Below, in pieces: positions 1 through 64,000 of a stretch of DNA of 64,000 bases. How positions within the stretch are numbered: position 1 is the stretch's first letter; each line of letters begins with the position of its first letter. Made by a program: the position numbers and the translations under genes. Below the pieces are notes generated by a model that ran no database searches, was not told the DNA's origin, and worked only from the letters and a program-made list of their open reading frames with translations. Source of the DNA: Erythrobasidium yunnanense (lineage: Eukaryota; Basidiomycota; Cystobasidiomycetes; Erythrobasidiales; Erythrobasidiaceae); contig BCJC01000001.1 of assembly GCA_001600175.1 (NCBI GenBank), positions 3,085,652-3,149,651 of the forward strand, given 5' to 3'.

Positions 1-3000
1 TGGTATGGCCGAAGCCTGTAGAGTTGGGATAGGAGCCACCTCGGATGTGGGCATCACCGACGCAACAGCTGTAGCAGAGGCAACGTTCATCGCGCTAGCG
101 ATCTCAGCGACCGAGACACCAGAGACAATTGCGTCCGGGACTGATACAGGGTCCGATAGCGCCGCTGCGTCTCTTTGTATTGAAATTGTTGCTGCATTTG
201 TCTCCCCCAAGTTGACAAGCGTTCCGTCACCAGCGGCGGACGCATTCGTCGGATCTGCTGCAATGATACGCGAGAGGGCGTTTTCCACCGCCTTCGACTG
301 CTGTGTGAGTGCCCCGGCATTTTTATCGTCGGCTTGCTGGCCAGCCGGGATTGATGCAGCACGGTGTACTTGGGCGGTAGCTCTGTCGCCTGCAGTCGAA
401 ACTGTAAGCGGAAGTGTGGGTGGTTGTGGCGGCGGAGTAGCTTTGTCGAAAAAGGACGCTTGTTCGTCCGGCGAGGCACAGGGAGCATTGTCTGGCTCAA
501 ACACGAACACAGGTGGCGAAGTTGGAGAAAGAGGTTTGTTGACCTCGGCCCTTTGTGTTGGCTTTTCAGCATCGGGAGATGTCGAACGCGAAGGGATGGG
601 AGTGAGGGAGTCACATCGAGCAGAGGTAATCGGTGGAGCGGGTAGCAAATGCGTCTTAACAGGGGATACTGACGATGTTGTTGTATTATGTGACTCTGTG
701 GAAGCGTTCTTGGCGCTACCCGCGGGCTTCGGATCCTGTACCTTCTGTTTTTTGGTGGTAGAAGAGGTATCCTCTTCCTCTTCGTCGGATTCTACGACTC
801 GCTTCTTGCGCGTTTGCGAGCTCGATGCAACCACGCGGACAGGCTCGGGGGAACCAGGGGCCGACTTCTGAGGAATGTACTTCAGACTATGTGCACCGAG
901 GTCAGGGCTACCTAGCAACTCACTGTAATCTGCGAAGATGAAGATATAGAAGATTGCCGGCTTTTTGCCACTTTCGCTTTGCAGGCGTCGTTGTGAACTA
1001 GATTCACTTCGGTGATATGCCTGTTTTGTAGTCTTTCAGTCTCGCCGAACCTCGTCCTGCATGAGATCTCACCATTTGCCGCTTCGCTTTTTGGCGCATA
1101 CTCCATACTTGCAGTGAGTGCCATGCCTTTTAGTGGCAGGCGTTTTGGCGGGGCCTCGGTGATTCGCGCAGACCATTGTCATACGCGAGGCTTCATTGAT
1201 ACTGATCCATGCTGAATGTCCTCTCGAGCTCGTCCATTCTTTGATACGGTTGGAGAAGGCTTCGCTTGTTCGGAACGTTTCGTTAACGGCTGGCGTCCGT
1301 TGGCGTGCTGACATTACCGCAATGGGCTCATCGTCCTCCTCAGACTCAGACTCAGACTCAGATGCAGAGCTGATATCCATATCCTCATCGTCATTGCTGT
1401 CTGCCGAAGAGTCTTCCGGTGCTGAGGACAGCTCGTCTTCGCTAGAGTCATCGTAAATGTATTGTTTCGACTTCGCCTTTGTTTTCGCCACGGACGCCGC
1501 TGCCGACTGTTGCTTGTCGGGCTCTGTTCGTGCTCGCTTCTGTTCTGATAGGTTATTAGAACTGGTGCGGGGCCTTTTCGAGGCTCCGGGGCTGTTGTTC
1601 TGTTGATGAGATCCTTGCGACAGACGATCTCCCGGAGTAGTCACCGTGCTGGTTTCAGTTTGAAGCCTTGATGACTCCCCGTTGCTGAGCTTGATGCAGG
1701 CCTCGTTGTGATCAAGGTCCAGTCGCGTGATCTTGACACTCTTGCCCCCTTCCTCCTGCTTTGCATTGATGCGGCAAGGACATTCTGTGACAACATCAGC
1801 AAACCGCAACTATAACCTTGTAGTGCTCTTTAGACTCACCAGTGCCGCCAAAGTCCATGTCTGGTTTCAAGTAGTTCTTGCAGCGATAGTAGGTATAGGT
1901 AACAGCATTTCCCTTCTGTGCGATAATCTTGAACTCCATATTTGTCTCCGATGCATACTGGTTTATCTTCTTGAGCAAGGTATCGGGGTCCGGATATACA
2001 CGGCTGAACAAGGATGATTTTTCAGGCCCCTTGGACGCGTCTTGAACAGTTTCTGGAGGGTGCTTGACCATGTACTGTGCTTTCACAGATATGGGCCTGA
2101 AGCCCTGAGCGCCAGAAGTCGAAGGCGTTGGTGGAAGTGGCGAAACTGCCGTGGTCGGCGAGACACTGCTCTCCGTACTACGCGAGCCTTCAGCCTTCTG
2201 CTGAGCTGCTTCAGCCTGTGAGGGCTTGACTTTCTGAAAGTTGGGCAGCTTGTCTATGCTCTGAGGAGATGGCAAAGTCTTCGGAGCTATGCCTGAAGCT
2301 GCCACTGGGCGAGGAGGATTGAGAAAAGGTAGCTTGGGTTGGGTAGGAGATAGATTTCGTGGTAATGGACGCGTCTTGCGATTGATATCTTCGCTCCACG
2401 AGGCCGTTGATGCTTTTGCGACTCCATCAGCAGAGGCAGGCCTCGGCCCGGTCTCTTGAGTAGTGCTTGACGCTACTGATTTTACGGAAACAGCTGTTGC
2501 TGGACGCACCGCAGCAGCTGACGCCGCAGGTGCTGTGGCGGCAGACAACGGACGTGGAGAAGCGGTCGAAAGTGCACCGGAAGCTACCGGTGATTTCGCT
2601 GCAGTGCTCGATGAAACCTTGTTCACAGACTGCAGTAGCGCGCTACTGTTCATTGAGCTGACTCTCGGCGCAGAAGGGTAGAATGCCGAGACATCGTCTT
2701 GAACTGGTATCGGACCTATAGTCGCAGGCGATGTAAATGATCGCTGAGGACCTTTCTGACCGATGGGTGGCCGGCCTAGCGCAATCGCAGCCGGCGAAGG
2801 CTTCTTCGTAGCGAATTGAGCGTCCTGCCGGGGCGCGGAGGGACCAGAAGGCGGACGCTGTATCGCAGTAGGAAGAGAAGGAGCAGCGCTCGGCGGCCCT
2901 AATCCAATCGGCCCGGTAGGAGGTTGTGTGATGGAAGCGGAGGACGGGAAGGATCTGGTATCCGGAGAATTGGATCTCGATAACGCGTCTCCACTTGCAG

Positions 3001-3840
3001 CGCGTTTCTCCCTGGCCGCAAGTTAGGATCTTTCGGAACATGCATGGTACTGACGGGCGAGAGTCGCCTGGGATCTACAGGGCCGGTTGATGGGTTGGTT
3101 GGGCTGGCGACAGCGGCAGCTGTCAGACTTGTCCTGACCTGCGGTATGCGCACTCGTGGTGGCTGATGCCAGAGTGATATAGGCTGAGTAGCAGGTGCTT
3201 GATTTGCTGCGCTCGGAACAGCTGCTGCACTCGCAGGCTTGAGGTTGGCTGCGCCGTTCGGTGTATCTGGGAGCTCCGGAGTCTGAGCAGGTGAGGGAAG
3301 CGTATAGGGAGGTCTCTCGCTAGCTTGCGAAGACGTCTGCGCTCTTTTGGCATCTATTGCGGAAGCCAGGGCCGAAATGTTTGGCTTCTTCTCCTCGATT
3401 ACCGGCTTGATGTCGATCTCCTCTGCTTGCTGAAGCTCCTCACTTTCTTCTCGTTGCAGCTGGATGCACGCTTGGGAATGCTGCAGTAATAGCCCTAGGC
3501 ATTGTACAGCACCCTGAATCTCCTGGAGGAAGCTCGCACCAGCAACACAGGTGCACAGCTGGTCCTTGCCAATGTATCTTGCAGCCCTAGTGCAGTACAG
3601 GTAGTAGGCATTCCTGTTGATCTCCTCCGGCGTGATGTGCTTTACGCGCTGCCCGCCAGCTTGCATCAGAGGTGTGATTCTATCGACAAACTCCGTCTGT
3701 ATAACATAATATACATCAGACAGATGCTCTCCAAGCGGGCCCGCCCAAGTATGCGCCCGGCACATGTCACGCACAATGGATGAAAAGACTTCGCCCTGCT
3801 TGGGTGGCCCGCCAGGGTATTCTGGCTTGACCTCCAACAT
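1..3840 (-). CDS. Large protein with two FAR1/WRKY-GCM1-like zinc modules (3' end outside window)
   Basis: At least 1,210 residues; the frame is still open at the window edge. Five exons: 3055-3840, 1840-3007, 1073-1784, 924-1020 and 1-867, joined by introns of 47-56 nt. The N-terminal ~125 residues are ordered and unrecognised. Next comes a long Pro/Ser/Ala-rich stretch, then two zinc modules (about residues 570-690 and 820-925) separated by an acidic Ser/Asp/Glu tract, then another low-complexity tail. Module 1 has C-x14-C-x-C-x21-H-x3-C (ends DHNEAC); module 2 has C-x18-C-x4-C-x16-H-x3-C (ends VHNDAC). The layout resembles the FAR1/FHY3 and WRKY-GCM1 DNA-binding fold, so a nuclear DNA-binding role is inferred. 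The ATG at 3840 is used because the frame has no earlier ATG after its upstream stop, but an unseen spliced 5' exon is possible. The adjacent gene carries a third copy of the module. Confidence 0.72.
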
Positions 3841-4175
3841 GTTGTCGCATCCACTTATTATAGAAGTATCGAAAATCAGGGTGCGACCAGAAGTCGCGAG
3901 AATGGGCGGTAAATTGTCAGGGTTTGTCTTTGACCGCGTTCTTGACGTTCAGGGCTGTTCGATAGGCCGTCCAAGTTACGTGAGGTGGTGAGTGGAAGAA
4001 GGCAGAGGAAGGCGGGCAGAGGGTTGCCCACCCCTCTCGAGCTAAAGGAGAAGAAGCCAGCTGGACAGGTCCGTGCACGCGTGAAAGCGGAAAACATTGA
4101 AAGACGACAACAATAATGCCCAATACTTGTTGCTTCCCTATTCATACGTTTACCTCGACAAGCAAGACTGACGTC

Positions 4176-4939
4176 TCAACCCAACGTGCGAGCAATACTT
4201 TCGATTATCCCGCCGATGATTCCGATGTAGCTAGGTTGAACATTCGAGCCTACCTGCGCATTCGTAGTATGATTAGGAGCGCCTGTAGTCGTATGCCGTC
4301 CCCTCCCTTGATTCGAGGTGACATTCCCGACTGGCTCCTCCCCCTGTGGCCGTCCAGCCTCAAAGGCCAAAGGTCTCTTCCAGCTCCATTGCCTGCCTTG
4401 CGTACTTGTAGCGGCCAAAGATGATGGCTCTAATGTATGCTTCGATCCCTGCTCCGACGTTCCAGCATTAGATGCATCTGAAGATAGCGAGTTGTTCGAG
4501 ATAGACGACTTCTCGTCCGGAATTTGCAAGCCTATGTGAATGTATGGCGGAGGACTACCACGTGCGCTGCTATCGATCCCTGAGTCGTGCGCTTGATCGC
4601 AATCTTCAGAGTGGTCCGGAAAGAATTGTGTGAGCTGTACCGTTCCAGGTAAATGGGAAAACCTGGAAGCCGTTGCACGACAATGACAATTGGATGAGGC
4701 CTCCGTGTCGGCAGGTTGCCAGGAGCAGTACATCTGCAAGTCGCCCTTCGCATCGAAAGAGGTCTTGAACCTGGCATCCGAGGCACTTCGTGTCATATGT
4801 GGCCGGACTTTCTCAATACACTTGTCCTGTATAAGCTTGTTAGATCAAGATCAGTCAGGGCTGAAAGCCAGCCTACCCAAGAAACGAATGTGTCGCCGAG
4901 CGCGATCCCTGGGTTTGCGTTCGCGGTGAGGGAGGCCAT
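4176..4939 (-). CDS. Small protein with one FAR1/WRKY-GCM1-like zinc module
   Basis: Two exons (4877-4939 and 4176-4826) give 237 residues, with a 50-nt intron that has a clear CTGAC/CTAAC branch region. The N-terminal ~110 residues hold the motif YCSW...NCHC...DHSEDC, that is C-x12-C-x-C-x22-H-x3-C. This is the same register as the two modules of the upstream neighbour on the same strand, so the two genes are probably ancient tandem paralogs. The rest is Ser/Gly/Pro-rich and probably disordered, ending in a short hydrophobic stretch (IGIIGGIIES). A DNA- or protein-binding role is inferred from the zinc module only. The ATG at 4939 opens a good splice-consistent frame (MASLTANANPG). Confidence 0.65.
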
Positions 4940-5224
4940 AGTGCTCTGGAGTATGATAGCAAAGTAGCAAGATGCCCTCCTGACTTGTAAATTCGCCCGG
5001 GTATGCGAGGTAAATGGCTTTGATTCAGAGGAAGAAGCGTGAAAGATGGACACTCGACAGCTTGACAAGATTGTGCAAAGCCAAGAAGAGAACGCCGCCG
5101 TTGCTTTCCTGTGCCGTACTGTGCTTCGAGCACTTCTAAGGGAAAAAGGCGATGCAGTCTGGCGATGAAGACATTTTTGGACTGGACAGGGTTGTGTCTC
5201 CACCCTCATGTGACACTTGACGAG

Positions 5225-6512
5225 ATGACAGCCAGTACAGCAGACGAAGATAATACGAGTTCTCTGGAGCGTATTCTGCAGGAAATGGTCGCAAATTATC
5301 AAGGTCGCTATGCTCATACAAACGATGAAGCCGATTTCAAGGCTTGAAGCTCATACGTCTGTCTTCTGGCATCTTCGCTGTCTGCAGAAATGAACCCTCC
5401 TTATGTCGAAGAAGTGCATGCTGTTCCATCTGAGCTCGAGTTCGCCAACGCAGTCAAGCGAAACAGACCCGTCGTCTATCGAGGCCTCGGAAAACGCAAA
5501 AGAATACCAGCTCTCGAGAAATGGACTTCTGCATATCTGATAAAGAAGATGGGAGATCAGCCATTGCGAGTCGCCGCAACGCCATCTGGGAATGCCGATG
5601 CTCTCGTTGAAGATACGTTTTGCGAGCCGGAATGTACGAGTCAAAACAGTTCATATCAGAGAACTCAGCTAAGAAGAGTCTTAGATAGGTCGATGACTAT
5701 GGCCGAGCTGCTCAGCAGGCTTTCCGTTGTTGAGCGATTGCAATCTGAACCGGTCCTATACCTTCAATCCCAGAATGACAACCTAGCAAGCGAACTGCCA
5801 CAACTGAAGGAAGATGCGACTCAAGGCTTTGACTTTGCTGCAAGTGTCTTCGAAAGTCAGCCGGAAGTCGCCAATGTCTGGATCGGAGATGAGCGCAGTG
5901 TGACATCGCTTCATAAAGGTGAGCTGACTCGCCGTTCTCCACCACTGTCACTGAAGATGTAGAGTAGATCCCTACGAAAACATGTACCTTGTTATACACG
6001 GTACAAAAACTTTCGAGCTCCTGCCGCCTACCGAGTTCTACTGTTTGCATGGTAAGTAGACAGTCTGCCTGCATTCTGACGATGTGGTGGTTAATAATGG
6101 ATTACAGAGCGTCTGTACAAAACTGGAGCGTATACATCGACACCATTAGGCTGGACCATCGAGCCGCAAGATATGGTAATTCCCTGGATACCGGTCGACC
6201 CTTCCAATCCGGATTACAAGCTATATCCCCGCTCAAAATATGCTAAACCTCTATCGGTCACGCTTGAGCGAGGAGATGTGCTCTATCTACCGGCATTGTG
6301 GTTTCATAAAGTCAGCCAGACAGCTTCGAAAGATCCTGAAGCACCCCTGGCAGTAGCCGTCAATGTGAGTACGCTTCTCGAATATAGTCCTGATTGAGCT
6401 GACGTCTATCCAGTGGTGGTACGATCTCGACTATAGCTCCCCCTTGTATAGTCTGTCTCGGCTAGTTCGCAAGCTGACTTTACAGTTAGACGGGCGGACT
6501 GAGGATGATTAG
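5225..6512 (+). CDS. JMJD7: JmjC-domain hydroxylase, JMJD7-type
   Basis: Five exons (5225-5303, 5388-5918, 5968-6051, 6108-6364, 6414-6512) give 349 residues, about the usual length for JMJD7. Family landmarks are visible: NRPVVYRG near residue 50, the iron-binding H-x-D in SLHKDPYENMY (about residues 202-204), the distal iron ligand in ALWFHKVSQ (about residue 297), and the WWYDLDYSSP end. JMJD7 proteins are Fe(II)/2-oxoglutarate-dependent lysyl hydroxylases acting on DRG-family GTPases in animals; the substrate here is inferred. The first intron (84 nt) is the least certain. If the short first exon were wrong, translation could start at the ATG at 5390. Confidence 0.85.
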
Positions 6513-6580
6513 TCAATGTATGCAATGATATCTTCACCGATTCGACCGTTTATGGCTCGCTCTGTGAATGGAAACCTTGC

Positions 6581-9342
6581 ATGGTGTCAGACGTGACCTC
6601 TTTGCCTCTGTACCGCGACTATCAAAACTACAAACTTCCCAAGATGATAGGTTTGGATAGCCTACCTCAAGAAATCATATTCAAGATTGTACAATGGACG
6701 AACAGTATCGTCGAGGAGGACCAGCGACGAGCTGCCATGCAAGCGCATATGCACGTCCATGGGGATTTCGGACCAAATATGCCTGGCGGTCCACCAGAAG
6801 CAGACGATATGAACATGGGATTCCCGCCTGCAATGCCTGGCTTCTTGCAGCAGATGTTCGGGCAGTTCATGCAGAATGGTCCTCCTGCTGGTCCTGGGCC
6901 TGGTGCCCAGCAGAATAACCCAAACAACGCCAATGCTCCCAACAACATCAATGCCAATGGTGCTCAACCTAACGGGAACCCAGCTGGCCAGCCTATCCAC
7001 CCAGCGCTCGGGTTTGCCAACTTTCTACAAGGTCTAGCGGGAGGACCGCCAGGACAGCAGCAGCCGCAGCCAAACGCTGGTGCAGACGAAGATACCGATG
7101 ATGAGATGCCGGGTAAGTTACCAGATGCTTCAAGCTCGAGCTTAACGTTCCATATCTGACAAGCGCGTTCTGCTCTAGGCTTAGAACCGATTGCTCCGTC
7201 AGCAGCTGCTGTAGCTCCAGTAGCAGATGCTACAGTGACGTCCGCTGCTGCTGCTGCTGCAGTGCCGGCACCCACTGTAATGGTCGCGGCAGATTCAGAC
7301 GATGAAGGCGAGATGCCATCACTAGAAGCGGCGGGAGCTCCAGCTCCGAATGGATCAGCAATCCTAGACCTTGTCGAAAATACTCCAGCCGTACCGACAA
7401 CCAACAGCGCAAGCCAAGCCGAGAGTGACAATGACATGCCAGCTCTTGAAGGCATGTACTCTGACGAGTCTGAGGAGGAGGGAGAACAGCAACTCGTCGG
7501 TCAAGTACCTACTGCTGTGGCTGTCTCGGCTGTGCAGGGATCAAACCCCGCAATTGTACCTCAGGAGATTGAGGAGGATCAAGAATTCTCGAATGCCGTC
7601 GAGGCGCTAGGCATACCTGCTTTTCTGAATGGAATCTCGGATGATGATGATGTGAGGCATTTACTATGTCTTTGTCAAAACTTGTGCATACTGATGAAGC
7701 ATGTCATTGTTCAGGGCTGGGAGGACGAAGACGATGAGCAAGAAGAGGGCGATGACAACGATGACGAGGACGAAGCGGATAATGAAGATGCTGCAGACTC
7801 GATGCCGGATCTGGAGACACAAGACGGGGTAGATCCGTCTACTTTCACCTATCAAGACGGCATTCCTTCCGATCCGATTCTGCCTCTCGCATTGGTGAAC
7901 CGCTCTTTCCTGAACGCCGTCCGGTCACTACTTTATGGTCGCCAAATCTATATTACAGACATGTATCAGGCCTCGCTTCTTCTCCGAACTCTAAGTAACC
8001 CGACGGTCTCGTCAAGCGATGAAGAACCCGAAGCAGACGATGAAGAAACAAGGATTCGCCAGTCGCTTACTTGGCTAGTTCGACATGTATCGTTCGATTT
8101 GCGCAAGACAATCTCTCTGGGCAGAGGTGGTGGCCAGGTCATTCTGGATATCCTCAAGCTATGCCCACGAGTCGAGCAGTTCCAGTCCGCCATTACTTGG
8201 ACACAAACTTCGCTTATTCCGCTCAGAGACTCGCTACAGGCGTGCGATCAAATGAAGACAATTTCACTATGCAGCGGAAATGTAAGCAGGAAGGAGATAG
8301 TATGGACGATGGAAATGCTTTCACCCCTTCTCTCGACATGGAAATGTCTGCAAGGTGAGTCTTGTCGGTCGCTTAAGCCAGAGCAAGCTAACATTTTCTC
8401 TATCCCGCAGACTTCCAAATACTGCGGCTTAAAAGCAGCCCAGGAGTCCCATTGAAACCGGTTGCTGGTCATCTCAAGAAACTATCATTATCCCATGTCG
8501 ATATAGACGACAGTGATCTATACTACCTCACTAAGAACAGCAAAGGCACTCTCAAGTGTCTGGAGATACATGAGCCGACTGATCGCATCACACGTCGTGG
8601 GCTCGCAAGAGTTATTATAGAGCTAGGCAGTACTCTCACAAATCTTCAAATCGACATTGCACCTCAGTGGCATACTCAGAACCCGAGCATGCCTGCTGCG
8701 GCCGTAGGGAACCTGCCAATCGAACAGGCTGTCATTACGCGATATCTGCTGGATGGTCTTATTGACTACATGCCAAAGCTTCAGCAGCTCAAATTATCTG
8801 GCAGCCTTGCTAGTACCATCCTTATCACTCGCTTGCCAAAGACGATCGAGGTGCTCGCTTTCGAGGACAATCCCGGCATGGAGATCAGCAAGCTCAATCA
8901 GATCCTCAAGAAGAAGGTAAGGTCATACACAACGGATGCGATGGAGTGCCCTCTGACGATATTGACATTGCAGCGACGCTTAAAGAGTGTTTCTACAGGT
9001 CAAGTCAAGACTGTGGCAGCGCATGTTCCGAAGTTGACGTGCTTCACACTCGCGCGGCGAAACGGTGCACGTTACCCTGATGCCGCAAGTTCAGAGCTCT
9101 ATGTGCTTATGCAACAGCGCAAAGCATGCCTGCACTGGACTTATGTCGGAGTCGATGGACCGGGCGCAGTCTGGACCGGTGCACCATTCGCAGGGCCACC
9201 TCCTGGCGGTGTTGTTGTTCATGGAATGGGAATAGTGGAAGGCCCACCTGGCGTGCCCCTTCCATTTCCATTCCCAGGCCAGCAGGACTTGCTCGACATG
9301 GTCATGATGGAAGGGCCGCCTGGTCCAGCTGCGTTCCTTTGA
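6581..9342 (+). CDS. F-box/leucine-rich-repeat protein with long disordered insert
   Basis: Five exons (6581-7112, 7179-7651, 7715-8354, 8411-8916, 8974-9342) give 839 residues. An F-box-like segment (LDSLPQEIIFKIVQW) lies at residues ~22-40. It is followed by a Gly/Pro/Asn-rich and then strongly acidic stretch of over 300 residues, and C-terminal leucine-rich repeats (for example LKKLSLSHVDIDDSDLYYL). The architecture suggests an SCF ubiquitin-ligase substrate adaptor; the target is unknown. The tail is Pro/Gly-rich (PPGGVVVHG). Two introns, 7652-7714 (63 nt) and 8917-8973 (57 nt), are stop-free multiples of three, so retained forms would stay in frame. The ATG at 6644, just before the F-box, is an alternative start. 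Confidence 0.8.
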
Positions 9343-9448
9343 AGAATGTATCGTGTATCTAGCAATGGAGTTGACGCGACAGTAGAGCAAACATGGATAA
9401 TCCAAAGCTGTGCTAGCGATATGGCCGTTTCTTGCACGCCGACTTACG

Positions 9449-10892
9449 ATGTCTTCAATCACCGCGCCGAGCTGGCTGCAGAGCATACCTCCTGCAACTC
9501 GAATACTGGCAGGAGCAACGACGGGGCTGTCTATCGCGCTATCGGTTGCTCGTGCGAACCAAAACAGGACGCGGCCTGGCCTTGGGGCGGTTTTTGGCGC
9601 GAGCGGTGACTCTACAGTCGCCTTTCCCTGGCTGGTCGTGGTTCCAGGAAGTGTAATTTGGGCGTAAGTATCACTTGCGAATCGGTGCGAACGTCAAGCA
9701 GAGGCTGAAATATGCTGCGAAAAACAGGCCATGGACGCTCGCGACGGCAGCCTTTTGCGAGGCCAGTCTGATAGAGGTATGCTTACACAGCTTCATGTCT
9801 TCCTGATATTCGCTCATATGGCCTTACAACCTTTTCAAATCGACCAGTTTGTGTTCTCGGTCGTCTCGCTGGTTCTTGCTGGAAAGTACCTTGAACGCGT
9901 CTGGGGCTTCAATGGCTTCCTCCAATTCGTACTCGCAACCGTCGTTGGATCCAACATCATCGCCTGCGCCGTCAACGTCCTCGAACACTTTGTCCTGCAA
10001 GATTCTGGAATGCTATTGTGGGCTTATCCGGTCGCAATTCTTTCTCGATTGGCAGCTTACATTCTCTATCACAGGTTTGGACAATCGTATCATGGCATGA
10101 TGGCCTTACAGACAGGGTTCCTGGTCGCATTCACCCAGCTCATCCCTGAGCATCAAGTCCAGCTTTTCGGCGGACTAGCTAAGCTTCGCGTCAAGGTAAA
10201 TAGATACTTCAGTACGCGTTGCATCAGTATACTGAAAGCTCGTTGGCTGTACCCAGCAATTGCCTATGCTCTACGTGACTTTCTCGAATATCATGGTCCT
10301 TCTTGGCTACCAATCTCCCTTCATCCTCATTCAGTTCGGCTGGCTTGTATCTTGGTTCTATCTGCGGTTTATCAAACAAAACGAAGGAATGGACTTCCGC
10401 GGCGATCGAAGCGAGACTTTCGCATTCTCAGGCTGGTTCCCTCCGTTTGTTCAGTATGTCAAGATCTTAAAGGGACTCTCTGACTATAGCTGAATCACTT
10501 ACTTCAGACCCTACGTCGCTCGTCTGTCCAAGATCGTCTTCGACCTAGCCGTAACCCTGCACATTTTGCAGCCGTGGGGACCGGGCAATGATATGGAGAA
10601 TGCTTCGGGACACGTCAATACACGCGCAGAAGCAGAACGAAGGCGTGCTCTTGCGCTGCAGGCACTCGACCAACGTCTGGCTTCCAAGCCGGCGACAAGC
10701 AACACAAGCAATAACCGTGGGTCAGCAGCACAAGGAGGAGCCGCTGCATCTGCCGGATTGGCGCCCTCAACAAGCTCAAGTGGTGCGACGGGCGCAGGCG
10801 CGGCGAAAGGCGCATCTGCTAGCGATAAGAAGGCAGAGGGCGAGGTGATGTTCGATGCGCAAGAAGAAGGTTCTATCGTCGAGAACAAATAA
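9449..10892 (+). CDS. TMEM115/DUF1751 rhomboid-like Golgi membrane protein
   Basis: Five exons (9449-9663, 9728-9776, 9848-10195, 10257-10453, 10508-10892) give 397 residues. Family signatures are PWTLATAAFCEASLIE across the first two splice junctions, then GKYLERVWG, a string of hydrophobic helices, and WYLRF-like and FSGWFPPFVQP segments before a soluble tail. The final ~100 residues are Ala/Ser/Gly-rich and disordered. TMEM115 relatives are rhomboid-pseudoprotease-like Golgi proteins linked to retrograde traffic and glycosylation. I chose the ATG at 9449 (MSSITAPSWLQ) because the longer open frame upstream begins only with a GTG. Confidence 0.85.
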
Positions 10893-11151
10893 TTGCCGGT
10901 CTCTGAATGTCTGCTGCTCTTGGCTACCCTTTGTTTCGTTGCAGTGATGCACAGAATGTGTCAATTAGCTAGAGCAGAGGAGGCAAGCAAGGTTTCGCTA
11001 GCCGCAGACAGAAGTACAGAACTAAGTCTTCTGTGGAAGATGTATCTATGTGTACAGCTGAACTGAGAAACCGCTCGCCCCGGACTGTATACTGCAACTG
11101 CAGTGCCATGATCACCAGCACTTCTGCATGTCTCTGAATGGTGTTCCTTCT

Positions 11152-12135
11152 CTAGCCTGCCCTTTCCCAAAGAGCAGTCTTGCTCACTCTGACGTCTCCC
11201 AATTTGATTTTCTTTGCCCAGGTATCTTTCTTGACATCCGAGGGTGAGCGCTCAAATCCGCTCAGACGCAGGTTGTAGTAGATGTTCTTGGTTATGCCGG
11301 CAGTACAATCTAATCTGATGTACTGCATACAGTCCGTGGCGACCAGCTAGAACGGACCATCAGCACAATCTAGAATCGGGACAGGAGGCACGGTACCACT
11401 GCAAGTTTTGCCTCCTCTCCCTCCTCTCTATCTAACGGGAGCGCATTCAACGTATATTCATCTGGTACCTCAGGTGCGGCCCCGATTATTTCCAGCATTC
11501 GACGCTTGTCTTTCCTGGCAGAGGCGCGCTCGGCTTTTGGTGCTTCTTTGATAATAGATTCCGCACTGTGATTGATGATTTAGTATAGTAGAACAGTGTC
11601 TGAGTTGCGCAGTGCACGTACTAATACTCCTTGATCTTCTTGGTCGCGAGAGCGATAGAATCGAAATGCTCGACTAACAGCAGACACTCCGATGCAGCAA
11701 AAGGCCCTGCTTTATTGGGAGAGAAGCACTGGACGATGAGTAGCAGATCAGTTTCATTAGCCTATATGCAGTTGGCACCCAAAAGTTGAGCGGGGATGGC
11801 TTACTGGCAACATCATAGTCATCGTCTTGCAAGGTCTTGATGTCTACTGGAGGTGGAGGGAGCAGTTGAATCAAGTCCCTTCTCTTGAAAGTATGCAGAC
11901 GGGTGTCGTCTTCCAGCTTGACGTCGGATGCGTCCCGGTCGACGTAGAAGGCTCTGACTGCGTAGTGCAGCCTCTATTCAGCTTGAGAGTATGTATATCT
12001 TGGCTTCCAGGTCCTACCATCTATTCTGTCACTGCTAGGATGCGTCAGCTATAGTAGCTCCCTGAGATCTGCCTCTCACACTGGAGTCAAAGCCTCTATT
12101 TCCGCAATGGTGATCTTTCGACTAATTGTTGTCAT
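11152..12135 (-). CDS. Unrecognised multi-exon protein of about 224 residues
   Basis: Exons at 11152-11346, 11397-11565, 11622-11709 and 11805-11973 join in one frame with good splice sites. A first coding exon near 12082-12135 starts MTTISRKITIAEIEAL. The joined protein has an ordered N-terminal half (LHYAVRAFYVDRDASDVK), a charged helix-rich middle (KAERASARKDKRRMLEII) and a basic C-terminus ending SKTALWERAG. No signal peptide, membrane helix or catalytic motif is evident, and I do not recognise the family. The join between the first two exons is unsure: a single ~108-nt intron keeps frame, but a hidden small exon is possible. The gene converges with the TMEM115-type gene. Confidence 0.55.
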
Positions 12136-12453
12136 AGTTGTTGAAGCTTCTTGCAGTTGTGGGAACTCAGATGTGTGGTCACGAAAACAAGCCAGTCGCG
12201 TCTTGTTTACATTCGCGCACTGACCGCTTGAAAGTCAGACCATTGGACCAGCCTGCAGCCACGCAAGTTCCTGAATGCAATTCTTGCAGCATCGACAACT
12301 GTATAGACACTATGTTACATATCAGCTAATTGATGAGCAGTCAGTACAACAACTGGCTTCATCTTGCGCTATGCTGCTTGAGGTCTCCAGAGAACTTTCA
12401 TCAATATTACGTATAGATCTTGCCTTGCTGGCTTCTTAAACCTTAATTGAATT
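12136..12453. other. Intergenic, no gene seen
   Basis: This 318-bp gap lies upstream of the unrecognised minus-strand gene and downstream of the Sec14-like gene. It probably carries the promoter of the former. I see no RNA gene, repeat or conserved open frame. Confidence 0.5.
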
Positions 12454-14506
12454 TCAGGGAACCTGAGACGAGGTGGCCTGGCCGTTGTCGACGTATGCTC
12501 CTGGAGGCTTCAGGACATCGAAAGAGAGTGTGACGTCTTTATCATTCGCGGCCCCACTCGGAGGTTTCAAGACCTTGTACGCCAGCGTGAGATCCTCTTC
12601 CTCGTTCTCCGTATGTAACCTTTGCATTAGAGCTTTCCCGCCTGTCACAGTCTCTGCCCGATCTTCGTGATTATTGACAGGTATCGCTTTATGTCGTGCT
12701 TCTGCAAAGTAGTCGGTAGCTCCTGTCGTCTCGGCCGGCGCCTCTAACGCCGTGTGATATGCATCTGGCCCGAATGTCGCGTTCGTAGCCAGTGGTACAT
12801 TATAAGGCTTTGATTCCGCAGCATCAGATGCTATTCGGATCTTGCCTTTACTGGTTTCAGCAGGTATACTGTCTGCAGTAGGAGGATGTAGAATGGTTTG
12901 CGCTTCGGACGAAGACGGATCGAGGGCGCCTTTATGCATGCAGAATATCTTCGAGACATGCTTGTGCTTGTGTATGGTAGGATTGCCTTCCTTGTCCAAG
13001 CCGCGCTTCGAGCCGAATATTTTGGGTCCGCCTCGCTTCTTGCCAATCGAAGTAACATTCTGTTTAGACGTGATTTCTGTTCCGTTGGTTGTATCAGAGC
13101 TGGTCGGCATCGGCTTCTCTTCCTTTGACTGCGAAGCTAGAACCGCTCCCCCCGTATCAGCAGCTGTTACACCTACCACGATAGCAGGCGCAGGACCGGC
13201 AGCCGGAGTCGTGACTGGCTCCGTCTGTGCTATTGCTGGAACCTTCTCTGTGACGATTTCGCCATTACTTGGCGATGTGGCCTGCGTCACGGCGTTACTT
13301 GTGCCTTCCGCTTGCGGGTGAGAAACTGCACCGTCCTGCCGCACTTCGCTTGCCATTGCCTCCATCTCTTCCGCTTGCAAAGTAAGCGTTCTCTGTATTT
13401 GTTCTGGCTTCTCGTCGATGTGATCTTTCGGTATCCGATCCTCTCTTGTCCCGTCTTCTTTGATGCCGCAATAATTACACAGCGCCGGCAGATACACTTT
13501 GGGGTCATATTGATAGTTGTGTTCTCCTCCAAACTCATTACCCAGCTGCTGTCTCGGCATCAGGTCTGTCATTTCGGGATTGAACTTGATCTTGTCACGC
13601 GTTCTTTGATCCAAAAGCGGCTTCATGATGGCGAAGAAGGCGTTGAGGTACCAAGGCACATTCATCACTATTGCACGGCCTAGACGCTCGCAGTAGTGGG
13701 CACCCAAGATCTGGATGACTTCTTTCGCAATATCGACAGGCGGGTTACTTGAAGCGGTTGCGCCATGGTAATCAACTATCAAGGCGATCTTTGAGACACC
13801 TGGGTAGAAGATATCAGGTAAGCATGACAAACAACTCGAACAGTTTCGCGGGGACTCACCGGGAGGACATAGATCCAGAGCTCGCTCAAGCTGGAAGACA
13901 AGGTGCCGAACTTGCAGAGGTGAAGGCTTTGTCGTATTTCGCGAAGGTCGTAGCCAGACTACGGGTCTTCCACCTATATCGAAGCCGTTCACAACACTGA
14001 CACGAAATACCGGTCAGCGGAAGAGCCGAGCTGATGAGCGTCTGCGATCAAACGTACACTTTGCCTTCTTGTGCTTCTCCAGCTATCTCGCTTGGCTTGA
14101 TCAAGTCCGGCCTATACTCTCTCCTCCAGACGAGCGTAGCTTGCAAGCGTCTCTTCGCTTCTTCGAGGTCACTTGAGCTTGCTTTCACATATCGCGGATA
14201 TGTATCTGGCATATCTAAGAAGCGCTTCTCCCACTTCGCATACTCGTCATATTCCCTATCTCCGGGCTTCAGGACAAGATTGCTTTCGGTGTATGCTTTT
14301 AGCTGTTCTAACACGCTCTGCTGTGCTTCTGACAGAGGTGGTTCAGGCTGTACAACCGTCTTGTCGGGAAGAGGTCGCCATACTGCGATTCTTGTAGGCT
14401 GATTTGAACCTTCGGGCGCTTCGGACTGGCCTGACTGAGCAACGCGGATGTCGCGCTGAGTAGTTCCATTCACAAAGGTGTGCGGTCTTTCGTTAGACTT
14501 GACCAT
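12454..14506 (-). CDS. Sec14-like (CRAL-TRIO) lipid-transfer protein with long tail
   Basis: Three exons (14058-14506, 13860-13996, 12454-13799) give 643 residues. The N-terminal region has the CRAL-TRIO-N helices (ATLVWRREYRPDLI, about residues 125-140). The lipid-binding domain follows: DIGGRPVVWLRP, ALIVDYHGA, YCERLGRAIVMNVPWYLNAFF and PEMTDLMPRQQLGNEFGG, the last being a typical gate/C-terminal motif. After about residue 320 comes a low-complexity tail of about 300 residues with a short conserved-looking patch (KHKHVSKIFCMHKG). Known relatives (Sec14, Pdr16/17) move phosphatidylinositol, phosphatidylcholine or sterols between membranes; the ligand here is not readable. The 60-nt second intron is stop-free and in frame. 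Confidence 0.88.
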
Positions 14507-14790
14507 TTGTAAATCGGGAGGAAAGCAGCGCGTTCACGACCGAGCGGTCTTTGATGATGCGCGATTACGAAATGAGCTGGCTGACAGCGCTAATGTGTAC
14601 GGATTGGAAGGAAGAGGACAAGGGATGTATGCAAAGTGTTAAGAGCAATCTACGGCATCTCTACCGAATATTTTGGCCAGCTTTGAAAGGTCAAAATCCA
14701 ACCTGCTTCGGCTTAGCTCCCTCCGACTGCTCGAAGTTGAAGCCTGCCTCTATCTCACCTATCTACTGAAGCTTGCAAACGATCTGAATT
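14507..14790. promoter_or_regulatory. Divergent promoter region between Sec14-like and DUF423 genes
   Basis: A 284-bp spacer between two divergently oriented start codons. It must hold both promoters. I cannot point to a specific element. Confidence 0.4.
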
Positions 14791-15503
14791 ATGGCTGTTC
14801 CTACTGCCTCTGTCACCTTATTATGGAAGCTTGGAGCCGGGCTCAGTGACTGACAATTCAGACTGATATCATGTTCCATCCACTGATGCTATTTCCCTGT
14901 TCGCTCTCTCCCCCGCCTTGTCAACTCTGCAGGCGCCGTAGGCATCACGACTGGAGCTTTCGGCGCGCATGCTCTCGCAAAGCGTCTCGGTGACAAGGGC
15001 GGCCAGACTTGGGGGATGGCTTCGTGAATATACATCACTATATGCCTGTTGCATTCTCAAGCTGATGAGGAATTTCAGACAGTACTTGACTGTCAACGGA
15101 GTAGCTCTTTTAGCCATTTCACAACATCCTCGCTTCGGAAGCGCGTCTAGAGGCTTGAACAAGTATGCTGGCTATCTGATAGGCGGAGGTGCCGTGGTAT
15201 TCAGTGGCAGCATCTTCCTTCTGCTACTCAATAGACAAAAGTAGGCCAACTTTGTCGGGCCCGCAATGGCAGCGCTCATACCATTACGGTTCTATACAGG
15301 TTCAGAGTGATCGGACCAGTGACACGTAAGTCCCGATACCGCAAGTTCCGCTTGTCAGAGGCCTTGCTGATCGTCATCGCGTCGCGTAAATAGCTTTGGG
15401 CGGCTTGGTACGTATGGCCCAATACGTTTCGCGGACATGTTCAAGCTGATCTCCTATAATCTACAAGTCCATGATCGCAGGCTACTTAGCTTTGTTGTTC
15501 TAA
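14791..15503 (+). CDS. DUF423/TMEM256 family small membrane protein
   Basis: Six exons (14791-14845, 14933-15023, 15079-15240, 15300-15325, 15394-15407, 15468-15503) sum to 384 nt, or 127 residues, the normal size for this family. Diagnostic segments are ITTGAFGAHAL near the N-terminus, QYLTVNGVALLAISQHP, YLIGGGAVVFSGSIFLLLL, and the C-terminal GPVTPLGG...MIAGYLALLF. About four transmembrane helices are expected. DUF423 proteins (bacterial YgdD, animal TMEM256) are widespread but without a firm function. Exons 4-6 are only 26, 14 and 36 nt. The family motif resuming in frame after each one is strong evidence for the splicing. Confidence 0.87.
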
Positions 15504-15699
15504 TGGGAAGATGCTCAGTCCGCCTTCTTGGCGCCCAAGTCTCGCTATGACGGCCCATGTAGCTTTCTGTCTCCTGCTTGCATTGAGGAGCTTTCAATAA
15601 CTCGCACTATGCTACGCTCAGGCTAGGGGAATACTTGCTTCACCTTCTGCTTTCCCACCGATCTCACGTAGATAGACGCGCGAGCTTTGGCGCCGCTGA

Positions 15700-18600
15700 A
15701 TGAGCGAGCCTGCATGGGCTTCGAGCTCTCAGCAAGGCCAAGAGAATGGCAGCTACGGATATGCAGAAGCAGGCGCATCGGGCGCGGGCATGAAGAGCCG
15801 TCATGTCATGCCGCAGCAGGCGGAGAGCTCTCCCAGGATTGCGTTTACTTCATCATTTCCAAGTAACTTCGCACGATCTGGCGAAGCTGGTCCCAGTCAC
15901 CTTTCAAGCACCGAAGTCTACAACAATGACGAGCAAGCGGAGGCCACGAGCAGCAGCGACAGCGAGCGTGAAGACAGGACGAGTCGCCGGTCATCTCTCA
16001 TGATGACTCTGACTAGAAGTAGAAGTGGCAGCGCGTCCAAAAGCAAGCGACAAAGCTGGGACCGAAAGGGCAAAGCGGTTGATCGAGGCGACCAGGACCT
16101 CTACATTGCAAAAGAGGAACGATCAGAGAGCCCAGAGGAAGATACAGAGTTCGCTCACAACACAAAGACAATCAGCCCTGAACGCTTGTCGTGGCAGACG
16201 ACCCGGACATCTGCGAGCCAGCAGCAGAACGAGCATCACCCAGCTCGCCGGAAACGGTCTGGCTCGCCTAATACACCTACTGCAAGCAATATACATGCTT
16301 CTGCTTCAGTGAATGGGACTCGCCGCAGTCATCGGGCATACACGTTCCATGCTCTATCTACCATCGGGTCTCAAAGTACTGGAAAGACCAAAGTTTCTGA
16401 TTCAACAGACAGTGATAGTGATCATGGGAGTAGGCTACAGGACGACAATGTCGAGCGGAAGCACCGATCGTATCATCTCTCGCGAGCAGCTTCAGAGTTC
16501 ATCGTTAGCAACACGACGCCAAGCATAAGTGCAGCTCGTAGAGCATCTATGCATAGACAACATCGGTCCGGCTCATCTTCCCCTACGCTGTCCATGAAAG
16601 GAAGAGCAACATCCTACACGATCGGCCAGCAACCACCGTCTAGTGGCTATTCCAGGACCTCTTCCTCATCTGCCATCTCTCCTTTACGATCTCCTCCGAC
16701 TTCACGGCCGTCTCACCCCAGCGGCAACAAGCGATATCCATCTGATAGTCTACCACGCTCAAAGGCATCGACATCTACACAAATACAATCGCCAACCTTG
16801 AAAGCACGGCGAAGCTCACAGTACCTGCAACGGCACCGCTCGCAGAGCTTTCGTAACGCCTCAAAACCAATACTTACGCCAGGGGCGGTCGCATCCTCTT
16901 TTCCACCGGAGTCAGCACCTCCCGGTCGCTCATTTTCCTCCTCCACCCACCCAAGGAAGCGTACGATCAGCACTGCCAGCCACAGACCTTCCATACTCAA
17001 TATTACGCATTCTGATAGCGATGAGGAACCTCGACCTCCGTCGCCTCTGCAGGACAAGGTCGTTCGCTTGAACGAGGCGCCAACTAGCATCCGGAACGAC
17101 TCACAAGAGCACAAGGTCCTATTTCCTGCTCTGCATGCAGATGCACCGCCTAGTAAACGGACCTCTGTGGCACTGAAGCCGATTCCAACGTCAATTTCCG
17201 GACTTTTGGGCAGCAGCACCTCTGCGCAAGGCGGTGGCGCTCTCGATGAAGGCCCATCTCTACAAGAGCTTTTGAGTCAGGTTGATGTCAAGGGAGCGCT
17301 TGCACTGGTGCGAGAAGTGCAGAACAACTCTGCAGCCCTTGCTGGACCGCTTGCTCCTGCCGGGCAATCGAAAAGGGCAAGCCTTCAGCTTCAACAGTTG
17401 CCGTCAGCCCAAAAAGCTCGCTCAGTCAGTAGAACGCGTCCTACATCACTGGAGAACAGTAGGGAAACGACCTCCATATTATCCTCACAACCTTCGGCCT
17501 CGTCTTTCCGAGGGAGCAGCGCAGCGGGGACTCATGTGCCACTTCTCGGCGAGGATCATGGCACGGCAAACGGGAATTCTCTTTCGTATCAGCGGCAACG
17601 AGGAGTCAAAGAAACCGACTTTGCACAGAATCTTGACTTCGATCCTGAGATTGCAGCCTCGTCGGACAAGAGGAAGCGCAAGCTTTCCATAGCTGCGTTC
17701 AGGGGTATGGGAAACTCGAATCGGCAGAAAAAGATGGAACGCCTTCGGGAGAAGCAGGAATACGTACAAAGCGAGCCTCTGGAGCATCCTTCTGAATATT
17801 TGCAAAAGCTGACCCCAGCAATGCTGAGCTATGTCGCGCATGTCAAATCGGAGCTGGAGATGCGCTATCTCCCTGTTTACACTGCCTTAACGGCTGGCGA
17901 GAAAGTACCTAACCCAGCGGAGATAGCCCGCTGGCGATACCGTCGGGAGGAGTTCAGTCGTAGAAGTCGCGCGCAGCATCGTACGGATATGCTTCGCTCC
18001 TCCTCCTGGCAGTCACAGCCTCATCTAGCCGAACATACAGAGCCTTTGAATCAGTCTCTATATCAGAGTCTGCGGGCGAATGGAAGCCGACATCCTGTAT
18101 GGGAAGTCTATCCCAGCGACTATGTATCTTTCGCAAACTCGGGAGGCTCTGTAATGGACCACGCAGGCCAGCTGGAATCTTCGCCTGATGGCTTACAAAA
18201 TGGACATATGCCTTCTCCAGGTGGCACGTCTCGGTCCAAGCGCAACATGCACAAGCCATCCTACCACCGCAGCCTCTCTTCAGATGTCTCTATACCAAAT
18301 CTAGCGTCCATCCATGAGGGCTTCGATAGCCCGTCAGGACCGCTCAACGAGGAAAGCAGAAGATCGAGTATCGGCGGGCAGCTAGGCACTTCTCTTTATA
18401 GCACCGCAGGGGGAAGGTACTCTTTCAGTTCTGGACGAGCTCCGTTCTCGCCTGCTCGCTCGTATCGATCGACACGCTCGGCAAGTCTGACCCATGAAGA
18501 TGCAGTTGCGCTGGCTCGATCGCCTGTCCACAACGGAACAAGTCAGTTATCCCGATCAGCAACAAATCTACCAGCTACCGCACATACTCGCTACCAGAAT

Positions 18601-20087
18601 GCAATGCAAGCCGGGCCTGAACAGCTCAACCAGATCGACAATCCCGCTGCTTCATTGCCGAAGGCGCAGTCGTCTACACGGCTCAAGGACCGCATCAGAC
18701 AGCTTACAGCTCGAGACATGCAAGACAACTATCCCTACACGGACCGCAAGCCGGCAGACACGATGACGAGTCCAGTCATGAACAGCGACTCGGAGATGTA
18801 CTCGACAAGGCCATCTGTACAACTAGCTTTGCTGGAAGGAGGCAAGGGTTTATCGCGACATTCGTCAAAGAGCAGCTCCATTGCAAATCTCAGCAAAATA
18901 CTCGCTGTGCGGAAGGGAGGCGCGCGAAGTGGTAATGAAACCGATGGCTACAAGTCTACCGATAACGAAGAAGGCACCGAGTCGGGTCGTGGAACAAGGG
19001 CGCCGAAATGGCGTTCTATCTTGCCTACTCCGATCCCATCGGGCAGTCGTGCAGCATCTCCCTTCGATGACACAGTTGTTGAAGAGGCCTTTGAAACTGG
19101 AGCGGGTGGCCCAACTGCGGATATCTTTGAGATTGAGGCGAAGAGCCGGCCTGAGGTGGTTGAAGCAAGCGAAGCAGATATGAAGTATGCTCTGAGGTGT
19201 GCTCTGATTTCATTTACAGGCTGTTTTCCGTCCATACTGATTCAGGCTTGACAACCACAGCCTTCTTGACGATGTGCGCACAAGCCTTGCAAAAGCTACT
19301 GCTATGGCACCCCGGGTACCTCCGAAGCTTAGAGTCTATCATAACGAATTCGACGCTCACGATCAACAACGCCGCGAGAAAGGTCAGCTGTCGAAGATCG
19401 AACTGCCTAAGTTCCCTACCGCTTCTAGCAGGCTGAGATTCATCCTGGATGCAAACTCTGACCCTGTACAAGATGACGCAACATCCGATCCCACCCATGG
19501 AGACCGGACTTCTCGGCATTCGCGATTGCTCAACGGAGATGCGAATGCTGAAGGTGCGGCGCACTTCGCTACTGCTTGCTCAGAGTACTGACATTGTGTC
19601 TAAAGCCGCTGCCGATGGACACCGGGTGCCACATCTCGAAAAAGTGGAGGCAGAACTCGACCATGTCAAGACAGAACTACAAGCAGCTGCGTCCCGAGTC
19701 GCTGAAATTCGCAAGCAACAAGACCATCTCTGTAACGATATTCAGATGATAGCCAAGCAAGCCGATCAAACGCAAGAACTGATCGATAACGAAATCTTTC
19801 ATCAACTTCGGCTCGTTGAAGACCACTTTATTCGCCTGCGGTACCGCCTCAGCGAGTCGAGCGGCCTGGTCGATGCTTCTTGGGCGGCTCTGTCATATGT
19901 ACTTCGCATCTTCTTCTGGTTCTCTTGGATAGGCGTCACGTGCGTTTGCGCTTTCGCGCTTCTTTGACTTCGACTTCAAGGCGTTCGTAGCTGACTTGCT
20001 ATTGTCTACAGACTACTCCGTCTCGTCAAAGCTATTATCATGCTTCCGATCACTGTTGTTGTCAAAATTTTGCGGCTGGTCGTCTGA
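15700..20087 (+). CDS. Long disordered, coiled-coil, C-terminally membrane-anchored protein
   Basis: Four exons (15700-19196, 19246-19553, 19606-19939, 20012-20087) give 1,404 residues. The first ~600 residues are Ser/Arg-rich and probably disordered. An ordered block around residues 690-780 includes EYLQKLTPAMLSYVAHVKSE and a following PNPAEIARWRYRREE. A coiled coil (LEKVEAELDHVKTELQAAA...) near residues 1275-1340 precedes two hydrophobic stretches at the extreme C-terminus, so the protein looks tail-anchored, facing the cytoplasm or nucleoplasm. The ordered block suggests a conserved fungal family, but I cannot name it. A second acceptor inside the first intron (catttacag) would open a different frame and is less likely. 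Confidence 0.72.
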
Positions 20088-20181
20088 GCGGTGCGCAACC
20101 GGCAGGATCCCTATTGTTGTAAGCTGTAGCCAATAGCCCATCTTCAGCACTGTTGATGGCTTCTTCTAAGCCTCTGCCTTC

Positions 20182-21250
20182 ATGCGTCCGGATCTATGGC
20201 TTCTAATCCTGCTGACATGCCATGTGGCGCTGGGCGCCGAACTGAAAGTCGTTACTTTCAACATCAGAAGGCTTAACGTTGCAACGGAGCAGACTCGACC
20301 GAAGCGCTCCTGGGTGGAGTACCCTTGGGCGATCCGAAGCGTATATGTCGCCCGTCAGATCATTTCATCCGGCATCGACATCGTCGGATTTCAAGAAGTT
20401 CGAGGCCAGCAGATGCAAGATTTGCAGAACAAGCTATCCAGCCGCTATGACTCTGTCTTTCGCGGCCGTAACGCAGATCCAGGCGACAGCGAGGGAGTTC
20501 CAGTATTCTGGCTGAAGGCGAAATTTTCACTCGTCTCGGTCGAACACTTCTGGCTGTCGACAACGCCGAATGTCGCTGGTTCCAAATCATGGGACTCGAG
20601 CAAGATCCGTATGGCTACGAAAGTCTACCTGCAGCCAAAGAGCAAAAACATCAAAACAGCCATCGTACTTATCAACACGCATTTGGATGGCCAAGGAAAT
20701 CTTTCAAGACGCAGAGCAGCTCCTGTGGTCCTGCGTGAAGTATGTACTCGTGGGTCCATCACGATTCTCGAGCTAACGAAGGTAACAGGCTCGATTGGCG
20801 TCTAACATCCGCTTCCAAGGACGAAAGCCTCTAGTCTTGTTGATCGGCGACTTCAACGCGGTGGACAGTGATCCAGGGTACTCGGTCTTGACAGGCTATC
20901 GATATAATCGTGCCTCCGCCATCGGAGGGACTTTCTTGGATACGAGGAAACTGGCTGGAGTTGACAGCGCACCCACCGCTACGGGCTTCAAGCAGAAGAC
21001 CAGAAAGACTGAGATCGACCATATCTTCGTGCTCGATAACGGCATTGTCGGAAAGTACTGGCATGTCACCAACTATCGCTTTCTTCCATACAAAGTCAAG
21101 CGGGATGGGGCTTCTTTTAGGAGTAGCTACCACCGAGCAGTGATGGTAGTGCTCAGCAGCTGCGCGTATAGGACAGCAACGTTTCTTCCGGCGCTGTACG
21201 TTGCGCCCATAGTCTTCATAACGATGTATGTTTGGATGAGCGTGCCTTAG
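20182..21250 (+). CDS. Secretory-pathway EEP (endonuclease/exonuclease/phosphatase) family protein
   Basis: Two exons (20182-20739, 20789-21250) give 339 residues. A signal peptide is visible (MRPDLWLLILLTCHVALGA), followed by the EEP core: LKVVTFNIRRLN, GIDIVGFQEV, INTHLDGQG, LVLLIGDFNAVDSDPGY and TEIDHIFVLDN. The C-terminal ~25 residues are hydrophobic, so the enzyme is probably luminal or extracellular and membrane-tethered. The usual final S-D-H is S-Y-H here (SSYHRAVM). The Asp that normally orients the catalytic His is therefore missing, which may reduce or change activity. The family includes DNases, phosphoinositide phosphatases and sphingomyelinases; no substrate can be read. A related gene follows 105 bp downstream. 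Confidence 0.83.
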
Positions 21251-21354
21251 GTTCGGCTAACCCAAAGCAACATGACGAAATATCGTTGCTTGAGTTCGCG
21301 TTGCAGCTTCTTGAGGCTTGATTTCCCTCACTCTCGCTGCCTCCAATCTGCACC

Positions 21355-22544
21355 ATGTCGTCGCAGACACAGCTGAAACTCGCGACCTTCAATATCCGCT
21401 GTGCGAACATCCACCGTTCGCAAGCGATCCCCAAGACGGTCGATGGTGAATATCCTTGGACCTTCAGAAAGTACAAAGAGTCCCTGAGCGTCCTAACTTT
21501 CGAATGCATCCTGAAAGGTTTCGCGCAGGGAGGCCGTCCTTGACCAGGTCATATGGGAGCGGCCAGACATTATTGGCTTGCAAGAAGTTCTCGACAATCA
21601 GTACAGTGACTTGACAACTGCACTACCCGAGTACGATACAGTCGGTGTCGGTCGAGATGACGGCAAGCGAGAAGGAGAGGTGTGTATGCCACACACACGG
21701 ACTAACGCGCCTTTCCTGACTTCCGCTGTCTCAAGGCAGTTCCTATCTTCTACCTCAAGTATGCCGCCTTCTGAGAATGCTTGCCTAGGCTAATGTCCGC
21801 TTGTCAGAGACCGCTTCCAACTGGTTCACGTCGAGCATTCTTGGCTTACCGAGTAAATTCCAAGCTACACATCACTTGTGTAGGCATAGCTGATTCGCCC
21901 TTAGACAGCCTTCGGTTCCGGGTAGCAAGTCCTGGGATATGGCTTGCACTCGCATGGTGACGCTAGTCCACTTAAAAGACCGAGCAACTGGCTCCGAGTT
22001 GTCAGAGAAGAACAAATGTGAAGACATTGTCATTCTCAACATGCATTTCGATCACAAAGGCGAAGTATCAAGGCAGAAAGCCGCCGAGCTGGTCCTCGCG
22101 AAAGCTCAATATTACGCGCGGTCTCTCAACATGAGACCTCTGGTTGTTGCTATGGGCGACCTCAATTCGCGAGAGGACGAGGCAGGCTATCAGACAATGA
22201 CTGGCCGGCGATATACATCAAAGGAGGCTAGTAGCGGGACCTTCATCGATACCAAGCACGCTGTGGCCTTGCGTTCTACTCGACCCAAGGCTTTCAACCT
22301 CCTGAAGCAACCCTACGGTAGTGCAGGCACCTTCACAGGCTTCCAGAAGAAAGCTTCCGGCGAGACCATCGATTTTATTTTGCTAGCGCATAACAGAGTT
22401 GTTGGACCCGCAGAAAATGGTGCGCGCTGGCAGGTAACACGCTTTGGGGTGCTTCCAAACCTGCAGGAGGATGGACAATATCCATTTAGAGCCAGTGATC
22501 ATCGGATGGTCGTAGCTTGTCTGACCGGGAACGGTGCTAGCTGA
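21355..22544 (+). CDS. Cytosolic/nuclear EEP-family hydrolase, tandem paralog
   Basis: Five exons (21355-21470, 21529-21679, 21736-21758, 21808-21852, 21905-22544) give 324 residues with no signal peptide. The EEP core is complete: LKLATFNIRC, RPDIIGLQEVLD, LNMHFDHKGEVSRQKAAELV, AMGDLNSREDEAGYQTMTG, ETIDFILL and the terminal RASDHRMVVACL. All usual metal and catalytic positions (N, E, D/N, D, H) appear present. It shares order and spacing with the upstream EEP gene, including an SKSWD motif and a T-x-x-F-x-x-x-GTF-x-DT block. The pair therefore looks like an old tandem duplication, with one copy secreted and one intracellular. Exons 3 and 4 are only 23 and 45 nt. Confidence 0.83.
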
Positions 22545-22653
22545 AGTTGTAGAAGGTGAACATACGCTCTGCTTGTAGGCTTGGACTACTAGAAACCAGA
22601 TAGTGAAGTCCCCTTCGCTCTTTGGGCTCTTGCCTACTTGCGAGTACCAGTGA

Positions 22654-24350
22654 ATGCTTCGCTGGACTCGAAAGCACGATGCTTCTTCTGATGCTGGACC
22701 ATCATCATCGACAGTAGTCTGTCACTTCTGCTCAAATCGCCTAGCTCTAGCATCAACTTTCGGGAAAGGCAAGGGAAGGGAAAGCCAGCATTTGCCTGTC
22801 GTCGCTGGCTCGTGGTCTTCCTTCAAATGCAGCATCTGCCAGTCTTGGAATCTCCGCAATCCTTCTACTGGTGACTTCGTTCAGGATGCGCGCATCTACA
22901 GCGATTCTAGCCTGAATCCTCCAAGATCCACAAGGGCGGAAGGAGCGCTCGCTGCTTCGGCTTCGTCCGTATTTTGTAGCAACTGCCAGACCAATCAGCA
23001 GCTACAGGTACAGCTACTGGCTGGCTATCTGCCGCCAGATGTCTCGTTGCAGGAAGAGGAGCAAAGGCTGCAACATCTAGAAGCCTACAAGGCTAGCCTG
23101 GATGAGCGGTATCCAATAGTGTGCGAACTCTGCGCAGAGAAGGTCGAACAGGTGATAGAAGAGCGCAACCTCAAGGCGAAGGCAAGGACGGTAGGCGGAT
23201 GGCTCAAGCGGACAACAGTCGAGCATATCATGGATGAAAGGCCTAGACATCAAGGAAGGCATACCCGCATGTGGAGAACAAAGGCAGTCCTCTGGCACCT
23301 GCAGTACATTGCAGCGGCAGTAATATGCATCGATCGAGCACTGCAGGATTACACATATTTCGATACTACAGCGGAAGCGGTGCTTCGCAGGCTGCCTGCT
23401 ATATCAGCAGGTCAACTGCTCTGTGCATCGATGGTGGGCCTGCTGTGGTCCTTTTGGGATCCTACCTATCTGAAACGCAAGCATCGTCAAACCGACGTGC
23501 ACGGTCAGGGCCGATGGCTGGTAGGTAGAGCCTAAAGTCCGCAGACTCAGCTGATTCATCCGTATTTAGACTTCACAAACGATGATGCTAGTATTTCGCC
23601 TTCTCCTGTCACTGGCCTGTCTTTCCGGCAAGTCGGTGCCGCTCGCAGTGTGGATCTTGACAGCCTGTTTGCACATAGTTGTGAGTTATAGATTAGCGCT
23701 GTCAATCCCATATTTAAAGCTCTCTGCAGCTAATGCTCTTCAAGAACCGCATCATCTATACAACTGGCCCGCGGCGGGTGCACCTAGTACAGCGAAGTCT
23801 CCCATCTTCTCCGAAGAAGCCTATACTCTCATCTAGTATCCTTCATCCGCCGGAAGCACCATCGCAAGCGAGCTCCACGCGGCAAAATCTGATATTCGGT
23901 AGAAGCACCTTCGGCGGGTCGCAGAGAGAGCCACTTTTGGGGAAGAATGCACTATCGAGCTCTCAGTTAACAGAAGAGGAGTCGAACAGTATGAAGTGGC
24001 AGCCTACACAGGCGGCCTCCGTATTACGCCAGACTCCGAACAGCATGGATATCGACATGTCAGAAAACATCGATCAAGGCAGCCTGAGAACTCCATTGCA
24101 GTTGAGACCTGCGATCTTCAACCCTTCAAGTGAGAATTGGCACGAAAGCAGTCTGGGCGCAATTAGGGGACTCGAGCGGCTATTCGAACAGGGCGTCTCA
24201 CTTTCAGATCCTACGCCCAGACAGACTTCTTCGGGACACAACGAACCTGTCGACCAATGTAATGGCAAGATGACAACGGTGTACGCTGGTATAGGAGCTG
24301 CACTCGCCGGAATGGTGGCTATGTATCTGCGCTGGGCCGGTCAGATCTAG
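22654..24350 (+). CDS. IMA1: Ima1/Samp1-type inner nuclear membrane protein
   Basis: Three exons (22654-23520, 23570-23680, 23730-24350) give 532 residues. The N-terminal zinc-binding domain has four CxxC pairs (CHFC, CSIC, CSNC, CELC) spread over about 180 residues, as in the Ima1 N-terminal domain. Several membrane helices follow, for example LQYIAAAVICID, LLCASMVGLLWSF and RLLLSLACLSG, then a nucleoplasmic low-complexity segment and a final helix (YAGIGAALAGMVAMYLRW). Ima1/Samp1 proteins sit in the inner nuclear membrane and help couple chromatin and LINC complexes to the envelope. The start ATG gives MLRWTRKHDASS. Confidence 0.8.
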
Positions 24351-24976
24351 TAGTCTCGATAATACTCGGCAATCTCTGCAGTCTATTCATGCATTCGTCG
24401 CCATAATTCAGTGACACACGATCCTCCGCTGCTTACTTCCAGAGGCGCGTACGCGGACGATGCGCCATTCCACGTCGTTCCTGTCAAGTCTCAAACCGTA
24501 GAGCCAGACTATCAACGATGGTCTACGCTTATGCAGGAGTCGAGATACAGCAAGTTGCAGTTGGGGACGACTGTTGCTTATCTTCGGGACACTCGGGCTT
24601 GCGCTCTCGCTTTACCGCCTTCACTGGAAAAAGTGGTCGGACCGTACGCCATGTTAGCGCCCATCGCTCGACAGACTTGCAAATTCAGCATGTATGTGAA
24701 ACTGTTTTGCGGAGGACCGTACGGGAGGCGGTGTCCAGCCAAGGTGCTCGCGTGGGCTGGCTTGTTGTCCCTCCTCACTCTGAGCTACCTCACATCAACG
24801 GGCGATCTAACAACTGCCTGCCTTCAGCAACCTATCACTTTCTTAATCTGGTACCAAAACTGCGAAGACCATGTACGGATCACGTACTGCTGCTATAGAA
24901 GCGCGTCCAGCTTGCTCATCTTATTTACAGGCCTTCTTCAGGATACCAGCGCGATCATCAAGCACAACACGAGAGG
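24351..24976 (+). other. Unresolved 626-bp stretch, possible 5' exons of next gene
   Basis: Two overlapping plus-strand frames are open here, but neither reads convincingly as protein. The coding-like frame of the next gene extends upstream of its ATG to an acceptor at about 24931 (ttatttacag). This suggests at least one 5' exon in this stretch. Two donors keep frame and I cannot choose between them. Confidence 0.4.
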
Positions 24977-25630
24977 ATGAAAGATCGGGCAGCCGCTTGC
25001 GCTGTACACCTTTTTGCTGAACACGACAGGCCAAAGTCCAGAAACGCGGGCGGCGGTAAGCAGACAGAATTCCGTACTTGTCTACGGTGCGGTGCACGGA
25101 TTTCGGTGAAACGGATCCAGAACAACTTGGTAGCATACGAATGGGTAGCCATGACCGCAGATGCGTATCGTGCCGAAATGAGGGCCAGGCAATCTGCAGA
25201 AAAGCGAGAGAGGCTAGAGGCCACCCCTCGAGAAAGACGTCCTCGATCAGACCAACGCCAGCCTAAGCCGTCAAGCTCTCGGCCAAGGTACACCAGTGAG
25301 GAACGGTGAGTTTTCATCCCAACAAAGAACTCGAATAAGCTGACAAGCACCATTGTCAGAGATGCCGCCAGGCAAGGATCTATCCAGAAATACAATCGCA
25401 AACGATATGAAGCCGCAGATGCGTGCAACCCCCATGCCTTCAGTACCCTGGAACCCCCGCGCAAGAAAGGCTCATCAAACGCTTGGCGACAAAAATGCTT
25501 AGACTGCGGTGTCTGGATCCAAATTAGCATCGACCCTGATCATCCAGAAGCACGCGATGCTCGTTACCACTGGGTGGATATGGACAGAGAAGCCTGGCAA
25601 CGATTCAAAGCCGATCGCGGCTACGAGTAG
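24977..25630 (+). CDS. Small protein with two C-x2-H...C-x2-C zinc modules
   Basis: Two exons (24977-25305, 25360-25630) give at least 199 residues. A repeated module is visible: AACAVH...RTCLRCGARISV and DACNPH...QKCLDCGVWIQIS, that is C-x2-H-x(20-23)-C-x2-C. Each is followed by a Tyr/Trp-containing segment ending in a similar helix (MTADAYRAEMRA and MDREAWQRFKA). The modules are joined by an Arg/Ser/Pro-rich linker. The repeat implies two zinc ribbons; function is unknown. The C-x-H ... C-x2-C opening recalls the tandem Cys/His array at 41.9-47 kb, but the rest differs, so a link is only suggestive. The true start may lie upstream because the frame stays coding-like before the ATG. Confidence 0.6.
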
Positions 25631-25926
25631 GTCTGTGGCTCTTACACGAGCCACTCCCATCTCGAACGTATATGCCGTGTATGTCGTGAAACAGCATGTA
25701 TGTTCCTAGTTCCTTCCTGCCTTGTTCTTCACCTTTCTAGTCTGGTAAAAGTCCAAGCGGTCATCATGCTGTGTTCCTCACCTCTGCTTTGGCTTCACAA
25801 GCCAGCAAGCAAACTTCCTGAACAGCAGATTATCCACTAACCACAGCGGTAACAGATGCATGACCTTATAGATGGTTGATTGACTGAGAATCACATCAGC
25901 ACTGTGCAGATCCATTTTTGACAAGC

Positions 25927-26888
25927 TCACCCTCCGCTGATATAGTACGCCGGTACTTTAGGGCGTGTCATTACCTCGACCTGCTCGGCTGACCATGGCG
26001 CCACTTCTGCCCTCTGACCGCCATACAGAGCCTTAGCACGCTCCTCCATGATCCGATCCAGATTCGAATCTATGTGCCATGACCATCAGCGATCTGAACC
26101 AAGCAGCGCAAACGTACTGACAGAGCTGCCTCTGCAAGTTAGTATGCTTGGCACCCTCTTGAGCCATATAGTCAGCCACGTTGTTGGCGAATCCAGTGTT
26201 TATGACTCCCGCTGATAAAGAGAGTCAGAGCTCGCCCGCTCGATGGCAACAGAGGCTTACGAGCAATGAGCAAGACGTCGATCCCCAAGCCCTTCACTTC
26301 CAATCTTAACGCATCGCTGTAGCTAGCTAGAGCGGCCTTGGTGGATGCATACAGCCCACTCCAGGGCGGCGATCTGATTCCAGCAACGCTGCCTATATTC
26401 ACGATCCTCGGACGGTAATTTGGAGTCTTTGAAGCAGTAGTAGCCAAAAGCGGCGAGAAAGCTTGCGTTACGGCCATGACACCGAAGACATTGGTTGCGT
26501 ATAAATTGTGGATATCGGTCATGGAAGCCGTGAGGGCAGGCCCAGAAAGGCCTCTGCCTGCATTGTTGACGAGCATATGTAATGTATCTCCAGTAGCGTC
26601 TCGGACTAGCTTCACAGCTGCTTCGATGCTGTCGGAGGATGTCACGTCAAGTTTCAGAAGCTAGAACATCAGGATCAGGAGGCTGATTCTTCTCGTTTGA
26701 CGTAGGCATAGAGATTATGGCACCTCGCAGCCAGCTTTTGCGAGATCTTGCATTTTGTCGGTAGACCGGGCCGTCGCGAACACCCGCCAACCTTTTCTTC
26801 GTAAAGCTTTCGCGAATTCGGCTCCCATACCGCCTGCAGAGCATCCTGTGATCAGTGCGACGTACGTAGGCGAGGTTTGCGAGGGCAT
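25927..26888 (-). CDS. AYR1: Short-chain dehydrogenase, AYR1-type acyl-DHAP reductase
   Basis: Four exons (26724-26888, 26261-26660, 26122-26211, 25927-26069) give 265 residues. Classical SDR motifs are present: the cofactor glycine motif TGCSAGGMG near residue 12, LLKLDVTSSDS, MLVNNAGRG, IVNIGSVAG and the catalytic YASTK (Y-x3-K). The sequence after the active site (PGVINTGFANN) matches the yeast Ayr1 subgroup, which reduces 1-acyl-dihydroxyacetone phosphate with NADPH on lipid droplets and ER. Subgroup assignment is inference; SDR membership is firm. It converges with the zinc protein gene across a 296-bp gap in which I see nothing. Confidence 0.85.
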
Positions 26889-27042
26889 GATGATAGATTG
26901 AGTCATCAGGAACCAAGCTGTAATCACCGGCAACACACCGGCTTGATCTTTCCAGCATCGAAAAGAGTGGAAAGAAATGCTTTATTACTGTGATGCTATG
27001 CTACATGCTGACTGCGAACATATGGGTATGAAACGAAGGGAT

Positions 27043-29100
27043 CTATCTGAGTGCCTCATCGGGCATGAACGAACGAAATGATCTCTTTTCAGGAGACGGA
27101 GGTGAGTGCTGTCTTCGTAGCTCAGCTCTTGACCCAGGTCTTGAGATTGACAGTCCTGATTCCACCATGCTGGGCAAAGGCACAGTGACGGGAGTTGGCG
27201 AGCGTTGGAATGTAAGGGGCTCCGGAACAGGCGCTGCGGCTTCCAGCTCGATCGCGTTGGACTCATAGGCAGGAGTCGTGCCCGGTGGTGTGTTGAGAAG
27301 AGGCATCTGCTCCGCTCTAGCCAAGAGCGAAGTGGAAGAATGTAGAAGAGAGCCAGCCGATAGCGAGGCGGCATCTGGATCCAGCGGGAAAGGGTCTTCC
27401 AGCTGCATGCGTCTATCGAATGCTCTGTCAAGCTCTTGCTTCCGCTTCTTGGCTTCTTCCCATATCTCGCCTGGGCCGGTGTAGCTAGTGTACCTGTCCT
27501 TTACATCGTGGATAGCCGATGGGGAGTGGGAGCCTGAAGCAGGCATTGATGCGGCACTTGAGTTTGAGACCGGTCCAGTTGGCCCTTCCACCACCACTTT
27601 CAGCTTCTCGCTGAGGTCCAGAGCACGCGGAGTGAAGACGATGCGGATATTCTTGTGCAGATATATGTGCGATGATGTGTGATTATCCGGCCTACTTTTC
27701 CGTGGCTTCTCAGGTCCCCGTTCTGTCGAGCCAGACGAACGTTGCAGACGAGCGTAACTCATTGCCTTGCTTGGAATGCTTGCCGACTTCTTACGGCCCC
27801 TCTCCTTCTCTTTTGCAGGCGGTGAACAGAACTGTAGATGTACAGCATACCGCAGAGTCTCCTTCGGTCGAGGAGAAAGCGATCCTGACGGCGATAAGGC
27901 AGGCGAGGGACTCGATGAAGACGGTACATCGTAGCTCTTCTGCCGCAGGAACGTCTTGGATCCAGACGGCATATCTGACAGATCGTACGGCACCAAGAAC
28001 AATTTGACTGCAGTCTGGTTGGCGTTCTTGACGACGAGCTGTATTTGGCCTTTCGGCGGTATCCGATAGCCTGGGAATTTGGGTGCTCGCTGCCCTTCGG
28101 TAAGTGCTTGGCCTGCAGCTTTCTCGTACTCTGCTATGTAGTGCTCTTCCAGGTCGATCGTTCCTACATACGGACTGCCCTTGCCTTGCCTTTCCTGATT
28201 GTCCATATCCCAGAAGTATGCGCCGAAGGGAAGGCTAACATGCTCAGGACACTTCAAACCTCTTGGTGTATTCTTGCCAAGCCCTAATACGCCTAGCTGG
28301 GCTGTGAAAGGCAGAGCTGCGGCGTTCGAAGGCTTGTTCGCCATTCTTCCGGAAAGAAGGGAAGCTTCGTACGAACCGACGAAAGAAGAGCTGAAGAGAG
28401 ATGGAGATCCAGGTGGAGTTGGGGATGCGGCGCCTATGTGCGAAGGCGAGAGTCCGTAGTTGCCGCTGGACCGCCTTCTGTGGCTTCGCAGCATGCTGGG
28501 CGAAGTAGTAGGAGATACACTCAAACGATGCGCCGGTGAAGTCGATTGCGTATAAGAAGTCGAGGAACGGCGGCGGAGCTTGTGCGCTTCTTGATCATCT
28601 TGATGACTGGCTTGTCTCGAGCCAGCTGCATTCACAGACTGGAATGTATCGTAGCTTTCTGCGCTTTCCTCATCTTCTGACGAAGGAGAAGAAGCAAACG
28701 TCTCTCCAAAGGTGATTGCGGAAATGGATCGGTGCTTCCCATGATTGCGGCTCGCAACGGACGAAAGCTTCGGTCTCGCAATGTCGATAGCGACTGTGGA
28801 TGTGGATGATTCAGAGCCAGAATCACTCATTGCAGACGGTGAGAGCGGTCGCTGGGTTAGCGGAGACGAGGTGAAACTCGGTACTGCCAAGTCACGAGTC
28901 AGCTTATATGCCTTATCATGGCCTTGCGAACCACATCGAAGTGCTGCGAGCTGCGCTCCGTCCTACTCACCTCTCGCTTTGGGTTTGTGTTTGAGCTCGC
29001 TGGGCTTTGCGCTATCATCTTGGACTGCATTGCTACTGCTACCGGCTGATGGAGATCTGCGACTTGCTGCCCAGAGCAGTGATGGCGGCGCCTGAACCAT
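27043..29100 (-). CDS. Atos/FAM214 (DUF4210) domain protein
   Basis: Two exons (28971-29100, 27043-28883) give 656 residues. The middle holds the DUF4210 core: SYEASLLSGRM, then LPFTAQLGVLGLGK, PEHVSLPFGAYFWD and GSPYVGTIDLEEHY. The paired C-terminal block follows (GYRIPPKGQIQLVVKN, KLFLVPYDLSDMP, LRYAVHLQFCSP and IYLHKNIRIVFTPRALDLSE). Flanks are Ser-rich and disordered. Animal Atos/ATOSA/ATOSB proteins are transcription-linked regulators; the fungal role is not established. The start ATG at 29100 comes from joining a short first exon. Without it, the in-frame ATG at 28828 would be the start. Confidence 0.8.
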
Positions 29101-29300
29101 CGAGGGTTTTGTATTGCTCGATGATTCGACGTTGTGGTAGGAAGGAAACCTGTAGATTTGCAACTTTCTTGTGTGGGATTTGTGCGGGCCCGATCACGCT
29201 TGATTTGGGCTGCTGGTAATGCTTCTCTTGCTTTCCGCGCAACTTGATCTATCTTGAAGAAGCTGGCTAATCAGACATGTTACGGTGACTCTCAACCAGT
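29101..29300. promoter_or_regulatory. Divergent promoter region, Atos-like and LRR genes
   Basis: A 200-bp spacer between divergently oriented start codons that must drive both genes. No specific factor site is recognised. Confidence 0.4.
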
Positions 29301-31251
29301 ATGCAAGCGAAACGACCAGCTGCGACTTCGAAGAGCCAAAGTCCGGCTAAGAGACAGAAGAGAGTGGTCGATGACACTTCTCGCCTCACCACAGCTGCTC
29401 TGCTTTCCGAACAATCCTCATCTTCCTATCTCTCTATCAAACCTTCGTCCGGAAACCATGTCATCCTACCTCTCACTTCCTACTGCATGCGAGTAGTCAT
29501 TGCAAACTTCCAAGATTTCTTTCTGGACGACGTTGGACAAGTGAGAACCAACGATGAGCAAGCTCAGAATGCCCTAGAGTGGCTGCGACAATTTCCTGCT
29601 GCTCGGCTCAATCGACTTCTTTCCGCTGTTCTGGAAGCAAGTCAGACTGCCGATGGACTATCACGAATCACTACATCAGCTTTGACGACTCTCTTCCTGC
29701 GGTCTGGTCAGATCACAACGTTCAGCCTTCCGCCGTTGTACTTTATGGCGAGTCAAGCGCAGTACGACCCGAATAGATCGCTGGCAGACAAAGATGATCC
29801 GGAGAACATCCTTTCAGCAATGAGTGGAAATACCAAAGGAGCTAGAGACGTAGAGCATGCAGCCTTGAAGCGAGCCAACAAGGATCGAATCAACCTGCTT
29901 CAAGCATTGCGCCTCTGCCCAAGCTTGCGGTCTTTAAGCTTGATAGGACAGAGCAGGATGCAGGACGATAATCTGAAAGCACTGCTAGCGGAACTGCCGC
30001 TACTCGAGGAAGTCGTCTTGAAAGGCTGTACAGCGATAGGAGATGGGAGCGTACTGGCTTTGGCGAAATGCAGCGGAGCGCGACAGAACCTCAAGATACT
30101 CAACTTAAACTATGCAGCAGTCACTGTGAACGGTCTGCGGAGTCTGTTTGCAAGGTGTAAATCCTTAGAACTCCTCAAGCTAGCCAATATGAACGGTCTT
30201 GTACGTGCAAACAAACGATGTGCGTCCTCTAGACTCGTAGCTTACATTGCGTTCTTGCAGACCGATGAGTCCGTAGTCAATTTACTAAAACCCGACTCCT
30301 ATCTTGCGGAAGACTGGGCAGTCCAGCCTTTCCAGCATCTACGAACGCTCAAACTCCGATCCACAAAAGTCGGCGACAACGCACTTCGAGCCTGGCTACC
30401 TCTCTGTCCAAAGCTGGAAAACCTAGATATCTCGTACACATCCGTCAAAAGTCTGCAGATGATCGCCGACCTGCTTATCTCTACCTCCCTTACACTGCGA
30501 AAGCTGTCTCTATCCCACCTGGATCTACGTACTCCTTCTATCTTGGAGAAGTTCTTCAAGGTCTATGCCAAACTAGATGTCAACAGGAGGAACGCTTTAG
30601 GGAAACTCAAGCTTGGCAATCTTACGATCATGGACAATTCTACGCTCAATAGTATACTACCCCATCTTGAGCACTTGGAGGGTTTAGAGACCGTCTCTCT
30701 GTTCGGCAATGTTAAGCTGGGATCAGGGCTATGTAGCGGGCTGAAGCGCTTCTTGGCTGGCGTAGGCAGAAACTGCACGGTATGTGCATGTAACTCCAGC
30801 AATCTCTGTCTGCGTGACTGATTGCATTGGTGTCCCGTAGTCACTGGACCTGTCTCAAATTCACATATCGGGCCGCGACCTATCAGCATCCTTGATGAGC
30901 GACGACCTCATCGACGAGTCTAGCTCGCAAGCTCTCATCTCACCACTACGGGTGCTCATCTTAAACTCAGCGCACATCGACGACAAAGCAGCCATCGGCA
31001 TCTCCACCTTGTCAAATCTCGAGGAGCTGTATCTCGAACAAGCCAAGATTACAGTCGAAGGAATGACGACTATCATGCGAGGCTGTCCGAAACTGCGAGT
31101 TGTAAACTTGAAAGGGTGTAGAGGAATACCGGTCACGCAGAGGAGGGGGTGGTTTGAGCTGTACGAAGCTGGGAAAGTGGGGGATGTAGAGGAATCAGAT
31201 TCAGATGATGATATACCGTTAATGACGCGGACACGCAGAAAAAGGGCATGA
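29301..31251 (+). CDS. Nuclear-type leucine-rich-repeat (RNI-like) protein
   Basis: Three exons (29301-30200, 30261-30779, 30841-31251) give 609 residues. A basic N-terminal segment (SPAKRQKRVVDD) looks like a nuclear localisation signal. From about residue 190, Cys/Ala-type LRRs repeat: LRSLSLIGQSRMQDD, LEEVVLKGCTAIGDG, LKILNLNYAAVT, LRTLKLRSTKVGDNAL, LENLDISYTSV and LRVVNLKGCRGI. The tail is acidic then basic. The architecture resembles F-box/LRR or Rad7/Amn1-type proteins, but no clear F-box is seen. A scaffold or ubiquitin-related role is only a guess. The first intron (60 nt) is stop-free and in frame. Confidence 0.75.
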
Positions 31252-31380
31252 TTAGCACGTCACGAGCTCGGATGTTACCATACTGGGTAGAATCACAGAC
31301 TGTAGCATAGACTTAAGGCATAGTTGTATACAGATAGGACAACCTGGGAGACCTAAGAATCTTGGCTGTTTGTCCGATAC

Positions 31381-32511
31381 TTACACTTGGTTGCCAGAGG
31401 GGATCTTCTTAACACCCAGCACCTTGTCCATCTGAGTCTGCAATCCCATAAGCGAGGAGATCAGTCTGAAAGAGAGTACGTTAGCTTAGGATTTCTTTCA
31501 ATTAAGATTGGAGAATTACGCACCCCGCAGTGCCGACTATACCCTCGTTAAGCTTCCAGATGCCGAGAGCTGACATTGGGATGGTCAGATCCAGGATGTC
31601 CTGTACAAGCTGGAATCTGGCCTCGTAGTATGACCTAGGAACGCAGGATACATTCATCTCTCAGTATATCTTAATCATTAACGAACCATCTGGACTCACG
31701 CGCTCAGCTTCTTTACCTCTACCTTCCTGTCTGCCTCCTTTTCAGGGCTCGACTGTGTCTTTCTCGCCTGTACCGATCGAGCAGATATTCCTCTGAGTTT
31801 GTAGATACCCGACAGGATGGATGCAGCGATACCGGCTGCCCAGAAGCGGTAGGCAGTCGTGTTGAGCTGGTCGAAGCGTTCTTTCGAGAAGACCTTGATG
31901 CGAGCGGAGTGGGCCTGCATAATGCGGGCCTATCAGCCCTGGTTGCTTCACGTAGAGGTTGTTAGGCCTGCGCACCCAGATAACATGATCATGTAGGAGA
32001 TAGAAGGCATAGCCGAGTTGGCGGATGATGGCTGTGATACGGAGGACAGGGTCGCCAACAGCCAATGCCTTTATAGCAGCTTGAAAGTGTTCGAAAGGTT
32101 TGCCCAGGCGCATCACTGTTACCATACCATCATGGCCGATTAGTCCCGGAAAGTTCCTTGTTGAGTGTATTCACCAACCCTTGCGCGTGGTCCCTAGAGC
32201 AGTCTTGATAGCTGTCATCTGGTTGACGTTATCCTTGCTGTAACCCTTCTGCGCATAAAACCATGCGAGCGCCCTTGCAGCATACTGGACGGTCCTGTAG
32301 GCCTGGCGGTGTCGCGTAAGTCAGCTAGCTGATTACATCTTGCGACCGTGTCCAGTATTAACCTTGTCTCGTCCAACTGAAAGAGTAGAAATGTCAGTAA
32401 TTTGTGCCTTTCACGCTCCAGTCTTGTCCTCTTGGACTTGCCTGTTGTCGATGCTACTTTGAGCGAGTCTGTGACGACGGGATGGAGAATAAGCTGGCTA
32501 GTGACGTTCAT
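31381..32511 (-). CDS. PEX11: Peroxisomal membrane division protein PEX11
   Basis: Seven exons (32442-32511, 32363-32376, 32179-32302, 31976-32115, 31700-31914, 31524-31634, 31381-31465) sum to 759 nt, or 252 residues. Pex11 hallmarks are TTVGRDKAYRTVQYAARALAW, split over three exons, then RKVMRLGKPFEHFQAAIKAL, LRITAIIRQLGYAFYLLHDHV, RFWAAGIAASILSGIYKL, and the C-terminal DLTIPMSALG and SSLMGLQTQMDKV. It remodels and divides peroxisomal membranes. Exon 2 is a 14-nt microexon. Its upstream intron begins GC (CAG|GCAAGT), a GC-AG intron required to keep the conserved GRDK motif in frame. The gene is divergent from a glutaryl-CoA dehydrogenase gene. Confidence 0.93.
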
Positions 32512-32655
32512 CGTAATCTATAACAATGATTGAAAGGAAAGAAAGGCTTTTCGACTTCAACGAATCCAACCTCTGACCGGGCAGTGAAATAACCGGTTAC
32601 CACTCTTACCGATTCCTGGGAAAATTCATTCAGCAAGAAACAACAGACCTTAAGC
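32512..32655. promoter_or_regulatory. Divergent promoter region, PEX11 and GCDH
   Basis: Only 144 bp separates the two divergent start codons, so the genes probably share promoter elements. Their products act in linked organelles of acyl metabolism, which makes co-regulation plausible but untested. Confidence 0.4.
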
Positions 32656-34499
<1,844 letters not shown>

Positions 34500-34619
34500 G
34501 CGAGGCGCATAGATCAGTGTATGGATAGAGTCCGGGCGCAACATAGCATGTTCCGATATTCCGATATTTTCTGCGACTGCCTTTCACTGCAATGTGTCTA
34601 GACGTACAGCGAGCGCGCT

Positions 34620-36682
34620 CTATCGGCCTCTACCTCTACCTCTTGCCCTCATTGCACCTCTCATAGCGCCTCTAGGCATCTGCGGACCTGGGTCCCTCTT
34701 CTCCGACTGTGGGTTTTTGACCGTCTCATCTACGCTTAATATCAGACACGCCGCTTCCGTAGCTCCTTGCAGAGCATTTATTTTGACAAGACTTGGTTCC
34801 CACACGAATTTCTCCATGTTGTTAGCCACGCCTTCGCTTTCGACATCTACGCCTGCCCACTGCTCGCCTCTCGCATGCAACATACGTAGTTTGTTAAGTA
34901 CGTCCGTGGCGTCTATTCCTGCATTATCGCATAACTGCCTCGGGATGACTTCTAGCGCTTTTGCGAAAGAAGCCATGATGAGCTGCTGTTTCCCCTCGAT
35001 AGTCCGGGATTTCTCGCGCAAGTAGCGGGAAATCTCCATCTCTGTCGCTCCGCCGCCTGCGACAACATTGCTGTTCTTGATCGCTCGTTTGACAATCATG
35101 ATTGCGTCGTGAAGCGATCGCTCTACTTCTGCAATGAATTGCTCGGCGCCTCCGCGAAGAATCATGGTTGCGGTTCTGGCTTTCGCGCAGCCTTCGAAGA
35201 TGTTGAAACGCTCTCCGCCAATCTGCCTCTCTTCGAACGTCTCGCACGTTCCGAGGTGCTCCGCTCGGATATCGGAAGTGGTAGATTGCGTCTGTCCTCC
35301 TACGGCTTGTACGACTCGCTTCAGATCGTCATTTGCGACTCGTCCAGCACAGAAGATGTTGCGGTCTGCAAAGTATTGCGTTGCTAGATCTCCAATAGGG
35401 AGTCGCGAAAGAACGACTTGGGCTCCTGTCGAAGCGATAGCTTCAAGCTTGGTATAAATGATCTTCCACTCTGCATCGACGATAGATTGGTAGTCCTGGC
35501 AAGCTGCGTCAGTATATATAGGAATTAGAGAAATAGGCTGTTGACTCACTTCGACCTGCTCTATCCGAACTTCTGCATTATCCCTCTCAGCCTTCAACTC
35601 GAGCTCCACATTCAGACAGCAGATCTTCGGGTTCTTGAAGTATTTCGGTTGTTGCTCGAATCCAGCATATGCGAACGTCTTCTTGAACGCTACACCTTGC
35701 ACGAGGTAGGAATCTTGCATACCCCCTCCTGGAATCTTCTTCATTCCGATTAGGGATTCGTCGAGGTCGTCTTGGTCTAAAGCGAGAACGGCGTCTACGA
35801 CCATCTTACTGAAGAAGGGCTTTTGAGAGTGGATGAGCTTGGATGACATGGCTGTCGAGGCACACTTGAGAAGTAGGTCGCGGAATTCTCTGAACCGCGT
35901 AGAGTAACGATAAGCTAGCGTTCCCAACAAGAACGGAATAGAACATACTCTTCGTTATCTCTCTTGATAGTCACTGCCATCTCTTCAATCTTGCCGAGTG
36001 CCAGTTGCAGTGATTTCCTGAAGCCTTTGATGATGACATGCGGACTGACACCCTCCTCCACGTATCCTCTGCACTCTTTCAGCAGTTCACCAGCAAGTAG
36101 GACGACGCTCGTCGTTCCATCTCCTACTTCGGCATCTTGCGCTCGTGCAATGTCGACGAGCGTTTTCGCAGCTGGATGCACGACGTCCAATAGCTTCATG
36201 ATCGTTGCGCCATCATTAGAGATAGTAGCTTGTCCTCGCGTGTCCACTATCAGCTTGTCCTGGACATTTGCAGAGGATTCAGACAATTTCGCGAATTCCT
36301 TGGACGCATGCGAAACACACCATCCCGCGTGGGCCCAGCGTTGATGCGATGGTAGATACGATGCTGAGACATGCTGAGATGTTGGAAAGTAGCTGGCCTG
36401 CAGATTAAACGCTTGAAATCAGCCTCGAGCTTGCCAAATGACCTGGCTATTCGCGCTGACCTGTTCCCTGTGACTGGTCTGTCCCTTCACGTAGCTGTTG
36501 AGCGTCGTAACAGGATGTTGATAGTCAATATTGCCCTTGAAACTCGCTGGTCTGCCCTCAGGCCGTTCTTGTTTCGCTTACAATCAGGATTTGAGGTTGC
36601 TAAAGACAGTGTATAATCAGCTATAACACTTTGTAAGGTATAGCATTAGTATACTCACCATCCCTCCCATACGTCCAGCCAT
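34620..36682 (-). CDS. CCT7: Chaperonin CCT/TRiC subunit eta
   Basis: Seven exons (36659-36682, 36582-36599, 36461-36494, 36321-36397, 35949-36259, 35550-35889, 34620-35495) sum to 1,680 nt, or 559 residues. Diagnostic sequence: [13 protein letters not shown] start, [23 protein letters not shown], the ATPase motif [31 protein letters not shown] (eta-specific), [14 protein letters not shown] and the Arg/Gly tail [13 protein letters not shown]. It is one of eight paralogous subunits of the cytosolic ring that folds actin and tubulin. The first three exons are very small (24, 18 and 34 nt), yet the reading frame restores conserved CCT7 sequence at each junction. The last intron (54 nt) is stop-free and in frame. 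Confidence 0.95.
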
Positions 36683-36796
36683 GATGGAAAGAAGTCGATG
36701 GTTTCGTAACAAGCCCAAAAGCCGAAGAGGTACAAACGCGTAAAGTCAGGTTGCAAAGTGAGCATACAACGACATTCTATGATTGCGAAAGTAAAG

Positions 36797-37823
36797 CTAC
36801 ACTGCTAATATCCCTTCAAGTCTCGTAACTTCCCTCTCCAACTCGCTGTTCGACCTCTCGAGCCAGCGCAAGTAATCCGCTGCTCGTTCAAGCACGACGC
36901 TCTTTGTCGCCCCTGCTCCATCTTGCCCTTTCCTACCTCTTCCACGTCCTTTAGGTTTCGCAATTCCTTTCTTCTTGCTATTACCGCCAGTCTCCTCGAC
37001 GTCGTCATCTGCGGCGCATCCGCCTGAAAGCTGAATGCCGCTCGTCTCTTCGCCTGCTAGAAGTAGGTCTACAAGAGCTTTATAGTTCTCTTTGATTGTA
37101 GTACGACGTTTCTGCTCGGATGCGATGTGGGCTGTGCGCTTCACAGGCCCAGATGAGGCTGTTTCGACATCTGCGACTTCTGAAGTACCGGCTATAGTAC
37201 CAGGATTCGGACGCGCTCGCTTTGCTCGCGATTTGACTTGATACACCGGGCCGCTGTCTTGAGGCTCAGCAATCGCATCTGATGTGTCCCTTGGCGGATC
37301 TTGCACCTCCTCATCTGGACTATCGCGCTTCATGCTCGCAACGCTCGGAGGTTTCGCCAGTGTCTCTGAGAAGAAAGCATCCAGTGCATTCTTCTCCTCA
37401 GCTTTGAACAATCTGTCCTCCTTGCCATCACTTTCCTCTAACTTATCCTGCCCTACATCAGCAGCTCCAGGCGAAGGTGGACCTTGCTGCATATGAGGCG
37501 GCTGCTGCTGCTCATGTGTATTGCTATTGTTGAGGTTGAAATTAGTCCAAGTTATAGGAGAAGGCGCTGAAGAGAAGGATGGGAAGGAAAGGCTTTCTGG
37601 CGAGAGGAGGTGATCTTGGCCATCTGTCATCGTGAAGAGGGAGGGCGAGAGTTCAGATGGAAAGGAGAATTCAAACTCTACGCATAGCTGAATCAGTATA
37701 TAACTCGCTAAAGGCCATGAGGAGGGTTCGGGACGGACCATCGTAAGTCGGGGGCTCAATTGGCAAGTCGTGCGTGAACAGAGTAGGCGGCCAGTGGTTA
37801 TAGTCGCCAGAATGGTAGCTCAT
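36797..37823 (-). CDS. bHLH transcription factor with long loop
   Basis: Two exons (37739-37823, 36797-37677) give 321 residues. The basic region/helix 1 reads RTAHIASEQKRRTTIKENYK, with the H-x3-E-x2-RR pattern that contacts E-boxes. Helix 2 is KSVVLERAADYLRWLE and runs into a leucine-zipper-like SELEREVTRLEGIL at the C-terminus. Between the helices is an unusually long loop of about 50 residues with an acidic patch and an RG-rich basic patch (KPKGRGRGRKG). The N-terminal 180 residues are Ser/Pro/acidic and may activate transcription. This domain order (C-terminal bHLHZip with extended loop) is typical of fungal INO4/SREBP/Tye7-type relatives; the specific target is unknown. Confidence 0.85.
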
Positions 37824-38163
37824 CGTCGTGGCTGTATCGTACGCTCTAACCGCATTTTCATCAGGAAGGTGTCAATTCGGGCTGAAGGTGACCGGTGCTT
37901 CGAAAGATGACTTCGATATAGCCAGCATCCTAGATTGTATTCACCGAGGCTAAGGCAGCTGCATGAAGACTATCTAGTATATGTTGATACAGGAAAGCTT
38001 GTCCAAAGTATGCGATTGGTACATCTTCTTTCCGGTCTTCTAGGAGTAGCGTAAAGAACTATCGACAACAAACACTGCAATACAGCAGATGATAACGAGA
38101 TGTAAAGAAGAGGTACTACAGAAGCTATGCGAGTTTGTCTGTTTTGCGAAAGCGGGTCATTGC
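37824..38163. other. Intergenic, promoter side of the bHLH gene
   Basis: A 340-bp gap upstream of the bHLH start and downstream of the membrane-protein gene on the same strand. No gene, RNA or repeat seen. Confidence 0.5.
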
Positions 38164-39480
38164 CTACCGTGCATAGTAGCTTGAGAAGTCGTCTACGTCG
38201 TTCTGACTGGTATGACTCGTCTTATGCTGATGCTGTTGCGGCTGGCCTGGGTATGGCATTTGCTGTTGTTGACCATATCCTTGTCCCATCGACAAATTGC
38301 TCTGATTCCTCGAATGCACATACGCCGGACTCGTGTTCTCCGGCGCAAGATTACTTCTACTGTTCGCAAACTGTGCTGTGTTCGTAGAGTATGCGCTGTT
38401 CGGTCTATCGTACGGCGATTGTCCAGCCGAAGGCGCATAAAGCGATTGATCCATGAATGCATCGCGAGAAGTATTGCCTGCATCATCGTCGTTATCTGCA
38501 TAGTCGTGTGCGCCAGGTACTTTTACTTCATTCCGTAAAGCGGAAGACTTCGAAACGGTGCTGAATGAACGGCCGTGCGAGAACTGAGGAGGTGCCGCTG
38601 GATCCATCCCATCTTGCGAGTTCCGCGGCTGGTCCCAGAGCATCGATTGGCGAATGTATGACTCGCGTTGTTCAGTGTAAATACTGTAAGTTTGCGTTAG
38701 AGAAGGATATCACGTGCTGCTTCTGGAGACTACGCGCACCTGTTGTATCGCATATGATCCTGGCGCTGTTCTGTGCCGTATACTCTGCTCATAAGCACGA
38801 AGTAGATCTCCACCAATAATAAAGCCAGCCAAAGACCGCCCATGACGCCCGTCTGGACCCATGTAAATACGCTACAGAGCGTATGTCCAGACACGGTGTC
38901 TGCGCTAACATTGACGAGGGAAGACGAGTCGGTCGTTGTGGATGTACTGTCACTGTCTGTGATGAATTGCTCGACGCAGCGCGTTACGGACTTATTATGA
39001 TTTGCAGCTGAAAGTGCGATCCAGACGACGGCCATGATGAATGCCAGAGCAACCGCTATCGTGTTGACGCGGACGCTAGCACTCACTTATTCAGCGTATA
39101 CTACAGTCACGAGGTGAAGACTACCCACTACTTCCTGTATGTCGCTGGCTTCTCTTTGTAAACGCCAAAGAAGCCCCATCCTTGAAGGGCAAAGACGATG
39201 AGGCATAGTGCGCCTAGGAGATAGCTTCCAAAGCCAGGGACAGATACAGCTACGATGTACGGTGCTGCGAACGATAGGACTGCCGTGACGAGGGAAATGA
39301 CTGCGAATTGGCCAAGGATGGCATAGATCCCGACGTTGCTGCAGACAGTCAAGGTGTCAATAAAACTTCGTTGATGATAGTGTATGTTTAAGCGTACTAC
39401 AATGGCACGGCCACGCAGCAGCGGTCCTTTGAGAGAACCTGATGCATCACGACGCGGTCAGCCTTGTTTGTTTGGACCAT
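38164..39480 (-). CDS. Four-helix (tetraspan/MARVEL-like) membrane protein
   Basis: Four exons (39401-39480, 39132-39338, 38740-39075, 38164-38683) give 380 residues. Four hydrophobic helices are evident: around NVGIYAILGQFAVISLVTAV, LLGALCLIVFALQGWG, VNTIAVALAFIMAVVWIALS and VMGGLWLALLLVEIYFVL. A Ser/Thr-rich loop with two cysteines lies between helices 3 and 4. A soluble C-terminal tail of ~170 residues is rich in Ser, Asn and Gln. Topology suggests a plasma-membrane or vesicle protein of tetraspan type; I cannot place it in a named family. Similar fungal proteins are common near membrane-compartment organisers. Confidence 0.75.
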
Positions 39481-39727
39481 ATCGAAATCGAATGCTGATT
39501 CTCACCATGCTGCTATAGCAGTGCTATTCAATGCTGATTAAAGGTGACTTCTTGATGGTACGTCGTGCGCTCGCCAGGCCTGCTGGCTGCTGCTCGGGCA
39601 AGAATCGTTGCAAAGCTGAAGGCGAAGCACTTTGGGCCGGTAGAGCTTTGGGCATTAAGTTGGCGCAGCAAACGATAGAGAGACTAGAACACTGCAGCTG
39701 TAACACATCGAATGTATAGCTACGACA

Positions 39728-40666
39728 TTACAGAAGGAAGAGCCGCCAAACGGCATCAGACCAGAGAGACGCGTTCAGGGAGTAACGCATAGTACAAGTC
39801 GGTCGCCTAGAAGCGCAAGGTAATAATCAGCATCCGCTACATCACTGCAATGCCGAGCATAAGGTATCTCACCTAACCTTGGCCCCGCGTGGAAGGCAGG
39901 CTTGCCCCGTTGCTTGCACAGAAAGTCTATAGTAACGTTACGGAGCGTGTGGCAGAGCAATGCGAGCTGCTGGAACTGCAGCTCCCATAGCTGGATTGAC
40001 GATCCAAGCTGCCGTCTCAGCGACTCCTTCAAAGATGTCGACTGTCGAATTCTTGGCTTCATGGTGCCGGTTGATAGAGCATAGTTGTGAGGATGTGATC
40101 TCTTCGCATTATGGTGTATCTCAGCGCACGTCTCCCTTGCCAGCATAGACAATGGCTCTTATTGCAGAATAGCCGACGTTTAGGTCAGGGATGTACTTGA
40201 TGACGCTACTATAGGCTTCTCGCTCGCCGGCATCCGATTGTGCATTGCACATTTTGTCCTCTATGTACGAAGTGGTGAGCTCTTTCTAGCGAGTTGTACG
40301 GAATCGGCTGCTTACGAGCTTGTCTTGACTAACTGATGAAGACTCGAAGCCAGGGGTATAGCGGAGGAGTGCTGAAGCAAAGAAGAAGAAGATGACAAAA
40401 CCTGAAAGGACGGGAGGTAGAGGTGCTGCGTGGGGTGATGCGATGGTGATGTACCGCTCGCTCGGCCCGTCACACACGTCAAAGAACCTGCGCCTGTCTC
40501 TCGAATGCCATCAATGCTGAAGATAATGCATACTGTGATGAAGCAGGAGTAGTACGTGAGCTTCGTGGTTGACAAACTGATGCAGGCCGATCTCCAGCAA
40601 TACAGCTGTGGAGGATGAGATTCACATCAGCTTTTCTGTCCCAGTCAGCAAGATAGATACAAGCAT
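39728..40666 (-). CDS. Unrecognised small membrane protein
   Basis: Several minus-strand exons can be joined. The best-supported part reads STTKLTFFDVCDGPSERYIT across one intron, then a hydrophobic helix (PPVLSGFVIFFFFASALLRY), then DKMCNAQSDAGEREAYSSVI after another intron, then DIFEGVAETAAWIVNPAMGA. A plausible end is WSDAVWRLFLL with its stop at 39728. The start is uncertain: an ATG at 40666 would make a first exon of only six nucleotides. The final intron would be about 134 nt, unusually long here. I do not recognise the family. It is divergent from LSM3. Confidence 0.45.
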
Positions 40667-40901
40667 GTAGAGTCTAGACCTGCGAGAGCGAGATAGAAGT
40701 TTCGGCAAGAGGTCTAGGTGAATTGGTATTCAGCGTGAGTTGCGAGCCAGAGGAAGGAGGAGGGCCCGTCGCGAAGCATGAGAGGTAGAGGAGCCGTCTT
40801 GATGCGACAATAGAAGTTCGCAGCTGATTCCTGTCTGTGAATGGACTTTGAAGCCTTTGATTGCCTCTCTTGCGCTTTCACCGAAACCTCTTCCACGTAG
40901 A

Positions 40902-41351
40902 ATGGCCGGCGATGATGCAGGTGTTCAGGAGCCTGTACGTTGTCATCATATACGTATGCCGTTATCCAGCCTGACCCGGTTTCTCTGCAGTTTGACCTGA
41001 TCAAGCTGTCACTGTCCGAACGAGTCTTTGTCAAGCTGCGTGGTGATAGGGAGCTGTTGGGAGTGCTGCATGTAGGTGTGCATCCATACTATCCTGAAGG
41101 AGTGAAGCTGATGTTGATGCCAGGCCTACGATGGACATATGAACATGGTTCTCTCAGAAGTCGAAGAACAGATCAGTACGCTCGAAGTAGACGAAACAAC
41201 GCGGCAGGAAAACATCAAGGTACACGTATATATATATGTCCCAGAAACGCTTGCTAATGCTGCTGCTTCGTAGCTCGTCAAGCGGAACTACGAAATGCTC
41301 TTTGTCAGAGGGGATGGTGTCGTCCTAGTCTCGCCGCCTGCGAGGACGTAA
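40902..41351 (+). CDS. LSM3: U6 snRNP Sm-like protein LSm3
   Basis: Four exons (40902-40934, 40991-41071, 41124-41219, 41274-41351) give 95 residues, the usual LSM3 size. The Sm1 and Sm2 motifs are complete: PFDLIKLSLSERVFVKLRGD, LLGVLHAYDGHMNMVLSEVE and MLFVRGDGVVLVSPP. LSm3 is a ring subunit of both the nuclear Lsm2-8 complex, which binds the U6 snRNA 3' end, and the cytoplasmic Lsm1-7 decapping activator. The start MAGDDAGVQEP is the first ATG and splices directly into the Sm fold. Confidence 0.95.
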
Positions 41352-41711
41352 CTTCCAAATCACCTTACGATGTATCACACTGTCCTCTTCCCACCGGCAT
41401 TCCCGTCTGCCGTCCTTGAGCTGACTGGACAGCTAACCAATCTTGATGTTGAGATCTGATACTTCGGCAATCATCTTTACAGCAGGGACCTCTTCCTCAG
41501 CGCTACACTACTGGCCCTTTCGAACTGACCCAGCACTATCTAGCGCGCTCGCTGGTCCTTAGGAGACTTGAGCCCTCTACGAACAATGTCGCATTTGCGA
41601 GGATTAAGCCATAAAAGAGGTCACTATCTGATGTAGGCAGAGCTGGATGGTCTCTTCGTGCGCCTTTCGTCCCACAACGAAAGATTTCCGCTCCCCGTGC
41701 AACAGTATAGG
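41352..41711. other. Intergenic between LSM3 and the Cys/His gene array
   Basis: A 360-bp stretch at the left border of the accessory block. A minus-strand open frame overlaps it but is better explained as antisense to the leader of the first array gene. I see no other gene. Confidence 0.45.
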
Positions 41712-41918
41712 CTGTGCTTGCTCGCACACCATAGGCTCCAGCAGGCTCTCGCTCGTGTCTCTCTTGTCTCCACTGGCGCATCTGAAAATCTTGGTACTCT
41801 ACATTCAAGTACTCCAAGTAAGCCGCAGCATCGGCAGCGGTGGGTTGACCGCCGTACCACATCTAGCAAGGCCGTGCTGATAGCTCATCTACAGCCTAAC
41901 AAGCACACAAAAGACGCG
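41712..41918 (+). promoter_or_regulatory. Promoter core and leader intron of array gene 1
   Basis: The core ctgtgcttg at 41712 matches the ctgtgctcgc element of the other four copies and is followed by a diverged TATA-position sequence (ccatagg). A leader intron is predicted at 41818-41894 (gtaagc...tgctgat...ctacag). Core-to-ATG distance is 207 bp. The GGAGTTA box seen at copies 2, 4 and 5 is not evident here. Confidence 0.5.
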
Positions 41919-42200
41919 ATGGCCACTACTAATTGTGCACATCTGACTACTGTCAAAAAAGGGCAGGACGTAACGTGCAGCTTGTGCGGATACTGGATCC
42001 GCTACTCCGAAACATGCAACCATAGAGGAGGTGGGCAATACGTTTCACAGGGCTCTCAGAAGCACAAGTGGCAATGTGATGGTTGTCAAGCGACCAGCAG
42101 GCCCAAGGATCACCAGATGCGATGCATTCCAGGAGGTCTATGGTACCAAATGCAATGCCTTCAGTGTAAACAGCGCGCTGAGCTTCCCCACAATATATGA
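41919..42200 (+). CDS. Cys/His-rich small protein, array member 1
   Basis: A single coding exon of 93 residues starting MATTNCAHL. Candidate metal ligands follow the array register: CAH-x11-CSLC-x9-CNH-x13-HKWQCDGC-x12-C-x10-CLQC. No signal peptide, membrane helix or localisation signal is seen. The density of paired ligands implies two or three bound zinc ions in a compact fold, perhaps for protein or nucleic-acid binding; that is inference. Family not recognised. The coding exon follows a predicted leader intron whose acceptor is 24 nt before the ATG. Compared with members 2-4, the third-to-fourth ligand spacing is longer by five residues. Confidence 0.7.
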   Translation: MATTNCAHLTTVKKGQDVTCSLCGYWIRYSETCNHRGGGQYVSQGSQKHKWQCDGCQATSRPKDHQMRCIPGGLWYQMQCLQCKQRAELPHNI

Positions 42201-42894
42201 GCCCATCGCCCGTATCCTCCGTCTATCCTTAACCCTTCCTCCGTCTCTTGTCCTCTTTGAGGCCCTTTACACTCCCCTCACCGTCATGTTCCGCCTGCCA
42301 CGGATCTCCCATAATCTGCATGAAATGCAATATCGTTTCTCTCCAGATTGTATGTTTCATAGCAGGTCAGTCAAAGGTGATCATAAGCCTCGAAGCTCTG
42401 GCATGCTGCAGCTAAGTATATGACCCCTCTGATGTTCGCGTACTAGTAGGGTAATGATAGGCAGGCATTCCTGGTTGAAAAGTGGCCGCTCAATATGCTC
42501 TTTAATCTAGCGAGTCCAGGTCACGCTTTTCTGGCAGTTGGTCAACCCTAGGTAATTCATCTGACATTGCTTTGTATACCGTTTCATTCCATTACAGGTC
42601 TCTGTCCAAGCTGTCGCTGCTGAAACTAGTCTCTGCCGACGATGGCGTATGCATGTAGGCAGAGTCTCCAGTGGTTCAGGATGGCACACTGAAGTGAACT
42701 TGGAATTTCTTCAACGGACAAAAGTCACGAAGACCAACAGTCGAAGGGCAAGCTCAGAACAGCATTATGTGATTCCACTGCAGCAATTTCTCGGAGCCTC
42801 GCGCACCCCGCGATTCCTGTCATCAACCGTCCCTCTCCTGCAGCAGCTCTCACTCGATTGACGCTGAGCCACGATCAGTATTGCAAGAAATGGC
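42201..42894. other. Intergenic spacer between array genes 1 and 2
   Basis: About 690 bp with only short, non-coding-looking open frames in all six frames. Nothing recognisable until the duplicated upstream segment begins near 42895. Confidence 0.45.
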
Positions 42895-43020
42895 CACCGA
42901 GTCGCACTTCGGGCACATGCTACAGCTCGCAATGCCTCCGAATCCCCCCTCCTCCCGATTAAAGATCATATGTTGCCAAGACTTTGCCTTTGTCTCAGAT
43001 ATCGGCTCTATGAAAACAGA
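42895..43020 (+). repeat. Diverged copy of the array's intergenic repeat (copy a)
   Basis: The segment around gagtcgcacttcgg, catgctacagctcg, cctccgaatc and atatcggc aligns in order with the segments upstream of array genes 4 and 5. It is the most diverged of the three copies and leads directly into the shared promoter core. Confidence 0.5.
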
Positions 43021-43262
43021 GTGGAGTTAAGGATCCAGCACTGTGCTCGCTGAGCTATATAGCAGGCCTCCGTCTCTCTCTCTCTTCTTCTTCCCTGTTC
43101 TGCCGCAGATTGTCGCAAACAGCAGCAGTCAACCATACATATCTTCTCTCGTACACCTCGTGCAGTGAGAGTACGCCCTTAAACTCTCTTACAAGCGCTG
43201 CTGATCAGACTTACTCTTGTCAATAGCAGCTCGCAACGGCCCCACAACTTCAAGACGCCAGT
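43021..43262 (+). promoter_or_regulatory. Promoter core and leader intron of array gene 2
   Basis: GGAGTTA box at 43023, core ctgtgctcgc at 43041, TATA-like gctatatagcag immediately after. A leader intron is predicted from the donor near 43165 (gtgaga) to an acceptor at 43226 or 43229, containing gctgctgatcag. Core-to-ATG distance is 222 bp. Confidence 0.6.
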
Positions 43263-43532
43263 ATGAGTCGAGCTCCATGCCAGCACGGGAAGTATTACCA
43301 GGACAATTCTACATTCAAATGCTGGTTCTGCCATCGTCCAATGTCATTTGCACCCACGACCTGTAGCCATAGGACAAGGAGCTGCATACCTCGACGTCGG
43401 GCCGGTTCGCACCGCTGGCTATGTACAGGATGTGGTGATGGGGGAGTGGAAACTTGCAGTGCTTACATGGAAGAGCATGAGGTGGCCCATTGCCCATGCC
43501 GGCCACTGCCAGCCTCTTCATCGCAATCATAG
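43263..43532 (+). CDS. Cys/His-rich small protein, array member 2
   Basis: A single coding exon of 89 residues starting MSRAPCQHGK. Ligand register: CQH-x11-CWFC-x10-CSH-x13-HRWLCTGC-x7-C-x11-CPC. The last pair is C-x-C rather than C-x2-C. It ends in a short Ser-rich tail. The protein is basic in the middle (CIPRRRAGSHRW). Same promoter core and leader-intron arrangement as its neighbours, and no signal peptide. Sequence identity to the other members outside ligands and a few aromatic positions is low, so the copies are old or fast-evolving. Confidence 0.72.
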   Translation: MSRAPCQHGKYYQDNSTFKCWFCHRPMSFAPTTCSHRTRSCIPRRRAGSHRWLCTGCGDGGVETCSAYMEEHEVAHCPCRPLPASSSQS

Positions 43533-44350
43533 GCTTTTCTTGTGCTATCTTCAATTTTACTCTAGTACCGAATCCCTTCTACTGTTTTTTTTTTTCTTTT
43601 TTTCTTTTTTTTTTCTCCCTCTTATGGTTCCATATAGCTGCCCATCCTCCATCCACCCTGAATCAGCAACGCCGTAGACTCCGAAGGTCACCCCAAGCCA
43701 ACCAAATGGAAGCGACAGCCTCTCCCGGGTGCGTCAGTAGAAGGGCCAGGAACCGCCATATCAGGAACGGAATCTACAAGCTCATAGCAACGACTCCGAA
43801 GATAGTTATGTGGATTGCTTCAGACATACGCAATATGTTTACATACGGTGTGCGCTGACAATGGCTTTTTCTGACCCGATGAAGCGATATTAGCAGGCTT
43901 TTCCAGCAATTGCGCTGCCGAGCGATCAAGCAGACAATGGATATGAGATACCACCTACTCTTCGCGCAAGTCACGCCAAGTCCGGCGAGTACTGGGCGAA
44001 CTTCGCAAGTTCCTATGACATCGGATTTTTACGTGAAGCGCGTCTTTTCCAAGGTTTACTTAGCTGAAACGACTTGCTTTAGCAGTGCTAAGGTGTCTTG
44101 ATTTGGTAACTCGCGCATATCTACCTCTTTTGGCCAGTCAATTTGCTGGCGGTTCTTGACCTCCATGCGTCTGCACGCTCAGAGATGATTCCAAACAACC
44201 GGGGCCCGCATCCAGCACGTAGTCCCGTCACCTTCACCTGCTCCTAGGCGATCAAAAGGCCAAGATCCCGACCTATCTTCTAACTACCTATGTTGTGCCC
44301 TTTGGCTGTAAGTCGGCAAGAATCCGGCATAGTAGCTACGGCTTCATGAG
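43533..44350. other. Long spacer between array genes 2 and 3
   Basis: About 820 bp with no supported gene. It begins after member 2, contains a pyrimidine tract at 43585-43623, and has no extra copy of the ligand register in any frame that I could find. Confidence 0.45.
43585..43623 (+). repeat. Poly-T/pyrimidine tract
   Basis: An almost pure T run broken only by single C residues, 53 nt after the stop of array member 2. It could serve 3'-end formation of that gene or be simple microsatellite growth. Confidence 0.8.
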
Positions 44351-44598
44351 CTGTGCTCGCTCCTCTATCAATGAGGTTTTCCTGGCTTCTTCTCTGCTTT
44401 ACCAACTCTAGGTGCGCTCACTTCATACATATAAAAACCATCTGCTTATCGTAACACTCGTAAGCACCAAACCCATCCTCGCATAAAGCGTCGCTCTCAT
44501 ACCCTAGTGAGCAGCGAAAATAAGGTCTCGAAGCCTACCAGGACCACTGCTGACCAAACCTACTTGCATGTTAACAGATCAAGCTGCAAAGCGTCAGT
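44351..44598 (+). promoter_or_regulatory. Promoter core and leader intron of array gene 3
   Basis: Core ctgtgctcgc at 44351 followed by ctctatcaatgag in the TATA position. A leader intron is predicted at 44507-44577 (gtgagc...ctgctgacc...taacag). Core-to-ATG distance is 248 bp. The GGAGTTA box is not obvious. Confidence 0.55.
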
Positions 44599-44889
44599 AT
44601 GGCTCGTACATCGTGCAGGTATCCTGGCGATACATATGAAGAAGGTGCAACCGTGAAATGCGCACTCTGCCACCGTACGCTCCGTACGCTGACCACAGCT
44701 GCGTGCGCACATGGCGAACTTTACTACGACTCTAATCATGAAATCTTTGGAAAGCACTACATGGTGTGCGCGTCGTGCTCGGAATTCGGGGAAGAGTATT
44801 GTACGATGGTAGCACGGGATTCTCGGCAGCCCCTCCGCCAAGAATGCCAGAAGTGCGGCAAGCAGAACACACGGCGTCGCTGGTATTAA
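44599..44889 (+). CDS. Cys/His-rich small protein, array member 3
   Basis: A single coding exon of 96 residues starting MARTSCRYPG. Ligand register: CRY-x12-CALC-x11-CAH-x14-HYMVCASC-x7-C-x14-CQKC. The first histidine of the family is Tyr here. A basic tail follows the last CxxC (NTRRRWY). No signal peptide. The spacing HYMVCASC-x7-C is identical to members 2 and 4, which argues for a conserved fold despite low overall identity. Confidence 0.72.
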   Translation: MARTSCRYPGDTYEEGATVKCALCHRTLRTLTTAACAHGELYYDSNHEIFGKHYMVCASCSEFGEEYCTMVARDSRQPLRQECQKCGKQNTRRRWY

Positions 44890-45104
44890 GACAGCATCCC
44901 TGCATCATTCCTGATGACGAACCCTATACTCTGTCTACTACTTACGCTCTGCTGCTGTCGAAGTTACCTTCCCCTCCCCTGTCCTGCCTGCCTTTGGACC
45001 TTTCGGTCTGAAAGTCTGCTCCTACTCAGCGTACCCTCAACGTCGCAATCACATCTTGTCTTGCTAGGTGTCCTACTGAAGTACAGATCTCGAGCATTTT
45101 GACC

Positions 45105-45300
45105 ATCACGAAAGACGCTCCCTCACAGATTTGCTCATACAGCACTACCGCAGAGATGCCTTGGACGTGATGCTCGGATCTTTGCTTCCATCGACTCGGA
45201 TTCGACACATACCACCTCCTCCTCTTCCCTTTCACTATACATAGGTCAGACGACACCTATGTTCTACCTTTCATCCCTAAATCGGCGGTAAGAAACCAGA
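45105..45300 (+). repeat. Intergenic direct repeat, copy b (upstream of gene 4)
   Basis: Closely matches 46213-46410. Shared landmarks in order are cgaaag-cgct, atgct-cgatct, tccatcga-tcggat, cttccctttca, atacataggtcagacg, acctatgttct and atcggcgg-aagaa. The similarity continues through the promoter core, so intergenic DNA was duplicated together with the gene. Confidence 0.75.
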
Positions 45301-45553
45301 ATGGAGTTAAGATATCAAAGCTGTGCTGGCTGGCCTATAAAGCAGAGCTATCCTTGCCTGCCTCTCTCTTCCTCTCCACCACACTACAAAAGCTTTACCG
45401 AAGAGGCTTCGGCAACCGCATACAACGAACCGCTTGTCTGTCATCTGTAAGCATCGACCTTTCGCTCCCGACTGTAATGGTGCTGCTGATCAGAGTTAAG
45501 GATATTATCCGCAATTCTTTATAACGCCGTTAGATCAGCACGACCTCGGCATC
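45301..45553 (+). promoter_or_regulatory. Promoter core and leader intron of array gene 4
   Basis: GGAGTTA box at 45303, core ctgtgctggc at 45321, then a clear TATA box in cctataaagcagag. A leader intron is predicted at 45447-45533 (gtaagc...ctgctgatcag...gttag). Core-to-ATG distance is 233 bp. Confidence 0.62.
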
Positions 45554-45844
45554 ATGCCTGGCCTCCTATGCACACACCAGCGATTCGAACAGGTCGATTT
45601 ACATTATAAATGCAAAGACTGCCCACACCGATGGCGTGTCCCTATGCATATTGCGTGCAACCATCGCTCTTCCTGCACCCCTCGTGATGGGTTTCCCGGC
45701 ATACACGATTGGGATTGTTCTACTTGTGGAAATTGGGGCTCGGACTACTGTAGCACAGTGGCTGTGGACCCTCAAAGACCATACGACCATCGCCGATGCC
45801 CATTGTGTCGATGGGAATCTTGGTCCTATGGGGTTCGCAGATAA
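45554..45844 (+). CDS. Cys/His-rich small protein, array member 4
   Basis: A single coding exon of 96 residues starting MPGLLCTHQR. Ligand register: CTH-x11-CKDC-x11-CNH-x13-HDWDCSTC-x7-C-x15-CPLC. It is close to member 2 in the CNHR...CTPR and H-W-C-x2-C segments. Trp and Tyr are frequent near the ligands, suggesting a small hydrophobic core. No targeting signal. Its upstream 250 bp is the best-preserved duplicate of member 5's upstream region. Confidence 0.73.
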   Translation: MPGLLCTHQRFEQVDLHYKCKDCPHRWRVPMHIACNHRSSCTPRDGFPGIHDWDCSTCGNWGSDYCSTVAVDPQRPYDHRRCPLCRWESWSYGVRR

Positions 45845-46030
45845 CTCCTACGTCTCACTTCTTTCCTCCGCCCTACCTCTCTACAATCTACGTCCCACTG
45901 AAAGTCTTATTCAGTTTCGATATGTCTTAGGCGTTCCGACTTCCTCACGAGCTTCGTGGACTTAGAGCCTCTCAGTGTGTACTACCTCTAAAGGCTGCTC
46001 ATCCAATGTCGTGTGTTCTTCAGATGCGGT

Positions 46031-46160
46031 ACGGTACAGAGCTGATTGGACCGGCACTACTTTTATCTCCTAACTTATTTGTGTCTTCCTTGCTACTGAG
46101 CTGACGCTTCTTTCGCCTATTAACGTGAGATCTCGAAGCAAATGCATAGTGGATTTTTGG
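46031..46160 (+). repeat. 3'-flank direct repeat, copy a (after gene 4)
   Basis: Pairs with 47385-47525. Shared landmarks in order are tacagagctga, cactact, tcttactcat-like and tgtgt-ttcct, gctactga, and tagtggat-ttt. It lies at the same place relative to members 4 and 5, so the duplicated unit includes the 3' flank. Confidence 0.6.
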
Positions 46161-46212
46161 GAGGGCTAGGGACCGCCAGCACCAGGAACAGAAATCTGAG
46201 ATGCACAATCAT

Positions 46213-46410
46213 CCTTACGCACGCGAAAGTCGCTACTTCAAGGTCCTTCAAGCATAGTCTGCCGCAGAACTAAGCATCATGCTACGATCTACACTTTCCA
46301 TCGATTCGGATGCGACACGTAAACCCTCTTCCTCTTCCCTTTCATCATACATAGGTCAGACGCTACCTATGTTCTGCCCTTCGTCCCTATATCGGCGGCA
46401 AGAATCAGAG
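46213..46410 (+). repeat. Intergenic direct repeat, copy c (upstream of gene 5)
   Basis: Partner of 45105-45300, with substitutions and a few small indels. It leads into the shared promoter core of array member 5. Confidence 0.75.
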
Positions 46411-46661
46411 TGGAGTTACCGGTAAGAGTTCAACACTGTGCTCGCTGGCCTATAAAGCAGAGGTGTCCTCGTGGCTCTCTCTCCTCTCTTTATCACCACT
46501 CGAGGTACTACTGAAAAGTCAAAGCCAATCGTACACGAAGCAGCTGCTCTGGCGAAACTTGTCAGTTTTGAGGGTCTGCTCTTGACGTTTATTGTGACCC
46601 CTGCTGATCAGCTTTGCTGTCATTGTCAGCAGCTCCGATCCAGCAGTGGTCAGGTGCAGAC
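46411..46661 (+). promoter_or_regulatory. Promoter core and leader intron of array gene 5
   Basis: GGAGTTA box at 46412, core ctgtgctcgc at 46436, then cctataaagcagag with a TATA box. A leader intron is plausible from 46561 (gtcagt) to 46629 (gtcag), again containing gctgatcag. Core-to-ATG distance is 226 bp. Confidence 0.6.
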
Positions 46662-47000
46662 ATGCAACGATACCCATGCCCGCACAACTCGGTCGGCCAG
46701 GTCAACTACGATATGATGTGCAGAGACTGCGAGGAAAAGACGAGCGAAGTCAGTAAGCTGCATTGCAACCATGCGATCACAATTGGCATTTGTAGGTATG
46801 CTAATGCCGAAGTCCACCATTTTGATTGTTCGGCTCGTGGAAGAGCAGGACTCGCGCGACATAGCATGATGCGGAACAGTGCAACGGACCCAGGACCAAT
46901 ACGTTGCAGGTACTGCTTGGTAGAGACCACCTCAAGGGCCTGGCACAGAGACCGTCGCCGACTTACACGCGACCGCTGGCGTCGCGACCGTGAGGGTTAG
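46662..47000 (+). CDS. Cys/His-rich small protein, array member 5 (diverged)
   Basis: A single coding exon of 112 residues starting MQRYPCPHNS. The first half keeps the register: CPH-x11-CRDC-x11-CNH. The central H-x3-C survives in HHFDC, but its partner Cys is replaced (CSARG), and the following single Cys is also absent. A late CRYC pair remains. The C-terminus is an unusual Arg/Trp-rich extension (HRDRRRLTRDRWRRDREG) not found in the other members. It may have lost one metal site and gained a nucleic-acid- or membrane-binding tail, or it may be decaying. Confidence 0.66.
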   Translation: MQRYPCPHNSVGQVNYDMMCRDCEEKTSEVSKLHCNHAITIGICRYANAEVHHFDCSARGRAGLARHSMMRNSATDPGPIRCRYCLVETTSRAWHRDRRRLTRDRWRRDREG

Positions 47001-47384
47001 GCACTACTTGATCATCGCTAGCCATCGCCTATCCCTTCGTCTTGCTACCGCTCTCGTTGGATGGTCTCTTCGCCAAATTTTGTCACATCTGACGCCAGAT
47101 CTTTCCGTATGACTTCGGTCGAGTTTCAACCCCGCCGTGCGCACGATGATTATATTTGCATCCCACTTCGTCGATCCCGTACTCGGCGGCACCACGCTTC
47201 TCAGCTGAATGCCCTGCGGGTATTAACCGAAGTTTTGTCTAGCCCGCTCAGTATGGCGTGTTGCGATCTGTCTTCAGAGGATACCTCAAACCGTACGTTT
47301 CGCTGACCGTCTGTAGACACACTGACAAGATCTCGCGTGGGTCACGACAAGTTGTTCATATCACGCTGTAGTTTCTCAAATCCG
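47001..47384. other. Spacer after array gene 5
   Basis: A 384-bp stretch with no supported gene; only short shadow frames. It ends where the 3'-flank repeat begins. Confidence 0.45.
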
Positions 47385-47525
47385 CTATGCTACAGAGCTG
47401 AGTTCCACATCAGCAAGCCACTACTTCTTGTTTTCTTACTCATCTGTGTATTCCTGCTACTGATTTGAATTCCTTTTCGAAACCGGGAAGGAAGTCATCC
47501 AGATATTACGTAGTGGATATTTGCG
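47385..47525 (+). repeat. 3'-flank direct repeat, copy b (after gene 5)
   Basis: Partner of 46031-46160. It marks the right border of the tandem block; unique housekeeping DNA begins immediately after it. Confidence 0.6.
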
Positions 47526-47588
47526 GATGACTTTTGGGGATATAGCTGAAGGGGATTGGACGGTAGAAGGGGAATGGGTGTACGGAAC

Positions 47589-48067
47589 TCATGAAGGTGG
47601 ATTCTCCTTCTCTTGCGACTCTGAGCGACTCTTTGCTGCTTCGGCGACCATTTCTTCGGTGATTGTGCCGTCAAGGAACCAGGATTTGTAGAGGATTGAA
47701 ACCTGCGCGTACATTAGCAATGGGCTATGCATGAGCCAGTGTAATCAACGCACAAGAACGCCCAGAGGCATAGGTTCTCTCAATGCTTGACCGTCTGCCA
47801 GTCTGTTTTTGATAATGGTGATGCCTAGCCGAACGTCAGCATTTGCAATCAGCTCTAGGTCGTATACACACCTCTATCAGCGCTATCCTGCTCTTTAGTA
47901 GTGGCTTTTGGCTCGCATAGCTTCTCGAGCTTGTTCAATGTCGTTGCTTTCCCGGACAGTCCGCGTCCTCTGCTTGTGGGTGTTAGCCAGATCTTGCGTT
48001 GTTCTTCCCAGGCTATTGATGGATCTAATGTATTGTTATTGCTCTCAGAGCTTGCAGCTGCGTTCAT
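47589..48067 (-). CDS. Gag1-like clamp (DUF4050-type) small protein
   Basis: Three exons (47872-48067, 47754-47824, 47589-47702) give 126 residues. The segment IAWEEQRKIWLTP, followed by LREPMPLGVLVSILYKSWFLDGTI, fits the Gag1-like clamp/DUF4050 pattern, in which a W-x3-R-x2-W motif precedes a PL-x-x-PM-L hydrophobic helix and a W-x2-DGT turn. In fission yeast Gag1 links the Pub1 ubiquitin ligase to Gad8. Family assignment is from pattern memory only and is moderate. The gene is divergent from ISY1 with only 71 bp between the start codons. Confidence 0.6.
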
Positions 48068-48138
48068 TCAAGTCATCCATGAAATCGTCTTGAAATCAAG
48101 GCTTTCTCCTTCGCTCAAACCAGAGTTATATCTACAAT
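48068..48138. promoter_or_regulatory. Very short bidirectional promoter, Gag1-like/ISY1
   Basis: Seventy-one base pairs separate the two divergent ATGs, so both 5' untranslated regions and promoters must be extremely short or overlap the neighbouring coding sequence. Confidence 0.5.
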
Positions 48139-49192
48139 ATGGCCCGTAATGAAGAGAAGGCGCAGTCTATGCTGTACAGGTTTAGAGAGGCCAAAGCCAT
48201 GGAGATGGGCCTCATTGGCAGACAGGACAGACGACCTCGTATGGCGAGCAGCTGCAAAGACTTGAAGCAGTGTGAGCGGTGGAGGGGAGAGATTATGCGG
48301 GAGATCAGTCGCAAAGTGACAAAGATACAGGACTATGGCTTGACAGACTATGAAGTGAGGGACACAAACGACGAGATCAACAAGCTCATGAGGGAGAAGA
48401 ACCACTGGGAAAACCAGATTATTGCATTGGGGGGAGCAAACTACAAGAGAGCAGCACCGACGATGAGGAATGCTGATGGAAGAGAAGTACCAGGGATGAG
48501 GGGTTACAAGTACTTTGGAAGAGCAAAAGAACTGCCAGGAGTCAAAGAACTCTTTGAATCGGCAAAGGCAAATGAAGATGAATTGACAAGCTTCAAGAGG
48601 CAGAGATACGCAATATACGATAATGTGACACCGGAGTACTATGGAGAACTGGATCAGGATATAGAGGAAGCCCTACTCAAGGAAGAGAGATTGGCAGAAC
48701 AGGAGGGTGAGCAATGACTTAGCGATACTTATCTTTACATCATACTGACAATGTGTCTCTGTAGAATGGCAAGACGCTATTGCAGACGTTGCCGACGTGC
48801 TGGGCATGGAGCCTGAAGCCCTGACTATCCCATCTATGCCGACTCCAGACTATATCACCCTGTCCAATCCAGCCGCTGAAGCATCTACTTCCACTTCTAC
48901 CTCTTCTTCTGACATCCCTCCTCCTCCACCTCCCTTCCCAGGCGATTCCTCGTCTTCGTCAGAAGCCAAGACAGGTTCGAAGCGCAAAGCAGACGATGAC
49001 ATGTCTATGGCTGAAGAGACATCTGGGAAAGCAAGTAAAACAGACAGTGTCAATGGACAGACGGCGGGAAATAGGATATTTACGGTATTGAAAGCCAGCG
49101 ATTATAAAATGCCTAATCTACCAAGCTTGGAAGAGCTAGAGAAGGTTCTAGTGGACAGACAGAAGCAGGATCTACTCAATGAGTATGTGTAG
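48139..49192 (+). CDS. ISY1: Pre-mRNA-splicing factor ISY1
   Basis: Two exons (48139-48706, 48765-49192) give 331 residues. The Isy1 domain is unmistakable: MARNEEKAQSMLYRFREAKA, PRMASSCKDLKQCERWRGEI, REISRKVTKIQDYGL, RDTNDEINKLMREKNHWE, then GYKYFGRAKELPGVKELF and YYGELDQ. The C-terminal third is a Ser/Pro-rich and acidic linker ending in a conserved-looking helix. Isy1 belongs to the NineTeen/Prp19-associated complex of the spliceosome and stabilises the branching conformation in first-step catalysis. Its start codon is the first ATG and matches the family N-terminus exactly. Confidence 0.95.
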
Positions 49193-49467
49193 ACACTGTT
49201 CTATGGTAGTGATGTTCTGCTCGGCCCTGTTGTACTATTCTCACCCCGGCACAATGACTCCAGCCCATGCGCCTCAAATTGATCAGCTACTGTAGGAAGG
49301 CGACCCGCTTCCCGCATTGAACTGTCAGGCAAGCGGACCTTGGCTTGGCCTGACCCTTCAGCTCACTGCTTGTTCTGCTTCGCGGAGAAGCGCTACAGAA
49401 GAGCTTTTCTGGCTACTGACCGCTTGCCGATCGATCTTGTGTCAATATGCCCTCTCTTATATGTTCG

Positions 49468-51116
49468 CTAGCGCATCTTCGCCCTCTTCTTCGTGACTTT
49501 CCTCGCGATTGTTCTTTTCTTCTCCAATTTTCTTCTAAACCTCTTGCCTCCTACGAAAAACACACCCTGTCCTTTCCTACCACCTCCTATCTTGCCCTTA
49601 TTACTACCCACTACCTTACTAGACAGATTCGGATGTTTGGCGCGCCATTTCTGCTCTCTTTTCTCGGTCGCTGCGATCAAGGCGCGTTTCTTGATTTGGT
49701 TCTTGGACGTGCTTAATTCAGTAAGAGAGAGGGACTGAGCACCGATGTAGGAGGAGACGAAGGTGGAGATCTGGAGGGAGGTAGGTGAGTCTGGTGCGAT
49801 TATGTTTGGAACGTTGCTGTTGGTAGCTAAGAGAGCCATGGATTCTTGAATATGAGGCTCAGGAAGCATCAAAGTACGATCGGCATTGCGCTCCGCCAGT
49901 AGTTTCGGGATCGCGGTTTCTGTCTCTCCAGCAGGCGCAGGTAGACTAGGAATATTCCGATCCCCAGAGAACAGCAATCCCATATCGTCTAGTGCCCAGA
50001 GACCCATCTTGCCCTGCCTAAAAGCACGAACCAGGAGCCGTGCAGCGAAATCTTCATCTACGATGCCACCTGGCTGTAATGCGCCTGAACGTTGTCCGAC
50101 AGCTTGGAGGAGATCGTGGATGTCATTTGTAGGTAAGACCTCGTGGTAGGGCTGTAAGAAGGGAGGAAGATCGTGTGCGGATGTAGGGTAAGATGGATGG
50201 AAATAGCGCTGATTAATGCGGAAGAGAAGATAGTCCGCCAGAGTCAACGGATCGTAGAGGTTCTCTTTGAGGCCGGCTTGCTTTCCAAGTCAGCTTATTC
50301 GAGAACACAGGGAAGAGTCGGGCTCACACGTCAAAGCCAGCTTTATGCCCATCTCAGCCGCCTCTTCCCCTTCTCCAAAATACGGCATCATGACACCCGG
50401 CGTATCATACACATACGTAGGGGGATCTTCCCATACTTTGACCGTCCCCGTCAATTTTCGAGTAATTCCTGCATTTGAACCCGTTTGTGCTGCTTTGCCT
50501 TTCCGAACACCTACGCGGCGTAGGGCGTTAAGAATGGAGGATTTTCCGACATTCGGCATCCCGCAGATCATGAAACGTAAAGCTTCAGGCTTGATTGTGG
50601 GCGTTGCTGCGAACTCAGGATGCGCCAGGGCTGCATTCACGCAAGAGCTTTAGCTATTGGGCGGAGTCGGGGGAAGGGAGATACTTACGTACTAGTCGCT
50701 ATCTTGAGTACGTGCGCTATATCACGGTCTGACGCGCTGTCTGCAAACAGGCACAGCTGGCCAGCATGTTGCAGGAGTGCACGCTGGATGGGCTGTAATC
50801 CAAGTTCAGCAGGGAAGAAGACAAAGAATAGAAGGTAACGCACGATCTCCAGACCAGGCTCTGCCAGGTCTCTCTTATTATACACGACCAATCTTTTCTT
50901 TCCATTCTTCGGCAAGAATCCTTTATCGCTTCCAAAGAGCTTTTCAAATTCAGGGTTGATTGTAGTCAAGGGTAGTCTTGCATCTCTGATCTCTAGTACG
51001 AGGTCGATGACGGATAGGGATTCGCGCATCTTGCGTAGGCCTTTTGACATATGCCCTACGAACCATGTTGGCGCTCGAGAAGGGAAGGGAAAGGTGGATC
51101 TGGGAATGAAGGGCAT
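49468..51116 (-). CDS. MTG1: Mitochondrial ribosome-assembly GTPase MTG1 (YlqF/RbgA type)
   Basis: Four exons (50844-51116, 50693-50792, 50328-50630, 49468-50276) give 494 residues. It is a circularly permuted GTPase: G4 (YNKRD) precedes G1 (GMPNVGKSS) and G3 (DTPG). The N-terminal MSKGLRKMRESLSVIDLVLEIRDAR and the later YLLFRINQRY match MTG1/RbgA. A C-terminal extension of over 150 residues ends in a strongly basic tail (FRRKLEKKRTIARKVTKKRA), probably rRNA-binding. MTG1 acts in maturation of the mitochondrial large ribosomal subunit. The 51-nt first intron is stop-free and in frame. The start gives MPFIPRSTFPFPSRAP, a plausible presequence. Confidence 0.9.
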
Positions 51117-51272
51117 GCAGAGACACTTTCAAGGCATAGAGGGAAAAGGTTAGGATTGTTAGTCGTCAGTTGTCCGGAGCCAGGTCTTGCTTCTTCTCCC
51201 CGACTTGACGCTTTTCGCATACAAAGAGAATTCAAGATAGTTTCGAGACTCAGTACACTACATCGCATCATC
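51117..51272. promoter_or_regulatory. Divergent promoter region, MTG1 and FGH
   Basis: A 156-bp spacer between divergent start codons. No specific motif recognised. Confidence 0.4.
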
Positions 51273-52490
51273 ATGGAGCAAGTATCATCCAACCAGGCCT
51301 GGGGCGGGCAGCTCATAAAGTACAAGATCTCGTCATCTTCAGCGCTCGGAGGACTCGCGACCCAGATAAACGTCTTTGTACCTCCTAAAGCCAACAAGGC
51401 GCCTGTTCTCTACTATCTCGCTGGTGTGTTGCGACATATCTTCTGAAGCTCGAGAGTCTGAAAGCTCTATGAAACCAGGCCTGACCTGCAATGAGGACAC
51501 CGGAGCTCAGAAAGGCGGCTTCCTCAGAGACGCAGCTGAAGAAGGCATCGCGCTCGTCTTCCCTGATACATCTCCCAGAGGCGCTGGTATCGCAAACGAG
51601 GACGACGACTGGGTAGGCTCACACCTTGCTCGGATCTACTGATGTACCGGGTAAGCTGAATAGGGGTCCATCATCGCTTGCAGGACTTTGGAACTGGGGC
51701 TGGTTTCTACCTCAACGCAACGCATGATAAATGGAGCAAGAACTACAACATGTGGGTGGGCAAGCTAGCCGAGGCATTGCTCGATGCTAATAGAATCAAT
51801 GCAGGGAGAAGTACATTACGGAAGAGCTACCTAGCTTGCTTAGCAAGAGTGACCTGCCCATTGTCAGTCAGCCTTTGCTCTGTTTCGTGCTGTTCTGACG
51901 CCCTCTACAGGACACATCGAAAGCCTCTGTCTTTGGACACTCGATGGTGAGCAGGCTTCGTTAGCTCTCCTCAAGCAGCGTCTCTGATCCAGCTGCGATG
52001 CAGGGCGGTCACGGAGCACTCACGCTATATCTCAAATACCCGAACCTCTTCAAATCATCCTCAGCCTTTGCACCCATTTGCAACCCCGTCAATGCACCAT
52101 GGGGCAAGAAAGCATTCTCAGGACCAAATGGAGATGATGGCTATCTAGCTGGAGGAATGGAAGAGGGCAAGAAACACGATGCTACCGAGCTGCTTGCCGG
52201 AAAGAAGGGCGAGAACGTCAATATCCTCATCGACTCTGGCCTTGGCGACAACTTGTAGGCATACTCTATTTCACAGCTACACAATCACATACTAATGATA
52301 TATTACCTGTGATAGCTACGAGAAAGGCCAACTCCTGCCTGAGAACTTCCAGAAAGCAGCTAAAGCAACTGGGTTCGGAGAGGATAAAGTGCAAGTCAAC
52401 CTAAGAGAAGGTTATGACCATTCATACTGGTTCATCCAGACTTTCGGACCGGATCATATCAAGTTCCACGCCAAGTTCTTGAAGGCTTAG
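51273..52490 (+). CDS. S-formylglutathione hydrolase (esterase D)
   Basis: Seven exons (51273-51423, 51479-51612, 51684-51755, 51809-51862, 51911-51946, 52004-52254, 52316-52490) sum to 873 nt, or 290 residues, the normal size. Landmarks are [50 protein letters not shown], the nucleophile motif [18 protein letters not shown] (an intron splits SM|GG), and the catalytic His in [14 protein letters not shown]. It hydrolyses S-formylglutathione to formate and glutathione in cytosolic formaldehyde detoxification. It converges with the 2H phosphoesterase gene across 97 bp. Confidence 0.95.
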
Positions 52491-52587
52491 GGTGGAGGAA
52501 GTATGAAGATCGGCAATGTAGCTTGAATAGAAACCTTGATGCAACGTAGAAACGGTGAACCCCCGATCTTTGTGCACGTCAGAACTT

Positions 52588-53842
52588 TCATGCTGCCATC
52601 TCATCGCTCCTTGGAAACAGCAGTATCTCCTCGAGCGCTTCATACTCCCCGCTCGGCAAATGTCTGCCCATCTGACAAAGCTGAACCCTATCTATATTAC
52701 TGACGCCAAGCTCGAATGACTGACTTCCAGCTAATAAAAGGGATCCATCGAACGGATGCTTCTTAGGGAATCTGCCACGGCGCCGTTTGCTTTTCTTCGG
52801 CTGACCGTGTAGCTGAGGTGGCTCTTCGCCTGCCGAGACCACAGCTTCGTCTCTTCTGTCCTTTGCAGTATTTGCGGGCTCTGTCATCGTATCCGGACCT
52901 GACGGATCGGGACGTGGAGGCCTATGTGGCTTATTCTTTCGCGCAGAAGCTTTCATGAGAGTACAGTGCAGCTGAGGGGGCGATATCAGCTTGCCAATCG
53001 AGGCGATCTGCAGCAACCCACAGTCAACGGCTGTTTCGCATCAGTCAGCATACCAGCTCCAAGAAAGCATTCCCTCAGATGCTCTGTACGGTGCATATTA
53101 GACTATGAGATTGGTATCAACGGATATTCTTACCTGCCAGTTCATGAAGGGTCTTTACGCCTTCGCTATTCTTCTCAGGTTCCGCGTACAATACGCGACA
53201 TTTCGTAGGATCGCTTTGGAAAGATTCAAGCCTGTCAAGCTTGACCGGAATGCTTCCTTTGTAAACTTCGTTAGATCGCAGTGATTCTTGTAGCGCTTGT
53301 TGGCTTTCCCTCAACAGCTTAGCCGCATCGTCTACGCTCTTAATCTCCTTCTTCCTCAATGGCTTGTGCTCTTCTCCACTGTCGATTTGCATCGCGTCTT
53401 CTGCTGCATCCTCGAGTCGCCGGACCGCTTGTCTTCCCAGCAACGTCATTATACCCAGCGTCAAGTGCAAGCTCTTCGGATGAACCACCAGCGATTCATC
53501 AACCCCATCAGGTCTTGGTACCGCGTCTAGCAAGATCTTGCTGAGTTCTGATGCGCGGGCGTGACATGATGGATCGCGGATTGGAAAGCTTAGGAAGTGG
53601 GTAGGGCGAGAGGGCTTGATCATGGGTCCTCGTTGGTACTTCTGGACACCTGGCGAGGCCGTACTGGGAGGAATATCAGACTTTGAGAGGCTTCCAGACA
53701 TGCCCGAAGACGACCTTCGATCGTGCCGCTGGACGACCTCAAAGCTTATCTCGGAGGGTGTAGACTTCGATGCAGACGTTTGAGATGACCTCCTTACAGC
53801 CTGTGTTGGAGGCTGACACCTCTTCCCCAATTCCCACCGCAT
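52588..53842 (-). CDS. AKAP7/LigT-like 2H phosphoesterase-domain protein
   Basis: Two exons (53134-53842, 52588-53030) give 383 residues, with a 103-nt intron. The bilobed 2H fold is marked by its two HxT motifs: HLTLGIMTLL and, about 150 residues later, HCTLMKAS. Around them are THFLSFPI, VYKGSIPVKLDRLESFQSDP and VLYAEPEKNSEGV, as in the AKAP7 nuclear-localisation/ASCC1 group. The insert between motifs carries an acidic block (DAAEDAMQIDSGEE). A basic KKSKRRRGRFPKK precedes a C-terminal segment. Relatives act on RNA ends or 2',5'-oligoadenylates; the substrate here is unknown. The open frame runs further upstream but only from a GTG, so the ATG at 53842 is used. Confidence 0.82.
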
Positions 53843-54146
53843 ACTTTCATTCTCGCGTGCTGATGCTAGACACCTCACCAAGACAAGCTCGCAGTACTAA
53901 CAGCTAGAGCTCCTTCACCACACTACACAAGCTCCTCGTCCGTCATTCATTGCTGGCCAACACTGGCGAAGTCCCGCTGGCGCTTGCTTTACATCAGGGT
54001 GACCTGCTACCACGATTTCACGCTAGATATCATGGCAGGGTATCTCCTTGCGACTTCCGAACATCGAAGTGTCAAAGGCTGACCCAATTTAAGCTCAGCT
54101 GACTACAAGCGAATAGAGCTATCGGACGATTGCGGCAGATTTCCAG
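53843..54146. other. Intergenic, upstream side of the 2H phosphoesterase gene
   Basis: About 300 bp without a supported gene or repeat; presumed promoter of the minus-strand 2H gene. Confidence 0.45.
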
Positions 54147-54486
54147 TCACGAACGCAGCCTTCGTCTTGATATTTTGGTCATACCTCTTCTGACAGGATT
54201 ACAGACTAATATGGCTTTATTCAGCTCCGATAACGCGTCCTTCTCGCGCTTCAGCTACTCGCGGGCTGCTTGCCTGAACAAGAAGGAGACTTCGGGTTCG
54301 TTGTTTACAGCGGTGAGACTGTCAACAATACTGCGCTTGTTGAACGAGTAGACGCCTCTTGAAGACGTTCATACGCACGGTATGTGCATACTTTGAACAG
54401 CTCTGCATTGTCGACGACAGTAGAGACTGCTCGTTGTCCGCCGGAAGCGCGAATGAGTATTCCTGTTCCTTAGAGACTGGTGACAT
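54147..54486 (-). CDS. Possible small helical protein, structure uncertain
   Basis: A minus-strand ATG at 54486 opens MSPVSKEQEYSFALPADNEQ. After a predicted intron of about 60 nt the frame reads SIVDSLTAVNNEPE and FLFRQAARE to a TAG. Beyond that TAG the same frame continues as LKREKDALSELNKAILV before the final stop at 54147. The helical, KxDL/BLOC-like look across the TAG suggests one protein. An in-frame 48-nt intron (gtctcc...gcgag) could remove the TAG, or the gene may be broken, or translation may read through. All three remain open, and the gene call itself is weak. Confidence 0.35.
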
Positions 54487-55146
54487 GAGTGCACCAGATG
54501 CTACCCTGTCTCATGAGATGATCCTTTTATGCATGCCTCCACTTTGAGATTGCTCTAAACAAGTGGGCCAAGAAGGTTTGCAGAACAGGGTAGTAACAGC
54601 AGGAAGTAGGACACTTACGACGAAGTTACAACGACAAGAAGTAGCTCTGTAGCCAGAGGGAGACTCGCTCGACAAAGGGCGACGGGAGCGTCGCGAGAAA
54701 ACCGCATTCTCGAGCTGCGACAGCGACAGCGGCTTCTGCTCGACATCGTCTTCTGGGATCTACCAACAGTGTCGCGCCAACTTCAAAGTGCCAGCCGGGT
54801 TCGGCGACCTGCAACCTAAGTCAACATCCTCGCGAGAGCACGAGCGAATTCTGTCCATAGAAGAAAGCAGCAGGAGCAGGAGAGGACGCGCAAAAGTGGC
54901 GCAAACGCCGTCGATACATCTGCGAAACGGCAGCTGCAGTTCGCGCCCAATACTGTCGACCCTGGGCTGCGAGGACCGGGAGTCGCCCAATTTCCCGGAC
55001 TCGATAGACCTGCTACACAAGGTGTACAGCCATCTATAACATTCAGCAACACATCAGATAGTCACTCTGCGCTCGCGGTTCCGCCATCAGAGCTACTCCG
55101 CAAGACGTCCCAGCGCGCCGACAAACAGAAATCGGGCACTAGAATC
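54487..55146. other. Upstream region/leader of the kelch gene
   Basis: About 660 bp. Open frames on both strands near 54630-55050 look like Arg/Ser-rich shadows rather than genes. The part next to 55147 is probably the 5' untranslated region of the kelch gene. Confidence 0.45.
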
Positions 55147-58100
55147 ATGGCTTTCTTCAGCAAGAAGAAGAAGGAGCAGCCTCCACAGCAGTCGCAGCAT
55201 GCTTCTGGACCAACGAATGGCGCTATGTCGCCTACTCCAGGCGCTGGGCCCTCATCTGGACCTTCGATGTTTCTCGCCCAGCGAGACTACAACCAGATGC
55301 CTGGATCATCATATCAGGAGCCGCATCAACCTCACTATATGCAAGCTGCGCCCACAAATGCACAATCGATGCCCTCCAACCTGCAAGGACCAACTCAGAT
55401 ATTCGGCGGCTCAATCCCGCTATCGAACGGCGTAGTAGGAAGCGCTTCGCCAACACCATATTCCAACCATGCTACAGGCTCTGGAGCAGGTGGAGGCTAC
55501 GCGCAGCAAGGCCAGTATCCCAATGGACCGTCCTCCACTTCACCTCAATCACTCAACTATCCAAACGGAAGTAGCGGACCACTGCGACCGTTCGCAAATG
55601 CTCCTGCAGCTGTCAACGGGCATCAGTCTTCTGTCTCTGGCAGCTCGAGCAATGGCAGTCTTGGAGGTCTGCCACCCTCCCTATCCTCTTCGCAACAGCA
55701 GCAGAGCAGCGCCGCTCCCAGCCAGCCTGGTTCAGCACCTTCCTCTCACCCTGTGACATATCCATGGTCGCAGAGACAGGTTCGCCTGATGCCTGTGCAG
55801 CCCATGCCAAACCAGCAAGGCCAGTCGGCACCACAGCCAGATACCGTATCGCCTTTCCCTCGATATGGACACAGTATCAACCCTGTAGCACAGTCCAGCA
55901 ACGGAGACCTCTATCTCTTTGGCGGTCTTGTCAAAGAACAAGTACGAAACGATCTCTACGTGATCAGCTGTGCGGCCATCAACGCGCAAGGCGGGACTTC
56001 GACGGACAGCAAAGTCCTCGCGCAGAGTCCGATCAACGTCACTGCTATTGATACCCGCGGAGAAATACCTTGTCCGAGAGTCGGTCACGCAAGCGTGTCA
56101 GTCGGGAATGTTCTGATTGTATGGGGAGGAGACACCAAAACTCGAGAAGAGGATCCGCAAGACGATAATCTGTATCTTCTGAACCTCGGTGCGCCCCGAC
56201 AGACTGCCATTCAGCTTAAGTTTATGCATACTGACCCGAATGTGCACAGGCTCTCGCGACTGGACGCTCGTCAAAGTCACTGGACAGTCTCCTCAAGGCC
56301 GCTACGGCCATGCAGCTGCCATGCGAGGAGGCAAGTTCTACATCTTTGGTGGTCAGCAGGATGTTCCAATGGGCGCGCCAGACGAAGACGCCTTCCTGAA
56401 CGATCTGTGGTGTTTCGACTTGCAGAATTGTAAGCTTGATCAGCCCGATTAGCTGAATTTTCTCTGCTGACGCTCTGGTGCAGTGAAAGCTGGAAAGCCG
56501 CACTGGACGCAGATAGAGTATGCTCAAGGCGCTCCCATTCCACCCAAGCGAACTGGGCATACAATGGTCAACTATGGCGACAGTCTATATATGTGAGTAG
56601 ATAGCCATCATCACCGTGAAATAACGCTCAGACTTTGCTTCCAGCTTTGGCGGTACTGACGGACAATACCACTACAACGATACCTGGTGCTTCAACACTT
56701 CCACATGTGTCTGGTCAGAGTTGAGCTGCATTGGGTATATCCCCGTGCCTCGAGAAGGTCATGCTTCTACGCTAGTAGACGATGTGGTATACGTGTTCGG
56801 TGGGCGTAGCGTGGATGGCAAAGATCTGGAGGACTTGGCCGCCTTCAAGATATCGAGTACGTCGTTCTTCCGCAGCTTAATCGAGTTCGTAGGCTGATTC
56901 GCTCTCTAGATCAACGCTGGTACATGTTTACCAATATGGGTCCTGCTCCTTCTGGGCGATCTGGACATGCAATGGCTGCTTGGCAAAACAAGGTCTTTGT
57001 TCTTGGTGGAGAATCTTATACCTCTCGCAAGCATGAATGGCCAGATATGGTACATATGCTGGATACCGGTAAAATCAAGTATCCATCAGATTCCAGACTC
57101 GGCAACCGCAAGTCCAGCAACCCGAAGATGAATAACGCGCCGAACCAGTCATCACAATCTCAGCAGCAACAGCTGCCGAACAAGAATGTACAACAAGTCG
57201 TTACCGATGAGCAAAGGAAAGCGGCCGCTTCGCCAACTGGTTCTGACAGAGACGCTTCGAAAGCGACTGGTCTGAACAATTCGCTCAACAAGACTCTGCC
57301 TAATGGCGTGTCGGGCTCACCATCTCGTGGTGGACCGTCTCCGACACCTCGTCAAACTCCCGCTGAAGACGGCAAGAATGTCAGGCGACCCTCAGATGTT
57401 TCACGGCGAGCCATGTCGCCTATCAACGAGCAGCCATCGCTGGAAAGCTCCAATCGCGCGCTTTCGCCGACCGGACAGAACTATATTGCCCAATCTTCCT
57501 CGTTACAATCGATGCAAACTTTTTCAACACCTCCCACACGTACGCAAGCCTCCATGAACGGGCCATCGATGTCGCCAGCTCCGGCTCACAATCTCAACGC
57601 TTTGAGGGGCAATGCAAGAAGCCCTTCGCCTATACAAGGACAGCAAGCGCAGGAAGCTGCGAGATCGCTAGACTCGTATGCCATGCAAGACAGCACCCAA
57701 GGGCAGATCCAAGGCAGACCGATAGCTCAAGGACGATCTGACGAATTGACAGCTCTCAAGCAGCGTGATCGCTGGATGCAAGCAGCTCTAGCTTCAGCTG
57801 TTCGGCAAGGCTTTAGCATACCCGAGGAGGGATCGCAAGGGCAGTCTCTTGACCCTCAATCTGGCAATGCTCAGCTTGTGCAGGCCGTTCTGGCCCTAAG
57901 ACAAGAGCTGTCTAGTCTCAAGGTGAGCAAGCCAGCATGTTCCTTACCTGATATGTCTCTGAATAGCATTCTTCCGATTCACCTAGGCATCTATGCAAGA
58001 CGACATCAAGCAAGCCGAAGATCAACAGCAGCAAGCCAATCAAGGGCGGGCTTTGGCTGTACAGGAGGCCGCCTTTTATCGCACAAAGATAGCTGCTCTG

Positions 58101-60392
58101 GAAAGCAACTCGTCAAATGACTTATACAAGCTCGAAAGAGGTCGCATAGCTGATCTGGAGAGGAGGGTAGCGGAGATCGGATCAGTCAAGAGTGACCTTG
58201 AAAGACGAGTTGAAGAGCTGGAATCGGAGCTGGATCATCATCGTGATGCCGCACAATCAGCAATTGAACGGGAGACGGCGCATCTACAGCGAGCAGATGC
58301 AGCGGAAGCGGCTTACTCGAGGTCACTGACCGACTATGCTGAGCTGCAACGTCGGGCGCATTCGAACGAATCATCCTTGCAAGATTACGTCTCGAAGCAT
58401 ACTACGCTTGAATCTCAGCTTGCTCAGATTACGGCTCAGCACGTTGACGCATCTTCCAGACTCAAGATCGCAGAGACTGCTCTGGATCAGCATGTTGGCA
58501 CACACGAGCAGTCCAAGATTACTCTGGTCGCCGCTAACAACCATGCACGGGAGATGGAGGAGCTCTGGACTCAGTCACAACAGGAGGCAACACAGCATCA
58601 GGAGCGGGCAATCCAGCTTGATGCCGACCTCCAGCAAAAGAACCAGTTGCTAGAAGCTGCACATGCACGTATCGACAACCTGGAACGAGCCCTTGAGACA
58701 ATGCGGCAGGAATCGCATTCTTTGCGCGATCTATCGTCTGGGCAATTCGCAGATTTACTCTCATCTCATCGCGAGTACAAGGAGAAAGGAGCCGAAGCCG
58801 ACTCAGTTGTACAGCAGCAGCTGCAGGCTGCCAAGTTGGAAGCGGACAGGCATCGCGATATGGCTAAAGAAGCACACACCAGATATGGCTCCGCTCAAAA
58901 CGAGTTGCGTGAAGCGCGCATGCAACACGTTGGCCTCGAGAAGCAGGTCTCGTTGCTGCGGACAGAACTTGCTGGCCTTCGATCACGGCATGCATCTGCT
59001 CTGGACGCTTCTTCCCGTGCACAAGCACTCATTTCCCAGCGTGACCTTGATTTGCGGGAGAGATCTCGTGCCATCGAAGCCGCTGAGGTCAGAGCTGGTC
59101 TCCTCAAGAGCATTCTGTCCGAGAACGGCTTGGCTACCGATGAGAATGGATCTCCGAGCATGAAGTCTGGCGAATCTAGCTCATCCATGAGTCGCAAGAT
59201 AGCCGAGCTGGAATCTAGGCTTGAGCAGCGGAACCAGGCAAACCAGGAACTCCAGGCTATGCATGATGAAGCTCGCCAAGAAGCGGAATCCTCCAGGCAT
59301 AGGCTGCGCATATCTGAAGATCAGATAGACGAACTGAGCAGTCAGGTTGAACAGCTTCGTGTCTCGACTTCAGGGTCGCCTCAGTCTGGTGAAGCCGTTT
59401 CTCGGGCAGAGAAGGCAGAGCAGGACTTGCAAGAGCTGCAGGAGAAGCATCAACAGCTTGATGCAACCCATTCGAAGGCAGTACAATACGTCAAGGGGTA
59501 AGCCTAACTCCTATATTGAGGTTGACAAACAGCTGACATGGTCTTCCCTGCTCAGCATGGAGAAGATGTTCCGACGCATGAAGGATGAATTGACCAAGTA
59601 CAAGGAACGGAACGAAGCTCTCGAGGCGGAAGTGGCCAACAAGTCGCCCTCCGATTCGAGCCACTCTCGCGAGCGATCGTCGGATCTCCGGCCTGAACTG
59701 GATACTTTGCGCACACAGCTAGCTGAGCTGAGGCAGCAGTCGGAGCAGTCGAACTCGCAAAACGAGGAGCTCCAGAACCACATCAAGAAGCTGAAAGCGG
59801 ACTATGATACGAACATTTCGCAGCAGCAGTCAAGCCATTCGACGCGGCTGACCGAGGCCGAGAACGAGATTGACCATGTCCAGGAAGCGCTAGAGAAGAC
59901 CCAAGCGGAACTGGAAGAGACCCTCACCCTGAATAAACAGCTCAATGCCGAACTGCAGAACGCGATGAAGCGGTCGCAGTCTCCAGGATCGCAGACTAGC
60001 GAGCCATGGGCGGAGACTAAGCGGAAGCTAGAACAGGACCTCTCGTCCGCCATGACCAAATCAGAGTGGCTCAAGCGGGAGAATGCAGCCCTAGAGGAGA
60101 GATGCAGAGAATCAGAGTCGAAAGTGACGTTACTGTGAGTAGAGCTTTGCTTGATATCCCAATTTAGACGCTGACTGCATGTCTCAGACTCGACCACATC
60201 GAATCTAGCGGCGGCGTAGAAGCTGTTGCGAGTTCGGTCGGCCATTCTGCCGAGCACGATGACGAAAGATGGAAGGGAAGGCCTGCTGAGACTCGTTCCG
60301 ATGCCAGATCAGAGGAAGGCAGCGACTACAGCCACAGCTTGGACAGCTTTCAGCAACGGCCGACAGCATCTTCTCAGTCTAACGGAAGGTGA
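55147..60392 (+). CDS. Kelch-repeat/coiled-coil cell-polarity protein (Tea1/Kel1/KelA type)
   Basis: Eight exons (55147-56188, 56250-56429, 56484-56592, 56645-56856, 56910-57922, 57987-59497, 59556-60134, 60188-60392) sum to 4,851 nt, or 1,616 residues. A Gln/Ser/Pro-rich N-terminus of about 225 residues precedes six kelch blades, each with a GG or WGG turn: RYGHSINPV...LYLFGGL, RVGHASVSVGNVLIVWGGD, RYGHAAAMRGGKFYIFGGQ, RTGHTMVNYGDSLYIFGGT, REGHASTLVDDVVYVFGGR and RSGHAMAAWQNKVFVLGGE. After a disordered linker come about 700 residues of coiled coil. Such proteins ride microtubule tips or sit at growth sites to mark cell ends and recruit formins. A cytoplasmic cortical location is inferred. 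Confidence 0.92.
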
Positions 60393-60683
60393 TGAACAGA
60401 AATATACCCATGATACCCCAGATACGATCATCTATTAGTCTACCTACGATCTTTACGAATTCCTCTTGATGATGAGGCAGTCGCTCGCTCTCAACTTATG
60501 AACATAGTGGTGTATCAGACTTTGGCTTGGGCTCGTTGTGAGATGGCATTGTAGCAACATGTTGGCGAGTCCGCTTTCAACCGAAATCGAAAAGTCTTCC
60601 AAGCTGTATTACTGCCTTAAGCGTCTATAATCGAATGATGCGATACTGAAGTCTAGTTCAACAACAAGTAAACCCAAGTTTAT

Positions 60684-63600
60684 CTAGTTCTGCAATGATT
60701 CTACATAAGCGATCGCTCGGTTCTTGACTGCCTCTGCGCCCTCCTCGTCCCCGTGTTCCTTCTCGAATGCTAGCCATTTCTTGAGGAGAGACTTGGTCTT
60801 CTTGCTCGACAGTTTTTGATTCAGTACTCGGTCAAACAATGCCCTGCACGCACAGCACTTTAGCACTGACGTTTAGCTCTAAGGCAGCCGCCTGCCTCAC
60901 CTAACACCAAGCACATTCCGCAGCCTGATCTCCTGATCAATGTATATCCACCAAAGATCTAGGCGTTTAGGGTATGTATCGACTATGCCCTCAAAAATTG
61001 TTCGTGCACGCTCAGGTTCGCCAGACTTGAATTCCATCTGCCCGAACTTCGAGATGGTCTTGACATCTGTACGATCCTTGTCAATTTGTGCTGAACAAGC
61101 CAAGGGGTATGTAAACTTACGCTTCCGCTTGGGCAAGCTCTTCAAACTCCGTGGCAGCAAGTCTCGCGCTTCCGTAGACCGCCCTCTGTTCAGCAAGAAC
61201 TGGCCATAGAGCGTCCATGCTTTCGAGCTCATGTTGAACTTCTTGACAAAGCGCTCAAACAGAGCTTCTGCTTTCTATAGGCCGTCAAGATGTCAGCATG
61301 TTCCCCTCCAACCTCAGCAGGTGTACTTACATCAAATTTCTCCGTCTGCTCGAATACCTCAAGTGTGCGTAGATAGACCTGCTTTGCATCGTTCGCCTGA
61401 ATGGCTTTGTTAAATGTCTCTTCGACCGAATCCTCTGATCCGTAGCTGTTCTCCAAGTTGATCATCGCCATCCAGATATTCAGTTTCTCCTCTTCCTCTC
61501 GGTAGTTGACTGTCTTCAGAGCGCGTTGAGCGATCTGTCTAGCTTGATCTGCGTCCGACAGCTGCAGGTAGTACGACATGTACTGGATCCAGAGGTAGGA
61601 AGAATTGGGCGAAGCCAGTAAGAGTCTGTCAAAGTCGCTTGGCGAGGTAGGTGCTTGATTCTCGAGATCGCCTGTAGTGTCGTTAATCAGGATACCCTTG
61701 CCTTTGCGCTGAGAACGCTTGGCAACTTCGTCTTCGGAATCTTCGGAGTCATTGTCTGATTCTGCGTCGTCTTTGGCATCGACATCCATGGTATCGTCAA
61801 CTTGGCCATCCCACTTGAAGGCAGAAAGCTTGAGAGAAGGAAGAGATGACTTGCTTTCAGGCTGTAGATTGAAGTTAGCTAGCAATGCGGAATATATCGA
61901 AAGAGTAACATGCCTGAGTCGTCATATCAGCTGTTTCCATTGTGACATCCTCCTCGTCTTCATCCTCATCACTTCCTTCTTCCTCATCGTCGTGCAGCTT
62001 GATCTCAAGGTCGTCATCGCTATCATCCTCAGCATTCGAAGCCGACTCTTGCATCTCTACAAGCTTGTTGAGCTGCTTCATGACATCGTTCTCTTCTTCC
62101 TCATCTTCGTCGTCACTGTCCTTCGCATCTTCCATGCGCGAGGCTTTCAAGGAGAAACTGATCTTGTGCTTTTCTTGATCGATGTTGATGACAATCGCAC
62201 GAACTTCATCGCCTACTGAGACTGCTTTGGCCCAATCTGCCTCGGCATCATCCGAGATCTGCTTTACTTGTCAACCTCAACTCGATAGTGCACTTTGAAA
62301 ACGAGCTCACTTCTGACTTATGGCATAGTCCGCTGATAGGCGACCCTTGGATGCGGATGAAAGCACCATAGCTTTCGACTCTCTTTACTATCCCTTTGTA
62401 GACTTGTCCTTCTTGCAAGCCTTCGAAAGTGATAGTGGGCTCAGCCTCCTTTTTCGTACGCTTGACTTTGTCGTTCTTCCGCAGAGATAGCTCGATTTGG
62501 TTCTTTGACTTGTTGATGTTTGTGATGCGTCCGGAGACGAGCTGTCCGACTGCGAATCGAGGCTTCCAGTCTTTGATGTACTCGTCGAATAGTTCCTGTA
62601 AAGCAAGGCCAGGGATCAGATTTGAGCATATGCCACCTCTTGTGTAACGCGCACCTTGATCTGCACTCTTGCAGTGAGGTTGTCACCAATATCGACGAAC
62701 AGACCCGAGTCCGATATGCTTCTGACGAAGCCTCGAATAGTCTGTCCATCTTCCAGCTGCTCGACCTCTTCAATAACCGGGTCCTTAGCCTCTCCACCTT
62801 CAGCAGACGGGTCCAACTTCGACTTTCTCGTTGACAGGTCTATTCTCTTATTCTCCACGTCAAGCGCAATGATCGCACACTTGACTTTCGTCCCCTTCTT
62901 CAAGTTGGCACCTCCGACTGTATCATAGTCATCCGCTAGATTTGTCCAAGCTAATTTTCCTCGGATGCCTCTGCTGAGCTGTACGAAGTAGCCTGTAGGG
63001 ATCTGGTCTCCAATCGTGCCTTCTAGCCCCTGTCCTTCAGACAATGAATCGAACGTGAATAGCGGCTCTGTATTTTGGGAGATACCAGCGCGGGAAGAAG
63101 ATGGCACGAGGGACGGTTTGTTGATAGAGACGAAGCCGACGATGATTAGACCTTTGTCGGGGTTCTTCGACACTACGACTAAATCTTCCAGGACTTCTCC
63201 GGTGGTGAGCGTCTCTTTGCACTCAGTGACGGTCGAAGAACGATGTCTTGCGAGCGCCGAGAGGGATAAAAGCGCTTTCGCATCTTTGCCTTTTAGCGAA
63301 AGCACGACTTGCGCTTCATGTACCTCCACTACGGTTGCAGAGAACTTGTCGCCCAACTCAATTCCGCTGGTATCGGTGACAGAGCTCTTGGAAGTGGCTT
63401 CGTCGCGCTTCTTGCCCTTATCTTGCTTGGTAGATGTCGAAGAAGGTGTGTAGTCATCTTGAGCTTGCTTGATACTTGCTGTAAGACGAGATTGCTCGAT
63501 GTCAATGGCTGTGATGCGGACTTTGACAACTTGGCCAATAGACAATTCTTTCTTGATGTTCTCGATGAATTTGTCGCTACGGCAAAGACAACCTCGATCA

Positions 63601-64000
63601 GCCATTATATGTTCAGCATAAGTGAACGAGACCTACGCAATCTCGCCAACTCCGACGAATGCCCTCAAGCCTCCGAACAGCTCGACAAGCACACCTTTGT
63701 CCAAGTGTGTCTGCACGATAGCTTGCAAGACCATCCCTTCTTTGGCATCTTCGAACGTCTGCAAAACCGGTAGCTCCGAGTTGACGAGCGATCTCTTGAG
63801 CGTAAGTACGACACGGTTCTTCTCCGGATCGAGGTTGAAGACCTTATCGCACTTCTGCATCAGTACGGAAACCCTACGTAGTGACGAATGGAGCCCGCTC
63901 ACCCTAGTCTTGACCTTTCCACCCGCTTTAAACTTCCTTTCTGGATGTTTCAACTTCAGATCCGAGAAGTGGTTGCTCCACACTACACCCGCTACATTCC
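60684..64000 (-). CDS. RRP5: rRNA biogenesis protein RRP5, C-terminal part (5' end outside window)
   Basis: At least ten exons; the frame is open at the right edge. Tandem S1 RNA-binding domains are visible (for example VVLTLKRSLVNSELPVLQTF, LDKGVLVELFGGLRAFVGVG and SYGAFIRIQGSPISGLCHKS). An acidic Asp/Glu-rich linker follows, then C-terminal HAT/TPR repeats (LLASPNSSYLWIQYMSYYLQ, AWTLYGQFLLNRGRSTEARD and SGEPERARTIFEGIV). Rrp5 binds pre-rRNA and is needed for both small- and large-subunit maturation in the nucleolus. The intron at 61862-61913 begins with GC (CAG|GCATGT); using any GT nearby would break the frame. The 48-nt intron 63855-63902 is stop-free and in frame. The protein ends VKNRAIAYVESLQN. 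Confidence 0.93.

Follow-up and report, generated by a model that had tools for sequence, protein, structure and literature searches.

What kind of protein is encoded by five neighbouring genes whose products differ in most of their residues and share a register of cysteines and histidines? The genes, M1–M5, lie on the plus strand of a 64,000-nucleotide stretch of the Erythrobasidium yunnanense genome (hereafter the window), bounded by an LSM-domain gene on one side and by ISY1 on the other. The fungus is a relative of red yeasts and rusts: among named hits, its CCT-eta comes closest to Pucciniomycotina, and 27 genomes of Cystobasidiomycetes are mentioned in PMC12697161. The five genes are listed here with the E values from the leave-one-out profiles discussed below.

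41919..42200, plus strand: M1, 93 aa, 12 of 12 ligands, the tenth assigned manually; E = 0.0045
43263..43532, plus strand: M2, 89 aa, 12 of 12 ligands, the last pair (C-x-C) assigned manually; E = 1.1e-9
44599..44889, plus strand: M3, 96 aa, 11 of 12 ligands, Tyr at ligand 2; E = 1.3e-6
45554..45844, plus strand: M4, 96 aa, 12 of 12 ligands; E = 2.6e-12, the top leave-one-out score
46662..47000, plus strand: M5, 112 aa, with Arg in place of ligand 9 and His as ligand 10; E = 1.4e-6

The five starts and the range of lengths, 89–112 aa, were given correctly in an earlier note on this DNA. Its statement that overall similarity is low also holds, since pairwise protein identity among M1–M5 is 17–35%. 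At each of 11 alignment columns, at least four of the five members have Cys or His; the twelfth ligand, which is the tenth in order, was assigned manually in all members, as were the last two of M2. The note had counted eleven candidate ligands, and eleven columns do align cleanly, but its spacing pattern as written, from C-x-[HY] to C-x(1–2)-C, contains 12 positions. M1–M4 fit that pattern, whereas M5 departs from it at ligands 9 and 10, as expected from its description as partly degenerate. When the pattern was relaxed and limited to its first eight ligands, it was found in 5 of the 481 window open reading frames of at least 60 aa, and all five are the array members; in composition shuffles, this relaxed pattern was found in 2 of 100,000.

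Are the five genes paralogues? Leave-one-out profiles recovered all five members, each above 10,000 shuffles, with M1 the weakest; the best non-family E values in these runs were 0.031–0.2. M2, M3 and M4 match one another in searches of the 20.9-Mb genome (E 4e-4 to 6e-3). Genome searches with M1, the member furthest diverged from the other four, and with M5 returned only self-matches. Hence, the membership of M1 and M5 rests on profiles and promoters. No further copy was found when the genome was searched with each member, a search of limited sensitivity. Among the genome matches listed for M2–M4, the array is the only place apart from one match on contig C3 (E = 0.044). This candidate sixth copy is antisense to an apparent NADH dehydrogenase-like exon and contains a TAG, and we consider it a chance match. 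We reached the same view of a window open reading frame at 25060–25263 in which H-x3-C-x2-C-x7-C is retained. In a set of 2402 window pieces it has E = 0.003, but its first half is absent and its leave-one-out scores are at the level of shuffles.

The signs of common descent extend to non-coding DNA, although for M1 they go little beyond a single box. This box, CTGTGCTNGCT, has five copies in the window, one ahead of each gene, where 0.45 would be expected; none of 100 shuffles had five copies. In all five genes, the box is 207–248 bp from the ATG, and in four of them a CTATA or CTATC follows.

41712..41722, plus strand: box of M1, TATA-like part lost
43041..43059, plus strand: box and CTATA of M2
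44351..44369, plus strand: box and CTATC of M3
45321..45339, plus strand: box and CTATA of M4
46436..46454, plus strand: box and CTATA of M5
45186..45371, plus strand: extended promoter block of M4, matching M5 at 85% identity in one stretch and 78% in another
46296..46486, plus strand: extended promoter block of M5

The M4 and M5 promoters are 84% identical over a 201-bp piece, and no third place in the genome matches the M5 promoter at E 1. In all six pairs among M2–M5, the promoter scores higher than the coding DNA (z 5.3–22.7 versus 1.6–5.2), for promoter pieces that were centred on the box and chosen after the box was seen. Promoter pairs that include M1 reach just z 1.6–4.3, and for M1 and M3 the coding DNA is more similar than the promoter. 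The promoter likeness could stem from gene conversion. With at most one mismatch, the genome contains the box plus CTATA 8 times: 4 of these places belong to the array, and the other 4 have one mismatch each. A second promoter element, with at most two mismatches, is found at 3 places, 2 of them in the array. We rejected the idea of a genome-wide promoter regulon: the 4 places outside the array are roughly as numerous as the 3 given by a reversed control. Together, the profiles and the shared box bear out the tandem array of five proposed earlier, and they argue strongly for common descent of M2–M5 and less strongly for that of M1.

Between box and start codon, each of the five genes has signals for an intron in the 5ʹ leader. 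The signals of M5 are weak, and all five introns are predicted from consensus only.

41818..41894, plus strand: predicted 5ʹ-leader intron of M1 (GTAAGC, CTGAT, CAG)
43165..43226, plus strand: predicted 5ʹ-leader intron of M2 (GTGAGA, CTGAT, TAG)
44460..44577, plus strand: predicted 5ʹ-leader intron of M3 (GTAAGC, CTGAC, CAG), containing ATG 44568
45447..45533, plus strand: predicted 5ʹ-leader intron of M4 (GTAAGC, CTGAT, TAG), containing ATG 45477
46561..46629, plus strand: predicted 5ʹ-leader intron of M5 (weak donor GTCAGT, CTGAT, CAG)

Silent sites of M1–M5 look saturated, and dS could be computed in just 4 of the 10 pairs. In all 10 pairs pN is lower than pS, but this is no evidence of purifying selection, since similarly aligned codon shuffles give the same result in 9.94 of 10 pairs on average. 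For non-ligand codons, in five of the six pairs among M2–M5, a pN as low as the real one is seen in no more than 1 of 100 codon shuffles with the ligands fixed, while pS of these codons is close to the shuffle level, which suggests that the protein sequence of M2–M5 has been retained for longer than the silent sites. The sixth pair, M3–M5, is not above shuffles outside the ligands (18 of 100 as low), and neither are the four pairs that include M1 (14–84 of 100).

How are these observations best explained? Tentatively, and with about as much doubt as belief, we propose an ancient tandem array in which five paralogues encode small, soluble, intracellular zinc-binding proteins and are switched on together. 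Zinc binding, expression and function are all inferred. The Cys and His residues would coordinate three Zn2+ within one compact domain, and the shared box would make all five genes respond to a common regulator. The surface that does the work would consist of residues that separate the ligands, and each paralogue may in this way have its own partner, either a protein or a nucleic acid. The pI of all five proteins is basic (8.4–9.4) and the C-terminal tail of M5 is Arg-rich, which tips the balance a little in favour of nucleic acids or acidic molecules as partners. The loss of one or two ligands in M5 counts against the proposal.

An unlikely alternative is that M1–M5 are effectors or antimicrobial proteins that are exported without a signal peptide and diversify against outside targets. 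The array is tandem, Cys-rich and strongly diverged, and saturation of the silent sites leaves room for positive selection. AVR-Pii of Magnaporthe and AvrP of Melampsora lini, a member of Pucciniomycotina, are likewise small fungal Cys/His zinc proteins, zinc being a prediction in the present case. Both are secreted, whereas M1–M5 have no N-terminal hydrophobic stretch resembling a signal peptide (15-residue hydropathy at most 0.45, a crude test), in agreement with the earlier note, and the predicted spliced leaders contain no additional ATG. Furthermore, the neighbours are an LSM-domain gene and ISY1, and no effector is found among the PDB chains listed for profile A1 (15 chains) or for profile A2, built from M2–M4 alone (13 chains). 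There is nonetheless precedent: zinc-bound effectors are known from rusts and the blast fungus (PMC9618136, and a title cited in PMC11952758), and AVR-Pii is described with the motif C-X2-C-X12-H-X-C and one zinc site (PMC9618136).

As the earlier note supposed, M1–M5 belong to no named family that we could find: there is no credible match in Pfam or NCBIfam, and no clear RING, MYND or ribbon match emerged, the outcome that the note had said would refute its reading. We consider it quite unlikely that they are a highly divergent RING or other treble-clef family, with a role in ubiquitin transfer or as adaptors. In a RING finger the ligands number eight (C3HC4), and C5-x2-C6 begins two or three residues past H4. 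The array proteins share C-x2-C-x(9–11)-C-x-H and a later C-x2-C with RING fingers (PF13923 and relatives), which would equal RING ligands 1–4 and 7–8. The three top PDB matches of profile A1 are RING chains (E 0.018, 0.066 and 0.15), and two control alignments, one reversed and one ligand-fixed, gave no RING in PDB at E 10. However, profile A2 also gave none at E 10, and in hhalign comparisons with 12 RINGs from the same genome, the nearly complete ones among its 32 RING matches, the probability of 16.4 was no better than that of ligand-fixed shuffles (median of 100, 16.5). The RING HMM score of each member was equalled by 168–615 of 1000 shuffles, the best single-member E with the Pfam RING profile was 5.6, which is not significant, and none of the 32 genome matches (E 0.01) is within the array. 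In all five members the C-x2-C that should directly follow the His as ligands 5 and 6 is absent as a pair, with a lone Cys there in M2, M4 and M5. In addition, the array proteins have an N-terminal C-x-H, an H-x3-C and a C-terminal C-x(1–2)-C that RING fingers do not.

The zinc finger UBP (PF02148) has twelve ligands, three zincs, an N-terminal C-x-H and a C-terminal C-x2-C, and thus resembles the array register in ligand count and at both ends, but the intervening order differs. M1–M5 have no Pfam UBP match, and hhalign against three UBP stretches from the same genome, which partly enter introns, gave a probability of 0.5 over 11 columns, a score matched by about 6 of 100 ligand-fixed shuffles.

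Could the genes instead descend from an old gene as copies that are decaying or not transcribed, with the register as a relic? M5 has lost ligands, M1 retains little beyond them, and codon-usage scoring gave no positive coding signal, although it lacked power, marking neither the five frames nor known genes as coding. We regard decay as very unlikely, given that five frames are open, that ligand codons have been retained despite apparently saturated silent sites, and that M2–M5 keep their promoter likeness. Metal buffering of the metallothionein type is most improbable: the copies are tandem and contain 9–11% Cys (M1–M4) or 7% (M5) in addition to His, but for a typical metallothionein this density is low, aromatic residues are present and the register is fixed and spaced, and no metallothionein is among the 18 Pfam families listed for M1–M5 at E up to 10.

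Searches beyond this genome gave no relative. A protein database search with all five sequences gave 152 candidates, none at E 0.1, and one with M4 alone gave no candidate; the search seeds on shared 5-residue words, of which M1–M5 themselves share none in any of the 10 pairs. Viral contigs gave one 23-residue match, judged to be chance, and none of 20 stretches from bacterial and archaeal contigs was confirmed. No comparable array is among the literature matches listed, which does not prove its absence from print.

A bolder version of the proposal, which we consider doubtful, is that the three-zinc domain has a 12-ligand register unlike that of any described family, and that the paralogues form a co-expressed panel for intracellular recognition or defence, in which core and promoter are fixed and surfaces are freed. 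Small zinc domains readily escape annotation, and a new fold this small is interesting in itself; if the fold is new, the small size of these proteins would suit rapid structure work. The order of constraint suggested by the DNA is unusual, with the promoter and putative metal ligands retained and most else replaced, and the shared promoter provides a direct way to learn under which circumstances the family is active.

Five neighbouring plus-strand genes, M1 to M5 (starts at 41919, 43263, 44599, 45554 and 46662), are most simply explained as a co-regulated panel of small intracellular putative zinc-binding modules, perhaps with three putative zincs each. Their partners would be protein or nucleic acid. 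The open frames picked out by the earlier note are present in the window sequence, and encode proteins of 93, 89, 96, 96 and 112 residues, for which signal peptides were judged from hydropathy and leader structure. The register comprises twelve positions (C-x-H, C-x2-C, C-x-H, H-x3-C-x2-C, C, C-x(1-2)-C), which we treat as candidate metal ligands. All twelve are found in M1, M2 and M4, counting hand placement of the tenth ligand in M1 to M5 and of the last two in M2. Ligand 2 is Tyr in M3; in M5, ligand 9 is Arg and ligand 10 is His. Eleven Cys/His columns of the M1 to M5 alignment are common to at least four of the five members. There is little in common beyond the ligand columns, and pairwise protein identity is 17–35%. 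The tail of M5 is strongly Arg-rich (46938–46997); the other four members have no such tail.

When profiles of four members were searched against 481 six-frame ORFs of the window and 10,000 composition shuffles, the left-out member ranked directly below the training members in all five runs, the weakest being M1 (E = 0.0045, versus 0.2 for the best outsider). Of the 481 ORFs, only the five members fit a loose pattern of the first eight ligands; 2 of 100,000 shuffles fit it too. The five-member profile found no sixth copy in the window, except for one chance-like half match. The plus-strand ORF at 25060–25263 contains H-x3-C-x2-C-x7-C, as in the second half of the family, which we judged to be chance.

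The window contains five copies of the promoter box CTGTGCTNGCT (0.45 expected; five reached in 0/100 shuffles), all on the plus strand and each 207–248 bp upstream of one of the M1 to M5 ATGs. It is followed by CTATA in M2, M4 and M5 and by CTATC in M3; the M1 box has no CTATA-like part. The array start in the earlier note, 41712, is exactly the first copy, and the box itself is absent from that note. The M4 and M5 promoters, compared as 201-bp pieces centred on the box, share 84% identity (162/192 aligned). Promoter likeness is higher than that of coding DNA in 6/6 pairs among M2 to M5 (z 5.3–22.7 versus 1.6–5.2). The four M1 pairs have promoter z of only 1.6–4.3, and in M1–M3 coding likeness exceeds promoter likeness. 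In genome searches, the M5 promoter matched only that of M4 besides itself, and the M2 promoter matched itself alone. Either regulatory constraint or gene conversion could explain the promoter likeness, and the data do not tell the two apart. The M4/M5 promoter block (45186–45371, 46296–46486) is far more alike than the introns, coding parts and 3ʹ flanks.

Signals for a donor, branch point and acceptor predict a 62–118-nt intron shortly before each ATG, with a weak donor in M5. A pattern loose enough for 5/5 members, picked after the sequences were seen, also fits 181/4000 random windows; a stricter one fits 4/5 members and 214/4000. The ATGs at 44568 (M3) and 45477 (M4) lie within predicted introns, and the remaining upstream ATGs lie before or at the box/TATA position.

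pN is below pS in 10/10 pairs, a count without meaning because identically aligned codon shuffles average 9.94/10. Non-ligand pN is under that of ligand-fixed codon shuffles, which keep the Cys/His register, in 5/6 pairs among M2 to M5 (shuffles as low: 0/100 for M2–M3, M2–M4, M3–M4 and M4–M5, 1/100 for M2–M5, 18/100 for M3–M5). Since pS of these pairs is near shuffle level, M2 to M5 retain some protein similarity past silent-site saturation. This pattern suggests that the array is old and that the M2 to M5 proteins have been under some constraint. The four M1 pairs are unremarkable (14–84/100 shuffles as low), and M1 retains little except the ligands.

The family has no name, as far as the searched libraries go, in agreement with the earlier note: all Pfam matches fall below their cut-offs (the best, DUF6011, at 16.1 bits versus 26.6), and NCBIfam and PHROGs gave no convincing match. 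A PDB profile search placed RING chains top (E 0.018 and weaker); they were absent with two control alignments, one reversed and the other ligand-fixed, and were not recovered with an M2 to M4 alignment either. The better-powered test with ligand-fixed shuffles did not support RING membership. For hhalign, the probability was 16.4 and the median for shuffles 16.5; the RING HMM score was reached by 168–615 of 1000 shuffles, depending on the member. A RING match, which the earlier note held to be contrary to its reading, was thus not seen beyond shuffle level, and ligand spacing can account for the resemblance, since shuffles that keep it score as well. The protein database, fungi included, was silent on the array proteins, which speaks against close annotated relatives only, because the search requires 5-residue words in common, and no two of the five paralogues share any.

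The genome spans 20.9 Mb in 10 contigs, with the window at 3.09–3.15 Mb of contig 1. The best named matches of a CCT-eta exon in the window are Phenoliferia, Glaciozyma, Mixia and Microbotryum (about 79%), which belong to Pucciniomycotina; three others reach 86–87%. The array is flanked by:

end at 41351, LSM-domain gene, upstream of the array
47855–48067, minus strand, 70-aa ORF between the array and ISY1, without a Pfam match
from 48139, ISY1, downstream of the array

In whole-genome searches, M2, M3 and M4 match one another, M1 and M5 each match themselves alone, and the single extra place matched is spurious. These searches were loose first looks that diverged copies could escape, since even M4 and M5, which are adjacent and have similar promoters, failed to retrieve one another. 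Elsewhere in the window, plus-strand ORFs at 20182–20802 and 21939–22544 have an endonuclease/exonuclease/phosphatase-type look; the first has a Pfam match of this type below cut-off, and by our reading the second looks like the same type.
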